NCBI RefSeq assembly: GCF_000011005.1
Contig: NC_013665.1
Span: forward strand, 1,413,437 to 1,477,436
From: Methanocella paludicola SANAE
GTDB lineage: Archaea > Halobacteriota > Methanocellia > Methanocellales > Methanocellaceae
Length of the DNA stretch: 64,000 nt
Reading direction: 5' to 3'
The position numbers were made by a program, and so were the translations under genes. This document shows, piece by piece, positions 1 to 64,000 of the stretch; positions within the stretch are counted from its first letter, which is position 1, and each line of letters begins with the position of its first letter. The notes under the pieces were generated by a model. The model saw nothing but the letters and a program-made list of their open reading frames with translations, had not been told where the DNA came from and ran no database searches.

Positions 1-1
1 C

Positions 2-52
2 ATCGAGATGCCGATAGCGCTATTCGAGATGGACGTTTCCTCGTTAAAATAA
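2..52 (+). CDS. Possible 3' end of a gene entering from the left
   Basis: The second forward frame is open from the window edge and ends in TAA at 50-52, encoding a plausible tail IEMPIALFEMDVSSLK. It is too short to assign. The A+T-rich stretch after it (53-93) probably holds the promoter of the flavodoxin gene. It could equally be non-coding. Confidence 0.2.
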   Translation: MEMPIALFEMDVSSLK

Positions 53-93
53 GAATAAAAAATAATTAAAAACACTTTTTTTATCTTCTTTAT

Positions 94-540
94 ATGCTAG
101 ACCTATTGCTCGTGTATGTCACGAAATCGGGTAATACGAGGCTCGTAGCGGAAGCGATCGCGGACGGCGCCAGGTCGATGGGCCTAGAGGCAAGAGCCGC
201 CGACCTCCGTGACATCGAGACCGCAGATATTTTGGGCGCGGACGTCGTAGCCATCGGATCCCCGACGTATGAGCAGCGAATGCTCCCGCTTATAGAAAAG
301 CTCATCGACAGCCTTGATAGTAAAAAATGCAGGGGAAAGCCCGGGATAGCTTTCGGCTCATACGGCTGGAGTGGAGAAGCCCCGATCTTCATAGCAAAGC
401 GAATGCGTGAGCTCGGGTTCGACGTGCTGGACCCGGTCATGCGAGTCCAGTATAAGCCGAACGATAAGGATATCGAAGCATGCGAGCGCCTTGGCAAAGA
501 CATTGCGCTGAAACTCAAAAGCCTTACGCGAAGGACCTAA
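94..540 (+). CDS. Flavodoxin-like protein
   Basis: This 148-residue protein has the flavodoxin fold of the FprA flavodoxin-domain type. The N-terminal strand VYVTKSGNTRLVAEAIADG carries the T/S-x-T/S-G-N-T phosphate loop for FMN. IGSPTYEQRMLP and AFGSYGWSGEA are the two later FMN-contacting loops. It lacks the N-terminal di-iron domain of a full FprA, so it is probably a stand-alone electron carrier. A second copy with the same SYGWSGEAP loop lies at 2362-2826, so the two are paralogues on either side of a histidine kinase. It is convergent with that kinase and their stop codons interlock in a shared CTAA. The redox partner cannot be told from the sequence. Confidence 0.85.
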   Translation: MLDLLLVYVTKSGNTRLVAEAIADGARSMGLEARAADLRDIETADILGADVVAIGSPTYEQRMLPLIEKLIDSLDSKKCRGKPGIAFGSYGWSGEAPIFIAKRMRELGFDVLDPVMRVQYKPNDKDIEACERLGKDIALKLKSLTRRT

Positions 541-2174
541 GTGATCGCCGGCAGCATTATTACGAACTTACTGCCCTTCCCGTACTCCCCGGGCACGCGG
601 TCCTCGGCCCATACTTTGCCGCCGAAGTCATCGATGAGCGTCTTGACCAGGTAAAGCCCGAGGCCACGGCCCCTGGCTTTCGTATCGCCGCGCTTATACC
701 GCTCAAAAATATCCTTCTTTTTCTCGTCGGGTATGCCCGGGCCGTTGTCTTCGATGAATATCCGGTAATATTTTTTACCGTCCTCTATTACCTCCGCGTC
801 TTCAATATTAATTAGCAAAGGCCCTGTCGAGTGTTTTATTGCATTGTCTATGATGTTTACTATAACATCCTGGAATAATTCACATGCCTTTACCATATAT
901 CCAAAAACGGGCGTATAATGGATCTTCACGTCCCGGCCCGGAATATTTTCATAAGCTTTAATGACTTCGGCGATCATGAGTCCGGTGTCTACGACCTCCG
1001 GCCTGATCATGCCGGACTTGAGACTTTGTATCTTTCTCACGTTATCGATCAGCCTTGAAATGCTCTGGAGCGTGAGATACGAAGATCGCAGTAGTTTCAA
1101 GTCTTCACCCTCGATCTTTTTACCCGTCTGTGATCGATCGAGGAATAATTCAAGGCTGCCCATGGCGATCTGGTTCATGTTGTTGATGTCATGGCTCATG
1201 AGGTCGATATATACCTCCGCCTGGGCTCTGGCTTCGGACAGGGTCTCCTCCGCCAGCTTTTGTTCGGTGATGTCGATCATCGTGACGAGCACGGCGGGCT
1301 TTCTCTCGAACATGATATTGGCCGCGTTGATATCGATCCATCGCCCATCTCCGCTCTTCGTAATGATCTTTATCTGGTATCGTGCTGGGACCGTCACCCC
1401 CTTCTGCCTTTTTATTCCCCTCTCCTTGACGAGCTCCCGGTAGTCCGGATGGGCAATATCCCAGTAGCTCATATTGATGAATTCATCCCGCGTATACCCG
1501 GTAAGCGCCTCCGCCGCCGGGTTCACGTAGCAGCAATTTTTTTCCCCGCGATAGATATAAATGGCGAAAGGTGCCCTTTCCAGCAGGTTCTGGAACTTTT
1601 TTTCACTCTTGCGAAGCGCTTCCTCCAGGCGCTTCTTCTCGATAATACTTTCCTTACACATATCTCCATAATCTTTCGATATTTCCGCCTGCGCCTTATA
1701 ACGCGTCTCGAGCTCTTTATATGACGCGAGTAGTTCTGTTTCCGCCATCTTACGCCGCGTGATATCGATATGGGTAACTACAAGGTACTTGCGGCTGTTT
1801 TCCATAAAGCGCGTGGCCCGCATTAAAAACCAGCGTTTCTTATCCGGAGAATCACAGGGATATTCCAGCTCAAAATAACTGATATTGCCTTTAAGGACCG
1901 ACAGTAATCCGTCCAGCGCGACGGGGGCCTCATCCGAATGCTCGCCATGGGCTTTTCGGCAGACCTCAAAATAGCTGACGCCCACGCCGACCTTATCGAG
2001 GGACTTTATGCCATTCTGTAATGCAAAACGATCCCATGAATCGTTTATATCGATGATGATGCCCGAATCGTTTAATATTGCGATGTTCGAAGTGAGCGAA
2101 TCCAGTATCGAATGATAGAAAGTTTCCGGCCTATCACCGATTTTTATGTCAGTATGAATTAGTATTCCCCGCAA
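537..2174 (-). CDS. PAS-domain sensor histidine kinase
   Basis: The 545-residue soluble kinase has no membrane segment. A first PAS domain spans about 18-140 and a charged coiled coil about 145-195. A second PAS follows at about 195-310 (YVNPAAEALTGYT, ending VTMIDITEQK). The dimerisation helix carries the phospho-acceptor His328 in MSHDINNMNQ. The ATPase domain shows the N box NIIDNAIKH, G1 DNGPGIP and G2 GRGLGLYLVK. The H box differs from bacterial HELRTPL and matches the kinases at 13444 and 31277, so the three form a paralogous archaeal subfamily. No response regulator is adjacent. The signal is unknown; a cytoplasmic PAS suggests redox, gas or a small ligand. Confidence 0.9.
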   Translation of the reverse strand: MRGILIHTDIKIGDRPETFYHSILDSLTSNIAILNDSGIIIDINDSWDRFALQNGIKSLDKVGVGVSYFEVCRKAHGEHSDEAPVALDGLLSVLKGNISYFELEYPCDSPDKKRWFLMRATRFMENSRKYLVVTHIDITRRKMAETELLASYKELETRYKAQAEISKDYGDMCKESIIEKKRLEEALRKSEKKFQNLLERAPFAIYIYRGEKNCCYVNPAAEALTGYTRDEFINMSYWDIAHPDYRELVKERGIKRQKGVTVPARYQIKIITKSGDGRWIDINAANIMFERKPAVLVTMIDITEQKLAEETLSEARAQAEVYIDLMSHDINNMNQIAMGSLELFLDRSQTGKKIEGEDLKLLRSSYLTLQSISRLIDNVRKIQSLKSGMIRPEVVDTGLMIAEVIKAYENIPGRDVKIHYTPVFGYMVKACELFQDVIVNIIDNAIKHSTGPLLINIEDAEVIEDGKKYYRIFIEDNGPGIPDEKKKDIFERYKRGDTKARGRGLGLYLVKTLIDDFGGKVWAEDRVPGEYGKGSKFVIMLPAIT

Positions 2175-2361
2175 CTGAAACTAACGAATTATTAATTTGC
2201 AAAGTGAAATATATTCGGGCAAAATAATTTTAATAATAGTCATTTATACCTTATATAACGTTTATATTACCCTGGTTCTGGTAGAAGGGCCCTATCCCGG
2301 GCATGGCCATAAGATACGCAAAAGTATTATTGCCTAATAAAATAAAATAACATTGATATTT

Positions 2362-2826
2362 ATGGCCAGGCCTAAATTAGTCGTGGTATACCTCAGCACA
2401 CAGGGTAATACGAAAAAAATGGCGGACGCGATCGCGGAAGGGGCGGAGGACAGGGGCATAGACACCCACTCGGTCAGCTTCTACGAGGCCGACATGAACG
2501 AGCTCAAGGACGCTAACGCGATAGCGCTGGGCAGCTCGACCTTCTGGTACAAGATGCACGCGCCCATGGAGCACTTCATCGAGCGCATGGGCAAGGAGCT
2601 CGGCGACGGCCTCAAGGGCAAGGTCGGTGCGGCCTTTGGGTCGTACGGATGGAGCGGCGAAGCGCCGGCCGATATAGCGAAGATGCTGCGGGCCCTCGGC
2701 ATGGAAGTCGTCGACCCAGTACTGCGCGTGCAGTTCACGCCCACGGAAAAGGACATCGAGGAATGCAAGCGCCTGGGCAAGGACATCGCGAACACGGTCA
2801 AAAAGACTAAAAGAGCAGTAGGCTGA
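2362..2826 (+). CDS. Flavodoxin-like protein, second copy
   Basis: The 154-residue protein has the FMN phosphate loop STQGNTKKMADAIAEG, then LGSSTFWYKMHAPME and AFGSYGWSGEAPADIAKML. It closely resembles the protein at 94-540, including the C-terminal DPVLRVQ-PTEKDIEECKRLGKDIA segment, which points to a local duplication. The ATG at 2362 is preferred. A TTG three codons upstream is in frame but has no ribosome binding site. About 190 bp of A+T-rich sequence upstream, with TATA-like stretches, separates it from the divergent kinase. Confidence 0.85.
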   Translation: MARPKLVVVYLSTQGNTKKMADAIAEGAEDRGIDTHSVSFYEADMNELKDANAIALGSSTFWYKMHAPMEHFIERMGKELGDGLKGKVGAAFGSYGWSGEAPADIAKMLRALGMEVVDPVLRVQFTPTEKDIEECKRLGKDIANTVKKTKRAVG

Positions 2827-2902
2827 GCGATAAAAAAATACAAATACCTAATGCGTGGAATATAGACTGTCATCTTTAATTTACTAAAGGAGGATTAATT
2901 TT

Positions 2903-3127
2903 TTGTTCCCTAATAAAAAAGTTCAGGCACTCGTTGGCCAGAAAATTCAGGTAGAAATGAAAGGCGAGAAGAACATTCTGGAAGGTACCCTGGTCAGTGC
3001 CGACGATTATCTGAACCTTCACATGGTCGATACGACTGAGATACAGGGCGGCCAGAAGCTGAGGACCCTCGGCTCGGTAGTCCTGAGAGGCAATAACATC
3101 ATCCTGTTAAACCCATTGAAGGAGTAA
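2903..3127 (+). CDS. Sm-like (Lsm) archaeal RNA-binding protein
   Basis: The 74-residue protein fits the whole Sm fold. Sm1 covers about 8-50 (VGQKIQVEMKG, then LVSADDYLNLHMVD with the conserved Asp-x-Tyr-x-Asn-Leu RNA-contacting loop). Sm2 is LGSVVLRGNNIILLNP near the C-terminus, with the RGNNI uridine-pocket residues. Members form heptameric rings that bind U-rich RNA. The start is a TTG at 2903, fixed by a strong AGGAGG at 2888-2893. A winged-helix gene begins 8 bp after the stop, so the two are probably co-transcribed. Confidence 0.93.
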   Translation: MFPNKKVQALVGQKIQVEMKGEKNILEGTLVSADDYLNLHMVDTTEIQGGQKLRTLGSVVLRGNNIILLNPLKE

Positions 3128-3134
3128 TCGTATT

Positions 3135-3857
3135 TTGAGCGAGGATAGCTTAGAGGAGAAAGCGCTGGCTCTTATCAAGTCCCGCCCCAACGGCGTCCTC
3201 CAGAGCGACCTTTGGAAAGACCTCGACATCGACAGCCGTAAGTGCTCCCGCATCATCGCGAAGCTGGAGGAGGACGGCAAGATCAAGCGCACCTGGGAGA
3301 CGGTAAAAGGCACTCGCACCTACCGTATCTCCTATCTGCCCCAGAAGAAGGAGGCCCCCCGGAAAGAGGTCGACTTTAGCCTTATCATCGTCGACGGCGG
3401 TATCGCCCCGTGCATCGGCTGTACGTATGAGTGCGAGCCCGATTATTGCCCGGACCTCGGTAACTGGATCGAGCTGCTTACTCGTATGCCTGAGCGGGAG
3501 GTGCCGAAGCCTGCGCCGAAACCTAAAGTTGTAGAGGTTGAGGCCCCCGTTAAGGAAGAAGTCGCCCCTGTTAAGGTGAAGAAGGGTAAGGCTGCCGCTA
3601 AGGCTCCCGCTGAAGAACCGGAGATGCCTCCCGTGAAGCCACCTGAAAAGGTTCCCGTGAAGGCCGCTAAGCCCACTAAAGCTGCTAAACCCTCTAAGGC
3701 GGAGAAGCCCGTCGAAGAGGTAAAGCCGCCGGCAAAAGCTCCTGCCCGTAAGTCTGCCGTAGGCTCGAAGAAGGCTGCTGCTGAAGAGGTAGCTCCTCCT
3801 AAGCCAGCCGCTAAAGCTAAGGCGACGACGAAAGCTAAAAGCACAAAGAAAAAATAA
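3135..3857 (+). CDS. Winged-helix protein with Cys cluster and histone-H1-like tail
   Basis: The 240-residue protein has three parts. Residues 1-75 form a winged helix (GVLQSDLWKDLDIDSRKCSRIIAKLEEDGKI, then wing GTRTYRI). Residues about 95-115 hold a compact cluster C-x2-C-x3-C-x4-C (CIGCTYECEPDYC) that could bind zinc or an Fe-S cluster. The last about 120 residues are a low-complexity Ala/Lys/Pro/Val tail with PAKAA- and VKPP-like repeats, resembling the basic tail of histone H1. The TTG start follows lsm by 7 bp. It is probably a DNA-binding regulator or chromatin-type protein; the exact role is unknown. Confidence 0.7.
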   Translation: MSEDSLEEKALALIKSRPNGVLQSDLWKDLDIDSRKCSRIIAKLEEDGKIKRTWETVKGTRTYRISYLPQKKEAPRKEVDFSLIIVDGGIAPCIGCTYECEPDYCPDLGNWIELLTRMPEREVPKPAPKPKVVEVEAPVKEEVAPVKVKKGKAAAKAPAEEPEMPPVKPPEKVPVKAAKPTKAAKPSKAEKPVEEVKPPAKAPARKSAVGSKKAAAEEVAPPKPAAKAKATTKAKSTKKK

Positions 3858-3862
3858 TTTTT

Positions 3863-5431
3863 TTAAAATAGCTTATACTGCTGTTTTTGCGCAGGCGCCA
3901 CTACCTTCGCAGCTACGGCTTTTTTCGAATATGCGACCCACTCTTCGGGCGCATCCCTGCTAATGCCGCCATGTTCCGTGAGCCTCGCACGCACCTTCAC
4001 GAGCGTAGGCGTATTAATGGCAACGCCAGATATGATGGCCTCGCCCTTAGCGAGCGCAGGCAGCTCGTCCAGGATATCCTTGCTCATGGTCTCGATACTG
4101 GCGGCGATCTGGTTCTTATCGACCGGGTTGATGATCCGCATGGTGATCTGGGACATGCACTGGGACAGGCAGTCGCTGTCGAGCTTGGACGGCCTCTGGG
4201 AGACCATGCAGACGCCGATGCCGAATTTACGGCCCTCCGAGAGTATGGTCTTCAGTATATTTTTTGACTTGGCTTCGCCGTTCTGTGGGGCGAAACGGTG
4301 GGCCTCTTCGAGCACGACGAACGCCGGGTAGGGCAGGTACTTCTCATCCTTCTCGTGGTACTGTTCGTTAATGGTGCCCTGCCGTGCATCGAATAGCCGG
4401 CGTAACAATACCGCCGATATAAGCTGTTGTTCCTTCTGGGAGAGGCCGCTCAGGTCAAGGATGGAAAGCTGTCCGACGCTGAACTGGTCCTTGAGCTGCA
4501 TGTGCTGGAAGTCGTCGAATATCGGGCGGCTCATGATGTTACTTTCGTAGCGCCAGACGATGCCGTCGATGGTGGACTGGTTGCTCTCGTTCCGCAGCGC
4601 CTGGATCTCGTTCAGCAGATCGGCCTTGCGGAAGTTCGCCCTGTCGGGTAATGCATAATAGGCCCGGGCGAAGAACGTCTCCATCTTGTCCGTCATTTCC
4701 AGAATGCTCATGAAGTCTTCGAGCTTGAGCTCGGTGATCTTTATCTTGATGTTCTCCTTGCGAAGGACTTTGACTGTTGGGCGATAGTCATCCTCCCTGA
4801 ATTCTTTGATGTTCTGTAGTGCCGTTAGTGTTGGGTATTCTCCGTGGGGGTCAACTACGAGGACGGCTGCACGGTTGTTCGGGCGCATGAGCTCTTCGAG
4901 CAGTACGCCAACGGTATAGCTTTTTCCGCTCCCGGTGGCCGCAATGATGCTCAGGTGCTGACTGACCAGGTCCTTCACGCTTAATACGACGGGCACGTCT
5001 GTGCCGAGTACAGAGCCTATTGCGGCAGAGCCGCGCTGGCCTACTGCGGCCTTGCTCACGTCTTTCAGTAGTTCCTGCCCTGCCACGTAGACCGATTCAC
5101 CATTGTCGGGCATCGTCCTGGGGTGCTTGAACTCCCCGATTGCCTCATTGAAATAGCCGACGATAGAAGCCGTTATAAGGTATTTATCATAGTCCTCAGT
5201 GTCCATGCCGCTAAACTCAAGGATCGCCTTCGGGTTCAAGTCACTATTAAATAAAAATTCATCAGGGAAGGGCTTGAGCGACTGAGCATATTTAACCCGG
5301 CACAGGATGAAGCGGTCAGGAGTTACCCAGCGGTCCTGGTAGGCGACGAAGTCGCCGTTCTTCAGCTTCATGGACGATATGAAGCTGATGTCGTTCTCCT
5401 CGACGCTCTGGACGTTGCCTATGGGCTTCAT
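3863..5431 (-). CDS. herA: HerA bipolar DNA helicase/translocase
   Basis: The 522-residue protein belongs to the HerA/FtsK-like hexameric ATPases that work with NurA and Mre11-Rad50 to make 3' tails at DNA ends. Residues 1-125 form the HAS-barrel. The P-loop is AATGSGKSYTVG near residue 170, Walker B is FVVLEEAHRFAP, and an arginine-finger region ISEGRKFGIG / VSQRPSKLD follows. The start overlaps the stop of the upstream HAS-barrel gene by 4 bp (ATGA), which indicates translational coupling. nurA-rad50-mre11 lie on the same strand about 1.2 kb upstream, separated by two opposite-strand genes. Confidence 0.95.
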   Translation of the reverse strand: MKPIGNVQSVEENDISFISSMKLKNGDFVAYQDRWVTPDRFILCRVKYAQSLKPFPDEFLFNSDLNPKAILEFSGMDTEDYDKYLITASIVGYFNEAIGEFKHPRTMPDNGESVYVAGQELLKDVSKAAVGQRGSAAIGSVLGTDVPVVLSVKDLVSQHLSIIAATGSGKSYTVGVLLEELMRPNNRAAVLVVDPHGEYPTLTALQNIKEFREDDYRPTVKVLRKENIKIKITELKLEDFMSILEMTDKMETFFARAYYALPDRANFRKADLLNEIQALRNESNQSTIDGIVWRYESNIMSRPIFDDFQHMQLKDQFSVGQLSILDLSGLSQKEQQLISAVLLRRLFDARQGTINEQYHEKDEKYLPYPAFVVLEEAHRFAPQNGEAKSKNILKTILSEGRKFGIGVCMVSQRPSKLDSDCLSQCMSQITMRIINPVDKNQIAASIETMSKDILDELPALAKGEAIISGVAINTPTLVKVRARLTEHGGISRDAPEEWVAYSKKAVAAKVVAPAQKQQYKLF

Positions 5432-5964
5432 GCTTTATTCTCCGTGTGCTTTTTGAGGGCTGCCAGCATGGGCTTGCATTCGGGCACTGCCGTAGCCACG
5501 TGGTCTATGGTGCAGCATAGTGTCTCCGGGTCAACCGCCGACGATAGCTTACGATAATAGGAAAAGCTCGGCTTCCCGCCCGGTGTGTGGAAAGCCCTTA
5601 TGCCTTCTTTATCCATAAGCTCGACGACGTCGTTTACAACGGGCGCATAGTCGAGGCTCTGCAAGGCTCTCGTGCCCTGCACGTTCCCGATCCCATGGAT
5701 CGCAAGATAAGAGCTACGGTAGTCGTTAACATAAGGCGCAAAGACCTCCTGCTTTTCCTCAGACAGGAACGGCAGGACGTCCTCCTTTATCTCGTGTTGC
5801 ACGCTGGTCACGATGCCGATGACTGAGCCCTGCGCCGTCTTTATTGAAACGAACGTGCCTGCGGGCACCTTCGATGCCGCTACATAGCCGACATTCTCAT
5901 CCAGCGGCACCTTCGCGATATATTCGGAAAAGGACTTTACTTGTACGATCGACCCTACCTTCAT
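5428..5964 (-). CDS. HAS-barrel-like protein coupled to herA
   Basis: This 178-residue protein precedes herA and overlaps it by 4 bp. Its first 80 residues (MKVGSIVQVKSFSEY, YVAASKVPAGTFVSIK, GSVIGIVTSVQHEI) read as a small beta-barrel similar to the HAS-barrel in HerA-type ATPases. The C-terminal half is alpha-helical with no motif I recognise. The coupling suggests an accessory subunit that regulates or loads HerA. This is an inference from position and fold pattern only. Confidence 0.6.
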   Translation of the reverse strand: MKVGSIVQVKSFSEYIAKVPLDENVGYVAASKVPAGTFVSIKTAQGSVIGIVTSVQHEIKEDVLPFLSEEKQEVFAPYVNDYRSSYLAIHGIGNVQGTRALQSLDYAPVVNDVVELMDKEGIRAFHTPGGKPSFSYYRKLSSAVDPETLCCTIDHVATAVPECKPMLAALKKHTENKA

Positions 5965-6121
5965 GCCTTATACACCTATAGCTTATAGGATGGCGACGTC
6001 AAAACGTTTTCGATTATCCATAGTGAAAGAAATAATCGCTTATAATTCAACCTATTATATAACGATATTTTTTTAAACAAATAAACGCTTAAATATTAAT
6101 TAAAGTCCATGGGTGATCTTC

Positions 6122-6481
6122 ATGAGCGGCCAAATATACGAAGCAGTTCTTGCAACTAATGATCTACAAATTGATTTAACGGTAAAGGGCAATAACGGCG
6201 AAAAGGAGTCTCATTACATTTATAAAGTGTCAGGTTTTGAGCAAGCATATCGAGTAGCCAATAGTTTAAATAATCCAAAAGATGAGAACAAAGATATTGA
6301 TATGCCTGGATTTGTAAAATTCCTGTTAGATGTTATCAATTACATCGATAGGTATCTAGGGTATCGTGATCCTGTGCCAAATAAAATCGGAACTTTTTCG
6401 GGATGCATATCGGATAAAAGTGGCGGGACGTTTTACCAGTTTGAATATGCCGTAAAAGAGGTGTTAAACAATGAAGACTAA
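6122..6481 (+). CDS. Small unknown protein, first gene of an inserted pair
   Basis: I do not recognise this 119-residue soluble protein. It has an N-terminal beta-rich part (IYEAVLATNDLQIDLTVKG) and a helical middle (MPGFVKFLLDVINYIDRYLGY). The ATG at 6122 is chosen because GGGTGA at 6111-6116 sits just upstream; a GTG at 6113 is less likely. It overlaps the next gene by 11 bp. Its DNA is visibly richer in A+T than its neighbours and it lies on the opposite strand, splitting the herA-nurA-mre11 neighbourhood. This suggests recent acquisition as a two-gene unit. Confidence 0.6.
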   Translation: MSGQIYEAVLATNDLQIDLTVKGNNGEKESHYIYKVSGFEQAYRVANSLNNPKDENKDIDMPGFVKFLLDVINYIDRYLGYRDPVPNKIGTFSGCISDKSGGTFYQFEYAVKEVLNNED

Positions 6482-7160
6482 GATTATTGTCGACCCTTCC
6501 GCCATAGAATTAACTAACAATGATATAGTACCTCCTTGGGAGAAGAAGTGGCTGGACTATGGGCAGGACCTGATAAAAAATTCCCCCGAACTCATGGACA
6601 GTATGGCAAAATATCTTATATCGATTATTACAACGGTCACGGGGATCTATACGGCCGCTTTAGCTTTTGTGAGCATCGATGAAAAAACGTTTACTTTCCC
6701 GGGAAATATCGCATTGTTATTACCCTATATTGTCTTTTTAATAAGCATTTATTTTTGCATAAATGTTTTAAATCCACGGTTGTTAAATTTTAAATCTGAT
6801 GATATTCCGGGCATAAAAAAATCATACACGTACATTGCCCACTACAAATTTAACATGTTGAAATGTAGCGTATTTATGTTCGTTTTAGCCATATTATCGG
6901 TCGCAGTACTGGTGGTTTTTCTTCCCTTTATCGCATCTGCCATTGCCTCCTTCAACGCTCAAACGACGATGGTCCAATTCTCGGTACCTTCGAACAATAT
7001 GACAGCTTTTAATGATATGGGGTTCGCCTTCGAAGAGAATACTCATATCACAAAGGCCGTAGAGCTAAAGGACGATACAGGAACGTTCTATGAAGTGAAA
7101 TTAAATGGTAAAAAGGTCATCTTTAATAAAGATGTAGTCACCGCGGCTATCTATACATAA
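6471..7160 (+). CDS. Three-helix membrane protein, second gene of an inserted pair
   Basis: The 229-residue protein is not recognised. Residues 1-40 are amphipathic and soluble. Membrane segments follow at about 47-68 (YLISIITTVTGIYTAALAF), 78-100 (IALLLPYIVFLISIYFC) and 128-158 (VFMFVLAILSVAVLVVFLPF). The last about 70 residues form a soluble domain. It overlaps the upstream small gene by 11 bp and ends 7 bp before the convergent nurA. A small soluble partner plus a multi-pass membrane protein is a layout often seen in effector modules, but no catalytic motif supports that here. Confidence 0.6.
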   Translation: MKTKIIVDPSAIELTNNDIVPPWEKKWLDYGQDLIKNSPELMDSMAKYLISIITTVTGIYTAALAFVSIDEKTFTFPGNIALLLPYIVFLISIYFCINVLNPRLLNFKSDDIPGIKKSYTYIAHYKFNMLKCSVFMFVLAILSVAVLVVFLPFIASAIASFNAQTTMVQFSVPSNNMTAFNDMGFAFEENTHITKAVELKDDTGTFYEVKLNGKKVIFNKDVVTAAIYT

Positions 7161-7167
7161 GACCGCC

Positions 7168-8349
7168 TCATGTGACCTTTTTATTTATTTCTTTAGCGCT
7201 CTTGTATATCTTTATCCGATTCGCTGCTGCGAAGTGGTCCAGTATGCGGCTGAACTGCTCAGCCTCATCCTGGCTGATGGCCGTATACTCGTGCGCCCGG
7301 TGGATGATATCCGGGTATCCAGGTCTTATAATACATTCCGCTCTCACGACGTCCGCTATACGATCGGCCATTCCAGCCTCATAGGCCCACTCCGGGAACT
7401 CCACCTTCGATGGCAACCCGCCTGACGATTGAATATAAAAGAAGGCGACCGAGTCACGATAGGGCCCATACAGGTCCAGGACCGACTTATTCTCCCTGCT
7501 CTTATCGTCCCGGTCGGATATGAAGGTCCGTGTACGGTCTGCCCAGTTGAGTTTTCCACGGATAAGGTGGACGTCTGAAAGGTGCGATACCGGGGGCAGG
7601 TGGAAGTATTTTTTCATCAAGGTGACTATGTCCTTATTGAGTGGCATGTCCGTATAGGCGGCCACAGGCGTTTTTGTTTCCTCGGACGTTCTCAGCACAG
7701 ATACGATAGCGTCAACATAATTCATACGTATCTTCTCGTCGGCCAGCTCGTTGATGAACGATAATACCAGGGACCCGTCAAGGAATACTATGTCGCCAGG
7801 ATTAGAGCGCATGAACTCGCATATTTGCTCACACTCGAGCTGGTGGCGCCGGAGGGATACGGGCGTCTCGGAAAAGGCCGACGTGCCTTTATAGGCTTCA
7901 AACTCCGAGGGCGTGATCAGGGACATTTTATAAGATGTTGAAAATCCATCGACTCCGGTATGCTTGTTAATGACGAGCCCGGCCTGGGTGAGCCCGATGG
8001 GCACCGAGTATCGCCTCGAGGCAAATACCTGGCTTCCATCCACGGCCGCCACGGTCTTACCTTTCAGCACTTCCAGGGCCCAGTCCGTAGCATCCGCCCG
8101 GTTAACGAATCTCTTCTTAAAAGGCCGAACTAAAGGTCCGTCTTCTAAAAATTTACTCCCGGAATATACCGGAAGCCTGGCATTCGCATTCTTATCGAGC
8201 GAATCCAGCATCGGGAGCTTCTCACGATACTTCTCCAGCACGTCGGAATCCTTTTGGTCAAAGTCCAGGATCTCGCTCTTCCGGTCCAGAAGCTCACGAG
8301 AGAGTAGCCTGAGGTCTAGCATTTCGCCTCCTAACCTTACTTTCGCCAT
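7168..8349 (-). CDS. nurA: NurA 5'-3' nuclease
   Basis: The 393-residue protein has the NurA nuclease fold. The first catalytic Asp lies in AAVDGSQVFASRR near residue 100. A second acidic strand FLDGSLVLSF comes near 195. Late conserved motifs include AECIIRPGYPDIIHRAHEYTAI. NurA digests the 5' strand at breaks, driven by HerA. The start overlaps the end of rad50 by 56 bp (29 bp if the internal ATG at 8322 is used), an unusually long overlap. It belongs to the mre11-rad50-nurA operon. Confidence 0.92.
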   Translation of the reverse strand: MAKVRLGGEMLDLRLLSRELLDRKSEILDFDQKDSDVLEKYREKLPMLDSLDKNANARLPVYSGSKFLEDGPLVRPFKKRFVNRADATDWALEVLKGKTVAAVDGSQVFASRRYSVPIGLTQAGLVINKHTGVDGFSTSYKMSLITPSEFEAYKGTSAFSETPVSLRRHQLECEQICEFMRSNPGDIVFLDGSLVLSFINELADEKIRMNYVDAIVSVLRTSEETKTPVAAYTDMPLNKDIVTLMKKYFHLPPVSHLSDVHLIRGKLNWADRTRTFISDRDDKSRENKSVLDLYGPYRDSVAFFYIQSSGGLPSKVEFPEWAYEAGMADRIADVVRAECIIRPGYPDIIHRAHEYTAISQDEAEQFSRILDHFAAANRIKIYKSAKEINKKVT

Positions 8350-10657
8350 TCAGCTTCTCGATCTCGATGACGTTCTCCAGGCTGGCGTTGAATGTGTCGT
8401 CGTGGGATATGATGATCATCTGTTTGAAGTCTTTGATGCGCATGATCTCCTGGGCCAGCCGTTCCCGGCGGCTCTCGTCCAGGTTCTGGGTCGGCTCGTC
8501 CAGGAACACTATGTCGCTGCTCGTGAGTATCTTCAGCACGGCAAGCCGGACGGCGAGCGCGGCGCTCATCTGCTCTCCGCCCGAAAGCTGCCTGAACGTG
8601 CGCTCCCGGCCATCCTCGATCAATATAATATCATAGTCTGCCGTCCACCTGATCTCGAAGCGATGGTCCCCTGCGATCTCGCAGTACATCCCGGTGGCCT
8701 CTCGAGAGATCAGATCGATATAGACCCGTATGACCTCAGGGCCGGCCATTCGAATTACATCACGGGCTCTCTCGATAAAGGCGAGGTAGTCGATCTCGGC
8801 TGTACGTTTCTCTTTTAACGAGGCCATCTGCTTCAGGCTTTCTTCAATATCCTCAAGGTTTTTATCGATCGCCTTAATACGGCTCTCCTCAGCATCGATC
8901 CTTGCGCCCAGCGAAGCCAGCCCTGTCCGGAGCTTTTCACAGGAAGACTTCACCGCTACATGAGCATCGGCAACGTATACTGCTTTTTTCTCCTCGAGTT
9001 CCCTTTCAAGGCCCTTCAGCTCCGCATCCTTCTTTTCAAGCGCGGCAGAAGCAATGTCAAGCTCCTTTTGCCTCTCGGCGACCTGGCCGGCGATGCGGAT
9101 ATTCTGCTGGTATTCATCGTAGGCGGGCTTGAGCCTGGTAAGCTCTTCATTGATCGTCTTGAACTGGTTCTCCAGCGACGAGAACGTGCTTAACTCCGAG
9201 ACGAGCTTAACCTGCTCGCCCTGCTTTTCAGTCATCAGGGCCTTCAGCCGATCATGGTCGGATGTCACTTGTGCTTTCTTCTTCAGGCTTTCTTTTTTAA
9301 CGTTCAGCGAAAGCTTCGGGTTCCCGAGCGCCTTTTGCTTATCGGCGATCTCCTTCTTGCCGGCTTCAAGGCCCGACTTTAACGCCATGAGCCGGGAAAG
9401 TTCAGCCTCATAATAGCTCTTGAGGTCGGTGACGCTCTTACATTCGACGCCCGACAGGACGGGGCACATATTGCCCTTTACGGTCTTCAGCGGGCTCATA
9501 CGCTCCTTTAGCTGGCCAAGCTCGTGGGTGCGGGAGCTGATCTCTGACATAAAGCGCTCCATCTCCGTATCGAGCTTTTCCTGCTCCACAACGAGGGGCT
9601 CAAGTGTCTTTATCTCCGCCTCGAATTGGTCCATCTCTTTTATGGATCTCTCGCACTCGCCCAGTCTGCCTTTCATCTCGGCGATAGAATTTTTAACAAA
9701 ATTTATCTTTGTTATAATGGAGTCCCTTTCGAGCCTCTGCTTTTCGAGCGCCTCTTTTTCGGCCATCTTAGAAGAGTAAAGGCGGTAAGCAGCCTCGTTC
9801 TGCTTCAGCTTCCCCATGGCCTCTTCTGACTTTTTAAGCTCGGCCTTGATACGCTCGATATATGCCCGCTTGTTCTGGGCATCGGTGAAGGTGACTTTAC
9901 GCTTGCTCTCCAGGTCCCTTAGCGCGCTCTCGATCGCATCATAGCGTTCTTTTTCCTTCAACGCAAGCTGGATCTGCTCGTTCTTATCGAGCCTTTCCTT
10001 TTTTAGTAAGGATACGTGCCCGGTCAACCCCTCTTTTTCCAGTATTAGCGACTCGCGGGGCTCGCACTTGCCTTCTAAATAGCTTATTTTCTTTTCCATC
10101 TCGTCGATCGAGCCCTTCACATAGTTCTTGAGCTGGAGTAGATTCTTGTGGGCCGTATTGTATTCATCGATCCGTAAAAGGGGGTCGAATATGCTTTTCC
10201 TTTTACTGGCACTCTCGAGGAACTCTGAGACGAATGTGCCCTGCAGCACGCCTACGGCGTTCTCGAACAGGGAACGGAGCTGGCCGATGTCGGGCACGCG
10301 ATAGCCCAGAATATCGCAGAGCATCGTGCCCACATACTCCTTGCCCTCCATCTGGATGCCGTTCCCGCCCCGGATAGTGTAGGATTGCGAGGAACCGCAC
10401 TTCCGCGTGATGGTATACTCCAGGTCATCCATCCCGACGATGGTGACGACGATCTCGCCAGATTTTTCGCCCTTACGAACGAATTCAGACTGGTTGTAGG
10501 GCAAGGAGTCAAAAAGCGCATAGCCGATGGATTCGAGCACCGTGGACTTGCCCGCTCCGTTCAGCCCGTGGATACTCGTGATGCCCTCCTGGAACTCGAT
10601 GACATCCTCCCCGTAGCTTTTGATATTTTTGAGAGCGACTTTTTTAATGATCATCAT
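8294..10657 (-). CDS. rad50: Rad50 DNA-repair ATPase
   Basis: The 787-residue SMC-like ATPase has Walker A GLNGAGKST at about residues 35-43 after the strand KNIKSYGEDVIEF. Long coiled coils fill about 180-640. The signature QLSGGEQMSAALAVRLAV and Walker B DIVFLDEPTQNLDESRRE are at the C-terminus. The hinge that normally carries CPxC instead reads CPVLSGVECKS (C-x7-C), so the zinc hook is non-standard. It overlaps mre11 by 4 bp and partners Mre11 in DNA-end tethering and resection. Length is near the lower end of the family. Confidence 0.95.
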   Translation of the reverse strand: MMIIKKVALKNIKSYGEDVIEFQEGITSIHGLNGAGKSTVLESIGYALFDSLPYNQSEFVRKGEKSGEIVVTIVGMDDLEYTITRKCGSSQSYTIRGGNGIQMEGKEYVGTMLCDILGYRVPDIGQLRSLFENAVGVLQGTFVSEFLESASKRKSIFDPLLRIDEYNTAHKNLLQLKNYVKGSIDEMEKKISYLEGKCEPRESLILEKEGLTGHVSLLKKERLDKNEQIQLALKEKERYDAIESALRDLESKRKVTFTDAQNKRAYIERIKAELKKSEEAMGKLKQNEAAYRLYSSKMAEKEALEKQRLERDSIITKINFVKNSIAEMKGRLGECERSIKEMDQFEAEIKTLEPLVVEQEKLDTEMERFMSEISSRTHELGQLKERMSPLKTVKGNMCPVLSGVECKSVTDLKSYYEAELSRLMALKSGLEAGKKEIADKQKALGNPKLSLNVKKESLKKKAQVTSDHDRLKALMTEKQGEQVKLVSELSTFSSLENQFKTINEELTRLKPAYDEYQQNIRIAGQVAERQKELDIASAALEKKDAELKGLERELEEKKAVYVADAHVAVKSSCEKLRTGLASLGARIDAEESRIKAIDKNLEDIEESLKQMASLKEKRTAEIDYLAFIERARDVIRMAGPEVIRVYIDLISREATGMYCEIAGDHRFEIRWTADYDIILIEDGRERTFRQLSGGEQMSAALAVRLAVLKILTSSDIVFLDEPTQNLDESRRERLAQEIMRIKDFKQMIIISHDDTFNASLENVIEIEKLNGESKVRRRNARPQATLS

Positions 10658-11994
10658 CCCTCACTCCAGTCTAGCGATACTTGCCCTGACTTTTGTGCTT
10701 TTTTTCGGGGCTTTTTAACGGGCTTCACAGGCATCTCGGGCTCAAGCTGTTTAGATACTATCTCAACCGGAGCGGGGGCAGCTTCAGGCACTACGGGGGC
10801 GTTTTTGACTTCATGATAGATCTTTCTGAACAGGCTATCCAGCGTCTTCTCGTCGGCACCCTTAACTGCCATGTCCTTAACTTCAGAAAGAGAAGCGGCG
10901 AAGAAGTCACAATTACCCGCCAGGACGCTGTCGAACCTGGCGAGCTTACGAAATACTTCCCTCTCGATGCTGGCACGGTCCAGCGCATCCGCATCTATGC
11001 TGGCGATCCTGAACTCGTCGTTCACAAGGTCGAATCGTACATCAGCATAGAGTGCGCTCGTTATCTCCTTGACCGCCTCTAAAATAGTATCTACGTTGAT
11101 GTGGGACTTATCGAACCCGAGTGTCCCTTCGATGATCACATGGACGATGGGGCCGTCGTATTTCCCATATTTTATAAGCGACTCCCTGATATCGTTCAGT
11201 AATGATTCAAAGCCCTTATGGCCGTCAGCTTTTATGCGTAAGGGGATGAATTTCCTGGTGCTCATGGGGACGAGCTTCGCTCCGACATCGGTAACATGGT
11301 ATATGCCCTTTTTCTCATAGGCTTCCACGATAGAGCACGTATCCGGCGAGCCCGGATTGTAGGCCCAATCGTCGATCTCGTAATTGCTATGATAGTGCCC
11401 GAGGGCAAGGTAATCGACGGCGCCCTTGAGCTGGCAGAGGTCCTCGTATGTCACTTCGCCGACGACCCCGTACTTCATTTTGCCCTGCACGCCGGCGTGC
11501 AGCATAAATATCGTTCTTTCAGGCGGAGACTGAGCGTTAATCGCAGCGATCTCCTCTTTTATCCGGGGAATAGCAGCAGACGTCATCGAGCCGGCAAAGC
11601 CCAGGCCGAATATCCTCGTCTTACCCGCGTCTACGAAACCGCCCATCAGGTCGCCATCATAATTTTTAATGACCTTGAGCAGCCCTTCCCATTCCAGCGA
11701 ATCCAGCCACGACATACCGTCTTTTAAAAATCGCCGGTCATGGTTGCCCTCGATGGCGATACAGGGTATGCCCGCATTCTTAAGCAAGGACAGAACATGG
11801 ACCGCCTGGATATAGGTAGGAGCATTAATGCTCCGCTTATCGAACAGGTCCCCGGAGATAAGGACAAATTCAACTTTTTGTGCGATGGCGTACTCGACGA
11901 CCTGCTTGAACGTATAACCGAAATCGAGAAACCGCTCTTCAAGGCCATACTGCCTGTAGCCCAGGTGCATGTCCGCCATATGGATGAAATTCAT
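10654..11994 (-). CDS. mre11: Mre11 nuclease
   Basis: The 446-residue calcineurin-like phosphoesterase has all main metal motifs: HMADMHLGY (motif I), LISGDLFDKRS (II), AIEGNHDRR (III), MLHAGVQG (IV) and YLALGHYHSN (V). The capping domain follows, and the C-terminal about 50 residues are Pro/Lys-rich (PVKPVKKPRKKAQ), probably the Rad50-binding or flexible region. The start is taken at the ATG giving MNFIHMADMH; an in-frame ATG four codons upstream (12006) is possible. It is the first gene of the mre11-rad50-nurA operon. Confidence 0.95.
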   Translation of the reverse strand: MNFIHMADMHLGYRQYGLEERFLDFGYTFKQVVEYAIAQKVEFVLISGDLFDKRSINAPTYIQAVHVLSLLKNAGIPCIAIEGNHDRRFLKDGMSWLDSLEWEGLLKVIKNYDGDLMGGFVDAGKTRIFGLGFAGSMTSAAIPRIKEEIAAINAQSPPERTIFMLHAGVQGKMKYGVVGEVTYEDLCQLKGAVDYLALGHYHSNYEIDDWAYNPGSPDTCSIVEAYEKKGIYHVTDVGAKLVPMSTRKFIPLRIKADGHKGFESLLNDIRESLIKYGKYDGPIVHVIIEGTLGFDKSHINVDTILEAVKEITSALYADVRFDLVNDEFRIASIDADALDRASIEREVFRKLARFDSVLAGNCDFFAASLSEVKDMAVKGADEKTLDSLFRKIYHEVKNAPVVPEAAPAPVEIVSKQLEPEMPVKPVKKPRKKAQKSGQVSLDWSEG

Positions 11995-12088
11995 CAGGAA
12001 TACCAACCGCTTTTATGGCCCGCTCATATAAACTATTAACGAGCTAGCGCCGTGAAACTATTACACGGTTAATATCCTGCCGCGGCCT

Positions 12089-12631
12089 TCATGTATCTTG
12101 CGGTATAGTCTCGTGGGGCCGTATTTTAGTTTCCAGGTAGTCGAGGCGTTCCTTTGTGCGGGACAGGGCGAGCGCAATGCTCGCGCTGTTGTACCTGGCG
12201 GCCTCCTCCCCTAAAGCCGTCCAGCGGCCCGATATTTCATAAAAACGTTTAGCACGGGCTCTTTCGGACTTCTCGTCCTTGATCTCAGACTTGATATTTG
12301 TTTCCAGGCGATCGATGCTCTTCTCGAGGTTAGAGAGCTTCTTTAAGACAACCTTACCGTCAAGCAGGCCTTCGACCGACTTCAGTGACCGGGCCAATTC
12401 CTTACCCGTGCCGGTTAGCTTCACGTATTTCATCCGGCCCTCGCTGGCCATAACGATCAGCCCATAGGACTCCATATCCGACAAAATGTTCGTCGTATGG
12501 GCGAAAGTCGTGTCCGCCTCCTTCATTAAGACAGAGATATACGGCTTATCGAGACGGTAGGCGGCCAGCAGGATCTGGCAGGGCTTCTTTTGCAGGAACA
12601 TCTGCTTTAGGTCTTTCGCGTCTTTCGGCAT
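12089..12631 (-). CDS. Winged-helix regulator with coiled-coil tail
   Basis: The 180-residue protein has a MarR/ArsR-like winged helix at about 15-85 (ILLAAYRLDKPYISVLMKEADTTFAHT with the wing GRMKYVKLTGTGKELA). A long charged coiled coil follows at about 95-130 and a helical tail. It starts 9 bp after the stop of the 12641-13207 gene, so the two probably share a transcript. It lies upstream of mre11 on the same strand, separated by about 90 bp. A role in controlling the repair operon is possible but untested. Confidence 0.65.
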   Translation of the reverse strand: MPKDAKDLKQMFLQKKPCQILLAAYRLDKPYISVLMKEADTTFAHTTNILSDMESYGLIVMASEGRMKYVKLTGTGKELARSLKSVEGLLDGKVVLKKLSNLEKSIDRLETNIKSEIKDEKSERARAKRFYEISGRWTALGEEAARYNSASIALALSRTKERLDYLETKIRPHETIPQDT

Positions 12632-12640
12632 GGTATCGCC

Positions 12641-13207
12641 TCAGATGGTCAGGCTTTCGCGCTCTTTAGAGCAGGCCCAGTCGATGAATTTTTTAGACGG
12701 GTATTCGTGCAGCGATGCCGCGATGATGTGGCCCTTGCCATACTGTTTATGGACGAGCACGGGCCTGCCATCGTCCAGCGTCATAATAGTCTCGCCGTCG
12801 TGCTCGGTGAAATAGCCGTCGCAGTCCTTTTCCCCGGGCTCGAGAAGCAAAGCGGCCGGGCTATCGGGCTTTATCAGCCTGACGTTCCTCGTCTTGAACT
12901 GCATGTTATATTTCAGCTTCATCGGGAGCCAGTCGTACTCGTAATCATCGAGCATGGCACCGAAGGCCAGCACTATGCCCCCATTTTTTATAAACTCGGC
13001 GATCTTTTCCTTATTTCTCTTGAGGGCCGGCAGGACCTTATAGTATTTTGGGTCGGCGAATCCGGAGGGCACGATGAGAAGCTTCGAGGGCTGGCAGAAC
13101 GGCGAGCCGAACGCCTGCGGGACTATTTTCTGGCAGGTGTAGCCGAACTCGTTGAAGGCGGCCTCGAAGACGTTGCCCCTGTCCGAAATAAAGGATGCGT
13201 CCGTCAC
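12641..13207 (-). CDS. Unknown protein with glutamine-amidotransferase-like fold
   Basis: The 188-residue protein has alternating strands and helices like the class I amidotransferase/ThuA-like fold (LLIVPSGFADPKYY, KIAEFIKNGGIVLAFGA, GRPVLVHKQYGKGHIIAASLHEYPS). The nucleophile Cys elbow of true amidotransferases is not visible, so catalysis is doubtful. It is the first gene of a two-gene unit with the winged-helix protein. A 7-bp inverted repeat about 66-90 bp upstream may be its operator. No firm function can be given. Confidence 0.5.
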   Translation of the reverse strand: MTDASFISDRGNVFEAAFNEFGYTCQKIVPQAFGSPFCQPSKLLIVPSGFADPKYYKVLPALKRNKEKIAEFIKNGGIVLAFGAMLDDYEYDWLPMKLKYNMQFKTRNVRLIKPDSPAALLLEPGEKDCDGYFTEHDGETIMTLDDGRPVLVHKQYGKGHIIAASLHEYPSKKFIDWACSKERESLTI

Positions 13208-13272
13208 GTTATTTCAGTTCTTTGGCAACGTATTTAAGATTTGTTCTCCCGGGCCTGATTGTAGCTAAATCG

Positions 13273-13296
13273 TCCAACTGTGGCCCGATAGTTGGA
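13273..13296. promoter_or_regulatory. Inverted repeat in a divergent promoter region
   Basis: TCCAACT (13273-13279) and AGTTGGA (13290-13296) form a perfect 7-bp inverted repeat with a 10-nt spacer in the 236-bp gap between the divergent genes at 12641-13207 and 13444-14754. It could be an operator dyad or a weak RNA hairpin. The rest of the gap is A+T-rich and otherwise unremarkable. Confidence 0.35.
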
Positions 13297-13443
13297 TGAC
13301 GCGGCGACAAATCATTTATAAGCCGGGCTTTAATCAATATATCATGGGCGGAAAACGGCAAGCACTGCGAACGAACCTCTGGAATGTCAATAGTAATAAT
13401 AATATATTAATAGTACGTTAATATTCACCGGGGGTATTGATTA

Positions 13444-14754
13444 ATGGGTAGTGCGCTATTTCCGGATCCGGATCCGGAAAAGATGGCGAGGGAAGAGCTC
13501 GTCGCTTCTTTTTACCGGCTGAAGGCATTTGCCGAACGATACCGGCGTTCCGAGGAGGCGCTACGCCTGGACGAGGCCCGGCTGGAGGCGTTACTGGCGC
13601 TGAACGATATGGCCGCCTCCCCGGAAGAGGACATTATCGCGTATTCGCTCGAAGAGGCGATACGCCTGACGGGCAGTAAGATCGGGTGGATGGGCGCCTT
13701 GAGCCAGGACGAGAAGATGCTGACCATGCACTGCTGGTCGAAGGGCACGAAAGAGGAGTGTAATATCCTGGACAGGCCTCATTCGATCTGCATCTCGGGC
13801 GGCGGCCTCTGGGTCGAGCCCATTTTACGTGGAAAGCCTGTCGTCTATAATGATCTTTCAAGCAATAAGATCCCTTACGGCCACATACCTATAAAACGAT
13901 TTATGGGTATACCTGTCTATGATAGCGGGCGCATCGTAGCCGTGGCCGAAGTGGGAAATAAAGCCTCGCCCTATGATCGCTCGGACATGCGCCAGCTTAC
14001 TCTGCTCATGGGCAGCGTCTGGAGGATCATCATGCGAAAGCGTGTCGGCAAAGCACTCTCCGAGTCTAAGGCCCAGGCCGAGCTTTATGTGGACTTCATG
14101 AGCCACGATATAAGTAACATGAACCAGGTCGCCATGGGCTACCTGGAGCTGGCGATGGAGAAGCTAGCCGATAAGGGCAGCCTCGATAAGGCCGACATGG
14201 TCATGCTCTCTAAGCCGATGGATACGATGAGGAATAGCGCTAAGCTTATCGATAACGTGAAGAAGCTGCAGCGGCTGCGTGACGGCATGCTTGAGCCCAT
14301 GGTGCTTGACCTGGGGAAAGTGCTTCAGGACATGACCGCTGATGCAGGAAGCATACAGGGCCGTCATATCACTATCGATTATTATCCCGTCCATGGCCGT
14401 TCCGTAAAGGCGAATGAGCTTCTCCCGGACGTTTTCGCTAACATCCTGGGGAACTCGATAAAGCATTCAAGCCCCGATAAGCCTCTGGGCATCGTAGTCC
14501 GCCTATCCACCTCGGACCAGTGGCATCGTGTCACTATAGAGGATAACGGGCCGGGGATACCTGATGATCGGAAGGGCAAGATCTTTAGCCGGCTATCGCC
14601 AGGGAACATGAAGCATATGGGGACAGGGCTGGGGCTGGGGCTCGTGAAAACGCTCGTAGAAAGCTACAATGGCCGCATATGGGCCGAAGACAGGGTCCCT
14701 GGAGATTACCGGCAGGGTTGCCGCTTCGTGGTCGAGCTTCCGGAAGCCTGCTGA
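13444..14754 (+). CDS. GAF-domain sensor histidine kinase
   Basis: The 436-residue soluble kinase opens with a short coiled coil (18-55). A GAF-type domain follows at about 50-200 (EEAIRLTGSKIGWMGAL, GKPVVYNDL, FMGIPVYDSGRIVAVAEVGNK). The H box FMSHDISNMNQ holds His221. The ATPase domain has NILGNSIKHS, EDNGPGIPDDRKG and MGTGLGLGLVKTL. The H box matches the PAS kinases at 537 and 31277. GAF domains bind small ligands or haem, but none can be named here. No partner regulator is adjacent. Confidence 0.9.
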   Translation: MGSALFPDPDPEKMAREELVASFYRLKAFAERYRRSEEALRLDEARLEALLALNDMAASPEEDIIAYSLEEAIRLTGSKIGWMGALSQDEKMLTMHCWSKGTKEECNILDRPHSICISGGGLWVEPILRGKPVVYNDLSSNKIPYGHIPIKRFMGIPVYDSGRIVAVAEVGNKASPYDRSDMRQLTLLMGSVWRIIMRKRVGKALSESKAQAELYVDFMSHDISNMNQVAMGYLELAMEKLADKGSLDKADMVMLSKPMDTMRNSAKLIDNVKKLQRLRDGMLEPMVLDLGKVLQDMTADAGSIQGRHITIDYYPVHGRSVKANELLPDVFANILGNSIKHSSPDKPLGIVVRLSTSDQWHRVTIEDNGPGIPDDRKGKIFSRLSPGNMKHMGTGLGLGLVKTLVESYNGRIWAEDRVPGDYRQGCRFVVELPEAC

Positions 14755-14795
14755 TGACCGAAACCATTTATACGGGCGCCGCTTAACTGCTAATA

Positions 14796-15848
14796 ATGCT
14801 CGTGACTCGCAAATGCCCGACATGCGGGAGCCTGGACTGTATACGGCCTGCCGGCGAAGTACAGCAGCAGGCGTTCTCTATGTACGTTCCCTGCGCCCGG
14901 TGCCGGGGCGATCAGCCGCTGGATAAGTTCATTCCGCTGGTCGAGCTCGGCCTCGAGCTTGATAGGGACTCGGGCCGCTGCCCGTTCTGCGGTAAGCGTC
15001 ACCTCGATTATATTATGGCCAGCGTGCTTGATATTCTGATCAAGGAAGGCATTAAGGATGCGGGCGCTGCGCTAAAAGACGTCGGCACGCCCCTCGTCGC
15101 CTTCGGTGTCACGATGGTCGATGTCCCCCGGCTGCCGGCGAAAAGCTTGGTCATGGTCATCGATAACGTAAATAAGCACGTAGCAAAACGTATCCTGGAT
15201 GAAGTACCCGAAGTCAAAGGCGTATTAAATCGAAAGGGCAAGCCTTCCGATAGCGTGGGCATACTGGACACCGGCTCGAAGCCGCATGTCTATCAGCTAA
15301 TGGCGGGCTGTGACATGAGGGCAGACGTCATCTCATGCATGCTCGGGGACCTGTGCCTGTACCGTGGCCAGTCCGACTGCCATATAGAGTTCTGGCGGAA
15401 TAACTCGGTCAAAGTGAAGGCCATAGAGAAGCTCTTCCTCGACGGCCTGCTTGACGATAGCGTCGTCGTCGACGGCCTCGCCAGCGTCGGCACGCTGGGC
15501 CTCCTTGCAGCGCTGGGCGGGGCAAAAAAGGTCGTCCTGAACGATGCCTGGCTCCCGGCCATAAGGAATCTGTTATTGAATATCGAGGTGAACCAGGATG
15601 CCCTCGGGGTCGAGATGGAGCGTATCGTGGACTTGAGCAAGCTGCCCGCAATCGGTGACGAGCCCGTGCTGGTGGCAAAAGCTTCGGGCAATGTTGAGCT
15701 TGAAGTCTATATCGGCGATTTCAGGAAGCTGGACAGCGTTGTACCATCCTGCGACGTGTGTATAATAGACACTTTCCCGGGCGTAAGCCCTGAGGAATTT
15801 GAGGCGAAGTGGCAGGGCCTGGCTACGAAAAAAATAATTGTTCTCTAA
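14796..15848 (+). CDS. Zinc-ribbon protein with methyltransferase-like domain
   Basis: The 350-residue protein starts with three Cys pairs (CPTCGSLDC, CARC, CPFCGKRH) within the first 70 residues, typical of zinc ribbons. The C-terminal about 150 residues form a Rossmann-like domain resembling tRNA/RNA methyltransferases (VVVDGLASVGTLGLLAALGG, VVLNDAWLPAIRNLLLNIEVN, CDVCIIDTFPG). The classic GxGxG is replaced by GLASVG, so SAM binding is uncertain. The overall pattern recalls Trm1/Trm5-like RNA methylases. The next gene begins 64 bp after its stop. I do not recognise a named family. Confidence 0.55.
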   Translation: MLVTRKCPTCGSLDCIRPAGEVQQQAFSMYVPCARCRGDQPLDKFIPLVELGLELDRDSGRCPFCGKRHLDYIMASVLDILIKEGIKDAGAALKDVGTPLVAFGVTMVDVPRLPAKSLVMVIDNVNKHVAKRILDEVPEVKGVLNRKGKPSDSVGILDTGSKPHVYQLMAGCDMRADVISCMLGDLCLYRGQSDCHIEFWRNNSVKVKAIEKLFLDGLLDDSVVVDGLASVGTLGLLAALGGAKKVVLNDAWLPAIRNLLLNIEVNQDALGVEMERIVDLSKLPAIGDEPVLVAKASGNVELEVYIGDFRKLDSVVPSCDVCIIDTFPGVSPEEFEAKWQGLATKKIIVL

Positions 15849-15912
15849 ACTCGACAATAACCTTGTAAATTTAATATATCGGAAACACCTACATTTATTG
15901 AGAAATCCACTT

Positions 15913-16479
15913 ATGTACAAGGTCATCGGCATCGTCGGAAGCCCGCGCCACGCGGGCAACACGCGTTTCCTGGTCAACGAAGCGCTGGAAACGCTGAAAC
16001 AGGAAGGCATAGAGGTCGAGCTGATACCGCTCGACGATAAGCGCATCGCGCCCTGCGAGGCCTGCAACGCATGTGAAGAGCTGCTTAATTGCAACATCGA
16101 GGACGACTTCCAGGAGATCTTCGAGAAGATGACGGCGGCCGACGGCATCATCGTGGGAAGCCCCGTCTATTTCGGCTCGGCGTCGCCGCAGATAATGGCG
16201 CTGCTGGACAGGGCCGGGTTCGTCGGCATGAAGACACGTGCGTTCGAGCGCAAGGCCGGCGCGGCCATCGCCGTCGCCCGCAGGGCAGGCGCCAACTTTA
16301 CCTTTGCCCAACTGAACTATTTCTTCTTCATCAACGGCATGATCGTGCCGGGCTCGACCTACTGGAACGTGGGCTATGGCCTTGACCCCGAAGACGTAAA
16401 GGACGACGAAGAAGCTGTTCGCACAGTGCGTAACCTCGCGAAGAACATGGCATGGCTCATAAAGAAGATAAAGGCATGA
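15913..16479 (+). CDS. Iron-sulfur flavoprotein (Isf type)
   Basis: The 188-residue protein begins YKVIGIVGSPRHAGNTRFLV, the FMN phosphate loop of the NADPH-dependent FMN reductase/flavodoxin superfamily. The compact cluster CEACNACEELLNC (C-x2-C-x2-C-x5-C, residues about 48-60) is the hallmark of Isf, which binds a 4Fe-4S cluster plus FMN. Isf members in methanogens are thought to handle oxidative stress or electron transfer. The ATG at 15913 is preferred over a TTG at 15838 that overlaps the upstream gene. The next gene starts inside the stop codon (ATGA). Confidence 0.88.
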   Translation: MYKVIGIVGSPRHAGNTRFLVNEALETLKQEGIEVELIPLDDKRIAPCEACNACEELLNCNIEDDFQEIFEKMTAADGIIVGSPVYFGSASPQIMALLDRAGFVGMKTRAFERKAGAAIAVARRAGANFTFAQLNYFFFINGMIVPGSTYWNVGYGLDPEDVKDDEEAVRTVRNLAKNMAWLIKKIKA

Positions 16480-17405
16480 AGATCAGGCACGCCGGGCTGG
16501 ACGATGCGGCCGGTATCTGCGATGTTCATAAGTCGCACATAGAACGATGGTATCGAAAGCTGGGCGCAGAGCACGTCGACGTGGCTTATAAGGATCTCTC
16601 GATAGGCGAGCGATGGGGGTTCGGCGGGCCCTGGATGAGCGCCGAGACCTGCTCTGTCCACCTGAATAACCTGTTATTACAGCATCAGTTCCCGTTCGTT
16701 GCCCTTGATAAAGACCGTCCGGTCGGCGAGACGGAGTTTTTCGTGGGCGATGAGGGCCCCCACTTCGGGAAAACCTTGCATATCGGTCTTCTCTACGTGT
16801 TAAAAAAGCGATCAGGCCATGGGATAGGAAGTGCCCTTGTCGATAAGGCCGTTCGGTTCGCTACCGACCAGGGGTGTGATACTGTCACGGTAGCATCGGC
16901 GATGGCGAACGTCGGGTTCTATGAGAAGTGCGGTTTTACCATTGAAGGCAGGATGGTCGAGCTGGAAGCGTCCACTAAGGAATATGATGTGGATATCGTT
17001 AAATTGCCGCCCCCTATGAGCCTGTGGGCCTTCACGCGAGGCCTGCCCATGCCGGTAGGGCGCTATCAAAGCTCTGCCTTCCACGTTTTTGAGCAGCTCG
17101 ACCAGTACGCCGTCCCGGAGTTCATGGATTGCCGGCGTGACCGGGTTTTCGTAAAGATCAACGGGCATCCGTCCATGCTCGCGTTCACCAGGTACGACAC
17201 GGTACCGGAAAGGGCGGACGTTTACGGCTGGTCGGAGGCCGGGGCAGAGGCGGTGGCGAAGGCCGCGCTGACGCTGCTCCACAAGGAGGGCGTCAGGTAC
17301 GCAACTATATTACTGGACGGCGACGATTATTATGCGATAGCGGATAGTCTTGACGCCGCGGTCAAAGGCTCGAGGGGCTCACTATTACGAAGGTTAAGGA
17401 AGTAA
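16476..17405 (+). CDS. GNAT-family acetyltransferase
   Basis: The 309-residue protein has an N-terminal GNAT domain. LHIGLLYVLKKRSGHGIGSALVDKAV includes the acetyl-CoA loop (R-x-x-G-x-G/A), and NVGFYEKCGFTIEG is the C-terminal strand-helix. The last about 150 residues form a second domain that may be a degenerate GNAT repeat. The start ATG overlaps the Isf stop, indicating coupling. The 3' end overlaps the likely start of thiL. Substrate unknown. Confidence 0.8.
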   Translation: MKIRHAGLDDAAGICDVHKSHIERWYRKLGAEHVDVAYKDLSIGERWGFGGPWMSAETCSVHLNNLLLQHQFPFVALDKDRPVGETEFFVGDEGPHFGKTLHIGLLYVLKKRSGHGIGSALVDKAVRFATDQGCDTVTVASAMANVGFYEKCGFTIEGRMVELEASTKEYDVDIVKLPPPMSLWAFTRGLPMPVGRYQSSAFHVFEQLDQYAVPEFMDCRRDRVFVKINGHPSMLAFTRYDTVPERADVYGWSEAGAEAVAKAALTLLHKEGVRYATILLDGDDYYAIADSLDAAVKGSRGSLLRRLRK

Positions 17406-18370
17406 AGGCTACCGATATTGGCGAGATCGGGATCATCAGGCGTATCGCGAAGATACTCGACTCCGGCTACTTAGGCGATGACTGCGCCGTTCTCGAGGAC
17501 GGCGAGAATTATCTGGTCGTTACTACGGATATGCTCCACAGGACTACGGATTTTCCCGCGGAGATGTCCGGCGAGGACATCGGGTGGATGAGCGTGGCCG
17601 TGAGCCTGAGCGATGTGGCTTCCATGGGCGCTAAGCCTATCGGCGTAGTAGCCGCAATGGGCATACCGGGCGGCACGGACGTCGATTTCATCGACGGGCT
17701 TGCCCGCGGCATGAGGGACTGCGCGAAAAGATACGGCACCGATATCGTGGGCGGCGATACTGACCAGCATGCCGAGCTGACAATAGTGACCACCGCTCTC
17801 GGGCGGGTGGAGAAGGATAAGCTCAAGCTGCGGTCCGGGGCCAGGGTGGGGGACCTGCTATGTGTTACGGGCTACCTGGGCACGCCGGCGGCCGGCTATA
17901 AGGTGCTTATCGAAGGCCGTGAAGCGCCTGAACAGGACAAAAAATTGCTCATCGACCGCTTCTTCCGGCCGCAACCCCGTGTGGAAGAAGGCATGCGCCT
18001 TTCTGCTTACAAAGAGGTCACCGCCATGATGGACGTTAGCGACGGGCTTGGCAAATCGGTATACGAGCTTTCCAATTCGAGCAAAGTGGGGTTTTTGGTG
18101 GATGCGGACAGGCTTCCGTTGCTCGAGGAAACCCGGAGGATCGTAAAAAGCAGAGAAGAGCTGATCGATATGGCCGTCTGCTTCGGCGGCGAGTTCGAGC
18201 TCCTCTTCACGCTCGACCCGGCCGGGCTCGATAAAATAAATTGTGTTAAGTTCACCGTCATCGGCAAAGTCGTGGAAACCGGGCTAACGCTCGACGACCG
18301 GGGCACGATGAGGCCCATCACGTGCAAAGGCTACGAGCACCTAAAGAAAAAAAGTGATGTAGTGCATTAA
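17384..18370 (+). CDS. thiL: Thiamine-monophosphate kinase, probable AUU start
   Basis: ThiL phosphorylates thiamine phosphate to thiamine diphosphate. The conserved N-terminus GEIGIIRRIAKIL and the Mg/ATP motif LGDDCAVL are encoded from about 17414 to 17480, upstream of the first ATG (17531). Later motifs are VSLSDVASMGA, IVGGDTDQ and MMDVSDGLGKS. Between the preceding stop in this frame (17351) and 17531 there is no ATG, GTG or TTG. The best start is ATT at 17384, 6 nt after GAGGGG (17372-17377), giving 328 residues, the normal length. It overlaps the GNAT gene by 22 bp. An ATG start at 17531 would remove the active site. Confidence 0.85.
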   Translation: MTKVKEVKATDIGEIGIIRRIAKILDSGYLGDDCAVLEDGENYLVVTTDMLHRTTDFPAEMSGEDIGWMSVAVSLSDVASMGAKPIGVVAAMGIPGGTDVDFIDGLARGMRDCAKRYGTDIVGGDTDQHAELTIVTTALGRVEKDKLKLRSGARVGDLLCVTGYLGTPAAGYKVLIEGREAPEQDKKLLIDRFFRPQPRVEEGMRLSAYKEVTAMMDVSDGLGKSVYELSNSSKVGFLVDADRLPLLEETRRIVKSREELIDMAVCFGGEFELLFTLDPAGLDKINCVKFTVIGKVVETGLTLDDRGTMRPITCKGYEHLKKKSDVVH

Positions 18371-18373
18371 TAC

Positions 18374-18700
18374 TTAAGTCTGTGGCTCGGTGCCCTTTTT
18401 GCCCGCGAGGAAATCCGCCGGGTTCTCCCGGACTTCGGGTATACAGTACCCGCAGACCTGGAAGTTCACGCCCGCGAACGGGACCGTGTCGCACCTGTCC
18501 GAGTGTTTCCGGCCGCACGCGTCGCAGACCGGGTATGACGGGTTCGTCTCGCTTAGTCGCTTAATGTCAGCCATAAAGCTCGCCGGGTTCGACCGGGCCC
18601 TCTCGGCGCAGTCGCCGCACACCTTATACTTCGTGCCCCCGATGTCCAGCATCTCTCCCCTCGCCGAGTAATCGGTACCACATACCATACAAATTGCCAT
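18374..18700 (-). CDS. Small protein with duplicated zinc-finger modules
   Basis: The 108-residue protein carries four Cys pairs: CMVCG, CGDC, CDACG and CGYC. The two halves are similar (each about 45 residues with C-x2-C ... V-C-G-x-C, followed by NPA-F), so it is a tandem duplication of one zinc-binding unit. It is convergent with thiL, 3 bp apart. Function unknown; such modules usually bind nucleic acid or protein. Confidence 0.6.
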   Translation of the reverse strand: MAICMVCGTDYSARGEMLDIGGTKYKVCGDCAERARSNPASFMADIKRLSETNPSYPVCDACGRKHSDRCDTVPFAGVNFQVCGYCIPEVRENPADFLAGKKGTEPQT

Positions 18701-18785
18701 GTTCTTCCCCCATCGTTTTTTGCGAATATGGATACTTAATATTCTGGAGTAAATATGGCGGAGCTACTTGTTTTAGAATAGCTGT

Positions 18786-19250
18786 TTATCTGTTTATTTT
18801 TGGATTTAGTATCAGGGCTGTGATCCTGACAAATTCTTCTGCACTACCCAATCCCTCATTCGCAATTACTGTGTTAACATAGCTAAAGCGGTACTTCGAA
18901 TCATTGCGCGTTTTTCTATACCGGTCGAAGTCATCGACAAGCGAATCTCCAAAAACGGCCTTGTATCTATCGTTTATAAAAGCAACGCATGCTTCATGGG
19001 AATCTGTGGTGCGGTAACCATCGGCGAACATTATACTATGCGCACATTCCCTGATGACCTCATATAGATCCTCAAATATGAACGTAGCGCATTCTTCATC
19101 GATCGTCAGGGACTTAATACATTTGAGCCGCCTTTGAGCTTTCTCGAACATGGCTCGGGCTGCACCATGGTCTTTCCATGTCTCCTTAACATCGCCTCTC
19201 GTTATATAGTCCTTGAACGATATTCCATGATAAACCAAGCTAAGCCACAT
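18786..19250 (-). CDS. HEPN-domain protein, toxin of an MNT-HEPN pair
   Basis: The 154-residue all-helical protein matches the HEPN pattern: an N-terminal helix with Lys/Arg, an acidic middle (ECATFIFEDLYEVIRECAHSIMFADGYR) and a late motif RKTRNDSKYRFSY. HEPN RNases use R-x4-6-H. Here the sequence is R-N-D-S-K-Y, with Tyr where His is expected, so RNase activity may be altered. It overlaps the nucleotidyltransferase gene by 11 bp, the usual layout of type VII (HepT-MntA) toxin-antitoxin pairs. Confidence 0.75.
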   Translation of the reverse strand: MWLSLVYHGISFKDYITRGDVKETWKDHGAARAMFEKAQRRLKCIKSLTIDEECATFIFEDLYEVIRECAHSIMFADGYRTTDSHEACVAFINDRYKAVFGDSLVDDFDRYRKTRNDSKYRFSYVNTVIANEGLGSAEEFVRITALILNPKINR

Positions 19251-19803
19251 CCAGGTATCCTGACATTACGATGCCATTTATCAGGGTATTGATGAAATTA
19301 GCATCCTCCTGCTTCACATTACTAATTAGATGGAGGCCAATCTTTCTCTTTAGTAATTTCTCATATATAATCGTATCTGGTAAATCTTTCATACTGGTGA
19401 CAATGGCAATATCAATATCGCTATCAGCAGTATCGTCGCCCCTGGAATAGCTGCCAAAAAGGATTATGCATTTAGGATACCTGTAGTAAGCTTCAATTGC
19501 CAGGAGCAGGCCGGTCGAATAGAGAGAATACAGGTTTAAAGACCTCTTTAGACCAATAAATTTCTCGTTTTCATAGTTACCCCAATAATTATTAACAACG
19601 CCAGTCGACTCGCTGCACAATAATCCACTTTGCTTCAAAGACCTCAATATTTTTTGGGCGCCACGGGGGGTCAGGCCGGAACGGCGGGCGACTTCCCTGA
19701 CATGAAGCCTGACGTTCGGCCCGTCAAAGAACAATTTTAAAATTCTTATTCGATTATCTTCGTTAATATCATATGGTGGTATATTCGACTCATCAACGGG
19801 CAT
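19240..19803 (-). CDS. MNT nucleotidyltransferase antitoxin with N-terminal winged helix
   Basis: The 187-residue protein fuses a winged helix (LHVREVARRSGLTPRGAQKILRSLKQSGLL) at about 25-65 to a minimal nucleotidyltransferase. GSYSRGDDTADSDIDIAIV is the GS-x10-13-DxD motif. MntA-type enzymes AMPylate the HEPN toxin to silence it. The HTH suggests it also represses its own promoter, where palindromes lie at 19837-19866. The ATG at 19803 is preferred; an in-frame ATG at 19863 would fall inside the palindrome and is unlikely. Confidence 0.8.
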   Translation of the reverse strand: MPVDESNIPPYDINEDNRIRILKLFFDGPNVRLHVREVARRSGLTPRGAQKILRSLKQSGLLCSESTGVVNNYWGNYENEKFIGLKRSLNLYSLYSTGLLLAIEAYYRYPKCIILFGSYSRGDDTADSDIDIAIVTSMKDLPDTIIYEKLLKRKIGLHLISNVKQEDANFINTLINGIVMSGYLDVA

Positions 19804-19836
19804 ATGTATACTTTTGTTTACATGTGTTACATATAG

Positions 19837-19866
19837 TTTACTAATGTAAACTAATGTATACATTAG
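19837..19866. promoter_or_regulatory. Operator-like palindromes upstream of the MNT-HEPN pair
   Basis: CTAATGTATACATTAG (19851-19866) is a perfect 16-bp palindrome. Next to it TTTAC-TAAT-GTAAA (19837-19850) is a second dyad, and related half sites (TTTACATG, GTTACATA) continue toward the start codon. This is the expected binding array for the winged-helix domain of the antitoxin. Confidence 0.6.
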
Positions 19867-19918
19867 ATATGATACACTATAATTCCATTATTTTCACGGC
19901 GCCCATGCCTCATGCCTT

Positions 19919-22273
19919 ATGTATTGCCATGCGTTACTGTCGACTATGCAGGGCACACTCGTCGACGCCTGGCACCGGCCCTCCGCGGACGGCCGGCCCG
20001 GGGCGTACTTGCTGTGGATACGCACGGAGAAGGGCATCGTCTGCCTGGAGGACCGGGACTTCAGGCCGTCGTTCGCCGTCATACCGGAGCGTAACGTCGG
20101 TCTGGTGGAGCAGGCCGTGGGGCAGCACGAGAACGTGTATAGGATCGAGACCGTGCCGCGCTATCCATCGATTTATGCCACCGGGACGACGCCCGTAGTC
20201 CGCGCCTTCCTGCTGGATGAGCGCAAGGTCGAGGAGACCATGCGGGAGATAAGGCAGCGCTCGCCGGCCAACGTGAGCTTCGCGGAGGCGAAGATCCGCA
20301 TTGACCTCCAGTGGCACTACCTGCGGGGCATCCCGCCGCATTCTGCAGTCCGGTTCACGACGGACGGCGGCGTCCTGAAGAGCATATCCGCGGCAGGCCC
20401 ATGCGACACGTCGAAGCTCAGGGTGCTGGCCGTCAACTGCGCCTTTAGCACCACGGATCCGGCAAAGTGCCGCCTGCTCTCGATATCGCTGTGTGACGGC
20501 GCCGGCGAGTCCGTCTTCAGGGGCGGCGAGGCCGCCATGGTCCGGTCGCTCCAGGCGGCGCTGGACGAGCGAGACCCCGATGCCCTGGCCATGTTCGACG
20601 CGGATAATACGCAGCTTCCGCTGCTCGGGCTCAGGGCCCGTGCGAACGGTATGGCGCTTCGCCTTGGCCGCGTATCCTGGAGCACAGACCTGCACAATGC
20701 TAAAAAACAGCGGATTACGCACTGGCAGGCTGCACAGGCCCGGGCGCCCGGGCGCATCCTGCTCGACCTCTGGAAGGACGCGAGAACCGATGCCGACCTC
20801 AAGCGCACCGACCTGAGCCTTGAGTCCGTCTATGATAAGGAGTTCTCCCTGTCGGCCGAAAAGAGCGAGGCGTCCAAGGTGTACGAGCTCGCCGTGGAGC
20901 GCCTGCCCATGTTCACCTCCTGGTGCCAGAGGTGCATGATGCCGCTGGACAGCGTGTGCCGGGAGAAGCACGGCTTCATGAACGCCTCCATGGTGAACGC
21001 CGCCCTCATCGGCAGCACGGTCATACCCGATACGGCCGAGTACCCGGAGGGCTTCAAGACTCCCCTGGTGGAGAAGGTCAAGGAGAACGGCGGGCTCGTC
21101 ATAACGCCCGTGGCCGGACTGCACGAGGACGTGGCCATCCTGGACTTTTCCTCTTTATTCCCGCGCATCTTCGTGAAGCACAACATCAGCCCGGAGACGA
21201 TCAACTGCCGCCACGAAGAGTGCCGCGAGCACGGGGAGCAGGTGCCTTTCCTGGGCTTCCACATCTGTATGAAGCGCAAGGGCGTATACCCCGAAGTGTT
21301 CGGCAAGGTGCTGGAAGAAAGGGACCGCGTGAAGCGGGCGATGAAGGCCCTGGACCCGGGCTCGGCGGAGTACCGGAAGCTGGACGTGCTGTACCGCTCC
21401 CTTAAAATGCAGCTCGTGAGCCCGTATGGCTATATGCAGTTCGCCCTCAATAATTTCCGCACCGTGGACGGCAACCGCTCCGTTCCGGCCTTCGGCCGGT
21501 ACTACCTTTTAAAGGCGAGAGACATGGCCGAGGAGGCGGGCTTTTCCGTTATTTACGCCGATACGGATTCGCTCTTTGTTCACCGTAATGACCCCTCCCT
21601 GGATTACGGGGAGTTCGGGCGGCTCGTGAGCAGGGAGTTCGACATGGAACTGAAGCTGGAGTACGTGTGCAGGTGGGTACTGTTCCTGCCGGAGCGGCAG
21701 GGCTGCTCTAAAGGCCTCAAGAAGAAGTACTTCGCCAGCGTGGACGGCGAGCCGCTGGTCCGGGGCCTGGAGGTGCGCCGGCAGGACCGGGCGCGCATCG
21801 CCAAAGACACTCAGGAGCAGGTGCTTGAGATACTGGCCGCCGCCCGCAACAAGAAGGAGTTCGTCGAGGCGATACCCTCCGCCACGGCGTATGTCAGGAA
21901 ACAGGTAGGCCGGATAATGGAAGGCGACCTGAGGGCCGACGACCTCGCCATAATAAAGAAGCTGTCCCGCCGGCCGGAGGAATATAAGGCGATGACGCAC
22001 CACTGCGTGGCCGCGGAAAAGCTGGCCGACGGCGGCCGCAGGGTCCGGGTGGGCGGCAAGATCGAGTACGTGGTCACGGGAAAGAACCGCGCCGTGCCGC
22101 TGGAGATGGCCCGGGAGGCGCCACTGGCCTATGACGTGGAGTCGTACGTGGATAACGTGGTGCGCCCGATATATATGCTCCTGCGGGAGTTCGGCGTCGA
22201 GTACGACGACCTGCTGCCCGGCCCCAGGCAGGCCCGGCTCGAGCGCTTCGGGCAGGTAGAATGTAAGGTGTAA
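19919..22273 (+). CDS. Family-B DNA polymerase with degenerate exonuclease domain
   Basis: The 784-residue protein has polymerase motif A LDFSSLFPRIF near 420, a motif-B-like helix SLKMQLVSPYGYMQF near 500 and motif C YADTDSLFV near 545, followed by a thumb with KKKYFASVDG. The metal Asp residues of A and C are intact. In the 3'-5' exonuclease region the Exo I Asp-x-Glu is replaced (LAVNCAF), and Exo II (DADNTQLPLL) lacks its final Asp, so proofreading is probably lost. The start could also be the ATG at 19946. It is not the usual replicative PolB; translesion or repair synthesis is an inference. Confidence 0.85.
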   Translation: MYCHALLSTMQGTLVDAWHRPSADGRPGAYLLWIRTEKGIVCLEDRDFRPSFAVIPERNVGLVEQAVGQHENVYRIETVPRYPSIYATGTTPVVRAFLLDERKVEETMREIRQRSPANVSFAEAKIRIDLQWHYLRGIPPHSAVRFTTDGGVLKSISAAGPCDTSKLRVLAVNCAFSTTDPAKCRLLSISLCDGAGESVFRGGEAAMVRSLQAALDERDPDALAMFDADNTQLPLLGLRARANGMALRLGRVSWSTDLHNAKKQRITHWQAAQARAPGRILLDLWKDARTDADLKRTDLSLESVYDKEFSLSAEKSEASKVYELAVERLPMFTSWCQRCMMPLDSVCREKHGFMNASMVNAALIGSTVIPDTAEYPEGFKTPLVEKVKENGGLVITPVAGLHEDVAILDFSSLFPRIFVKHNISPETINCRHEECREHGEQVPFLGFHICMKRKGVYPEVFGKVLEERDRVKRAMKALDPGSAEYRKLDVLYRSLKMQLVSPYGYMQFALNNFRTVDGNRSVPAFGRYYLLKARDMAEEAGFSVIYADTDSLFVHRNDPSLDYGEFGRLVSREFDMELKLEYVCRWVLFLPERQGCSKGLKKKYFASVDGEPLVRGLEVRRQDRARIAKDTQEQVLEILAAARNKKEFVEAIPSATAYVRKQVGRIMEGDLRADDLAIIKKLSRRPEEYKAMTHHCVAAEKLADGGRRVRVGGKIEYVVTGKNRAVPLEMAREAPLAYDVESYVDNVVRPIYMLLREFGVEYDDLLPGPRQARLERFGQVECKV

Positions 22274-22279
22274 TATACG

Positions 22280-24469
22280 CTATTTTATCATGGGCCGTAT
22301 AAAGAAAAAGCTATAGCCCCTGCCGTTGAACTCCGCATAGTTCTCAGTGACCTCTACCGGTATAGTCTTACCATCCTTCGACCGGTATGATCCGGTGGAC
22401 TTCTCGTATCGATGCTGCTTTAGCAGTTCCCAGTGTCCTCGCCATTTAGCCTCGCTATAAGCGGGGTCGATATCGCCCATGCCGATGGCGTTCAGCTCCC
22501 GCGTCGTATAGCCCAGCAGAAGGCCGGCCGCGTCGTTCGAGTAGCTGATCTCGGCATCGGCGTTTACACGGAAAGCGGCCAGGTCGGGGTGGGTCATGGA
22601 ATACGTCATGATATCCACGAGCTCTTCCATGCTCTTCCTCAGCGTAATGTCCCTCGTCACGCCGTGGAACCCCTGGAAAGCGCCTTTATTATCGTAGAAC
22701 GGCATGCCGTTGACTTCCATCGAATGGATGCTGCCGTCCTTATGGAACATCCTCAAGTGCTCGAGGTTATATGGCCTGGGGCGAGCATAGATACGGCTGA
22801 AGCCGTCTGAGAATTTAGGAACGTCCTCCGCGGGCATGAACTCCATGATGACCTTGCCGAGGTAATGTTCCGGGCCATAGCCGAGTATATCCTTGATCTT
22901 AGGGTTGACGTAAGTAAATCTGGCCTGCGCGTCCATCTCCCAGGCGATGTCGTTGATGTTCTCGATCAGGTTCTGGTATCGTTCCCTGTCCTTCCGGGCA
23001 GATTCCTCGGAACAGCGGCGCTGCTCGACCTCTGCCTTCAGTGCCTCGTTGACGGCCTCGAGCTCGACCGTCCGCTCCTTTACACGCGTCTCCAGCTCAG
23101 CGCGCTCATGTTTCAGCGCCTCTTCCATCTGCTTTCGCCCGGTGATGTCGAAGAAGGTCTTGATGAGCGCCGGCCTGCCGTTGAGGGTCATCATACCGAT
23201 CGAGCCATCGATCCAGCGTTCCTCCCTGTTTTTCTTCAGGATCTTGAACTCTCTGGACACTGAGCTCATCTTTTTCGTCCTTAAGGGATTTTTATATTCA
23301 CGCCAGTAATCATCGACGATCCGGACGTAGTCCGGGTGTATGAAATCCTCCATTCGTTTATTTAGCAGCTCTTTCACCGAATACCCGGTGATATTCTCGG
23401 CGCCCCGGTTCGCGTAGACGATGCGGCCCTCCTGCAATATCAAAATGCCGCTCGTCGTTGTCTCAGCCAGATTACGGAACTTCTCCTCGCTCTCATAGAT
23501 CGCCTTTTCGGCCTTTTTTAGATCGGTGACGTCCCGGACGATAGCGGCGAGCATGTAGCCTTTTTCCGTTTTTATGGGGAATACGTTCGTCATGACGGAT
23601 ATTATGGTACCGTCCTGCCTCTGGATATTAAAATTATTGTAATTTTGTTTTATGGGCGACTTGCCGGTCTTCAGGATTATTTTCATATTTTCCTCGAGGG
23701 AGGCAGGAGGCCTGTCCGTAAATTGCTCATAGCCTTTAATGAAGATCGGTATATCCCACACGTACTTCCCGATGACGTTCTCTCGAGGGAAACCCGCCAG
23801 TTTCACCATGCTTTCGTTATATTCTATCAACACGCCGTTCTCATCGCACAGCGCTATGCCCTCGGTGGACTGGCTTATCATGTCCCTGAACTTACGCTCG
23901 CTGTCCCTTATCGCGTTCTCTATGCGGCGGTGGCCGGTCACGTCCGTCATGATCAGCGTGACGCCGGTATTCCCATCGTCGAAGACGGTGGGGATGAACT
24001 TGACCGTATAATAGACTTCCTCCGAGTCCCTGGTGAAGCTCGTATCCAGTGTCAGGTCCTTGCCGCCCAGGGCTTCACGGATATGGGACATGATGGTCGA
24101 AGCGATCGATACCGGCTTTAAGAAATTTTCTATATTCCTGTTTATGCTCTTCTCGCGGATGAGCCCCATGGTCTCCAGGAACCTGTCGTTCGCGTTACGG
24201 ATGAGCAGGTCCTTATCGATGATAACGATGAGATCCGATGAAAAGCTCAGCATTGCGGAGAGGGGGACTCTCTGGGATAAGTAGTAGACTTTGGACGGGC
24301 CGAACGACTTCATGTCGACGTGCCCCGCGGCGACCAGCACTTCCAGGTACTTCGCCACGGAGTGGCGGTTCATGCCGACGGCCTTCGATATTTCCGTTAC
24401 CGTCATGCCGCGGGGGCTGTCTTTCAACACGTCTTTGATGTCTGAAAGTTCCTTCCTGTTAACGTCCAT
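22280..24469 (-). CDS. HTH multi-PAS sensor-regulator
   Basis: The 729-residue protein starts with a winged-helix domain of IclR/ArsR kind (MTVTEISKAVGMNRHSVAKYLEVLVAAGHV). About five PAS domains follow, starting near residues 72, 190, 320, 500 and 625; several end in the (V/F)xDIT-x-R/K linker typical of PAS. A coiled coil lies at about 440-500. There is no kinase, cyclase or other output domain, so the HTH is likely the output: a one-component sensor bound to DNA. It is convergent with polB, 6 bp apart. The signals are unknown. Confidence 0.8.
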   Translation of the reverse strand: MDVNRKELSDIKDVLKDSPRGMTVTEISKAVGMNRHSVAKYLEVLVAAGHVDMKSFGPSKVYYLSQRVPLSAMLSFSSDLIVIIDKDLLIRNANDRFLETMGLIREKSINRNIENFLKPVSIASTIMSHIREALGGKDLTLDTSFTRDSEEVYYTVKFIPTVFDDGNTGVTLIMTDVTGHRRIENAIRDSERKFRDMISQSTEGIALCDENGVLIEYNESMVKLAGFPRENVIGKYVWDIPIFIKGYEQFTDRPPASLEENMKIILKTGKSPIKQNYNNFNIQRQDGTIISVMTNVFPIKTEKGYMLAAIVRDVTDLKKAEKAIYESEEKFRNLAETTTSGILILQEGRIVYANRGAENITGYSVKELLNKRMEDFIHPDYVRIVDDYWREYKNPLRTKKMSSVSREFKILKKNREERWIDGSIGMMTLNGRPALIKTFFDITGRKQMEEALKHERAELETRVKERTVELEAVNEALKAEVEQRRCSEESARKDRERYQNLIENINDIAWEMDAQARFTYVNPKIKDILGYGPEHYLGKVIMEFMPAEDVPKFSDGFSRIYARPRPYNLEHLRMFHKDGSIHSMEVNGMPFYDNKGAFQGFHGVTRDITLRKSMEELVDIMTYSMTHPDLAAFRVNADAEISYSNDAAGLLLGYTTRELNAIGMGDIDPAYSEAKWRGHWELLKQHRYEKSTGSYRSKDGKTIPVEVTENYAEFNGRGYSFFFIRPMIK

Positions 24470-24653
24470 GGTAAGTTACCGGCCTTGGGTCAGGGCTCTA
24501 TTTATCCATAATCCATATTAATATTTGTTATACTGAACCGTTATACGGTACTGTTATCCACTGACCGACAAATATAAATAACTTTAGTAGTAATAAGGTA
24601 TCGATTATGCCCCCCTAGAAATTATGAGGCAGGCGCAGACTACTGTACCTGTC

Positions 24654-25484
24654 TCATAAATTTCGTTTTTTTCCGGCGTACATCACTGCCTTCTTTATCT
24701 TGTTCTTACCCATTTCCCTGGCCTCTTTATTCAGCTCGATCTCCAGCCCTGCAGCTATTACGCCAATAGGAAGGGCGGATACGACGACGCCGATGAATGT
24801 GAGCAGGCCGCCTACAGCTTTTCCTTCAGGGGTGACGGGAAATACGTCGCCATAGCCCACTCCTGTCATTGGTATCAGCCCCCACCACATGGCGTCGAAT
24901 ATCGTTGCGAACTTTTGAGGCTGGGCATCGTGCTCCAGATAGTACATGATGCCCGCCGATATCAATAAAAGGACGAACTGTATGGCGAACGTCAATAAGA
25001 TATACTCTTTTTGCCTCCGCAGGACACGCTCGATTATGTCCATGGAGTCCGAGTACCGTGCCAGCTTGAAGACCCTGAACAGCCTGAATAGCCTTAGGGC
25101 CCTCAGGAATATCAGGTCGAAGGTGCCGATGAATGGCAGGTAGAACGGAAGTATTGCCAGGAGGTCGGCGATGGCCAGCACGTTCGTGGACATGTACTTG
25201 AGCCGCCCCCTTAGAGGCTGTCGATATTCAGGGTCCAGGTCACAGGACCATACTCTCAATATATATTCGATAGTGAACACTCCCACCGAAAATACCTCGA
25301 AGGCAGTAAAAAAGGACGGGTGCAAAGTGAAAATCCTCTCGAAGGTCATCAGGAAGAAAACGACGATGTTGAGGACGATGAGGGTGACAAGGAAATAGTT
25401 GGCCAGGACGGTCGCCGGGTCGTCCGGATCCTTGATGTTCAGTATATCGTAGACACGAGCCTTCAGGCCAGGCCTCATAGTCAA
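24654..25484 (-). CDS. Voltage-gated potassium channel
   Basis: The 276-residue membrane protein has six transmembrane segments. S1 is ANYFLVTLIVLNIVVFFLM. S4 carries regularly spaced arginines in LRALRLFRLFRVFKLARY. The pore loop has the K+ selectivity filter TGVGYGD near residue 205, and S6 is GLLTFIGVVVSALPIGVIAAG. It resembles the KvAP type and has a short basic C-terminus (KNKIKKAVMYAGKK) without an RCK domain. An in-frame ATG two codons in (25478) is an alternative start. The window also encodes a c-di-AMP cyclase (53934), a known regulator of K+ in other microbes, but no link is visible. Confidence 0.93.
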   Translation of the reverse strand: MTMRPGLKARVYDILNIKDPDDPATVLANYFLVTLIVLNIVVFFLMTFERIFTLHPSFFTAFEVFSVGVFTIEYILRVWSCDLDPEYRQPLRGRLKYMSTNVLAIADLLAILPFYLPFIGTFDLIFLRALRLFRLFRVFKLARYSDSMDIIERVLRRQKEYILLTFAIQFVLLLISAGIMYYLEHDAQPQKFATIFDAMWWGLIPMTGVGYGDVFPVTPEGKAVGGLLTFIGVVVSALPIGVIAAGLEIELNKEAREMGKNKIKKAVMYAGKKRNL

Positions 25485-25673
25485 CCCTTATTAAAATAGG
25501 GCGAACGATGTATATTATCATAAATCGCTCATTTAACGTTTATTGAGTAAATGCGGGCTATAATAATGCTATATATTGTTAATTAAACCATATATAACAT
25601 TTAAAGCTAAAAACAATCAAAATATTGAACTAATAAAGCGTATAATCAAAAATAATTCGTCCATTCAGGAAAG

Positions 25674-25720
25674 TATTTAAAATATGCAGGGATTTCTAGG
25701 CTTACAACCACCGGGAGGAG
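25674..25720 (+). promoter_or_regulatory. Promoter and strong ribosome binding site of the subtilisin gene
   Basis: A TATA-like box TATTTAAAATA lies at 25674-25684. A Shine-Dalgarno GGAGGAG at 25714-25720 follows, 6 nt before the ATT proposed as start. The only usual start codon in frame, TTG at 25754, would be 33 nt from this site. Confidence 0.6.
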
Positions 25721-25726
25721 TAATTA

Positions 25727-27085
25727 ATTAAAAAACTATTACTAACCGCCGTTTTGATATGTACAGTACTGCTGGCAGGCGCCCTGCTCGTGAACGCGAG
25801 CTCGCCCGTTATGACGAAGAAGGCTAATACCGATGCGAATACGTATGTCGTGGTCTTCAACGATTCCAGCTCATTCGGCGCGTTAGGCGACCAGGTGACG
25901 ACTTTCGCATCCGATAACAACGCGGAAGTGCTTTACGAGTATGAGACCCTGAATGGCGTCGCCTTGAAGCTGCCCGATGGCAATGCTGAAAAGCTTAAAG
26001 AATTAACGAACGTCAAGTACGTTGAAAAGGACATCACGTTTAACGTCTCGCTCGACGATGCCCCCGGCATCGTGGGCGCCCCTCAGATCTGGGATCTTGG
26101 ATATACCGGTAAGGGCGTCAAAGTGGCGGTCGTCGACACGGGCATCGATGGAGGCCATCCTGACCTGAAAGGCAGAGTCATCGGATGGAAGGACATGGTC
26201 AATGGCAAGGATACGCCATATGACGACTTCGGCCATGGCACCCACTGCGCCGGCATCATCGGCGGCAGCGGCGCCGCCTCGGATGGCAAGTACAAGGGCG
26301 TAGCCCCCGAAGTCCAGTTCATCGGCGTCAAGGTGCTCGGCAAGGACGGCTCGGGAAGCCTGTCTACAATTATGGAGGGCTTAGACTATGCAGCCCGGAG
26401 CGACGCGAAGATCATTTCCATGTCGCTCGGCTCGAACGAGCACTCCCAGGCAATGGACGACCTCGTGACGAAAGCGGTTAACAATGGCAAGATCGTCGTC
26501 TGCGCTGCCGGCAACAGCGGCCCCGACGAGGGCACTGTCGGCTGTCCCGCTGACACTCCCGCCGCACTGACCGTTGGTGCCACAGACAAGAGCGATAATA
26601 TGGCCTCGTTCAGCTCGAGGGGCCCCACAAAGGACGGCCGGGTCAAGCCCGATATCTGCGCTCCCGGTAAGGATATCATATCCTGTAAGGCCGCCGGCAT
26701 CATGAAGAACAAGGCCATCGACACGTATTACGTGAGCATGAGCGGCACGTCCATGGCCTGCCCCATGGTCTCCGGCTCCATCGCCCTGATGGTCCAGGCG
26801 AACCCGAAGCTGACGCCGGCCCAGGCTAAGGAGATACTCGAGAAGACCGCGCTGCACGCTAAGTCGTACCCGAATAACAACTCGGGCTACGGGCGCATTA
26901 ACGTGAAGTCCGCTGTCAATCTCCTGGGCGGTAAGCCGACTCCGACGCCGGTTAAGGACCCGGTCGTGACGCCGCAGCCGACGTATCCCTCGTACCCGTC
27001 GTACCCGTACCCGAGCTACCCATACCCGTCGTACCCATACTACCCGTACCCGGGCTATGTTCAGTACCCGTACGCTGAAGAGTAA
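25727..27085 (+). CDS. Secreted subtilisin-like serine protease, probable AUU start
   Basis: With the ATT at 25727 as start the protein has 452 residues and a classic signal peptide (KKLLLTAVLICTVLLAGALLV). An I9 propeptide follows (TYVVVFNDSS to VKYVEKDITF). The peptidase S8 domain has the triad Asp in AVVDTGIDGGHPDLKG, His in GHGTHCAGI and Ser in GTSMACPMVSGS, with oxyanion Asn in AAGNSGP. The C-terminus is a repeated Tyr-Pro-Ser tail (YPSYPSYPYPSYPYP) without a membrane anchor, perhaps for wall contact. The TTG at 25754 would lose the basic n-region of the signal. A hairpin terminator follows. Confidence 0.9.
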   Translation: MKKLLLTAVLICTVLLAGALLVNASSPVMTKKANTDANTYVVVFNDSSSFGALGDQVTTFASDNNAEVLYEYETLNGVALKLPDGNAEKLKELTNVKYVEKDITFNVSLDDAPGIVGAPQIWDLGYTGKGVKVAVVDTGIDGGHPDLKGRVIGWKDMVNGKDTPYDDFGHGTHCAGIIGGSGAASDGKYKGVAPEVQFIGVKVLGKDGSGSLSTIMEGLDYAARSDAKIISMSLGSNEHSQAMDDLVTKAVNNGKIVVCAAGNSGPDEGTVGCPADTPAALTVGATDKSDNMASFSSRGPTKDGRVKPDICAPGKDIISCKAAGIMKNKAIDTYYVSMSGTSMACPMVSGSIALMVQANPKLTPAQAKEILEKTALHAKSYPNNNSGYGRINVKSAVNLLGGKPTPTPVKDPVVTPQPTYPSYPSYPYPSYPYPSYPYYPYPGYVQYPYAEE

Positions 27086-27093
27086 CGTTGTGG

Positions 27094-27130
27094 TATTCGG
27101 GCATTGCAAAGCCCGAATATATTCTTTTTA
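27094..27130 (+). terminator. Hairpin with T-run after the protease gene
   Basis: TATTCGGGC (27094-27102) pairs with GCCCGAATA (27111-27119) around an 8-nt loop, followed by an A/T-rich stretch ending in TTTTT. It lies 8 bp after the stop codon, as expected for a transcript end. Confidence 0.65.
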
Positions 27131-27163
27131 AAATTTTCCTGTGCCTTGCTTAGCGCTTTTCGC

Positions 27164-27540
27164 TAGATAGTTTGGTTTTAGACACTCCTTGTTTGGAGTT
27201 TTCTTATGTCGGGCAAGCGACGTACGCTGAACAGTTCGGTTTCAGACACGAAAACACGAAACGGTTTTTTTAGAGTTTACACTAAATACTCTAAAAACCC
27301 TATGGTTCACGGTTAATTCTCTAAATACTCAAATTCCACAATTAAGAATCGAAGGGCACCAAATACTCGGTTTAAAAACAAATAACAAATTGACTTAAGG
27401 ACACGAACGCCCTCCAACTAAAAATCAAAGAGAACGATAGCACAGGCGAGCGATTGTTTGGTATGCTTCACAAACCTGGAGTAGCGTTTGATTAATTGTT
27501 TTAGTTGGTGTGCGCTCGTGCATTTAAGTCAGTTTATTAG
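27164..27540. repeat. A+T-rich foldback sequence, decayed inverted-repeat element
   Basis: This gene-free stretch holds several inverted repeats. TGACTTAAGGACACGAACG-like sequence at 27391 is mirrored at about 27495-27531 (ending TTAAGTCA), with the matching CCAACTAAAA/TTTTAGTTGG in each arm. A second one, GGTTTTTTTAGAGT against ACTCTAAAAACC, lies at about 27264-27300, next to GACACGAAAACACGAAAC, a motif shared with the element at 53460. No open frame fits. It reads as a degraded member of the foldback elements seen elsewhere in the window. Confidence 0.5.
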
Positions 27541-27678
27541 TAAATCACAGTATATTAGAATGGCATAAAATTACTGAATAATGAATACTATAGTAAAACA
27601 TTGCCATCACAATCTATTTTAACGTCAAACGTAATACTAATTAACAAAATATTATTACAAAAGACACGGGGCTTATAA

Positions 27679-27828
27679 ATGGACCAGGAACTAATGCGCA
27701 TCGGAGTGTCCCTGCCGGACAACCTCCTCGACCGGTTCGACGAGATCATCGCGAATAGAGGTTACTAGTCGAGGTTTGAAGGCATACAGGACGCTATTAG
27801 AAATTACATTATTCACTACGAGCATTGA
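27679..27828 (+). pseudogene. NikR-like ribbon-helix-helix remnant
   Basis: The reading frame gives MDQELMRIGVSLPDNLLDRF, then DEIIANRGY, a TAG at 27766-27768, and SRFEGIQDAIRNYIIHYEH ending in TGA. This is the N-terminal DNA-binding domain of the nickel regulator NikR, broken by one in-frame stop where the family normally has an ordinary residue. The C-terminal nickel-binding ACT-like domain is absent. It is a truncated remnant; no intact nikR is in the window. Confidence 0.7.
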
Positions 27829-27837
27829 CTCGGGGAT

Positions 27838-28338
27838 CTAGGGCTTATACATATTGTGGAATGTGACCTCTTCCAGGGACTTTTTCGTCTTTTTCGGCTG
27901 TTCCTCGGGATAGCCCGCCGGTACCATGGAGACTAGCGTGTATTGTTCGGGCACATTGAACATCTTTCGGACATCGTCGACGTATGCTTTCTTATCGCCG
28001 GCTACCCAGCAGGTGCTGATACCCTTCGCTGCACAGGCGTAGATAATGTTCATGGTGGCGGCGCAGCCGTCCTCCAGATAGTATTTCTGGTCCTTTTCGC
28101 AAAATACGACGAAGCAGGCGGCCGCTCCACGGATGAATTTGCCATGGTCCGCCGTTTCAGCGAGCTGCTGGAGAAGCGCTTTATCCGTTATGCAGCCGAT
28201 GAGCCAGGGCTGGATGTTGATAGCCGTCGGCGCCAGGCGGGCACACGTCAGCACGTCATCCAGGTCTTTTTGGGGTATGGCCATATCCTGGTAACGGCGA
28301 ATGCTCCGCCGGCTCTTGATAATGTCCGTGAAGTCCAT
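27838..28338 (-). CDS. Nitroreductase-family flavoprotein
   Basis: The 166-residue protein starts MDFTDIIKSRRSIRRYQD, the FMN-binding SRRSIR motif. It continues with APTAINIQPW and the C-terminal GYPEEQPKKTKKSLEEV, all typical of the NADH oxidase/nitroreductase family. The ATG at 28338 is chosen; an ATG ten codons upstream adds an unrelated leader. The substrate is not known. It is downstream of the ABC ATPase gene on the same strand, 40 bp apart. Confidence 0.88.
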   Translation of the reverse strand: MDFTDIIKSRRSIRRYQDMAIPQKDLDDVLTCARLAPTAINIQPWLIGCITDKALLQQLAETADHGKFIRGAAACFVVFCEKDQKYYLEDGCAATMNIIYACAAKGISTCWVAGDKKAYVDDVRKMFNVPEQYTLVSMVPAGYPEEQPKKTKKSLEEVTFHNMYKP

Positions 28339-28378
28339 GATTGAGGATTTATATTTTGTTATATACAATGATTTCCTG

Positions 28379-29293
28379 TCATTGTCCCGGAGACGGCTCG
28401 ATCAGAGCGTGGTACATGTCCTCGAGCGACGTCATCGTCTGCCGGGCCTCGTATACCTCGGTAAATGCGGACGCCTGCCGGATGATGTTAGGTATATGCA
28501 GGTAATCGTCCACTTCCACTAAAATGTAGTCCTCGCCCACCTGAATGCGGTTGGCGTATATCTGGTGCCTGAGCACCGACTCGACTTTTTGAATGTTGAT
28601 GGGGCTGACCCGGAGCATGATGCCCGGCCTGCCTATCTTCTCGCGGATGGACAGCATTGACTCGTTCATGAGCGTCATGCCGTCCTTGATGATGGTGACG
28701 CTGTCGCACACCTTATCGATGAAGTTCATGTTGTTAGCCGTGAGGACGACGGTCTTATCCCGGGTGGCCTTGAGGGAGTTCATGAACTTGACGCTGAAAC
28801 CGGGGTCTAGCTCGGCCAGCGAGCCGTCCATCAGGATGACGCTGGCATCGTTTATAAGTCCCAGGCCTAATGAGACACGCCTCTTGATGCCCTTCGACGT
28901 ATCCCCCACTTTCCTGTCCAGGTCGGCCGTGATGTCGAGCAGTTCCGATAGCACGTCGGTGCGGTACTTGATCTCTTCCCGGGACAGCTTTGCCGCTTTA
29001 CCGGCGCTTTCCAGTATCCAGCGGGGCGTCCTGTTCTCGGGAATGGTCTGGAGCTCGGGAACGACGCTGATCATGGGCTTGAGCTCACGGACGTTGCTGA
29101 CGGATATGCCGTCAATGGAAACAAAACCAGAGTCAGGCTTGATCAATAAGGAGAGAATCTTTATGACGGTGCTCTTGCCGCTGCCGTTGGGGCCGACAAT
29201 GGCGTGCACTGCGTTCTTTTCCACGGACATCTCGAAATTATCCAGCGCCTTCGTGGTGCCGTAATACTTAAAGACATTATGCGCTTCGATCAT
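28379..29293 (-). CDS. Degenerate ABC-type ATP-binding protein
   Basis: The 304-residue protein has the fold of an ABC exporter ATPase with an intact Walker A (GPNGSGKST). Other catalytic elements are changed. The Q-loop position reads VVPELQ with Glu, the signature is TSKGIKRR instead of LSGG, Walker B is ILMDGSLAELDP with Gly in place of the catalytic Glu, and the switch His is Asn (LTANNMNF). It should bind but scarcely hydrolyse ATP. No permease is adjacent. The start is the ATG giving MIEAHNVFKYYG. It is divergent from deoxyhypusine synthase. Confidence 0.82.
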   Translation of the reverse strand: MIEAHNVFKYYGTTKALDNFEMSVEKNAVHAIVGPNGSGKSTVIKILSLLIKPDSGFVSIDGISVSNVRELKPMISVVPELQTIPENRTPRWILESAGKAAKLSREEIKYRTDVLSELLDITADLDRKVGDTSKGIKRRVSLGLGLINDASVILMDGSLAELDPGFSVKFMNSLKATRDKTVVLTANNMNFIDKVCDSVTIIKDGMTLMNESMLSIREKIGRPGIMLRVSPINIQKVESVLRHQIYANRIQVGEDYILVEVDDYLHIPNIIRQASAFTEVYEARQTMTSLEDMYHALIEPSPGQ

Positions 29294-29362
29294 CCGTCCC
29301 ACTACCGACAAATCGACGTTTTACAAGCTTAAATAGCTTCTTTGGATGTAGATATAAAGATT

Positions 29363-30367
29363 ATGTATCAATCGATTAAGCGGGGAAAAGACAAAATTGA
29401 TAATCCCCTGGAACGTTATGTGTCTCGACTTACGATGATGGGTAATAGAATAAAGCCCGCGGAGATCCGCGGCACCATGACAGTTGATCAGCTTATCGGC
29501 CAGCTTGATGGCTGCGCCTTCGGCGCGGGCCGTATTGCGAGGGCTTGCGATATCTTAGAGGAAATGCAGGCGGACGACGTAACGAAATTTTTCGGTCTCT
29601 CCGGTGCGATGGTGCCGGCAGGCATGCGCAACGTCGTTTCGGACATGATCAGGGATGGATATATTGACATTCTCGTGACGACGGGCGCCAACATGGTGCA
29701 CGACGTCATCGAGGCGGTCGGCGGATGCCACACGTTCGGCGCGGAGACGGTCGACGACTTCGAATTACGGAACCAGCACATTAACCGCATTTATGATGTT
29801 TACCTGGAGGACTCGTGCTTCGAGACCCTTGAGTCCAGGCTGCAGGGCATCTTCGGCGGCCTCGACCAGAATAAGACTTATTCTATCAGGGAACTGCTCA
29901 CCGAGATCGGCAGGGGCCTGGACGATAAACATTCTATACTGAGGACCGCTTACGAGTGCGACGTGCCCGTCTACTGCCCCGCCATCCAGGACTCGATCAT
30001 CGGCCTGCAGGCCTGGCTGTATAACCAGACGGGCAAGATGCACGTCGACGCCTTCAAGGACATGCGCGAGCTCATGGACCGCTGCTACGATGCGAAGCGC
30101 ACCGGCGCCCTGCTTATAGGAGGCGGCGTGCCTAAGAACTATATCCTCCAGTGCATGCTGGTTACGCCAAAACAGGGCTACGACTATGTCATCCAGATCA
30201 CCATGGACCGTGCGGAGACCGGCGGCCTGTCCGGCGCCACTCTTGAGGAGGCGCGGAGCTGGGGCAAGGTCGGTGAGAACTCCAAGACGGCGCAGGTCTA
30301 CTGTGACGCTACGATCGCACTGCCTCTGATGGTGGCGGCGGTCAACGAACGCCGGCAGAAAAAGTGA
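29363..30367 (+). CDS. dys: Deoxyhypusine synthase
   Basis: The enzyme transfers the aminobutyl group of spermidine to a lysine of translation factor aIF5A. The 334-residue protein has ACDILEEMQADDV, FGLSGAMVPAGMRN, LVTTGANMVHD and the C-terminal catalytic Lys region ARSWGKVGENSKTAQVYCDATIALPL; the Lys that forms the imine intermediate is present. The ATG at 29363 is used; a TTG at 29342 is also in frame. A TATA-like CTTAAATA at about 29328 suggests a nearly leaderless transcript. Confidence 0.9.
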   Translation: MYQSIKRGKDKIDNPLERYVSRLTMMGNRIKPAEIRGTMTVDQLIGQLDGCAFGAGRIARACDILEEMQADDVTKFFGLSGAMVPAGMRNVVSDMIRDGYIDILVTTGANMVHDVIEAVGGCHTFGAETVDDFELRNQHINRIYDVYLEDSCFETLESRLQGIFGGLDQNKTYSIRELLTEIGRGLDDKHSILRTAYECDVPVYCPAIQDSIIGLQAWLYNQTGKMHVDAFKDMRELMDRCYDAKRTGALLIGGGVPKNYILQCMLVTPKQGYDYVIQITMDRAETGGLSGATLEEARSWGKVGENSKTAQVYCDATIALPLMVAAVNERRQKK

Positions 30368-30377
30368 TGGTGATACC

Positions 30378-30764
30378 GTGACCGAGTACCTGAAGAAGTA
30401 CGTCGACGGCTTCAAGGATGGCCTGGCGGAGGCTGCAGCTATACTCCAGAAGAACGAGCATAAGGACTGGGATATCCAGAAATATGGTGCCTTTTACGAG
30501 AATAAGTCTAACGACCTGAAGATCCGGGAGGGGACGGAGAAAGGCTACGACGAGGGCATAAAGGATGCCTATGCCACGGTCGGGCAGGACCTGCACGATA
30601 ACGAGTTCAAGGAGTATTCCATCGAGGACTACGGTAAGCTATACGAAAATATCGTACGGAAGATCGGCGACTGCCTGAACTGTAAGGACATCGGCAGCGA
30701 TAAGGGCTGCGAGGTCGGAAAGACCATATGGTGTACCAGGCTGCTGGAAACCCTTAAAGAATAA
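30378..30764 (+). CDS. Unknown small protein following dys
   Basis: The 128-residue acidic protein is not recognised. It contains a repeated motif GFKDGLAEAAAIL and GYDEGIKDAYATV about 45 residues apart, each followed by a (D/E)xxxKxYGxxYEN segment, so it is an internal duplication. The C-terminal part has four Cys (CLNCKDIG, KGC, IWC) that could bind a metal. The GTG start is preceded by GGTGAT. It lies 10 bp after dys and is probably co-transcribed. Confidence 0.6.
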   Translation: MTEYLKKYVDGFKDGLAEAAAILQKNEHKDWDIQKYGAFYENKSNDLKIREGTEKGYDEGIKDAYATVGQDLHDNEFKEYSIEDYGKLYENIVRKIGDCLNCKDIGSDKGCEVGKTIWCTRLLETLKE

Positions 30765-30811
30765 TATTTGACTCTTCCGCGGTTTTGGGATTAACATTTT
30801 TATCCTTTTCT

Positions 30812-31165
30812 CGTTATGCCTTCGTTGAGTGGTCCAACCACAGGGGCACAGAGCTCACGGAGTTTCACAGAGTTATTTTTTAATAATTTGAGGACACGGA
30901 GAGCACAGAGCCCGGTTTATTGGCTTACCCGGGGCACAGAGTTTATTGGGGCACGGTTGACGAATAAACAATTACCACATGATTATTTGATAACAGTTTT
31001 CCACCTGGACCGGTTTATCGTCAGCTATGCCTCCTTCAACTCTGTGCCCCAGGCATATTATAAACCCGTCCTCCGTGCCCTCTGAGTCTCCATCTATAAG
31101 AAATCTCTGTGAACTCTGCGCTCTCCGTGCCCCTGTGGTTGAGGACACTCAACGACCGCATAACG
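30812..31165. repeat. Foldback element A, 354 bp, no gene
   Basis: The two ends are inverted copies over about 55 bp. The left starts CGTTATGCCTTCGTTGAGTG and the right ends with its near-complement (GACCGCATAACG). Both continue into ACCACAGGGGCAC and short CACAGAG/CACGGAG motifs. Inner segments CCCGGTTTATTGGCTT (30911-30926) and GGTTGACGAATAAACAATT (30955-30973) are identical to parts of element D at 56103-56884, but the GxxExxY gene of D is missing. This is therefore a deletion derivative. It fills most of the gap after 30764. No clear target duplication is visible. Confidence 0.75.
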
Positions 31166-31276
31166 TAAAAGAGCATGGGGATCAGCTACAACAATTACGA
31201 TCCCAAAAATGCACAAGAGCTTAATATTTTAAATCTTATTTTACACAAATGGGCATTATGAATTATTTTTAAAACA

Positions 31277-32794
31277 TTAAGTATCAGCAGCCGGAAGCAT
31301 GACAACGAACTTCGCGCCTTTCGTATAGTCGCCAGGTACACGGTCTTCCATCCAGAACTTGCCCCCGAAATCGTCCACGAGCTGCTTTATGAGGTAGAGC
31401 CCGAACCCTTTACCCCTGGCCCTAGCGTTCCCGATGTTGAGGCGTTGGAGTAATTTACCCTTGTTACCATCCGATATACCTGGGCCGTTGTCTTCAACGG
31501 ATACGCGACAATACTCCTTCCCCTCCTCGGTAACCTTATCCATTACGACGTTTATCAATATCGGGCCGCTCGAATGCTTGATCGAGTTCCCTATCAGGTT
31601 CACGAATATGTCCTTCAAGAGCTCGTTGGCCGCGACCATGCATTCGCAGTTACTGGTAAGCTTTATCTGGATATCCCTGCCTGCCACACTGGGATGATTA
31701 TTTTTAATATCCTCGAGGACCTTAAAGATGTCAATAACGCGGTGCTCATAGTGCCCCGATCTTTCAAGCTGGACCTTCCTCACGTTCTCGATGAGCTTCG
31801 AGCTATTCAGGAGCATTTCGTATGGCTTTGATATCATGTCTCTATGGTTCTCATCGATCCGGCCATCCGTTCTCATCATATCGAGCGCCAGATCCAGGTA
31901 TCCTATGGCTACCTGGTTCATGTTGTTGATGTCGTGGCTCATCAGATCGACGTAGAGCTCCGCCTGGGCTTTAGTTTCCATTAAGGCCTTATCGTTTTTT
32001 TTACGCGCGGTGATATCGCGGGCGAAGGAAGTGACGTATTCATCTCCATAATAATCCAGGTAGTTACTGGTCATTTCTACAGGGATGATGCGCCCGTCCC
32101 TGGCCCTGAAGCTCAATTCTAAGGTGCTGGAACCCCTTATTTTTAAGTCATAAACGAATTCGGCCCACTTATCGGCCGTGAATGACGGATCGATATCGAT
32201 CGCCTTCAACTTTGTTAATTCTTCATTATTGTATCCCAGCAATTCACGCGAAGCCATGTTAGCGTAGATGATGTGGCCGCCGGGCATAAACCAGAAGATC
32301 ATGTCCCGGGCGCGATTGACGGAAAATTCGTTCAGCCTTAATAAGCGGTTCACTAGCATTTCCGAAGTAATATCCTCCAGACGGATGAAAATGCCAAAAT
32401 CAGAAGAATTCGCGGATATCTTATACCATTGATGAAGGTAGTCAGTATATTTATTGACCCAGTTTTGTTTTCCATCCAGAAGTTCTCGGATCATTTGAGG
32501 GGATAGCATGCGGCCGAGCTTTCTTGGATAAATTTCTTCAAGTGGCTTGCCTATGAGCGATTCTCTGGTATCCTCGAAAAATTTTACGGCATCATCGTTC
32601 AAGTATACGAGCCGCCACTGGCTATCGAGGACAATGAACGCCACCGGGACGGTGCTTAATAAGCCGGCGGTAAGCGCCCTCAGCTCCCCTAGCTCTTCGA
32701 TCAGCTCTTCCCGGCTCATTTCAGGGTCAGGCTGTTGCTTAATGTTGGCTATCGGGCTCTCCCGCATATTATGCTTATCCGTCCGCATTTTCAT
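31277..32794 (-). CDS. PAS-domain sensor histidine kinase
   Basis: The 505-residue soluble kinase has two PAS domains, about 35-145 (VPVAFIVLDSQWRLVYLND) and 155-265 (IFWFMPGGHIIYANMASRELLGY, ending FARDITARKK). The H box MSHDINNMNQ has His287. The ATPase domain contains NLIGNSIKHS, EDNGPGISDGNKG and GKGFGLYLIKQL. It is the third paralogue with this H box in the window. It lies 100 bp downstream of the CheB-CheR-PAS gene on the same strand, so the two may work together. That protein lacks a kinase domain of its own. Confidence 0.9.
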   Translation of the reverse strand: MKMRTDKHNMRESPIANIKQQPDPEMSREELIEELGELRALTAGLLSTVPVAFIVLDSQWRLVYLNDDAVKFFEDTRESLIGKPLEEIYPRKLGRMLSPQMIRELLDGKQNWVNKYTDYLHQWYKISANSSDFGIFIRLEDITSEMLVNRLLRLNEFSVNRARDMIFWFMPGGHIIYANMASRELLGYNNEELTKLKAIDIDPSFTADKWAEFVYDLKIRGSSTLELSFRARDGRIIPVEMTSNYLDYYGDEYVTSFARDITARKKNDKALMETKAQAELYVDLMSHDINNMNQVAIGYLDLALDMMRTDGRIDENHRDMISKPYEMLLNSSKLIENVRKVQLERSGHYEHRVIDIFKVLEDIKNNHPSVAGRDIQIKLTSNCECMVAANELLKDIFVNLIGNSIKHSSGPILINVVMDKVTEEGKEYCRVSVEDNGPGISDGNKGKLLQRLNIGNARARGKGFGLYLIKQLVDDFGGKFWMEDRVPGDYTKGAKFVVMLPAADT

Positions 32795-32894
32795 GAATAC
32801 ATATCCTTCCGTGTATTATTATAAATCGTTTAGGATGAGCTATTACCTCAGTGCATCCGACATCACTTGCGTCAGGCACTTTATCTAATAAGCT

Positions 32895-35855
32895 TTAAGC
32901 CCGATCCGTCGCATCCTCGATGGACAGCAGAATTAAGCCATCACCGGCGCCAGTCTCTATCATTCTCGCGTTGAGCAGCATCACACGGCGGCCTATACTC
33001 GGAAAGTCATGCTCGACTTTAAAGTCATCGAACGATCTTTTGCCGGGAAGTATATTCTCGAGCAGCTTCTTGAGATCGGGAATGTTCCATTGACCGTTGC
33101 CAAGTTCATATAATATATGATGCTCAGTCTCTTCGGGGGAGACGTGGAACGTTTTGTAGAATGATTTATTGGCATTAATGACGTGCATCGCATTATCGAG
33201 CACCACCAGAGGCTCCCGGATGGTGGCAATAACAGCTTCCGTGTACTCTTTTGCGGCCTTCATAGACTTTTCAAGCTGTTTCATCTGAGTGACGTCATTA
33301 AACGTGATCACCACGCCATCGATGACGTTATCCACGGTCCTGTAGGGTAACACACGCATGATATACCAGTCGCCATCCTTAGTCACGATCTGCTTTTCCA
33401 CAGGAACGAGCTTTTCGAGAACTCTGCGTGATTCCTGTACTATTAGACTATTGCCATTATTCGCATCCTTAATGTTCGTCGAAATATCGGTGATGGGCCG
33501 GCCCAGGTCCCCGGGGAGTAAATTGACGATCTTCGTGGCCGAGGACGTAAAGCGCGTTATCTTGAGGTTATTATTTATAAAAATGGTGGCGATGTCGGTG
33601 CTGTTGAGCAGGTTCTTCATGTCATTATTCGTGCGGGTCAGGTCGTCCAGCTTGGCCTGAAGCTCCGAGTTGACGGTCACAAGCTCTTCGTTGAGCGATT
33701 GCATCTCTTCCTTCGAGGTGGTCAGCTCCTCGTTCGTGCTCTGCAGCTCCTCGTTCGTGCTCTGCAGCTCCTCGTTCATGGACCGGAGCTCTTCCTGCGA
33801 CGCGCGCATCTCCTCCATCGTGGACTGGAGCTTATCCTTGGTGTATTTGAGCTCCTCGGAAAGCTGGCGGCTCGTCTCGCTCTTCCCGGCGGTCGCGGCC
33901 TTTGACGTCCTGGCCTTAGGCGGCTTCTCAGCTTCATGGAACGATACCAAAAAGAGGCCCTTTAAGGCCTCCGGCTGCGTGATGAGCTTCACAGCAACGT
34001 CTACAGTCTGGGTATGCGCATTCGTCTGGACTTCAACGCTTTTTATGACCACATCGGCGTTGTTCCTTTTAGCCCTATCGACGGCGATCGAAAGCTCCGT
34101 GTCCAGGCCTTTTCTCGCCATGGCGAAGATGTTCATGCTCGCCTTCCCCGGAGCCGGCTCCAGGTATTTACCCGTATGTCCGTGGATATAGATGATATCG
34201 CCATTATGGTCGATTATCGCTGCCGGCGGAGATAACAGGTCCAGGAGCGCCTGGTGAGCCAGCTCGACTGTGGGCGGCCTTAATACACGGGCCTGGATGT
34301 TCATACGCTCGATCGGATTGGACGTCGCTGCCGGGATTATAGTTTGAACCTCTCTCCTGGTCGCATACTCCTTTCTCCCAAAGAGCTTCCATCGATTGTT
34401 GATCGTCGTGAATAAGTCGGAAAATTGGCCGAGGGTCTCGGAAGTGCCCAAGAATAAGATCCCCCTTGGGTTCAGGGAATATGCGAAAGATGATATGATC
34501 TTGGTCTGCGCTTCCGGCTTCAGGTATATCAGCAAATTCCTGCAGCTTATCAGGTCCATCCCGGTGAAAGGCGGGTCATGGATGACGTCCTGCTCAGCGA
34601 AAATGATCATCTCGCGGACGCGCTTTTTGACCTTGAAATAGCTGTCTTCCTTGGTGAAAAATTCCCGCAGTCGTTCCTCGGATACATCGGCCGCGATATT
34701 ATCGGGATACACGCCTTTACGGGCATGCTCGATCGCTTCGCTATAGATGTCGGTAGCGAATATTTGAACCTTGTTCGGCCTGCCATCCAGGGATTCAAGC
34801 AAGACCATGGCGATGGAATACGCCTCTTCCCCCGTGGAACAGCCGGGCACCCACACCCTTATCAACGAATTCGGGGCCACTTTCTTTAACATCTGTGGAA
34901 TGGCTTCCTTCTCAAGTGCGTTAAACGCTTCAGGATCCCTGAAGAAGTTGGTTACACCGATAAGCAGCTCTTTAAATAGCGAGTCGACCTCATCGGCATG
35001 ACCGTTGAGATACTCGATATACCCCTTCAGGTCCTTGATCTTGTGGACGGTCATACGCCGCTCTATCCTGCGGAATACCGTGCTCGGCTTATAGGCCGTG
35101 AAATCGTGGCCCGTTCTTCGGAGAATGATCTGAAATATCTTATCTATATCCGACGGCTTCTTAGTTATCTCCGCCACGCTTTTACTCAGCAGCCGCTGGT
35201 AATTCTTTCCAAATTCGACGAGTTGCTCGGGGAGATCTGCGGCAGGCGCGACGTAATCGACCATGCCCGTATTGATGGCGCTCTGCGGCATACTATCGAA
35301 TTTTGCCTCGGACGGTTCCTGCGCCATCACCGTGCCGTTCTTTTCCTTAATGGCCTTGACGCCGAGGACTCCGTCGGTGCCCATTCCGGAGAAGATGAGC
35401 GCAATGGACATTTCCCGCCTGTCGGCGGCCAGGCTCCGAAGGAACACGTCGATCGGCATCCGTACGCCTTTCGGCATGGACGGCGTGTGGAGCTTGAGAA
35501 CGCCTTCTGATAACGTCATGTCATTATTCGGCGGTATGACGTAGACGTGGTTCGGTTCGATCACCATGTCATCTTCTGCCTGCACGACAGGCATCCTCGT
35601 ATAACGCTGTATCAACTGGGGCATGATGTCCTTCTTGGTCGGGTCGAGATGTGTGATAAGGACATACCCTATTCCGGTATCAGGCGGCAGTTTCTTGAAA
35701 AACTCCTCGAATGCTTCGAGCCCGCCGGCGGAGCCGCATAGCCCTGCGATAAAGAATTGGCCTTCCGAATCCTCCTGCTTTCCGGGTATAACGGTCGGCT
35801 GGTCCGAGGTCGGCGTCTTCCTGTCACCCTTAATCCTTGAATTATTAGCGCTCAT
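32895..35855 (-). CDS. CheB-CheR-PAS fusion protein
   Basis: The 986-residue protein combines several domains. A CheB methylesterase spans about 25-215 (Ser in [21 protein letters not shown], Asp in [12 protein letters not shown]). A CheR methyltransferase spans about 240-510 ([22 protein letters not shown] and the SAM loop [15 protein letters not shown]). A coiled coil at about 650-715 is made of repeated [11 protein letters not shown] units. Two PAS domains close the protein. Such fusions in other species often end in a kinase; this one does not. No chemoreceptor or CheA is nearby, so a chemotaxis role is not shown. Confidence 0.9.
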
Positions 35856-35924
35856 TGTGAATTCCAAATTTTTTTAATAAACTTATAAATTATTAGTCAA
35901 TTATCAATATAATAATATTGCTGT

Positions 35925-36797
35925 GTGATTTTTGTACATACTCGCCCCCCCCCCGATGATTTTGGAAAATTTATTGAACTTTTTTTAGATAAAGTGAAAT
36001 CATCCGCGCATCCTTTAATATCGCGAACGTATGTCTATCGAGCAATGAAGTACCTGGTCTCACCTGTCCCGGAGGAAGCCCTGGAAGCCCTGAACGAAAG
36101 TGCAAGCAATATAAAAAAGCGCATGGTGACTATCGTAGGGAACTGCAAAGTCGACTATAACGGCAGGGCCCGCTCTTTCCTTGATTACGGGGACAGGCTG
36201 GTCATCGTCAAGGCGGACGGTACAGTAATGGTCCACGGCAACGAGAAGCGCGAGCCCCTGAACTGGCAGCCGCCGGGCACTAAGGTTAAGTACACGATAA
36301 ATGGCGGCCTGACCATCGAGGCAAAACGCACGAGCCCGCCCGAGTCCATGCACATACACTTTAAGAATATCGAGGCGCTCAGCATTTTTCAGCTACACGA
36401 TGGCGCCGAGCTCAATATCGTCGGCGAGGAGGCCGACATTGTGGATAAGCTTGAGGCAGACCCGTCCATGATCGAGGAAGGCCTGCGGGTCATGCGCCGT
36501 GAACAGGTGACGAACTCGGGATACATCGACCTGCTATGCGAGGATAAAGATGGCACGACCGTCGTCGTCGAGGTCAAGCGCACGGCGATCACGCACAACG
36601 CTGTCTACCAGCTGGAGGCGTACCTGGTCGACTTCAAGAGGAAAAACCACAAAACGAAGGTCAGGGGAATACTGTGCGCCCCGAGAGTCACCGAAATGGC
36701 AAAAACGCTCCTCGAGGAAAAGGGGCTCGAGTACAGGCAAATAGGCTATGACTTCGAGCTTAAGGACCGAAGTCAGTCCTCGCTGGAAAATTTTTAA
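35925..36797 (+). CDS. nucS: NucS/EndoMS mismatch endonuclease
   Basis: The 290-residue protein matches archaeal NucS. An N-terminal beta domain (RMVTIVGNCKVDYNGRARSFL, DRLVIVKADGTVMVHG) precedes a RecB-like nuclease domain with GYIDLLCEDKDGTTVVVEVKR (the D-x-n-E-x-K triad) and QLEAYLVDF. NucS cuts both strands at mismatches. The GTG at 35925 is the only early start. A run of ten Cs (35945-35954) falls within the first ten codons, which makes the frame sensitive to slippage or sequencing error. Confidence 0.9.
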   Translation: MIFVHTRPPPDDFGKFIELFLDKVKSSAHPLISRTYVYRAMKYLVSPVPEEALEALNESASNIKKRMVTIVGNCKVDYNGRARSFLDYGDRLVIVKADGTVMVHGNEKREPLNWQPPGTKVKYTINGGLTIEAKRTSPPESMHIHFKNIEALSIFQLHDGAELNIVGEEADIVDKLEADPSMIEEGLRVMRREQVTNSGYIDLLCEDKDGTTVVVEVKRTAITHNAVYQLEAYLVDFKRKNHKTKVRGILCAPRVTEMAKTLLEEKGLEYRQIGYDFELKDRSQSSLENF

Positions 36798-36842
36798 AAA
36801 TGTTAGCTGTGTTGAATTACTATCATCTCGCCCTTGCTGTCA

Positions 36843-37465
36843 AAGCCCGCGAAGAGGATCAAGTCCGCGAAGACTTATTCGAGCCCAAAGACCGCTAAGT
36901 TTACGCGAAGACCGCGAAGACTCTCTTAAAGAATTAATTATGACTTTTTAGCCTTAAAAATTTAAATGTTCTTTTGAGGCAGTATCTCGATTGTTCAGTA
37001 ATATTATTTTTCTTATTCTCCATCCTTTCTCTATGCCTTCGTTGAGTGTCCAATACACAGGGTCGCAAGGCCACGGAGAACTCACTAATATTTTTAATAT
37101 GCGAGACACTGAGGAGACAGAGAGGGGTTTATATTTACTTGAGAGACAGAGTATTACGGGGCATGGCTTATCATAAACCGGTTATATATTATAACCATCC
37201 TATTAGTCTGTTAGCAGGTTTATTGGCAACCGAGTCTCTATATTCTCTGTCAAGTGCTTTGCGAGTCATCCGTGGCCTTGTTGCCCTGTGTATTGGACAC
37301 TCCATGAAGGCATAATGTAAAAAGGAGAACGTAGTAACAGAGCCAGACTGGCAAATTACCGAAAAAGCAAGACATTGCCCTTTATATATCTTCGCGGTCT
37401 TCGCGCAAGCTTCGCGGTCTTAGGGCTCGAACAGTCTTCGCGGACTTGATCCTCTTCGCGGGCTT
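36843..37465. repeat. Foldback element C, 623 bp, containing element B
   Basis: The left arm begins AAGCCCGCGAAGAGGATCAA at 36843 and runs about 80 bp through repeated CGCGAAGACC motifs. The right arm (about 37383-37465) is its inverted near-copy, ending CTTCGCGGGCTT. The interior holds the unrelated inverted-repeat element B (37032-37314), so B seems to have inserted into C. No gene is visible in the rest. The gap from 36798 to 37522 contains only these two elements. Confidence 0.72.
37032..37314. repeat. Foldback element B, 283 bp, nested in element C
   Basis: The left end TATGCCTTCGTTGAGTGTCC (37032) is mirrored at 37295-37314 (GGACACTCCATGAAGGCATA). The arms continue through AATACACAGGG and AAGGCCACGGA on both sides, about 50 bp. 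The terminal TATGCC(T)TC matches elements A, D and E. The interior contains no credible open frame. Being inside C, it is the younger insertion. Confidence 0.72.
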
Positions 37466-37522
37466 AAAATGGGAGCGGCTAGGATAAAAAAGGCTGATTC
37501 AACCAGCAAAAAAGCAGGATAC

Positions 37523-38143
37523 TCAGGACGAAATGACCCGGCCCTGCTGGCCGATGAACGTCCTCATCTCAAGGGCTTCGGCCTCAGACCTGCTCTGTTT
37601 CGCGAGCGAAATATAGTAATTCGCCTGGCCCACGTAATAATTATACTTGATGGGGTTCTGCTCGGCGAAAGTGCGGGATGCCTGGTACCGGGCCTCCTGG
37701 TATGACAGGTTCATGTACTCAAATGCCTGGGTCTCGTAATAGGCAGTCTCGTTCCATTTCTCCGAGAGGGCCGTCTCGTCAGCGGTCGAAGCAAAGGCCT
37801 TCATGCTGTTGAACGCCGTGCGGGCCTGCTCCATATACGCCTTCGCCTGGGTGATCTCGGCCGTGGCGGTTTCCCAGTTCGCTGACTCATACGCGATACG
37901 GCTCTCGTTCGCCGTGACGATCGCGTTGTTATAGTTCATGAGGCCGGCGTTGAGCCGGTCCGCGTAATTATACTGCCGCTCAATGGACTGGTTGATCGGT
38001 ATCGGCGTCGAAGTCACAGGAACGGTAGCGGATGGGGTAGGAGAGACGACGTTCCTGTAAGTATCCCTTACGAATCCCACGCAGCCCGAGCTTAACACGA
38101 TTAGCACTAATAGCGCCACCAGTAATAGCCTGGCAAATTTCAT
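37523..38143 (-). CDS. Lipoprotein of unknown function
   Basis: The 206-residue protein starts MKFARLLLVALLVLIVLSSG followed by Cys, a lipoprotein signal peptide with lipobox LSSGC, then a Ser/Thr/Pro-rich linker (VSPTPSATVPVTSTPIP). The rest is helical, rich in Ala, Tyr and Gln (a coiled or TPR-like array). The start is fixed by GGAGGTGA just upstream; an ATG 24 codons further out lacks a site. It is preceded by the PGF-CTERM protein gene 43 bp away, with which it shares helical Ala-rich composition. Confidence 0.7.
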   Translation of the reverse strand: MKFARLLLVALLVLIVLSSGCVGFVRDTYRNVVSPTPSATVPVTSTPIPINQSIERQYNYADRLNAGLMNYNNAIVTANESRIAYESANWETATAEITQAKAYMEQARTAFNSMKAFASTADETALSEKWNETAYYETQAFEYMNLSYQEARYQASRTFAEQNPIKYNYYVGQANYYISLAKQSRSEAEALEMRTFIGQQGRVISS

Positions 38144-38186
38144 ACACGTCACCTCCGGGTGCTGACAATAGAAGTAGAGGATAGAT

Positions 38187-39638
38187 TTAAAGCTTCCTCT
38201 CATTCCATATGACAATAAAGCCTATCGCGAGAAGCGCTGCCAGTATCCCGAATCCCGGCGTCACCGTGGACAGCGGGTTCTGGTCCCGCCACTGCTGCTC
38301 GGCAACGGACGCGTTCTCGGCAAGCTTCAGCGCCGAGTCCGCATGCAGGATGCTGTCTTTGAAATTGCTCGCGATATAGTCGCGCTGCGACTGGTTATAC
38401 ATCAGGCTGGCATTAGCCAGCGATCCCTTCGCTTCAGGGCTCTTCAGCTCGCCGATCGAGGTTATTTTATTCCGGGCAAGCATCATGCGGTAGCTGGCCT
38501 CATCCTCTTCGGCCTGAAGCTCGAGGCTCGTCACGACGTTCGCCGTTATAGTGGCGTTCACGTAATCCTTTTTATCGAACATGACCGTCGCGTCTCCCAG
38601 CTTATTCCTGGCATCGTCTAAAATGCTCTGTGAAGACGTGCCTGTCATGTTAGGGGCGTTATTGAGCGCCGCCTGGGCATTATCGAGCGCCGCACGGGCT
38701 TTGTTCTTCTCGGCCTCCGTCTGGTTAACCTTCAGGGAATAGTAGAACTGCTGCTGGATCGCCTTATCGGCCGCCCCGTTCGCCAGGTTCGCATAGGTCA
38801 TGGCGGCAGTGAAATTCTCGGCATCGATATACTGCCTAGTGTAGTTCAGGTAGCCTTCGGCTTCGGATATCGCGCTCGCCGTCGCAGGGTCATCGGTCGA
38901 AATGACCGTCTTGAGCTTATCGTTCACCGTAGAGACGACCTTCTCGACGTCCGCGATGCTTTCCCTGTAGTTCCTTTCCTCGATCTTCGCGTTGCTCACG
39001 AGGTCGACGGCCTGCTTTGCATCATTGAGCGCCCGGGCATAGTCGCCCGAATTATAAGCGCTCCAGCCGTCATTCAAAAGCCCGGTGGCATTATTGACAT
39101 TAGCGATGGCCTTTTTGCCCAGGAAACCGCTGCTTTTTGCCTCTGACAGCGTCTTGTTCGCGAACTGAAGCTCCTGAAGGGCCTCGGGCTTCAGCGGCGA
39201 CTCGACGTATATGGTGCCCGGCTGGACAACGGTCTCGTTCACCCAGGTCGACGTATAGGAGTTATACCAGGTCAGCTCGATCTTATAATAGAATGAGTGG
39301 TAACCGGCGGACACGTTGCTGTCGCACTGGATCAGGAGCTGTCCGGGCGAGGTGATGCCGTTGGACTCGACCTGCACGTAGCTGCCCCCGAAATCGACGG
39401 ATGAGAACAGGCTTTCGGGCATCCAGTCATAGTGGACGCCGACCGAGTATATCCGGACCGGGAAATTTTCGTTATTTTTAACCGTTACGTTCGCCGATAC
39501 GATCTCTCCCTTGTAGAGGACATCGTAAGGCATCGTCGCGTTGACGAAGACGTTGACCGCCGCGCAGGCCGTACCGGCCCCTAACACGATAAATGCCATA
39601 AGGATGATCGGCAGGATGATGGTTCTCATGCCCTTCAT
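38187..39638 (-). CDS. PGF-CTERM surface protein with helical array
   Basis: The 483-residue exported protein has a signal peptide (TIILPIILMAFIVLGAGTACA) and a beta-sandwich-like N-terminal domain (about 30-150) with many N-glycosylation sequons. A long helical region with several related segments (ALNDAKQAVDLVSNAK, ALDNAQAALNNAPN, SILHADSALKLAENAS) follows. The C-terminus TPGFGILAALLAIGFIVIW followed by NERK is a PGF-CTERM signal, the target of archaeosortase A. The anchor places it in the S-layer or cell envelope. The exact role is unknown. Confidence 0.8.
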   Translation of the reverse strand: MKGMRTIILPIILMAFIVLGAGTACAAVNVFVNATMPYDVLYKGEIVSANVTVKNNENFPVRIYSVGVHYDWMPESLFSSVDFGGSYVQVESNGITSPGQLLIQCDSNVSAGYHSFYYKIELTWYNSYTSTWVNETVVQPGTIYVESPLKPEALQELQFANKTLSEAKSSGFLGKKAIANVNNATGLLNDGWSAYNSGDYARALNDAKQAVDLVSNAKIEERNYRESIADVEKVVSTVNDKLKTVISTDDPATASAISEAEGYLNYTRQYIDAENFTAAMTYANLANGAADKAIQQQFYYSLKVNQTEAEKNKARAALDNAQAALNNAPNMTGTSSQSILDDARNKLGDATVMFDKKDYVNATITANVVTSLELQAEEDEASYRMMLARNKITSIGELKSPEAKGSLANASLMYNQSQRDYIASNFKDSILHADSALKLAENASVAEQQWRDQNPLSTVTPGFGILAALLAIGFIVIWNERKL

Positions 39639-39726
39639 AGGCTAAAATAGCGTCGAGTAAGCACTTATGTTTTGTGGTTTCTACTAAAGATCTAAAAAAG
39701 GTGTAATACAGGTGACCGCAGGGCTT

Positions 39727-40623
39727 TTACCAGCCGCGGGCCTGTATCTTCTCTTCGGTGGGCATGGTGCTGATGCCAATGCCCTTCATCGGGTTGCCCG
39801 TGCCCTTGGATATTTCGGCCAGCTTCGCCGGGTTGTCATAATTGTTGACCGCTTCGACGATAGCCCTCGCCATCTTGTCCGGGCTTTCGGACTTGAAGAT
39901 GCCCGAGCCGACGAATACGCCGTCCGCTCCGAGGCGCATCATTAACGCGGCGTCTGCGGGAGTCGCCACGCCGCCTGCGGCGAAGTTCACGACGGGGATG
40001 CGCTGCAGCCGGGCCGTCTCGATGACCAGCTCGGAGGGCGCCTCGATCGTCCTTGCATATTTAACGAGCTCTTCATGCGTAAGGCCCCGGAGCTCACGGA
40101 TCTGGCCCTGGATCTTCTTCATGTGGTTAACGGCCTCGGACACGTCGCCGGTGCCGGCTTCGCCCTTGGTCCTGATCATGGCCGCGCCCTCGTCGATCCG
40201 GCGGAGCGCCTCGCCCAGGTCCCGTGCGCCGCATACGAAGGGGACGGTAAATTTCGTCTTCTCGATATGATATTTACTGTCAGCCGGGGTAAGCACCTCG
40301 GACTCGTCGATCATGTCCACGCCGATGGCCTCGAGGATCTCCGCCTCGACGAAGTGGCCGATGCGGGCTTTGGCCATAACGGGTATGGTGACCGCGTTGA
40401 TGATCTCCTCGACGATGGCGGGGTCGGCCATCCGTGCTACGCCGCCGGCCTTCCGGATGTCCGCCGGGACGGCCTGGAGCGCCATGACGGCGACGGCTCC
40501 GGCGTTCTCGGCGATGAGGGCCTGGTCCTTGTTGGTGACGTCCATGATGACGCCGCCCTTCTGCATCTTTGCGAACCCTCGCTTCAATAGCGTGGTGCCG
40601 TGGCGTAACTCTTCGAGCTTCAT
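39727..40623 (-). CDS. pdxS: Pyridoxal 5'-phosphate synthase, lyase subunit PdxS
   Basis: The 298-residue (beta/alpha)8 enzyme makes PLP from ribose 5-phosphate, glyceraldehyde 3-phosphate and ammonia. Seen are the N-terminal [16 protein letters not shown], the catalytic-lysine strand [28 protein letters not shown] with the second lysine in [18 protein letters not shown], and [13 protein letters not shown] near the phosphate site. The glutaminase partner PdxT is not in the window. PLP serves the two aminotransferases downstream, among others. Confidence 0.95.
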
Positions 40624-40687
40624 GTCTTTACCTTCTTTCTGGCTATTGTAAAATGGTTTTTAATATTTAAATACTACGATTACGGCA

Positions 40688-40846
40688 TCAGGCTGTATTG
40701 TAGCTCATAATGCCCCGGAGATATAACAGCAGTATGATCCCTGCCGGTGGGAATATAAAAAGCCCGACTATTGCGGCTATGGAAACGATGATCGTGTGTA
40801 TGTACGTGACGAATCGGTCGATAATGCGGAACGTTATTACCACCAC
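40688..40846 (-). CDS. Possible 52-residue membrane peptide
   Basis: A short frame starting GTG at 40846 encodes MVVITFRIIDRFVTYIHTII followed by VSIAAIVGLFIFPPAGIILLL and a short tail. It gives one or two hydrophobic segments with a charged middle. A TATA-like GTATATAAAC (complement of 40867-40876) lies about 26 bp upstream, the spacing for a leaderless start. It fills the otherwise empty gap between pdxS and the Mut7-C gene. Confidence 0.4.
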   Translation of the reverse strand: MVVITFRIIDRFVTYIHTIIVSIAAIVGLFIFPPAGIILLLYLRGIMSYNTA

Positions 40847-40866
40847 TTATGAGGATTCGGCCATTT

Positions 40867-40876
40867 GTTTATATAC
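40867..40876 (-). promoter_or_regulatory. TATA-like box before the 52-residue frame
   Basis: The minus-strand GTATATAAAC sits about 26 bp before the GTG at 40846, the usual distance to an archaeal transcription start. It supports a separate leaderless transcript in this gap. Confidence 0.4.
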
Positions 40877-40890
40877 TTGTTAGTATTGTT

Positions 40891-41412
40891 TTATTTGGCA
40901 GGCTTTTGGGAGTTTCGTACCTGTTCCGCCGTTTTTAATATGTTCCTCCAGTGGCTTCCCTGCCAGTATGCCTTGCCGCACTTTTCGCATACCCACAGCG
41001 TCCGCTTATCATTAAGCAGATGTTCCGGAACTTCTTCCGAATTTTTAAGCTTTTCAATGTCCTCTTCCGTGGCTTCTCGCAGAGTCGCATTGCAGACCGT
41101 GCATCTGGTCATGTTCGGGTCGATGTCGAGCCTGTAGCTTTCCATCAGCTTTTCAAGTTGCTCCCTGACGTCGTCAGAGCTTACGAGCACGGTCTGGACG
41201 CCGGCTTTCTTCGCCCTCTCTATGAGCGCCCTGTCCCGGGAGATGAGTATTCTGCCCTCTGCCTTAGCGATGTCTATCAACCGGGTGTCCTCATCCGGCG
41301 TGGGCTCCATGTCCAGCGCACTTTTGGTATCGTAGCCGAATATGCGGAGCCAGGCGATGAGGCGGCCGAGCATGCGGTCCACGAGAAAATGGTAAGCAGA
41401 GGCGTCCATCAA
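40891..41412 (-). CDS. Mut7-C-type RNase/PIN-like protein
   Basis: The 173-residue protein has a PIN-like N-terminal half (FLVDRMLGRLIAWLRIFGYDT, LIDIAKAEGRILISRDRALIERAKKAG) and a C-terminal zinc ribbon (CTVCNATLREAT ... VCEKCGKAYWQGSHW). This is the Mut7-C arrangement found in archaea and bacteria. The acidic PIN residues (D12, D37-E38 region, D60) are present, so metal-dependent RNase activity is plausible. It lies 30 bp after an MFS transporter gene. Confidence 0.85.
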   Translation of the reverse strand: MMDASAYHFLVDRMLGRLIAWLRIFGYDTKSALDMEPTPDEDTRLIDIAKAEGRILISRDRALIERAKKAGVQTVLVSSDDVREQLEKLMESYRLDIDPNMTRCTVCNATLREATEEDIEKLKNSEEVPEHLLNDKRTLWVCEKCGKAYWQGSHWRNILKTAEQVRNSQKPAK

Positions 41413-41442
41413 CAGGATATTTCACCCGTGAACAGAAATAAT

Positions 41443-42708
41443 TTAGTCCGTGTTCGCCTTACACTTATCGGCCTTCGCTGGCATATCGGCATCATCCACC
41501 ATGCGCTTCTCAAAGATCCACATGAGCCCGGCCCAGAGCAGCGAGATGATGGCCAGCATTAACATAAGGGCCCGCAGCCCGTACTGGTTGACGGAGACTC
41601 CAAGTATCGTTCCCATGGAATCGTAGCCGCCATAAGATGCGATCATATAGCCGCAGATGGCGAACCATACGGCATTGGCGATATACATGCCCGTCGCAAA
41701 GATGGGGCGTCCAATGTAGGTGCGCTCCCGGAAAGTGTTCTTGATGATGTTCTGGGTGGCGAAGCCCACGGCGGCGACGCCTGCCGAGCCGATGATGCCC
41801 TCGAGTATAAAGACGACGACCGGATCGGACGTGAACATGATAAGAGCCATTTCGGCGGCGAAAATAATGATGCCCAGCGATGCGAGGACCTTTCGCGTGG
41901 TGAACTGCCAGCGGGCCAGCACGTAGTAAACGGCAATAGTGACCACGCTGACCACGATAGCCAGTAGTCCCAGCCAGTAATCGCGTATGCCCACGTTCGT
42001 GAAAAACACCTTTGACAGGGAGCTCCATGTGCTCATCGTCAGCGTGGATAATAGCATGACGAGCATGAACGTGATCAGCGTGTGTCTGTCGTCGAACACC
42101 TTTTTGAGGTCGTCTTTGATGGGATATTTGTCATATGTCTTATAATAGATCGGGTCCTTGAGCGCGAATATGATGGCCGTCGATAGCACGAGAAACGCCA
42201 GTGCCGAGAGCAGCCATATGCCATAGCCGAAATAGTGGACGATGATGCCGGCGGCCAGGGGAGTCATCGCGCCCATGATGGTCGATATGACGTTGTATTT
42301 GGACATGGCGTAGGTCGTCTGGACGCCGTGGGCGTCGATGATCTCGCATATGACCAGGAATGTAAGCGTCCAGAAGCATCCGGCGGCAAGGCCGATAAGC
42401 AGCCCGGATATTAGAAGCACTTCGGGCGTCGGGAAAAGATACAGCAGTACCTCATACATGGCCGACACGAAGCCTACCAGAATGAAAATGGTCCGGGTGT
42501 TGAACTTCCTTAACAGGAATATGAGTAAAATATTCGATACGGCCGAGCCGACGCTGACCATGGCGAAATGAAGGCTGTAATAGATCGAGGGTATGTTGTA
42601 GTCGATGGCATACTGCGGAATGAAAAGAACGACGCTCAGCCGCCCGTAATACATGAGAATGAAAGCGATGAGGAAAAGGTCGAGTACGTTTATCTTACGG
42701 GCGGACAT
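41443..42708 (-). CDS. Major facilitator superfamily transporter
   Basis: The 421-residue integral membrane protein has about twelve hydrophobic segments in two halves with a cytoplasmic loop near 200 (DPIYYKTYDKYPIKDDLKKVF). Typical half-1 segments are LFLIAFILMYYGRLSVVLFI and LLISGLLIGLAAGCFWTLTF. No motif gives the substrate. The C-terminal tail FEKRMVDDADMPAKADK is hydrophilic. Neighbours suggest no particular cargo. Confidence 0.88.
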   Translation of the reverse strand: MSARKINVLDLFLIAFILMYYGRLSVVLFIPQYAIDYNIPSIYYSLHFAMVSVGSAVSNILLIFLLRKFNTRTIFILVGFVSAMYEVLLYLFPTPEVLLISGLLIGLAAGCFWTLTFLVICEIIDAHGVQTTYAMSKYNVISTIMGAMTPLAAGIIVHYFGYGIWLLSALAFLVLSTAIIFALKDPIYYKTYDKYPIKDDLKKVFDDRHTLITFMLVMLLSTLTMSTWSSLSKVFFTNVGIRDYWLGLLAIVVSVVTIAVYYVLARWQFTTRKVLASLGIIIFAAEMALIMFTSDPVVVFILEGIIGSAGVAAVGFATQNIIKNTFRERTYIGRPIFATGMYIANAVWFAICGYMIASYGGYDSMGTILGVSVNQYGLRALMLMLAIISLLWAGLMWIFEKRMVDDADMPAKADKCKANTD

Positions 42709-42766
42709 GGACTATCTGAAAGGCCAAATGTTTGAAATACTTTTTGCGTCCATCGCGGAAGACGGC

Positions 42767-43444
42767 TTACTTCGGCGGCTTTTTCCTGATGCCCAGCTTG
42801 CGGGCGTAGTCGCAGACGTCAATAAGGAAGCACTCGTCGTGCTTCGGGCTCTGTGCCCTGCATATTTCGCGGCCGAACCTTATGAGGTCGACGTGCACCG
42901 AGCCTCGCTTGCCGGCGGGAACATTCTCCATTAATATGCGGTGTGTCTCCTCGTGGTCGGCCTTCTCGGGCACGATGCCCAATCGCTTAGTGACGCGGAA
43001 TACGTGCGTGTCGACCGGTATGACGTCGTCGCCGCAGGCGAATAGCAGCACGCAGTCCGCCGTCTTAGGCCCGACACCCTCGATGCTCAGGAGCTCTTTC
43101 CGGGCGGCCTCCGGGTTCGCCGTGCAGACGAAGTCGATGTCTCCCCCATAATCGTCGAGTATAAGCCGGGATATCTCCTTGATACGCCTGGCCTTGATCG
43201 TATAGAGCCCGCCTATCTTGATCAGCTCGGCGATCTTATCTTCAGGGGCGTTCGCCAGCTTTTTGGGCGTATCGTAAACTGAAAAGAGCCTTTGAAAAGC
43301 CACGGACGAGTTGCGGTCGGTCGTGTTCTGAGAAAGTATCGTATTGATGAGCACTCCGAATGGCTCGCCCTTTTTACCATTATAGGTTCCGTAGTGTTCG
43401 ATCAGTCGCTTAGATATTTCCGCTGTCCTCTTTTTATCGTTCAT
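42767..43444 (-). CDS. Endonuclease III-type DNA glycosylase
   Basis: The 225-residue protein has the HhH-GPD fold: LSQNTTDRNS, the HhH loop LLSIEGVGPKTADCVLLF with catalytic Lys, and VDTHVFRVTKRLG with the catalytic Asp. It removes oxidised pyrimidines and has lyase activity. The iron-sulfur region CRAQSPKHDECFLIDVC shows C-x6-H-x2-C-x5-C: the second of the four usual Cys is His. The cluster may have a His ligand or be lost. Confidence 0.92.
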   Translation of the reverse strand: MNDKKRTAEISKRLIEHYGTYNGKKGEPFGVLINTILSQNTTDRNSSVAFQRLFSVYDTPKKLANAPEDKIAELIKIGGLYTIKARRIKEISRLILDDYGGDIDFVCTANPEAARKELLSIEGVGPKTADCVLLFACGDDVIPVDTHVFRVTKRLGIVPEKADHEETHRILMENVPAGKRGSVHVDLIRFGREICRAQSPKHDECFLIDVCDYARKLGIRKKPPK

Positions 43445-43514
43445 GTTCGGGCCAGATAAGTATCGGATACGTGTCTATTAATACTTTATATGATCGACTA
43501 CGGCGACCCCGATA

Positions 43515-44642
43515 TCAAGCGCCCGTCACGCACTTTTTCATGCGCTCCAGGCCCTTCTTGATATCATTCATCGAGGATGCATAAGACATGCGTATATGGT
43601 CGTCGCTGTGGGGCCCGAACGCGGAGCCCGGGGTCAGGCCCACGCCCGCCTCCAGGAACTTTTCCGCCCACTTCTCAGAGCTTCCCTTGACCTTTGGCCA
43701 GGCATAGAAGGCGCCTAAAGGCGTTTCGCACTGCAGGCCCATGTCCCTCAATCCTTTAACGACGACGTCCCGTCTCTCCTTGAACTGGCGGCACATGTTC
43801 TCGACACTGTCTTGCGGTCCATTTATAGCCTCAAGAGCGCCATACTGGACGAACGTGGTGGGGCTCGTCGCGGTGTGCTGCTGGACTTTGAGCATGTTCT
43901 GGAATACCGGCTTAGGCGCTGCCGCATAGCCTATGCGCCACCCGGCCATCGCATATGCCTTTGAAAAGCCGTTGATCGTCACCGTCTTATCCGGTATCAT
44001 CGAGCCGATGCTTACCGGCTTAACGTCGTAGACGATCTTCTCATAGATCTCGTCCGACAGAACATATAAGCCATGGTCCTTAGAGAGGTCGGCGACCATC
44101 CGGATGTCCTTTGTATCAAGGACGGCACCGGACGGGTTATTCGGGCTGTTAAGAATAATGAGCTTCGTCTTCTTGTTCACGTACTTCGAGAGGTCCCTTG
44201 GCAGGGACCCATCCTCGTTCGACTTGACCCAGACCGTCTTACCGCCGCTCATCTTGATGCAGGCATCGTAGGATACCCAGCCGGGGTCGAATACGATGGC
44301 CTCGTCGCCTTCTTCCAGCAGGCTGAACGTAACGTAGAACACGGCTTGCTTGGCCCCGGGTGTGACGAGCACGTTCTTACCGGGCACATCGAGCTTATTC
44401 TCGTTCTTTAACTTAGCAGCAATAGCATCCCGTAGTTCGGGGATCCCGGCCGCAGGAGCATAGTGCGTCTTACCGGATTTAAGCGCCTTCTCGGCAGCCT
44501 CAACAATATTCGATGGAGTATTAAAATCCGGCTCACCCAGGTTAAAGCTCAGGATATCCTTGCCCTGTCTCTTCAGCTCATTCGTCAGGTCGGCAAGCCT
44601 CAGGGTCGCGGACTCTTCCACCTGGTCCAGTCTTGAGGACAT
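43515..44642 (-). CDS. Aspartate aminotransferase (class I/II)
   Basis: The 375-residue PLP enzyme has SFNLGEPDFNTP, NSPNNPSGAVL and the PLP lysine in NGFSKAYAMAGWRIGYAAAP near residue 230; the last part binds substrate carboxylate (RMSYASS). It belongs to the Ib-type aspartate aminotransferases and interconverts aspartate and 2-oxoglutarate. The lumazine synthase gene begins downstream on the same strand. Sibling aminotransferase genes are common in methanogens, so the amino acid is likely but not certain. Confidence 0.88.
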   Translation of the reverse strand: MSSRLDQVEESATLRLADLTNELKRQGKDILSFNLGEPDFNTPSNIVEAAEKALKSGKTHYAPAAGIPELRDAIAAKLKNENKLDVPGKNVLVTPGAKQAVFYVTFSLLEEGDEAIVFDPGWVSYDACIKMSGGKTVWVKSNEDGSLPRDLSKYVNKKTKLIILNSPNNPSGAVLDTKDIRMVADLSKDHGLYVLSDEIYEKIVYDVKPVSIGSMIPDKTVTINGFSKAYAMAGWRIGYAAAPKPVFQNMLKVQQHTATSPTTFVQYGALEAINGPQDSVENMCRQFKERRDVVVKGLRDMGLQCETPLGAFYAWPKVKGSSEKWAEKFLEAGVGLTPGSAFGPHSDDHIRMSYASSMNDIKKGLERMKKCVTGA

Positions 44643-44659
44643 AAAAGGTCAAAAAAGGA

Positions 44660-45091
44660 TTATTTATTATATTCCTTAAGCCGGCGCACCATCTTCACGG
44701 CCGCCTCGACAGCTCTCTTGGAGTAGTCGATACGCTCGCTGGCCTCCAGTCGGGTCATGCCCGGGCCGGCGATGCCCAGCGTTATGGGCTTGTTGTATTC
44801 CAGCGCCAGGTCCGTGATCTTACGGGTAGCCTGGGCCACGACGACCTGGTCGTGATCGGTGGCGCCCTCGATGACGCTGCCGATCGTGACGACGGCGTCC
44901 AGGGACTTATCCTCGGCCATTTTTTTAACGGCGAGGGGCATGTCGTAGACGCCCGGCACGTAGATGGTCTTGGTGACCTTCGCGCCTAAGAAGGCGGCGT
45001 GCTCCTTGCCCAGTAATTCCATCTGCCACGTGAGGTCGCGGTTGAACTCTGCGACCACGAATCCGATAGTGATCTCTTTGCTTTCTGCCAT
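44660..45091 (-). CDS. ribH: 6,7-dimethyl-8-ribityllumazine synthase
   Basis: The 143-residue protein is the archaeal lumazine synthase of riboflavin/F420 flavin synthesis. It shows GFVVAEFNRDLTWQME, YVPGVYDMPLAVKKM and IEGATDHDQVV with the catalytic His. Archaeal length is typical. The ATG at 45091 is used; an ATG at 45100 is in frame too. The upstream riboflavin synthase ribC ends 23 bp away, giving a two-gene riboflavin unit. Frame extensions further upstream overlap ribC and are not real. Confidence 0.93.
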   Translation of the reverse strand: MAESKEITIGFVVAEFNRDLTWQMELLGKEHAAFLGAKVTKTIYVPGVYDMPLAVKKMAEDKSLDAVVTIGSVIEGATDHDQVVVAQATRKITDLALEYNKPITLGIAGPGMTRLEASERIDYSKRAVEAAVKMVRRLKEYNK

Positions 45092-45114
45092 ATAAACCAT
45101 AACCTGTATAACAA

Positions 45115-45597
<483 letters not shown>

Positions 45598-46743
45598 TTA
45601 ACTATTATATACCTTTCGAAAAGCGTCTACGCCGGCGTTCTTTTTGCCCTGGTCGAGCGCTTTCAGGCTGATGAGCGTCTTTTCAAGCGAGTCGAACGTC
45701 CTCACGAGGTCGGCCTCGGTGAAGGCGTTCATCGAGGGGATGCGGAATATTTTGCCCTTGAGCCTGTCCTGGCCTCCCGCGATCGCGACGCCGTCGTTAG
45801 CCTTCATGGGGCTCCTCAGGTCCTTGTCGCCTACTCCCGCGGGTAACTTGATAGCGGTGACGGTGTTGGATAATACGGTCTTTCCATCCGTAACCGGGTA
45901 TAGCTCAAGGCCCAGCGCCTTAGCGGCCGACCTGATAGCCTCGGCGCCCTTCCTGTGGCGCGCGATACGCTTCTCGATCGTCTCTTCCTTGATCATGCGC
46001 ATGGCTTCCGTCATGCCATAGAATAAAGTGACCGACGGCGTATACGGGGTCTCCGACCTCTCCGCTTCCGCCGACTTCTTGTACTTCTTAAGGTCCATGT
46101 AGTAGGGCGGGTTCTTGACCATCGAGTCCCAGGCTTTCTTGCTGACCGTGACCGACGAGAGGCCCGACGGCGCTCCAAGGCACTTCTGGGCTCCTGTAAC
46201 GGCGATATCGATGCCCCACTTATCCACTTCGACCAGGTCTCCGCCTGCCGAGGTGATGCAGTCCATCACGAACAGTGCGTTGTACTTCTTCGCCAGCTTG
46301 CCGACCTCTTCCGCGGGATTCTTAACGCCGGCCGAGGTCTCGTTGTGGACCATCGTGATGGCTTTTGCGCCCTTCGAGAGCGCGTCCTCTACTTTTGCCA
46401 GGTCTATGGGGTTACCCCACTCGAACTCCAGGCTTTCGACGGCGCCGTAGCGGCCCGCTATGTCCCTGAAACGCTCGCCGAATTTACCATTAACGATCGA
46501 TACGACTTTTTCGCCCTTGACCAGGTTCGAAATAGCGGCTTCCATGGCGCAAGAGCCCGAACCGGTGAGGACGTAAGTATCATTCTTAGTATTCAGGACG
46601 TACTGGAGAGCGTTCCTGCACTCGTCGTACATGTCGGAAAATGCCTTATCCCTGTGGTTGATCATCTGCTTCGACATTGCCTGCAATACCCTGGGGTGCA
46701 GCATAACCGGCCCCGGGATCATCAATAACGGTTCGTTCGCCAT
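45598..46743 (-). CDS. Class V aminotransferase (alanine-glyoxylate/serine-pyruvate type)
   Basis: The 381-residue PLP enzyme begins LLMIPGPVMLHPRVLQAMSK and has LTGSGSCAMEAAISNL, HNETSAGVKNP, and the PLP lysine in VTGAQKCLGAPSGLS near residue 195, with RIPSMNAFTEADLV late. Family members include the broad-specificity aminotransferases of methanogens that use alanine, serine or phosphoserine as donor. The substrate cannot be decided from sequence. It lies 18 bp upstream of ribC on the same strand. Confidence 0.9.
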   Translation of the reverse strand: MANEPLLMIPGPVMLHPRVLQAMSKQMINHRDKAFSDMYDECRNALQYVLNTKNDTYVLTGSGSCAMEAAISNLVKGEKVVSIVNGKFGERFRDIAGRYGAVESLEFEWGNPIDLAKVEDALSKGAKAITMVHNETSAGVKNPAEEVGKLAKKYNALFVMDCITSAGGDLVEVDKWGIDIAVTGAQKCLGAPSGLSSVTVSKKAWDSMVKNPPYYMDLKKYKKSAEAERSETPYTPSVTLFYGMTEAMRMIKEETIEKRIARHRKGAEAIRSAAKALGLELYPVTDGKTVLSNTVTAIKLPAGVGDKDLRSPMKANDGVAIAGGQDRLKGKIFRIPSMNAFTEADLVRTFDSLEKTLISLKALDQGKKNAGVDAFRKVYNS

Positions 46744-46836
46744 GTTTATCTCCTGTAGTAGGTACTTGTCTAAGATGGTTTAAACCATATATTTCTTTCG
46801 GGAATGGGCTGTGGGCGCCTTTTGAAAATAAAAAAG

Positions 46837-47433
46837 TTAGCGCCTTGCCCGGCTGGCCACGAATATGCCTGCTGCCACTAATGGTAAGGCCAGGGCGATG
46901 GCGCATGGCCCGGTGCCCGTCGTGCTCTGCCCGCCAGTGGAGGACGGCGAATTAGTGGCCGTAACTCCGGCGGTAGAAATATCGATGACCTGGTCCTGCC
47001 GGCCTTCATAGTCGTATAGAATGACCTTTACGATATTCGTGCCTTTAGGGGCCGCGGCCTCGACGAAGCGCATTTCTGAAGTACTGCCCGGAGCGATGGG
47101 ATTCATCGTCGAATCGAAGAGCGTCTTATTCTTTCGGCCTTCCTGGTATATGTTGCCCTTATCGTCCATGAACGCAACGTACAGGTTGCCGTTCGCCGCT
47201 GCCGTACCTTTGTTCTCGTAAGTGAACCAGAGCTTCGGCCAGATCGAGTTGTCGGGGTCGGCCGAATAGGTATTGCCCTTATACTTATCCGTTATTTCGG
47301 CTTTTATTATGTGTACGACCATGTCGCCATACCGGTAGTCCTTGTTGATGGGTATGGTCACATCCGCCGCCGTCGCCGGCGCAACGAGGAGAGCCAGCGC
47401 GATGGCCACGACGAATAATGTGAAGGCTCGCAT
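46837..47433 (-). CDS. Surface protein with PCxxALALPL C-terminal anchor
   Basis: The 198-residue protein starts MRAFTLFVVAIALALLVAPA, a signal peptide. A beta-sandwich domain of the DUF4352-like type follows (PKLWFTYENKGTAAANGNLYVAFMDDKGNIYQEGR, EMRFVEAAAPKGTNIVKVIL), then a Ser/Thr/Gly linker. The end GPCAIALALPLVAAGIFVAS with RARR is a short motif, membrane segment and basic tail, the tripartite form of sorting signals. The same PCxxALALPL occurs in the protein at 49882. Start chosen at the ATG giving the signal peptide. Confidence 0.7.
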   Translation of the reverse strand: MRAFTLFVVAIALALLVAPATAADVTIPINKDYRYGDMVVHIIKAEITDKYKGNTYSADPDNSIWPKLWFTYENKGTAAANGNLYVAFMDDKGNIYQEGRKNKTLFDSTMNPIAPGSTSEMRFVEAAAPKGTNIVKVILYDYEGRQDQVIDISTAGVTATNSPSSTGGQSTTGTGPCAIALALPLVAAGIFVASRARR

Positions 47434-47547
47434 GCGCGATACATTATCATTTACGTATAAAGCCATTGTTCTCTCCCGGAATGATAAACACTATATATTA
47501 AAGAGGATAGAAGTAAGCTCAATCATACTTATATCGAGGCCGTTTTC

Positions 47548-49146
47548 ATGAAATTCAACCCTGAAGAGGTCAAGCTAGAGACGCGAGAGGATTTTGATAA
47601 GGCGTGGAGCCAGAGCGGTAAGTATCTGACCCCCGTGGACCCGTCTAAAGACTATTCTATTAAGCCTGATAAGGGTAAGCCGTCCCCGGTCTATGATACG
47701 ATGAACCGCCTGCGGGAGGCCTACCTGAACATGGGCTTCGACGAGATGGTCAACCCGATCATTATCGAGGACACGGATATTTTTAAGCAGTTTAACTATG
47801 AGGCGCTGGCCGTGCTGGACCGCGTTTTCTATCTGGGCGGCCTGCCCAGGCCGAACGTCGGGATCTCGGACGAGCGTTTTTTGCAGATCGAGGGTATTAT
47901 AGCCAGGCCTTTATCGGACGCGGATAAGGAAACCATCCGCACGATCCTGCATAAGTACAAGAAGGGCGAGATCGAGGGCGACGACCTGGTGGCGGACCTG
48001 GCGGCCGGGCTTAAGGTGCAGGACTCGAAGATCGCCGTGGTCATCGACCACGTTTTCCCTGAATTTAAGAAGCTGGAGCCTGAGGCTTCGCATAAGACCC
48101 TGCGAAGCCACATGACGTCCGGCTGGTTCCTTACTCTTGAAGCTCTTGTTGAGCGGCGTAAGACGCCGGTTAAGCTGTTCTCCGTAGACCTGGTGTTCCG
48201 CAGGGAGCAGGAGGAGAACGCCGACCGCCTGCGGGCGTATCACTCGGCATCGTGCGTCATCATGGACCCGGACGTGAACGTGGAGCATGGCAAGGCCGTA
48301 GCCGCAGGCCTGCTGAAACAGTTCGGCTTCTCGCAGTTCAAGTTCAAGCCCGACGACAAGCGCAGCAAGTACTACACGCCGGATACCCAGATCGAGGTGT
48401 ATGGCTATCACCCGGCGCTCAAGGGCAGCAATACCAAGTACAGGGACGGCTGGGTGGAGATCGCCACCTTCGGCATCTACTCCGCAACTGCGCTTTCTCA
48501 ATATAATATACCCTACCCCGTCATGAACCTGGGGCTGGGCGTTGAGAGGCTGGCCATGATCCTTTACCAGGCGAAGGACATGCGTGACATGGTATACCCC
48601 CAGTTCATGCCCGAGTGGGAAATGACCGATCAGGAGCTGGCCCACATGATCTCCATCGAGCGCCTTCCGCATACGCAGGAGGGCCACGAGATGGCCATGG
48701 GCATCATCGCCACTGCAGAGAAGAATGGAAGCTCCCCGAGCCCGTGTACTTTCGAGGCATGGTCGGGCAGCATGAACGGTAAAAAACTAAAGGTCACGCT
48801 GGTCGAGAAAGAGGAGAACAAGAAGCTCTGCGGCGGAGCATACCTGAACGAGGTATACGTCTATAAGGGCGACGTGCTGGGCATTCCCCTGAACAACCCG
48901 AAATTCCAGGAAGTCCAGAATAAGGGCGTTCACGTCGGCATCCGCTACATCGACGCCATCGCCAATGCTGCCGCAAGGAACGCGGAAGAGGGTGTCTATG
49001 AGACTACGGTGAAGATGTCCCGTGCCCCGGGCGACGTGAACGTGCTCATCGACCCGGTAGGCCTGCGCTATATCCAGGGCAAAAAGCGCCGCGTGGACTT
49101 CCGCGGCCCGGTCTTTACGACTATCAAGGCCGAGCCTGTCGAGTGA
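47548..49146 (+). CDS. sepS: O-phosphoseryl-tRNA(Cys) synthetase
   Basis: SepRS charges tRNA-Cys with phosphoserine, the first step of the indirect Cys-tRNA route in methanogens. The 532-residue class II synthetase has MKFNPEEVKLETREDFDKAW at the start, motif 2 SVDLVFRREQEENADRLRAY and motif 3 MNLGLGVERLAMIL, plus the C-terminal anticodon-binding region. It needs SepCysS, not in the window, to finish Cys-tRNA. An endonuclease V gene starts 1 bp after the stop, so the two form an operon. The start is the first in-frame ATG. Confidence 0.97.
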   Translation: MKFNPEEVKLETREDFDKAWSQSGKYLTPVDPSKDYSIKPDKGKPSPVYDTMNRLREAYLNMGFDEMVNPIIIEDTDIFKQFNYEALAVLDRVFYLGGLPRPNVGISDERFLQIEGIIARPLSDADKETIRTILHKYKKGEIEGDDLVADLAAGLKVQDSKIAVVIDHVFPEFKKLEPEASHKTLRSHMTSGWFLTLEALVERRKTPVKLFSVDLVFRREQEENADRLRAYHSASCVIMDPDVNVEHGKAVAAGLLKQFGFSQFKFKPDDKRSKYYTPDTQIEVYGYHPALKGSNTKYRDGWVEIATFGIYSATALSQYNIPYPVMNLGLGVERLAMILYQAKDMRDMVYPQFMPEWEMTDQELAHMISIERLPHTQEGHEMAMGIIATAEKNGSSPSPCTFEAWSGSMNGKKLKVTLVEKEENKKLCGGAYLNEVYVYKGDVLGIPLNNPKFQEVQNKGVHVGIRYIDAIANAAARNAEEGVYETTVKMSRAPGDVNVLIDPVGLRYIQGKKRRVDFRGPVFTTIKAEPVE

Positions 49147-49147
49147 T

Positions 49148-49807
49148 ATGGACGTTCACGAGCTGTATAATGAGCAAATAGAACTTTCAAAGAAAGCCAT
49201 ACTTACCGACTCCTTCCCGCCTATAAAAAGGGTTGGAGGAGTCGACTGTTCTTATTTAGACGATAAATTCATTATAGCCGGTCTGGTCGTTCTCGACTAT
49301 GGGACTTTGAAGCCCATCTACCGGACCTTCGATATACAGAGGCTGACTTTTCCGTATATTCCAGGCTTACTTGCCTATCGAGAGGCGGAGGCCATGATGG
49401 GCGTCATTAAGAAAGCCAAAGTAAGGCCCGACCTTATCATGGTAGATGGTTTCGGTACGAATCATCCTCGCCGCTGCGGTATTGCCACCCATATCGGTAT
49501 TAAGCTTGACGTTCCCGCGATCGGCGTGGGAAAGAGCTTCCTGTGCGGCGAAGTGCAGGGGCAGCGGATAATCCAGGACGGCGAAGAGACCGGCAGGCTG
49601 GTCCGGGCTATTTCCGGGCAAAAGCCTGTGTATGTATCGCCAGGCCACAAGATATCCCTGAAGACTGCGGTAAAAGTTGTTAAACATTGTATGGCAGGCC
49701 ACCGCCAGCCCGAGCCCACGAGGCAAGCCCATGAATACGTCACATCGATAAAAAATAGATCTCTATTACGGGAAAATCTTAATCGCGCGAAAAACGGACC
49801 GCGTTAA
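49148..49807 (+). CDS. nfi: Endonuclease V
   Basis: The 219-residue protein has GGVDCSYLDDKFIIAGLVVLD (metal-binding Asp), LTFPYIPGLLAYREAEAMM (strand-separating PYIP wedge) and LIMVDGFGTNHPRRCGIATHIG (second Asp). Endonuclease V cuts the second phosphodiester 3' of inosine in DNA or RNA. Length and motifs are intact. It is almost in contact with sepS. Confidence 0.95.
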   Translation: MDVHELYNEQIELSKKAILTDSFPPIKRVGGVDCSYLDDKFIIAGLVVLDYGTLKPIYRTFDIQRLTFPYIPGLLAYREAEAMMGVIKKAKVRPDLIMVDGFGTNHPRRCGIATHIGIKLDVPAIGVGKSFLCGEVQGQRIIQDGEETGRLVRAISGQKPVYVSPGHKISLKTAVKVVKHCMAGHRQPEPTRQAHEYVTSIKNRSLLRENLNRAKNGPR

Positions 49808-49881
49808 TTAATAATCCCTAAGGCGTATATGGACATTCGCTAAGTACATGTGCATGAACTTATTTAGAGGGGTATGTTAAA

Positions 49882-51522
49882 ATGTTCGATAAGGCAATGA
49901 AATATTGCATATTTACTCTGGTTTTATTGACCGTGCTTATCACGATGGCCTGTACTCCTTCGATCGCGGCATCAGCCCCCGCAACGGTCCTGGAAAACCA
50001 CTATGGAGGAGCCGCCGACCAGGTCGCTCATCAGGTATGGCAGACCAGCGACAAAGGCTTTATCATTGTGGGAACGGGACCGGATACGTCCGGGACGGGT
50101 AAGAATATGATCCTGGTCAAAACTGACCCGTTCAGTAACGTGGTGTGGAGCAAGAATATCGGCGGCACCTATGGCTACTCCGTCCGGCAGACCGGTGATG
50201 GCGGCTTTATCGCCACTGGCGCCCACGGGGATAACCTGTACCTGGTCAAGACAGATGCCAGCGGTAACAAGCTGTGGGAAAAGGACTTCGTGAACTCGAC
50301 CGGGCAGAGCGAAGGCTTTTCTATCCAGCAGACCGGCGATGGTGGCTACATCATCGTGGGCGAGGTGACAGCAAGTACTGGAAAATGGGAGATGTACCTG
50401 CTCAAGACAGATGCCGGCGGCAAAGTACAATGGGACGCCTATTATGGCTCTGCGGATGCCGACGTCCGGACGTATTCCGTCTGGATCACGTCCGATGGCG
50501 GCTACGTTGTCGGGGGCTATATTAAGGGCGGCAATAATGAAAAGCCCTTCATACTGAAAGCCGATGCGAACGGCAACATCACATGGGCAAGGTCCTACGA
50601 AGGGCCGGGGACCCGGGACACTTTCCTCAGCGACTGGTTCGGCATCCAGCAGACCCGTGACGGCGGCTACATCTACGCCGGTGCCCGAAGCGGCTACATG
50701 TACCTGCTTAAGACCGACGCCAGCGGTAACCGGCAGTGGGACCGCAACTATGGCATCAACGGCGCGAATGCGGTCCAGCAGACGTGGGATGACGGCTACA
50801 TTCTTGCCGGTTCCCATAAGGATACCGGGGGCGTGATATCGGCTTACGTAGTCCGTACGGACGCCGGCGGCAACAAGCTCTGGGATAACATGTATAAAGG
50901 CATCGGATACGCGGAGGCGAACTCCGTCATCCAGATCGGCACGGGCGCCTATGTGTTCGCCGGGTCCACGAAGGCCGACCAAAACAGCAACAATAACATC
51001 TACTTTATTGAGATCGGCAAAGACATGACGCCGGTGCCGAACGCGAAGCTCGTCTCGGACACGATCCCGGCACAGATGGAGGCCGGCCACACGTATAACG
51101 TACAGGTGACCTTCGAGAATACGGGCACGATGCCCTGGACATACCAGGATAACACGGCCTTCGGCTATTCGGGCGATGCCGCGAAGTTCGGCCTTACCGG
51201 AGCGAACCAGACCATCCAGATCGGCAGGGTCATCAGGCCCGGGCAGTCGGAGACGTTCACCTTCACGATGACGGCATCTGATGAGATAGGCACGTATAAC
51301 CCGATGTTCCAGATGATGTGGGAAGGCCATAACGTGTTCGGCGCCCTGGATAATAAGACCGTCGTAGTTATGAATAGCACCGGCCCTTCGGTAACCATCC
51401 CCGCATCGGCAAAAACGTCAGATGGAAGCCTGCCATGCCTGCCCGCGCTGGCGCTGCCATTGCTGGTGGTAAGCATCGTGACCGTGAGCTGGACAATAAG
51501 GAAAAAGAAGGGAGAACAGTAA
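49882..51522 (+). CDS. Repeat-rich surface protein with PCxxALALPL C-terminal anchor
   Basis: The 546-residue exported protein starts with a signal peptide (IFTLVLLTVLITMACTPSIAA). About seven repeats of about 45 residues follow, each with QQTxDGGYIxxG and LLKTDAxGNxxWD, consistent with a beta-propeller. At about 390-505 comes an Ig-like domain (AGHTYNVQVTFENTGTMPW). The end is LPCLPALALPLLVVSIVTV plus a basic tail (RKKKGEQ), like the protein at 46837. Function is unknown; the propeller suggests adhesion or ligand binding at the cell surface. Confidence 0.78.
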   Translation: MFDKAMKYCIFTLVLLTVLITMACTPSIAASAPATVLENHYGGAADQVAHQVWQTSDKGFIIVGTGPDTSGTGKNMILVKTDPFSNVVWSKNIGGTYGYSVRQTGDGGFIATGAHGDNLYLVKTDASGNKLWEKDFVNSTGQSEGFSIQQTGDGGYIIVGEVTASTGKWEMYLLKTDAGGKVQWDAYYGSADADVRTYSVWITSDGGYVVGGYIKGGNNEKPFILKADANGNITWARSYEGPGTRDTFLSDWFGIQQTRDGGYIYAGARSGYMYLLKTDASGNRQWDRNYGINGANAVQQTWDDGYILAGSHKDTGGVISAYVVRTDAGGNKLWDNMYKGIGYAEANSVIQIGTGAYVFAGSTKADQNSNNNIYFIEIGKDMTPVPNAKLVSDTIPAQMEAGHTYNVQVTFENTGTMPWTYQDNTAFGYSGDAAKFGLTGANQTIQIGRVIRPGQSETFTFTMTASDEIGTYNPMFQMMWEGHNVFGALDNKTVVVMNSTGPSVTIPASAKTSDGSLPCLPALALPLLVVSIVTVSWTIRKKKGEQ

Positions 51523-51547
51523 TAGTGATCTCCCTATTATTTTTATA

Positions 51548-52060
51548 TTATTTATGCTGCGCTTTGAGGTAGGGCATCAGCCCGCCCGCCTCGAGCAGCT
51601 GCTGCATGAATTCGGGTATGGGCTTCATGGGCAGTTTCTTGCCGGTGGTCAGGTTCTTGATCACGTTATTCTTAAAGTCGACTTCCAGCTCGTCGCCCTG
51701 CTTTGCTGCCTTGTAGATACCCTTGCACTCGATGAGCGGCAGGCCGATGTTGAAGCTGTTCCGGTAAAATATGCGGGCGTAGGACTCGGCGATGATGCAC
51801 GAGACGCCGCATGCGAGAATAACCTGAGGGGCCTGCTCTCTTGAGGAGCCGCAGCCGAAATTGTTGGCCGCGATCAGGATAGGGTCATTTACCTTCTGAG
51901 AGTCGGCGTAGAACGTGGGGTCGATGGACTCGAATGCGTGCACGGCGAGCTTCTTCAGGTCAAGCTCGTCATACTTGTACTTGCCCGAGATGACCTCGTC
52001 CGTGTTTGTGTCGGGCGGGTAGACCCGGAGCACTTTTGACTTGATGTTCTTAAGGGCCAT
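51548..52060 (-). CDS. Isopropylmalate/homoaconitate isomerase small subunit
   Basis: The 170-residue swivel domain has PPDTNTDEVISGKYKYDEL at the substrate loop and NFGCGSSREQAPQVILACG, typical of the LeuD/AksE-type subunit. In methanogens such pairs act in leucine (LeuCD) or coenzyme B (homoaconitase) synthesis. The loop after VISGKY differs from both well-known versions (YLRT, YLVM), so I leave the substrate open. It follows the large-subunit gene directly. Confidence 0.85.
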   Translation of the reverse strand: MALKNIKSKVLRVYPPDTNTDEVISGKYKYDELDLKKLAVHAFESIDPTFYADSQKVNDPILIAANNFGCGSSREQAPQVILACGVSCIIAESYARIFYRNSFNIGLPLIECKGIYKAAKQGDELEVDFKNNVIKNLTTGKKLPMKPIPEFMQQLLEAGGLMPYLKAQHK

Positions 52061-53314
52061 TTAGAGTACCTCCCTGGGGTCGGTGATCTTGCCGTATATG
52101 GCGCTGACGGCCGCGACCGGCACGTTGGATAAGTAGATCTCGGACTTGTTGTTGCCCATCCGTCCCTTGAAGTTCCGGTTCTGGGTGGACAGTACCTTCT
52201 CGCCGTCGCCCAGCGCCACGGTCCTGCCGATGCAGAACCCGCAGCCCGGTGCGCCGACAGCCGCGCCAGCCTCTACAAGAGTCTCGATGTATCCCAGCTT
52301 GATGGCCTGGGCGAGCACTTCACGGCTGGCCGGATATACGACAAGCCTCGTATCCTTGTGAGCCTTCTTGCCTTTCAGGATCCTGGCAGCGACTGCAATG
52401 TCCTCGATACGGCCGTTGGTACACGAGCCGATGCATACAGAGTCCAGGTGCATGCCGGCGACTTCAGATACAGGCTTCACGTTGTCAACTCTATGGGGCA
52501 CCGCAATGTAAGGCTCCAGCTTAGCCGCGTCGACCTCAAGCTCATCCGAATAAACGGCATCCTTATCGGCGGCGATCTTCCGATACTCGTTCTCGCGGCC
52601 ATGGGCCTTCAAATAAGCCTTGACTTTAGCGTCCGCGGGGCAAAGCCCGACCTTACCGCCCGCCTCGACGGCCATGTTCGACAGGACGAGCCTCGATTCC
52701 ACGGACATCTTATCGACGGTAGAGCCCCTGTACTCCATGGACATGTACGTCGCTCCATCCGCCGTTATTTCTTTAACGATGTGAAGGAAGACGTCCTTGG
52801 ACGTGACATATTTGGGCAGGTCGCCTTCGATGTTGAACTTAAACGATTCAGGCACTCTGAGCCAGGTCGTGCCATACGCCATTATGGCGCCAACGTCGGT
52901 AGAGCCCATGCCGGTGGCGAACGCAGTAAGCGCACCGTGGGTGCAGGTGTGGCTGTCCGCCCCGATGACGATCTTACCCGGAGCGGCGAACTTCTCGGCG
53001 ACGATCTGGTGGCAGATGCCGTCGCCGTTCTCGAAGAAGTGTATGCCGTTCTCCCGGGCGAACTTGCGCATGAAAATATGAACGTTAGAGACTTGCTCGC
53101 TCGGCGAGGGCGAGGCGTGGTCGCAGACGGCCGCGACCTTCTTCGGGTCGAAGACCTTTCTGGTCCCGAGGTCCTTCTCCATCTGCTGGATCGCCAGGGG
53201 GAACGTGCCGTCCTGGCCGAAGACGAAATCGACGGGCACGGTGACAAGGTCGCCGGGCACAACGTCTTTCCCGCTCTTTTCCGAAAGTATCTTTTCCGCT
53301 AGCGTCTTCCCCAT
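52061..53314 (-). CDS. Isopropylmalate/homoaconitate isomerase large subunit
   Basis: The 417-residue aconitase-family protein binds a 4Fe-4S cluster through Cys in CIGSCTNGR and CGFCIGRT (GAAVGAPGCGFCIGR). VIGADSHTCTHGAL is the active-site strand. It is 1 bp upstream of the small subunit and works with it in the leucine or coenzyme B pathway. The two cannot be distinguished from sequence alone here. Confidence 0.9.
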   Translation of the reverse strand: MGKTLAEKILSEKSGKDVVPGDLVTVPVDFVFGQDGTFPLAIQQMEKDLGTRKVFDPKKVAAVCDHASPSPSEQVSNVHIFMRKFARENGIHFFENGDGICHQIVAEKFAAPGKIVIGADSHTCTHGALTAFATGMGSTDVGAIMAYGTTWLRVPESFKFNIEGDLPKYVTSKDVFLHIVKEITADGATYMSMEYRGSTVDKMSVESRLVLSNMAVEAGGKVGLCPADAKVKAYLKAHGRENEYRKIAADKDAVYSDELEVDAAKLEPYIAVPHRVDNVKPVSEVAGMHLDSVCIGSCTNGRIEDIAVAARILKGKKAHKDTRLVVYPASREVLAQAIKLGYIETLVEAGAAVGAPGCGFCIGRTVALGDGEKVLSTQNRNFKGRMGNNKSEIYLSNVPVAAVSAIYGKITDPREVL

Positions 53315-53459
53315 TTCTTTTCACCTTGAGGATGTATCCGCTTATGGGCTCTGGTCATAAATAAAGGTTGTCATGCCCTTTCGAGTTCACTTATAACAGG
53401 AGCCCTTGCACTTGCTTGCGATTTGCGTATGACCTTCAAGCTGGTATCGTTTTTCTTCC

Positions 53460-53825
53460 TTATGCCTTGTTGCCTGTGGAGCTGGATCGCTTCGGTCGGT
53501 ATCACGAAACCACGAAAGACTTTTTATATCCCACGTAAAGCCCAAAAACACCAAGTTCATGCCGGGCGTTCAAAACACGAAACAACCTCCCTAAGGGCTC
53601 CAAAACATTAAAAGATAGAAACACAAGAGACGGCATGAACTCCCATGGTTATGCTTTTCTCGTGTTTCAATCCTTTCGAGAGGTTCGTATTTTAGAGAGG
53701 TTGTTTCGTGTTTTGAACCCCAAAGCATCTACCTTTGTGCATTTCGAGCCTTACGTGGGATATAAAAAGTTTCGTGTTTTCGTGATACCGACCGGAGGCG
53801 CCCGCTCCACATTAATCTGACATAA
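53460..53825. repeat. Foldback element E, 366 bp
   Basis: The left end TTATGCC (53460) is mirrored by GACATAA (53819-53825). The arms continue through TGTGGAGC and CGGTCGGTATCACGAAA (53493), against TTTTCGTGATACCGACCG (53777-53794), and TTTTTATATCCCACGTAA on both sides. Inside is a perfect 22-bp inverted repeat, 53568-53589 (starting GTTCAAAACACGAAAC) against 53697-53718. Nearly the whole element can fold on itself. No gene lies in it, and it takes up most of the gap from 53315 to 53933. Confidence 0.75.
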
Positions 53826-53933
53826 CCAGAGAGTGAAATACCAATCGAATGGGCTCTAGATATAATAGAAACGAACGGAGTATCATATTATGTACGTGGA
53901 TTTTATTATCATATATAATAATATAATATTTGT

Positions 53934-54803
53934 ATGAGCATACGGGATGAGGTGGTGGCCTCTGCACTGGGGTTGGCGAGGGACCTGGACGCCGGCTCAA
54001 TTATCCTTATTTCACCGGAAGCGTCGGCCATCCGTAAAGAACTGGACACGGACATTCCCATAATAATAGCACGCATTCTGGGAGGCCGTGGCGACGGCGA
54101 CGACATCTTCGTCGACATCATGTCCAAGCTCCCGAAGAACATCGGCAAAAGCTCTCTATTTCTAAAAGTATCCCGTATCGAGCTCATGAGCGAGGCCGTC
54201 GAAGTCGCCTATATCAAAGGGATGATACCGAACAAGGTCACCGTGGGCATCGTAAGCATCGGCGATATCAACTCCATTGTCGTCATGGACATCAACGACA
54301 TCCCGCTCATCAAAAAGATGGCCGAGCTGGCTTCCAGCATGAACTATACCGTGCTCAAGGCCGTGCTCAACCTGGCCATGGACATCGGCCGGGAAGGCCG
54401 GGAGGGCAAGAAAGTCGGCACGGCGTTCGTGGTAGGCGATACCGAGAAAGTGCTCGGCATGTCCCATCAGATCGTGCTGAACCCGTACGAGGGCCACCGT
54501 AAGAAGGACCGGGATGTCAAGGACGAGAATAGCTGGGAGACCGTCAAGGAGTTCGCCCAGCTCGACGGCATGTTCATCGTGGATGAGGCCGGGTATATCG
54601 TGGCAGCCGGGCGATATCTTGACGTTAATGCGAAGAACGTGGAGCTTCCGCCAGGCCTGGGTGGGAGGCACCTCGCCGCCGCGGCCATTTCCAAATGCAC
54701 GAAGGCCATCGCCATCACCGTATCCGAATCCAGCGGCGTCGTGAGCGTCTACAAGGGTGGAAGGGACGTGTTCACAATAGACCCGAGAGTTTCTATCACT
54801 TGA
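53934..54803 (+). CDS. dacZ: Archaeal diadenylate cyclase DacZ
   Basis: The 289-residue protein has an N-terminal pyruvate-kinase-like alpha/beta domain (about 1-150) and a C-terminal DAC domain. VGTAFVVGDTEKVLG and EFAQLDGMFIVDEAGYIVAAG include the DGx motif (DGM instead of the usual DGA). GLGGRHLAAAAISKC is the RHxxA motif. It makes c-di-AMP from two ATP, controlling osmolyte and K+ balance in euryarchaea. A TATA-like A/T run ends just before the ATG, suggesting a leaderless transcript. Confidence 0.93.
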   Translation: MSIRDEVVASALGLARDLDAGSIILISPEASAIRKELDTDIPIIIARILGGRGDGDDIFVDIMSKLPKNIGKSSLFLKVSRIELMSEAVEVAYIKGMIPNKVTVGIVSIGDINSIVVMDINDIPLIKKMAELASSMNYTVLKAVLNLAMDIGREGREGKKVGTAFVVGDTEKVLGMSHQIVLNPYEGHRKKDRDVKDENSWETVKEFAQLDGMFIVDEAGYIVAAGRYLDVNAKNVELPPGLGGRHLAAAAISKCTKAIAITVSESSGVVSVYKGGRDVFTIDPRVSIT

Positions 54804-54848
54804 AATATGAGGCGCAGAACACTTTTATAACCCGTAGTTATTTCCTAA

Positions 54849-54894
54849 CCGACAAATATTAATGTAATAGCAAGCTATTAGAGTTGTGGGATGA
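54849..54894 (+). promoter_or_regulatory. Promoter and ribosome binding site of metK
   Basis: CCGACAAATATTAATG at 54849-54864 has the form of a BRE plus TATA box, and GGGATGA at 54888-54894 is a ribosome binding site 6 nt before the ATG. Similar ACCGACAAAT sequence occurs at 24563 and 29306, in other promoter gaps of the window. Confidence 0.55.
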
Positions 54895-54900
54895 ATTTTA

Positions 54901-56049
54901 ATGAGCTTAGAAAAGCACCTCTTTACCTCCGAGTCCGTCACTGAGGGCCACCCGGATAAGATGGCCGACCAGATATCTGACTCGGTCCTGGACGCCATAC
55001 TGGCAAAGGACCCGCTCGGAAGGGTCGCCTGCGAGACGCTCGTAAGCACGGGCATGGCAGTCGTCGCTGGCGAGATCACGACTAACTGTTATGTGGATAT
55101 TCCTAAGATCGTAAGGAATACCATCAAGGAGATCGGCTATACTCGCGCGAAGTTCGGCTTCGACTGCGAGAACTGCGCCGTTCTTACTTCTATTGACGAA
55201 CAATCGCCGGACATTGCGATGGGCGTCGACGTCCAGGGCGCCGGTGACCAGGGCATGATGTTCGGCTTCGCATGTAACGAGACGCCTGAATTGATGCCCA
55301 TGCCCATCATGCTGGCCCATAAGCTTGCCATGCGGCTGGCCGAGGTCAGGAAGAACAAGGTAGTTGATTACCTGAGGCCGGACGGCAAGACGCAGGTCAC
55401 CATCGAGTACGAGGACGACAGGCCTCTGCGCGTTGACACGATCATCGTCTCGACCCAGCACAGCGAGAAGGTCGAGCAGCCCCAGATCAAGAGCGACGTG
55501 ATCGAGCACGTCATCAAGCCAGTCATACCCGAGGGCTTCTTCGACAAGAAAACGAAGGTGCTGGTAAACCCGACCGGCCGTTTCGTGCTGGGCGGGCCGC
55601 ACGCCGATACTGGCCTCACAGGCCGTAAGATCATCGTCGATACCTACGGTGGCATGGGCCGCCATGGCGGCGGCGCCTTCTCGGGCAAGGACCCGACGAA
55701 GGTGGACCGCTCTGCCTGCTATATGGCTCGCTACATCGCCAAGAATGTCGTGGCCGCCGGCCTGGCTACCCGCTGCGAGGTACAGCTTGCATACGCGATA
55801 GGCGTCGCCGAGCCGGTATCCATCATGCTGGACACGTACCGCACCAACACGATCTCCCACAAGAAGATCGTGGAATTAATAAGGGAGAACTTCCAGCTCA
55901 CGCCCCAGGGCATCATCAAGTCGCTCGACCTGCGCCGGCCGATCTACAGGCAGACGGCAGCTTACGGGCACTTCGGGCGTAACAATAAGGATTTCACCTG
56001 GGAGCGGACCGATAAGGCAGAGCAGATGCGGAAGGACGCGGGCTTTTAA
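54901..56049 (+). CDS. metK: S-adenosylmethionine synthetase, bacterial type
   Basis: The 382-residue protein makes SAM from methionine and ATP. It is of bacterial/eukaryal MetK type, not the usual archaeal [23 protein letters not shown] at the N-terminus, [13 protein letters not shown] in the loop region, and [21 protein letters not shown] and [16 protein letters not shown] for the phosphate and Mg sites. Most archaea use a distantly related enzyme, so this copy suggests gene transfer from bacteria at some point. It follows dacZ by 97 bp with its own promoter. Confidence 0.95.
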
Positions 56050-56102
56050 GCCTGCGCTTCTTTAATTTTTTGTATACTTTTTTATATCCATAAATTTTTA
56101 GT

Positions 56103-56884
56103 TATGCCTTAGTGGCGTGTCCTTAACCACAGGGGCACGGAGAGCGCAGAGTTCACGGAGACTTTTTTTATAGATGGAGGCTCAGAGGTCACAGAGCCCG
56201 GTTTATTGGCTTTCCTGGGGCACAGAGTTTAAAGAGGCAGGGTTGACGAATAAACAATTCATACACAATATATGATTTCAAAATATTGAAATAAAGTTTT
56301 TATGTTATTATACATATTTCCCTTTATGAGCAACGTATTGACAAGAGACCCCATACCCAATGAGATTAATAAGATCACCGGACAGATCGTTGACGCAGCG
56401 TTCGTCGTGCATACGACATTCGGGCCGGGACTGCTCGAAAGCATTTACGAGGAATGCCTGATACACGAATTAAAACTCAGAGGCATAAAGGTAGAATCAC
56501 AGATTAACGTGCCTCTCGACTTCAAAGGTTTATACATTGAACGAGGCCTCATCCTGGACGTACTCGTTGAAGGCCAGGTAATCGTGGAAGTAAAATCAGT
56601 CAAAGAACTCCACCCCGTCTACGAACAACAATTACTAACATACATGAAAATAACAGGAAAACGAGTTGGATTGCTAATCAACTTTAACGCACCGCTGATA
56701 AAAAACGGCATAAAACGAATGGTCCTATAAACCATTTTTCACCACCAGTGCCTCTACAATCTCTGTGCCCCAGGAAAACAAAAATGAACCTCCGAGCTCT
56801 CCGTGCCTCAAATTATAAAAAAGTCTCCGTGAAACTCCCGTGCGCTCTGCGCCCCTGTGGTTAAGGACACGCCACGACGGCATA
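56103..56884. mobile_element. Foldback element D, 782 bp, carrying a GxxExxY gene
   Basis: Inverted copies of about 60 bp bound the element. The left begins TATGCCTTAGTGGCGTGTCC (56103) and continues TTAACCACAGGGGC. The right (56820-56884) is the complement, ending CGACGGCATA. Short CACAGAG/CACGGAG motifs fill the arms on both sides of the gene at 56326-56730. Element A at 30812 shares the ends and inner parts but has lost the gene. No transposase is visible; how it moves is unknown. Confidence 0.7.
56326..56730 (+). CDS. GxxExxY protein (PD-(D/E)XK-like)
   Basis: The 134-residue protein carries the namesake motif GPGLLESIYEECLIHEL near residue 38. An Asp...Glu-x-Lys arrangement (LILDVLVEGQVIVEVKSVKEL) follows, matching the PD-(D/E)XK nuclease fold. 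The family is widespread, often multi-copy, and its function is unknown. It lies alone inside a 782-bp inverted-repeat element, on the same strand as metK but with its own A+T-rich leader. The ATG at 56326 is preferred; an ATG at 56302 is also in frame. Confidence 0.88.
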   Translation: MSNVLTRDPIPNEINKITGQIVDAAFVVHTTFGPGLLESIYEECLIHELKLRGIKVESQINVPLDFKGLYIERGLILDVLVEGQVIVEVKSVKELHPVYEQQLLTYMKITGKRVGLLINFNAPLIKNGIKRMVL

Positions 56885-56925
56885 CCAGGATAGCTTCGAC
56901 ATATTATGTAATAATATGATAAAGA

Positions 56926-57795
56926 TTAACTAAATTCTTTGATTTTTTTAACAATCTCTTCAGTAAATACTCTAATCCGGTATTTACGAGAAAAATACGT
57001 CAATATGTTCCGGACATCCCTTTCCAGCAGCTGGTCGCCTATTTTTGTGCCTGTGGCGACGGCCTGGGGCCAGTCGATTATTGTAACACCGCTCTCGCTG
57101 ACCATGACATTATACTCCGAAAAGTCGCCGTGGACGTAGCCATTCCTGTATGCCAGCTCGAGCTGCTCGATGATACGATCCAGGTACCACTGCGGGTCCT
57201 CTAGCTTAACTCTCGACAGCTCGTGGCCCTCGACGACCTCCATCACGACGGCATGGCGGTTCTGGTCGAAGGGCTCTGGAACACTCACTGCAGGATAGAG
57301 CTTTTTTAGCACTTCGAACTCATGCTTCGCGGCCAGTGCCGAAGCGTAAAGCCAGTTCGTGTTATGCAGATCCACGAGATGCTCGCGCTTTCTCTTGACT
57401 TGCTTAAAGGCCGTGCGCCCTTCCCGATGAAACTTTATAGCAAGAGGCATGCCGCTCCGGCCCATAGCTGCAATGACGACGGACTCCTTTCCAACGCCGA
57501 CGAGCCCGCCCAGCGAATTGATCGTGTCACGCCGCAATAAAGCAGAAATGGCCAGAATATCGTAGCCATTATACTTGAGCTGGTAACCCACATAGTGGCC
57601 TGTAAAGCGCTCCAAAAGGTCCAGGTCCGTCAAATTCTTAAGGCGGTAGTCGATCTCTTTCTCGCTCAGGCCCGAGCTAGAAGCCATATCCTCGACGGAC
57701 ACCCATTCGTGGGTCTTCATGCCATTCTCGACAGCCCTTAATATCTTAAGCTCTTCAGGCTTCAACGATCTAAAGATTACCGCGTGATCGATCAT
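56926..57795 (-). CDS. rio2: RIO2-type serine kinase
   Basis: The 289-residue protein has the RIO2 N-terminal winged helix (about 1-85) and a RIO kinase domain. GVGKESVVIAA is the P-loop-like glycine region, AIKFHREGRTAF holds the catalytic Lys, VHGDFSEYNVMV the HGD-x4-N loop and IDWPQAVATGT the metal Asp. RIO2 acts in late 40S/30S ribosome maturation. It is convergent with the GxxExxY element. Confidence 0.95.
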   Translation of the reverse strand: MIDHAVIFRSLKPEELKILRAVENGMKTHEWVSVEDMASSSGLSEKEIDYRLKNLTDLDLLERFTGHYVGYQLKYNGYDILAISALLRRDTINSLGGLVGVGKESVVIAAMGRSGMPLAIKFHREGRTAFKQVKRKREHLVDLHNTNWLYASALAAKHEFEVLKKLYPAVSVPEPFDQNRHAVVMEVVEGHELSRVKLEDPQWYLDRIIEQLELAYRNGYVHGDFSEYNVMVSESGVTIIDWPQAVATGTKIGDQLLERDVRNILTYFSRKYRIRVFTEEIVKKIKEFS

Positions 57796-57854
57796 TTTAT
57801 AAAAGAAGATATGACGGCCGTGAGGCCTATATATATCTATTCATCAGAATAGAC

Positions 57855-58181
57855 TTACTCTCCAGCGACTGCCTTCTTCGCAGCCTTAAGCCGCTCCTTG
57901 GCAGTATAGCCCGTGGCCTCCTCGAGGAAGTCCCGGAACCGCTTATTAGTATCGAGGATGAGCTTTTCATCTTTTACCGAAAGATCCGAGCTGGTCTCGA
58001 CGAAGAGCTTCTTGTCCTCGACCCAGGCTTTAAGCTCTTTTATGGCGCCATATCTCAAGGTCAGCTTGCCCCCGTTCTCCGCGGGCTTGACCTCGAAGAT
58101 ATCTTCCATGATGCCGCGAATGCGCTCGTTTTCCGGTTTGAATCCGCGCTTGAATTTATACTCGCTGATATTTTCACCCAT
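57855..58181 (-). CDS. Small DUF5611-like protein
   Basis: The 108-residue protein has MGENISEYKFKRGFKPENER, GGKLTLRYGAIKELKAWVEDKKL, SVKDEKLILDTNKRFRDFLEEATGYTAKERLKAA. The pattern recalls a DUF5611-like family of methanogens, from memory only. It lies 59 bp downstream of rio2's start on the same strand side. The ATG at 58181 is used; an earlier one adds a weakly coded leader. Confidence 0.55.
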   Translation of the reverse strand: MGENISEYKFKRGFKPENERIRGIMEDIFEVKPAENGGKLTLRYGAIKELKAWVEDKKLFVETSSDLSVKDEKLILDTNKRFRDFLEEATGYTAKERLKAAKKAVAGE

Positions 58182-58292
58182 GCTATGTTGCTTTTTACGA
58201 GTAAAAAACATTTTCGATTTCAAGGCACGAAGTTCCGGGGGCTAACTGGGCATATTCCCGGACATCGATATATCCCGTATAGAGATTTGAGA

Positions 58293-58311
58293 TATCCCAT
58301 ATATCGGGATA
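58293..58311. promoter_or_regulatory. Operator-like inverted repeat before the PAC2 gene
   Basis: TATCCC (58293-58298) and GGGATA (58306-58311) form an inverted repeat with a 7-nt spacer, directly before a TATA-like CATTTATAGG. A further ATATCCC occurs about 20 bp upstream at 58269-58276. It lies 34 bp before the ATG of the PAC2-family gene and could bind a regulator. Confidence 0.45.
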
Positions 58312-58344
58312 CATTTATAGGCCTCCGGATGAAATTATTCATAG

Positions 58345-59079
58345 ATGCCCGATAAAATGGATGATTTCGTCAAGGTCAACGTGGAAAAACTGGAGTGTAA
58401 AAACCCGACCATTATCTGCGGATTTCCCGGGATGGGCCTCGTCGGCAACATCGTGTCCCAGTTTCTCATGGACCAGTTCAAGATGATACCCTGCGGCTAT
58501 GTCGAGTCCAGGCTGTTCCCTCCCGTTGCCATCGTATATGGCGGGCTCGTAAAAAACCCCGTCCGCCTCTACGAGAACCCGGAACGGGAGATCGTCATCG
58601 TCTTTTCCGATATACCTATCGACCCTGTGATAAGCGGTGAAGTGGGGAAAAGTATCGTTAACTGGGCTAAGGACGTGAATCCCAAAGACATCATCGCCAT
58701 CGCCGGCCTGGCCACGACCGGAGAAGAGCACAGGGTATTTGCCGCCGGCGCAACGTCGGAAGACCTCGAAAGGATTAAGGATAATGCTCAGGTCTTCGAG
58801 GTCGGGACCATATCCGGCGTGCCCGGGGTGATCATGAACGAGTGTAAGAATCATAATATCCCGGCGGTCTGCATGCTCGGAGAGACAAGGAGCGCTAATC
58901 CCGACCCGAGGGCGGCCGCGGAATTAGTAAAAGCGCTCGCTAAGATATATAGCTGGGACATCAACGTCGACATTCTATTAAAGGAAGCCGACCAGATCGA
59001 GCAGATGATGCACAAGCTGTCGGAACAGGTAGGAGAAGCCGAGGCAAAGCCACCGAAGGACTACAGCATGTACGGGTGA
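58345..59079 (+). CDS. PAC2-family protein (proteasome-assembly-chaperone-like)
   Basis: The 244-residue protein begins IICGFPGMGLVGNIVSQFLM, typical of the PAC2/DUF75 family of ATP-grasp-adjacent or proteasome-assembly-like proteins. SGVPGVIMNECKNHNIPAVCMLGE and a C-terminal helix with an acidic tail follow. The role in archaea is uncertain. A DUF473-like gene follows 4 bp after. Confidence 0.85.
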   Translation: MPDKMDDFVKVNVEKLECKNPTIICGFPGMGLVGNIVSQFLMDQFKMIPCGYVESRLFPPVAIVYGGLVKNPVRLYENPEREIVIVFSDIPIDPVISGEVGKSIVNWAKDVNPKDIIAIAGLATTGEEHRVFAAGATSEDLERIKDNAQVFEVGTISGVPGVIMNECKNHNIPAVCMLGETRSANPDPRAAAELVKALAKIYSWDINVDILLKEADQIEQMMHKLSEQVGEAEAKPPKDYSMYG

Positions 59080-59083
59080 TGGC

Positions 59084-59473
59084 ATGAGGCTACTAGCGTT
59101 AACCGGGCTTAGCAAGGAATCGCTAAGTGAGCTGTCTAAGCGGCACGTGCGCACCTTCGAGTTTCACAGCGCCAATAACGTCATTGCGTTCTCCCATTTG
59201 AACGTCGGCGACACGGTATTTTTATGCGAGGTCCCGCCGGCGGACCTGACGCCTGGCCTTTGCGGTGCTATCGCCACTATAAAGGGCTTCGATACTCACA
59301 TGCAGCATGTGTACTATGCATCCTCGAGCCACCATGAGGAGATGGAGACAATGTCCGCCAGGGCTCAGATGGGCTTCATATCGATCGGGAAGATCAAAAA
59401 GGTGGAAATGGGAGGGCTCTATGAGCCTGTCTACGTGGAGATCATCGATGTCAAGTTCTGCGAGGCGCGCTGA
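59084..59473 (+). CDS. DUF473-like methanogen protein
   Basis: The 129-residue protein (MRLLALTGLSKESLSELSKR, SANNVIAFSHLNVGDTVFLC, GLYEPVYVEIIDVKFCEAR) fits a small family of unknown function conserved in methanogens. Its beta-rich N-terminus may form a barrel. It overlaps the next gene by 1 bp at the stop (TGATGG), indicating coupling. No motif gives a reaction. Confidence 0.65.
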   Translation: MRLLALTGLSKESLSELSKRHVRTFEFHSANNVIAFSHLNVGDTVFLCEVPPADLTPGLCGAIATIKGFDTHMQHVYYASSSHHEEMETMSARAQMGFISIGKIKKVEMGGLYEPVYVEIIDVKFCEAR

Positions 59474-59808
59474 TGGCCGACGAGACCGTTAACTTATTTG
59501 TCTATGGCCCTCTCATGGACAAGTCCCGCCTGAACTCTCTGATCAAGAGGATCCCGGAGATGCACCCGGCGAAGGCGATGGGCTACCGGCAGATCTATGA
59601 CGAAGCGTTAGGTTCCCAGAGCGCCGAGAGAGATGAGCGCTCCAGCATGAGAGGCATGCTGCTTAAAGGGATCACTCTCATGGAATTAAGGCAGCTAGAC
59701 TTTTTCGAGGGCGTGGGCGAGGGCTCGTACCGCCGCGTTAAAGTGAAGGCCACGGCGCTCGATACGAGGTCGCAGGCCGAGGCGTTCATGTACGTGAAAA
59801 ACCAGTAA
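59473..59808 (+). CDS. GGCT/AIG2-like protein
   Basis: The 111-residue protein starts NLFVYGPLMDKSRLN, the strand-loop YG-x-L-M of gamma-glutamylcyclotransferase-like proteins, and has the LRQLDFFEGVGEG loop that carries the catalytic-type Glu. Fold and length fit. The substrate in archaea is unknown. It is the third gene of a PAC2-DUF473-GGCT unit. Confidence 0.8.
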   Translation: MADETVNLFVYGPLMDKSRLNSLIKRIPEMHPAKAMGYRQIYDEALGSQSAERDERSSMRGMLLKGITLMELRQLDFFEGVGEGSYRRVKVKATALDTRSQAEAFMYVKNQ

Positions 59809-59895
59809 GCGCCTTACGTACAAGTAAGTGCCCTACTTTTTCCGCGCCATCATTTTTTACATATTAACTTTCCACCGGCTTATGAGGTTATAAAA

Positions 59896-60906
59896 ATGTT
59901 GAAGCTGGGATGGAAAGCCGGGCCTGAGCAGTATCAGCCCAACGAGCTTTTGGATTATGTCGTCGCCGCCGAGAATGCCGGTTTCGAGTCGGTCGATGTG
60001 AGCGATCATTTTCATCCGTGGTCTGAGCAGGGCCACGCGTGCTTTACCTGGTCGTGGCTGGGCGCCGCTGCCGTGAAGACGAAGAGCATCGAGTTGGGGC
60101 CGGGCGTGACGTGCCCGATCCTTCGCTATCATCCCTCTATCATTGCGCAGGCCTCCGCGACCATCGATAATTTTGCGCCAGGGAGGACTTACCTTGCAGT
60201 GGGCACGGGGGAGGCGCTGAACGAGTATTCGGCGGCCGGCATGTGGCCCGGCTACGACGAGCGCCAGTCGATGATGCTCGAGGCCATGCAGCTTATCCGC
60301 GCGCTCTGGAGCGGCGCCGAGGTGACCTTCGACGGAATTTATTATTCGACACAAAAAGCCCGCCTGTACACGCCGCCCCTGTCAAAGCTGCCCATATATG
60401 TCTCGTCTCTCGTGCCAGAGAGCGCCGCATTCGCAGGGCGCTACGGCGATGGCCTAATCACGGTCGCCAATGACCCGAATACCCTGAAGCAGATCGTTAA
60501 AAACTTCGAGGAAGGCGCCCTGGACATGGGAAAAGATCCGTCTACTATGCCAAGGCTTCTGGAGGTCAGCGTCGCCTATACTGACGACTTCGACTCTGCA
60601 GCACGCTGCTTCAAGGAGTACTGGGCCGGCGCCATGGTCCCCGCGATGTTCAACGAGCGCCTGTATACGCCCGCCCAGTCCGCCAAGAACGGCTCCGTCA
60701 TCGGTAACGACATCCTGCGGCAAAAGCTCTGCATTTCCGGAGACCCCGAAGCGCACGTTAAATTTGTGCAACAGTTCATCGACATGGGCTTCACGCACCT
60801 GTACTTCCATTCCGCGGGTCCGGACCAGCGTGATTTTATCGTGGGCTATGGAAGGGACGTGCTTCCTAAGATCAGGCAGCAGCAGGCGCAGACCGTGACC
60901 GCCTAA
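59896..60906 (+). CDS. F420-dependent luciferase-like oxidoreductase
   Basis: The 336-residue TIM-barrel protein resembles the F420-dependent glucose-6-phosphate dehydrogenase group: VDVSDHFHPWSEQGHACFTWSWLGA, ELGPGVTCPILRYHPSIIAQ, YLAVGTGEALNEYSAAG. It would bind coenzyme F420. The true substrate (sugar phosphate, alcohol or other) is not given by the sequence. Its last codon and stop (TAA at 60904-60906) lie in the arm of inverted-repeat element G. Confidence 0.9.
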   Translation: MLKLGWKAGPEQYQPNELLDYVVAAENAGFESVDVSDHFHPWSEQGHACFTWSWLGAAAVKTKSIELGPGVTCPILRYHPSIIAQASATIDNFAPGRTYLAVGTGEALNEYSAAGMWPGYDERQSMMLEAMQLIRALWSGAEVTFDGIYYSTQKARLYTPPLSKLPIYVSSLVPESAAFAGRYGDGLITVANDPNTLKQIVKNFEEGALDMGKDPSTMPRLLEVSVAYTDDFDSAARCFKEYWAGAMVPAMFNERLYTPAQSAKNGSVIGNDILRQKLCISGDPEAHVKFVQQFIDMGFTHLYFHSAGPDQRDFIVGYGRDVLPKIRQQQAQTVTA

Positions 60907-61094
60907 GCCCCTCAAAAATATTCTAAGAATGCACGAAGACCGTTTCAGCCACGAAGTTACTCGAAGCGGGCCTAAAGCGACACGAAGACATAATTAATTA
61001 TATAAAAATCTTAGAGAACTTAGAGCTAGCTTCGAGCCGCTTTGAGGCTGAAAGAGTCTTAGCGCATTCTTATTATTTTTAGAGGGGCTTAGCC
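60901..61094. repeat. Foldback element G, 194 bp, overlapping a stop codon
   Basis: The left arm GCCTAAGCCCCTCAAAAATA (60901) with AAGAATGC and CACGAAG motifs is mirrored by the right arm ending TTTTTAGAGGGGCTTAGCC at 61094. The inner segments TTTCAGCC/GGCTGAAA are also complementary. It is shorter than the others and lacks TTATGCC ends. The left arm includes the last codon and stop of the F420 oxidoreductase gene. Confidence 0.7.
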
Positions 61095-61107
61095 TGATAT
61101 GACCGCA

Positions 61108-61116
61108 ATGTTTATA
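61108..61116 (+). promoter_or_regulatory. TATA-like box of the tRNA-Arg gene
   Basis: TGTTTATAC at 61108-61116 lies about 42-50 bp before the first base of the tRNA, close to the range expected for an archaeal tRNA promoter with a short 5' leader. Confidence 0.4.
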
Positions 61117-61157
61117 CATTACCACTACCCTTATGAAAAAAGGTCGCAGACGGCGTT

Positions 61158-61232
61158 GGGCTCGTGGCTTAGTCTGGACATAGCACCGGCCTTCTAAGCC
61201 GGGGGTCGGGGGTTCAAATCCCCCCGGGCCCG
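61158..61232 (+). tRNA. tRNA-Arg (anticodon TCT)
   Basis: The 75-nt gene folds as a full cloverleaf. The acceptor GGGCTCG pairs with CGGGCCC (61225-61231, one G-U), the anticodon stem CCGGC with GCCGG around the loop CTTCTAA (anticodon TCT), and the T stem GGGGG with CCCCC around TTCAAAT. There is no intron and CCA is not encoded. It reads AGA codons. Confidence 0.95.
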
Positions 61233-61284
61233 CTCAAAAACGTATAAGCCAATAAAAAAGTAACCGTCTAAAACCAACAAAAAC

Positions 61285-61293
61285 TTATAAGAC
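61285..61293 (+). promoter_or_regulatory. TATA-like box of the tRNA-Trp gene
   Basis: ACTTATAAG at 61285-61293 lies about 30-37 bp before the tRNA-Trp gene, the spacing for an archaeal promoter. Confidence 0.4.
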
Positions 61294-61321
61294 CTCGCTG
61301 GTCTATAATAAACGGTATAGT

Positions 61322-61563
61322 GGGGCTGTGGCCAAGCCAGGTATGGCGACGGGCTCCAGCGGTGGCCGGTCCGCAAGGGCCGGCAGAAATATGATGAGCA
61401 ACGGGTCACCTGAAGCTGCCCGACGGGGCGGTTTATGAGGAACCGTTGGAGCGCTGATTTCAGCGCTCTCGGTGAAATACCCACGCGGTAAAATCACCCA
61501 CGGATGAAATCCTACATCATCGGAGAGACCCGTCGATCGGGAGTTCAAATCTCTCCAGCCCCA
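61322..61563 (+). tRNA. tRNA-Trp (anticodon CCA) with a 168-nt intron
   Basis: The exons are 61322-61359 and 61528-61563. The acceptor GGGGCTG pairs with CAGCCCC. The anticodon stem ACGGG/CCCGT encloses the loop CTCCAGA with anticodon CCA at 61356-61358. The intron sits after position 37 and fits the bulge-helix-bulge motif exactly: CTCC (61354-61357) pairs with GGAG (61522-61525), and the bulges AG|C and AG|A mark the cuts. The inner helix GGTGG/TCATC follows. The intron carries a box C/D guide RNA, as in Haloferax and other euryarchaea. CCA is not encoded. Confidence 0.95.
61386..61461 (+). ncRNA. Box C/D guide RNA inside the tRNA-Trp intron
   Basis: Box C ATGATGA is at 61391-61397, D' CTGA at 61410-61413, C' ATGAGGA at 61435-61441 and D CTGA at 61454-61457, flanked by the short stem GAAA/TTTC. 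The D guide CCGTTGGAGC pairs with GCTCCAGCGG at the exon 1-intron junction, placing C34 (first base of CCA) five nt from box D. The D' guide pairs with ACCCGT at exon 2, placing C39 at the same distance. In Haloferax the intron is known to guide 2'-O-methylation of C34 and position 39. Confidence 0.88.
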
Positions 61564-61722
61564 CATTTTTCCCTGGTAATCGATAGCCAGAATAATAAAT
61601 CATCTAATTTTAATTTGGTAAATACCTAATATAACCAATAACATCTTAACCATTAGTATAGATATACATTATATTGCTAAAGTTAACATGTTAATAGATT
61701 ACTGTAGAATCTCCCAATGATA

Positions 61723-61820
61723 GGGGCCGCCCGCATAAACCAATATACCCACCTTGCCTACCACCAACATACCCCCCGAAAACGTATTTAAAAAGTAAGG
61801 GCGGCCCACGTGGTGGCAAG
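61723..61820. other. Interleaved inverted repeats, possible pseudoknot or structured RNA
   Basis: In the 359-bp gap after tRNA-Trp the G+C-rich GGGCCGCCC (61724-61732) matches the inverted GGGCGGCCC (61799-61807). Between and after these, CTTGCC/CCACC (61753-61765) can pair with GGTGGCAAG (61812-61820). The order A-B-A'-B' is that of a pseudoknot. A TATA-like GTATTTAAAAAG lies in the loop (61784-61795), so a promoter is also possible. The rest of the gap is A+T-rich with no frame. Confidence 0.35.
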
Positions 61821-61922
61821 CAACATTATAAAAAATATTAGATTAGTTATTTCTGGAATAATTATCGCATGCTATATGTACTATAAGTCATAAACATATG
61901 GCAAAACAAAAGGGGGCATTAG

Positions 61923-62150
61923 ATGAAAGGAATAGCGATAGATGAGCTTATCGCTTTGAATAGCAAGCGCCATATCGAGACGATCATGAAAAAGGCGCCT
62001 GTGCAAATAGAAAACGCCATTATGGAGCAGGATTTTGGCTTCGACGAGGTGGCGTTAATCAAGGACATAGAGTTGGACTTTGCGATGCGGGCAGAAGACC
62101 TGCTTGAGACGCTACAGTTATCGCACCTTATCACAGCGCCTAAAAAATAA
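61923..62150 (+). CDS. Small unknown protein
   Basis: The 75-residue protein (MKGIAIDELIALNSKRHIET, AIMEQDFGFDEVALIKDIEL) is helical and not recognised. A strong GGGGGC ribosome binding site lies just before the ATG. An opposite-strand frame covers the same DNA but has no such site. The gene is separated from both neighbours by A+T-rich gaps. Confidence 0.55.
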   Translation: MKGIAIDELIALNSKRHIETIMKKAPVQIENAIMEQDFGFDEVALIKDIELDFAMRAEDLLETLQLSHLITAPKK

Positions 62151-62254
62151 GCAGGCTTAAATTTTTTTTACATTGGTCGATCATACCTCGACGTGATCAG
62201 AGCTTCTTCGGGAATGGCAAACGAGCCAATTTAGCATAAAAATTTTTAAGGCTT

Positions 62255-62458
62255 TTACTCTTTTGAGCCAGGGATCTCCTGGACGCGGCCCACCTGGCCG
62301 CTTACCAGCCTGACCTTTATACCATGAGGATGAAAAGATGAATTAGTCAGAATCTCTTTAACGATGCCCCGGGTCCTTTTGCCCGTTCGCTGGTCCTGCT
62401 TGAGGACGATGTCTACTTCAAGCCCGGGCCTGATGTCTTTTCTATACTGGCCGTTCAT
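62255..62458 (-). CDS. YwbE-like small protein
   Basis: The 67-residue protein reads IRPGLEVDIVLKQDQRTGKR, TRGIVKEILTNSSFHPHGIKVRL and SGQVGRVQEI, the pattern of the YwbE (DUF2196) family found in bacteria and some archaea. The family's function is unknown; the fold is a small beta barrel that may bind nucleic acid. It ends with a Ser-Lys-Glu tail. Confidence 0.85.
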   Translation of the reverse strand: MNGQYRKDIRPGLEVDIVLKQDQRTGKRTRGIVKEILTNSSFHPHGIKVRLVSGQVGRVQEIPGSKE

Positions 62459-62759
62459 GTTCCTTCGAGCTATAATTAGGTAAAGCTGGTAAAATAGTTA
62501 TTGAAAGGTTAAATGCTATGGCATTGCATCAGGCTATTTAAGTATAAATATATTATTTATATTTCGCTGTTTTTTCGCCTTTATTTTCTATAGTGTAAAA
62601 AGAATTATCGTTTTAAGAACAATTTGTTTGATTTGATAGGCTTTTTCGTTAATTTGAATGAAAATCGTCAAAGATTTACAATACTTAACATTATATCGAA
62701 ATGTTTATTATCGTATATATCCAAATCAATTATTTAGCAAGTGAATATACAGGTGGCGA
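62459..62759. other. A+T-rich intergenic region
   Basis: About 300 bp without a credible frame separates the divergent ywbE-like and following genes. TATA-like boxes occur (TCGTATATAT at 62711-62720), and AGGTGG at 62751-62756 is the ribosome binding site of the next gene. I see no repeat or RNA structure in the rest. Confidence 0.5.
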
Positions 62760-63038
62760 ATGATGAAGAAGAACCTGGTCATGAGGCCCATCCTGGGCAC
62801 GTTGAAAGGCTTTACTAAACACTGGAACCCGTTCAACAAACAGGTTTTTGCTCAAGTCCAGCTCGATGAGGAGGACTTTATCAATATCCCCATCGACTAC
62901 AGGCAGCAACAGTTCATCATGAAGGAGCACCCGGTCGACAGCGCCGTATCTATCATTTTCTATGAGGGCAGGTGGCAGATCACCAGCGAAACTATTCTCG
63001 ATCAATTCTTCACAGATACGAATACGGTATATACCTGA
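62760..63038 (+). CDS. Small unknown protein
   Basis: The 92-residue protein (FTKHWNPFNKQVFAQVQLDE, EDFINIPIDYRQQQFIMKEHPVDSAVSIIFYEGRW) is beta-rich and not recognised. It resembles part of an OB- or PilZ-type barrel, but no motif proves it. ATG ATG at the start gives two possible first codons; AGGTGG lies just upstream. The AlaX gene begins 60 bp later on the same strand. Confidence 0.55.
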   Translation: MMKKNLVMRPILGTLKGFTKHWNPFNKQVFAQVQLDEEDFINIPIDYRQQQFIMKEHPVDSAVSIIFYEGRWQITSETILDQFFTDTNTVYT

Positions 63039-63098
63039 GCCCTTTTCTTCTTTTAATCGATACTATCAAGATGGTTGAGGCCATACCATCTTCGCAAT

Positions 63099-64000
63099 AT
63101 GGAGCATCGGCTTTATTGTGATTCGCCGTATACGACGGAGTGGACGGCGGACGTCGTCAGTATCGAGCAAAGGGAAGGGTCGGTTCGGGTCGTGCTGAGC
63201 GAGACCGCGTTCTACCCGGGTGGCGGTGGCCAGCCGTCGGACCGCGGCACCATCGACGGGATACCCGTGGACGATGTTATCGAGCAGGATGGGCACGTCG
63301 TTCATGTGCTGGGCAAAGCCCCTGCTAATAAAACGGTATCCTGTATTATTGATTTTGACAGGCGGTTCGACCTCATGCAGCAGCACAGCGGCCAGCACCT
63401 GCTCTCGGCCGTGCTATTCAAGCTGTACCAGTGTAAGACGTCGAGCCTGCACATGGGCATGGATGAGCTCTCTATTGATGTGGCTATGCCGGATATGCCC
63501 GCACAAATGCTTATGACGGTAGAGGAAGAGGTTAACGCCTATATCTATAAGGATCTGCCAGTCGTGATCAGCGTCGTGACGCCTGAAGTCGCCAGCGAGA
63601 TGACATTACGGAAGACCCCTCCTAAGGAGGGTGAGGTCCGTATCGTGGAGATCACCTCTATCGACCGGTCGCCCTGCTGCGGTACCCATGTCAGGAGAAC
63701 AGGCGAGATAGGTATTATAAAGATCGTTAAGACGGAGAAGCGGGGCGCCGAGACCCGCGTATACTTTAAATGCGGGAAGCGCGCCCTAAAAGACTACCAG
63801 TTTAAGCAGGATATTGTCACTGGCCTCGTTCATCTTTATCGTATGTCCGAGGGCGATGTGCTCGCGAAGACGGAAGCCCTCGCCGCACAGCTCAGGAATA
63901 CTCAGAAAGAGCTTACGGAGATCAAGGATAAGATGCTCCGGGTGGAAGCGAAGGAGATCTCAGCCTCGGCTACCTCAAAAGTGATCGATAGGTCCTATGG
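63099..64000 (+). CDS. Alanyl-tRNA editing protein AlaX, cut at the window end
   Basis: About 300 codons are present before the edge. The N-terminal domain has TAFYPGGGGQPSDRG and the HSGQHLLSAV zinc motif (H-x3-H). Later SPCCGTHVRRTGEIG supplies the third and fourth zinc ligands (C-x3-H). A helical DHHA1-type tail with a coiled coil begins near residue 235. It hydrolyses mischarged Ser- or Gly-tRNA(Ala). It is of the long AlaX type, since it continues past the editing domain. The ATG at 63099 is the first in frame. Confidence 0.92.
   Translation, partial: MEHRLYCDSPYTTEWTADVVSIEQREGSVRVVLSETAFYPGGGGQPSDRGTIDGIPVDDVIEQDGHVVHVLGKAPANKTVSCIIDFDRRFDLMQQHSGQHLLSAVLFKLYQCKTSSLHMGMDELSIDVAMPDMPAQMLMTVEEEVNAYIYKDLPVVISVVTPEVASEMTLRKTPPKEGEVRIVEITSIDRSPCCGTHVRRTGEIGIIKIVKTEKRGAETRVYFKCGKRALKDYQFKQDIVTGLVHLYRMSEGDVLAKTEALAAQLRNTQKELTEIKDKMLRVEAKEISASATSKVIDRSY

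Follow-up and report, generated by a model that had tools for sequence, protein, structure and literature searches.

Our analysis suggests that a GxxExxY gene of Methanocella paludicola SANAE and the inverted repeats that enclose it form one compact mobile element. The element, here called W, lies in the window, a 64,000-bp stretch of a genome that consists of a single contig of 2,957,635 bp. We consider it probable, at roughly 0.6, that W belongs to a widespread type of selfish repeat element that has a single gene and is run by a nuclease, similar to a REPtron or to a homing gene. The features of the window on which the argument draws are as follows.

56103..56884, no strand: element W, a gene-bearing foldback, recognised by its inverted repeats, by two gene-bearing copies of 90% identity and by the absence of MITE ends around it
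56103..56253, forward strand: left arm of W, with copies of the motifs CACGGAG, CGCAGAG and CACAGAG, three of them regularly spaced at 56136-56160
56302..56730, forward strand: GxxExxY / PDDEXK_3 nuclease gene (PF13366, E 6.7e-40; TIGR04256, E 1.9e-41)
56735..56884, reverse strand: right arm of W, inverted, from the inverted-repeat analysis
30770..31221, no strand: element A, a gene-less foldback of the W family wrapped in a MITE, with an inner palindrome at about 30816-31163 and 24-bp terminal repeats
36843..37465, no strand: element B, a foldback of the CGCGAAG class that has inverted arms but no gene
37032..37314, no strand: a W-type palindrome nested in element B, with arms of 57 nt that are 84% complementary (TATGCCTTCGTTGAG...CATGAAGGCATA)

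The core of W runs from AACCAC (56125-56130) to GTGGTT (56857-56862), and its outer arms, which read TATGCC...GGCATA, pair over 43 nt with 88% complementarity (56103-56145 and 56842-56884). Further in, a 17-nt pair is fully complementary (56152-56168 and 56817-56833), and another pair follows at 56206-56253 and 56735-56782. When the left flank was aligned with the inverted right flank (locus L039), the local-alignment score was 126, against 27 or less for shuffled sequences. The original prediction, that W is a GxxExxY gene with an intact D...E-x-K core enclosed in long inverted repeats and accompanied by no transposase, is borne out by these alignments, by the two family matches and by the presence of the catalytic residues; the lack of a transposase is true of W itself.

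BLASTN against the same genome returned two further gene-bearing copies of W at 90% identity (G000:C1:538917 and 858981), along with 37 or more short copies that lack the gene. Three other GxxExxY genes of M. paludicola (L031, L044 and L046) are each surrounded by long inverted repeats with arm sequences quite different from those of W, and about 26 copies of the L031 arm occur without a gene. W itself lies between metK and rio2. The corresponding site is empty in a sister genus, with no more than about 200 bp between the genes, and is taken up in another genome by a GxxExxY element of a different kind, whose arms are of the CGCGACG type. In a further genome of the Methanocellales (G001), the motif is greatly expanded, with 508 matches to a CACAGAG pair and 35-bp tandem arrays of the CACAGAGGCACAGAGGGA type, for example at C1:108829-109028.

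The GxxExxY reading frame codes for 142 residues from the first ATG, or for 134 from the likelier start at 56326. The protein passes the curated cut-offs of both TIGR04256 (141 bits versus 35) and PF13366 (136 bits versus 22), and the residues that are invariant in the family are G35, E38, Y41, D78, E88, K90 and Y106, a pattern that we take to be the E...D...ExK and QxxxY signature of the RecB/Cas4 branch. An AlphaFold2 model (pLDDT 94) gave LHK-Exo, lambda exonuclease and Cas4 SSO0001 as its best Foldseek matches (E about 0.004-0.02, TM up to 0.56), with a TM of about 0.5-0.56 against 4ic1. A sequence search of the PDB found no relative, and Pfam, NCBIfam and the fold search returned only PD-(D/E)XK, with no HuH (Y1) transposase domain. 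The protein shares with the Cas4/lambda-exonuclease branch the fold, the E...D...ExK...QxxxY residues and a weak sequence similarity, but differs in being a stand-alone domain of about 120-140 residues with a GxxExxY signature and cognate flanking arrays. Every pair of copies whose differences were usable had a dN/dS within 0.03-0.15, indicating that the copies remain under purifying selection.

The enclosure of the gene by inverted repeats is a family-wide property. A query built from the family consensus, run against 84,980 species genomes, yielded 80 named loci from many phyla, a sample biased toward consensus-like proteins; a second sample comprised 60 other loci from 36 of the scanned genomes. 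With an alignment score of at least 35 within 400 bp as the threshold and 395 positions in the same loci as controls, inverted flanks were found at 57 of 74 top loci and 41 of 58 secondary copies (a count in which secondary loci L149 and L195 duplicate top loci and L037 is mis-placed), as well as at 13 of 17 Methanocellales genes, versus 5 of the controls (Fisher p 1e-51 for the top loci and 6e-39 for the secondary copies). Homologues that regularly lack repeats, which would have spoken against the original prediction, are thus not what the family presents. The TATGCC ends expected with every copy turned out to be special to M. paludicola; what the family shares is an inverted array of motifs.

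Each arm is an array in which a 7-bp motif, C[AG]CN[AG]A[GT], is repeated, and the two arrays face the gene that they enclose. The spacing from one motif to the next is 8, 9 or 10 bp in 210, 178 and 78 cases, versus 1, 2 and 0 in control DNA; the commonest number per arm is three, and in many phyla the arms amount to three spaced motifs only. The outer motifs often read ACC[AG]C...G[CT]GGT, on both sides in 80 of 170 loci, whereas the mirrored orientation gave 24 and the controls 14. The complete unit of gene and arrays often measures only about 430-450 bp, and loci from many bacterial and archaeal phyla have the same layout as W. At four loci (L033, L036, L078 and L080), arms have grown into long inverted tandem arrays of units of about 35-55 bp adjoining the gene, and Microcystis genomes differ in the length of the tandem array beside it. 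In two genomes (L255 and L277), the right arm is interrupted between its motifs by a different palindromic repeat, of the GCCCTGAAAGGGC type.

We then classed loci by the seventh base of the motif (G, T or A). The same version was present on both arms in 103 of 105 loci (versus a mean of 69 and a maximum of 83 after shuffling), and on a FastTree phylogeny of 117 proteins the version changed 6 times, versus 18.3 upon shuffling, with none of 200 shuffles as low. All but one of the 16 T loci fall within one clade of the protein tree, the closest protein encoded in another genome predicted the G or T version correctly in 116 of 118 cases, and the two versions occur together in 12 genomes. The motif version tracks the protein clade and not the host. 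Alignment columns that differ between the clades lie around residues 36, 39, 72-74, 105, 109 and 121-129 of the W protein, itself of the G class, and are candidate positions for recognition of the G or T version. Arrays away from the gene follow the same rule: of the 12 genomes that encode a T-clade protein, 10 had triple T-version arrays in at least two positions, versus 3 of the remaining 24 (p 6e-5, Fisher test), and none of the 36 contained the reversed control pattern. The occurrence of at least two CACAGAGN{1,3}CACAGAG sites was likewise associated with presence of the gene (11/26 versus 11/221, p 7e-7, among 247 genomes of its own phylum, with relatedness uncontrolled). A Mantel-type k-mer test gave a weak overall correlation (rho 0.21, permutation maximum 0.10), which fell to 0.08 for proteins less than 50% identical. 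In a Thiosymbion symbiont (G018), 12 identical CGCAGATTACGCAGATTACGCAGAT triplets are scattered around the genome, which suggests recent spread or homogenisation.

The coupling of motif version to protein clade suggests that the protein recognises the arrays, and the PD-(D/E)XK fold of the model points to a capacity to cut. In the mechanism that we propose, the GxxExxY protein, a single-domain nuclease of the Cas4/lambda-exonuclease branch, would bind its own motif arrays and cut or nick the DNA there, and host repair or recombination would then copy the unit, or a gene-less derivative of it, into new intergenic sites. The protein may be what moves the element. As far as the sequences go, the coupling favours an enzyme that acts on the repeats over one that is mere cargo, although it could also arise, without any recognition, from gene and arms travelling together.

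That the unit moves is indicated by comparisons between copies. Homology between related copies ends at the arms, so that only gene and arms are shared, even between phyla, as with a copy from a deltaproteobacterium and one from Nitrospinota that are 87% identical; three copies in Scalindua are 88-90% identical, L044 and L046 are 99% identical, and one archaeal family has about 14 copies at many sites, at 84-91% identity, some of them nested. At one orthologous intergenic site, G172 carries the full element, G235 a form without the gene and G255 a degraded gene-less form, with junctions at AACCAC...GTGGTT, and the site is empty in G196, G296, G299, G293 and G138. The presence of empty and occupied states at the same site favours insertion over ancestral repeats, as the original prediction had proposed. 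The target duplications that were to be sought at such sites did not materialise: none was convincing at this one, where a TTTTATT direct repeat occurs in G172 only, and none was seen for gene-bearing copies. Empty sites were also sought in the genus Microcystis, and the gene was present wherever complete flanks were found. In an archaeal family (f6; L243, L244, L245 and L246), the element lies between two genes, of which the downstream one resembles a cobalamin-type methyltransferase, and the upstream reading frame runs through the arm into GxxExxY as an open frame of 386-398 residues. At L063, L113 and L136, which belong to different phyla, homology of 72-76% extends about 1.4 kb downstream of the gene.

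The strongest rival to this account is that the gene-less arrays are recognition sites, cut by the protein and entered by a gene-bearing copy through array homology, the arrays themselves spreading in some other way, for example by a MITE. Homing endonuclease genes include PD-(D/E)XK types such as I-Ssp6803I, and here too a small nuclease gene sits within what appears to be its own recognition region, at the middle of a palindrome, and sites with and without the gene occur, as in G172 versus G235 and G255. The lack of target duplications, the nesting of copies at motifs and within the remnant of another GxxExxY gene, and the fact that the gene-less arrays of M. paludicola are borne by a MITE all fit as well. 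Gene-less sites, however, are equally explicable as products of deletion, the five empty sites without any array imply that gene and arms can arrive together, and copies in different phyla have the arms as well as the gene in common. Moreover, GxxExxY is found without an intron or intein, and its sites are dispersed multicopy arrays instead of one site in a conserved gene. We regard homing into pre-existing arrays as possible but rather unlikely.

The gene-less elements of the window speak to a second alternative, that gene and arms are cargo moved in trans by ordinary transposases, as MITEs are, and that GxxExxY has an unrelated role in the host. Element A had been predicted to be a gene-less sister with the ends of W, and it does have them; it is, in addition, wrapped in a MITE, as W is not. 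An 8-bp duplication, TAATATTT, flanks it at 30762-30769 and 31222-31229, and the combination of terminal inverted repeats and target-site duplication, with no transposase gene, is that of a MITE. At least 17 gene-less copies in M. paludicola share the 24-bp terminal repeats GGTTCTTGTGCGTTTTTGGGATGA / GACTCTTCCGCGGTTTTGGGATGA, and many are bordered by 8-bp AT-rich direct repeats, which argues that the copies with these ends moved as a MITE, presumably through the transposase of an insertion sequence. About 20 near-identical copies of the MITE at 30770-31221 are present genome-wide, with no matching autonomous insertion sequence recognised; matches to the end pattern pair mostly at about 400-420 bp, none of them at the size of a transposase-bearing element. 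Element A was thus probably spread by an ordinary transposase, and since it carries MITE ends it is no evidence of mobility through GxxExxY. The recent gene-less wave in M. paludicola is MITE-spread, which counts against our preferred reading. W and the gene-bearing loci L002 and L003, however, show no MITE ends above shuffled sequences and no target-site duplication, and outside M. paludicola the units stop at the motif arrays. What GxxExxY units share with MITEs and insertion sequences is the many short non-coding palindromic copies, one of which, element A, is truly inside a MITE; a DDE transposase, conventional terminal repeats and a target duplication are lacking from the gene-bearing units. 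Transport as cargo also gives no prediction that motif version should track protein clade, and we think it quite unlikely. Element B, a third foldback of the window, adds to W and A; its arms (36843-36875 with 37433-37465, 100%; 36878-36920 with 37389-37431, 91%) belong to the same class as those of the GxxExxY genes L044 and L046, and the nested palindrome within it is of the W type.

It is very unlikely that the arrays are operators of a nuclease that serves the host, in defence or repair, and were duplicated by ordinary recombination. The strong purifying selection and the weak Cas4 matches of GxxExxY in PADLOC agree with such a function, as does its near-absence from plasmids and phages: of 72,556 plasmids, 5 carry it, and at the sensitivity used it occurs in none of the phage and viral contig sets, which would be unusual for an aggressively mobile element and counts against our preferred reading. 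REPtrons, too, are chiefly chromosomal. Dozens of gene-less arrays, however, lie far from any GxxExxY gene, arrays lie symmetrically on the two sides of the gene, and at the few annotated loci none of the neighbours was recognised as a defence gene. That the functional unit is a structured RNA or DNA hairpin, akin to an OMEGA-like RNA element, is scarcely credible: the long arms could fold very stably, but the covariation term is -0.21 of -100 kcal/mol, the motif positions are conserved singly, without the compensatory changes that a recognised hairpin should show, no Rfam family other than chance miRNA-like hairpins matched the eight elements searched, and three spaced motifs suffice in many phyla, so that we rejected RNA or single-stranded DNA structure as the conserved feature.

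Among known systems, the preferred reading of a nuclease-run selfish element has its closest parallel in REPtrons, that is, TnpA-REP (RAYT) with REP/REPIN repeats (PMC8266576, PMC3733652). In both, a nuclease gene lies between inverted short repeats, gene-less repeat pairs are dispersed over the chromosome, and repeat and enzyme groups have coevolved (PMC8266576, PMC3733652); GxxExxY units likewise have their gene between short inverted repeats that also occur dispersed without it. The GxxExxY enzyme differs in being PD-(D/E)XK instead of HuH, its arms comprise at least three direct motifs each instead of the small hairpins of REP, and it is often present in several gene copies per genome. The multicopy nucleotide sequences of Geobacter are similar in that palindromic and direct-repeat families fill intergenic regions (PMC2996986), a likeness at the level of description; as far as that description of the repeats goes, no enzyme is named. 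In the open-access literature (subscription papers, preprints and supplements being outside this scope), we found no report that associates GxxExxY with inverted repeats; two papers there mention GxxExxY incidentally and a single one PF13366, and neither TIGR04256 nor the motif strings were found.

The findings tie GxxExxY proteins, which are common, often multicopy and without known function, to unexplained dispersed repeats of the CACAGAG or CACAGATT type. Tentatively, and at somewhat less than even odds, the units may be prokaryotic mobile elements of a new class, spread over the archaea and most of the major bacterial phyla, and their sole enzyme would be a stand-alone Cas4-like PD-(D/E)XK nuclease that recognises clade-specific end arrays. 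If so, such elements would be the source of many unexplained intergenic repeats (CACAGAG, CACAGATT, CGCCAAG and CGCAGATGAA types). The clade of a protein predicts which version its repeats have, and which array each protein binds and cuts thus becomes a testable question. The units are candidates for a class of very small elements driven by a nuclease, and the family offers naturally matched pairs of nuclease and site that differ in specificity.
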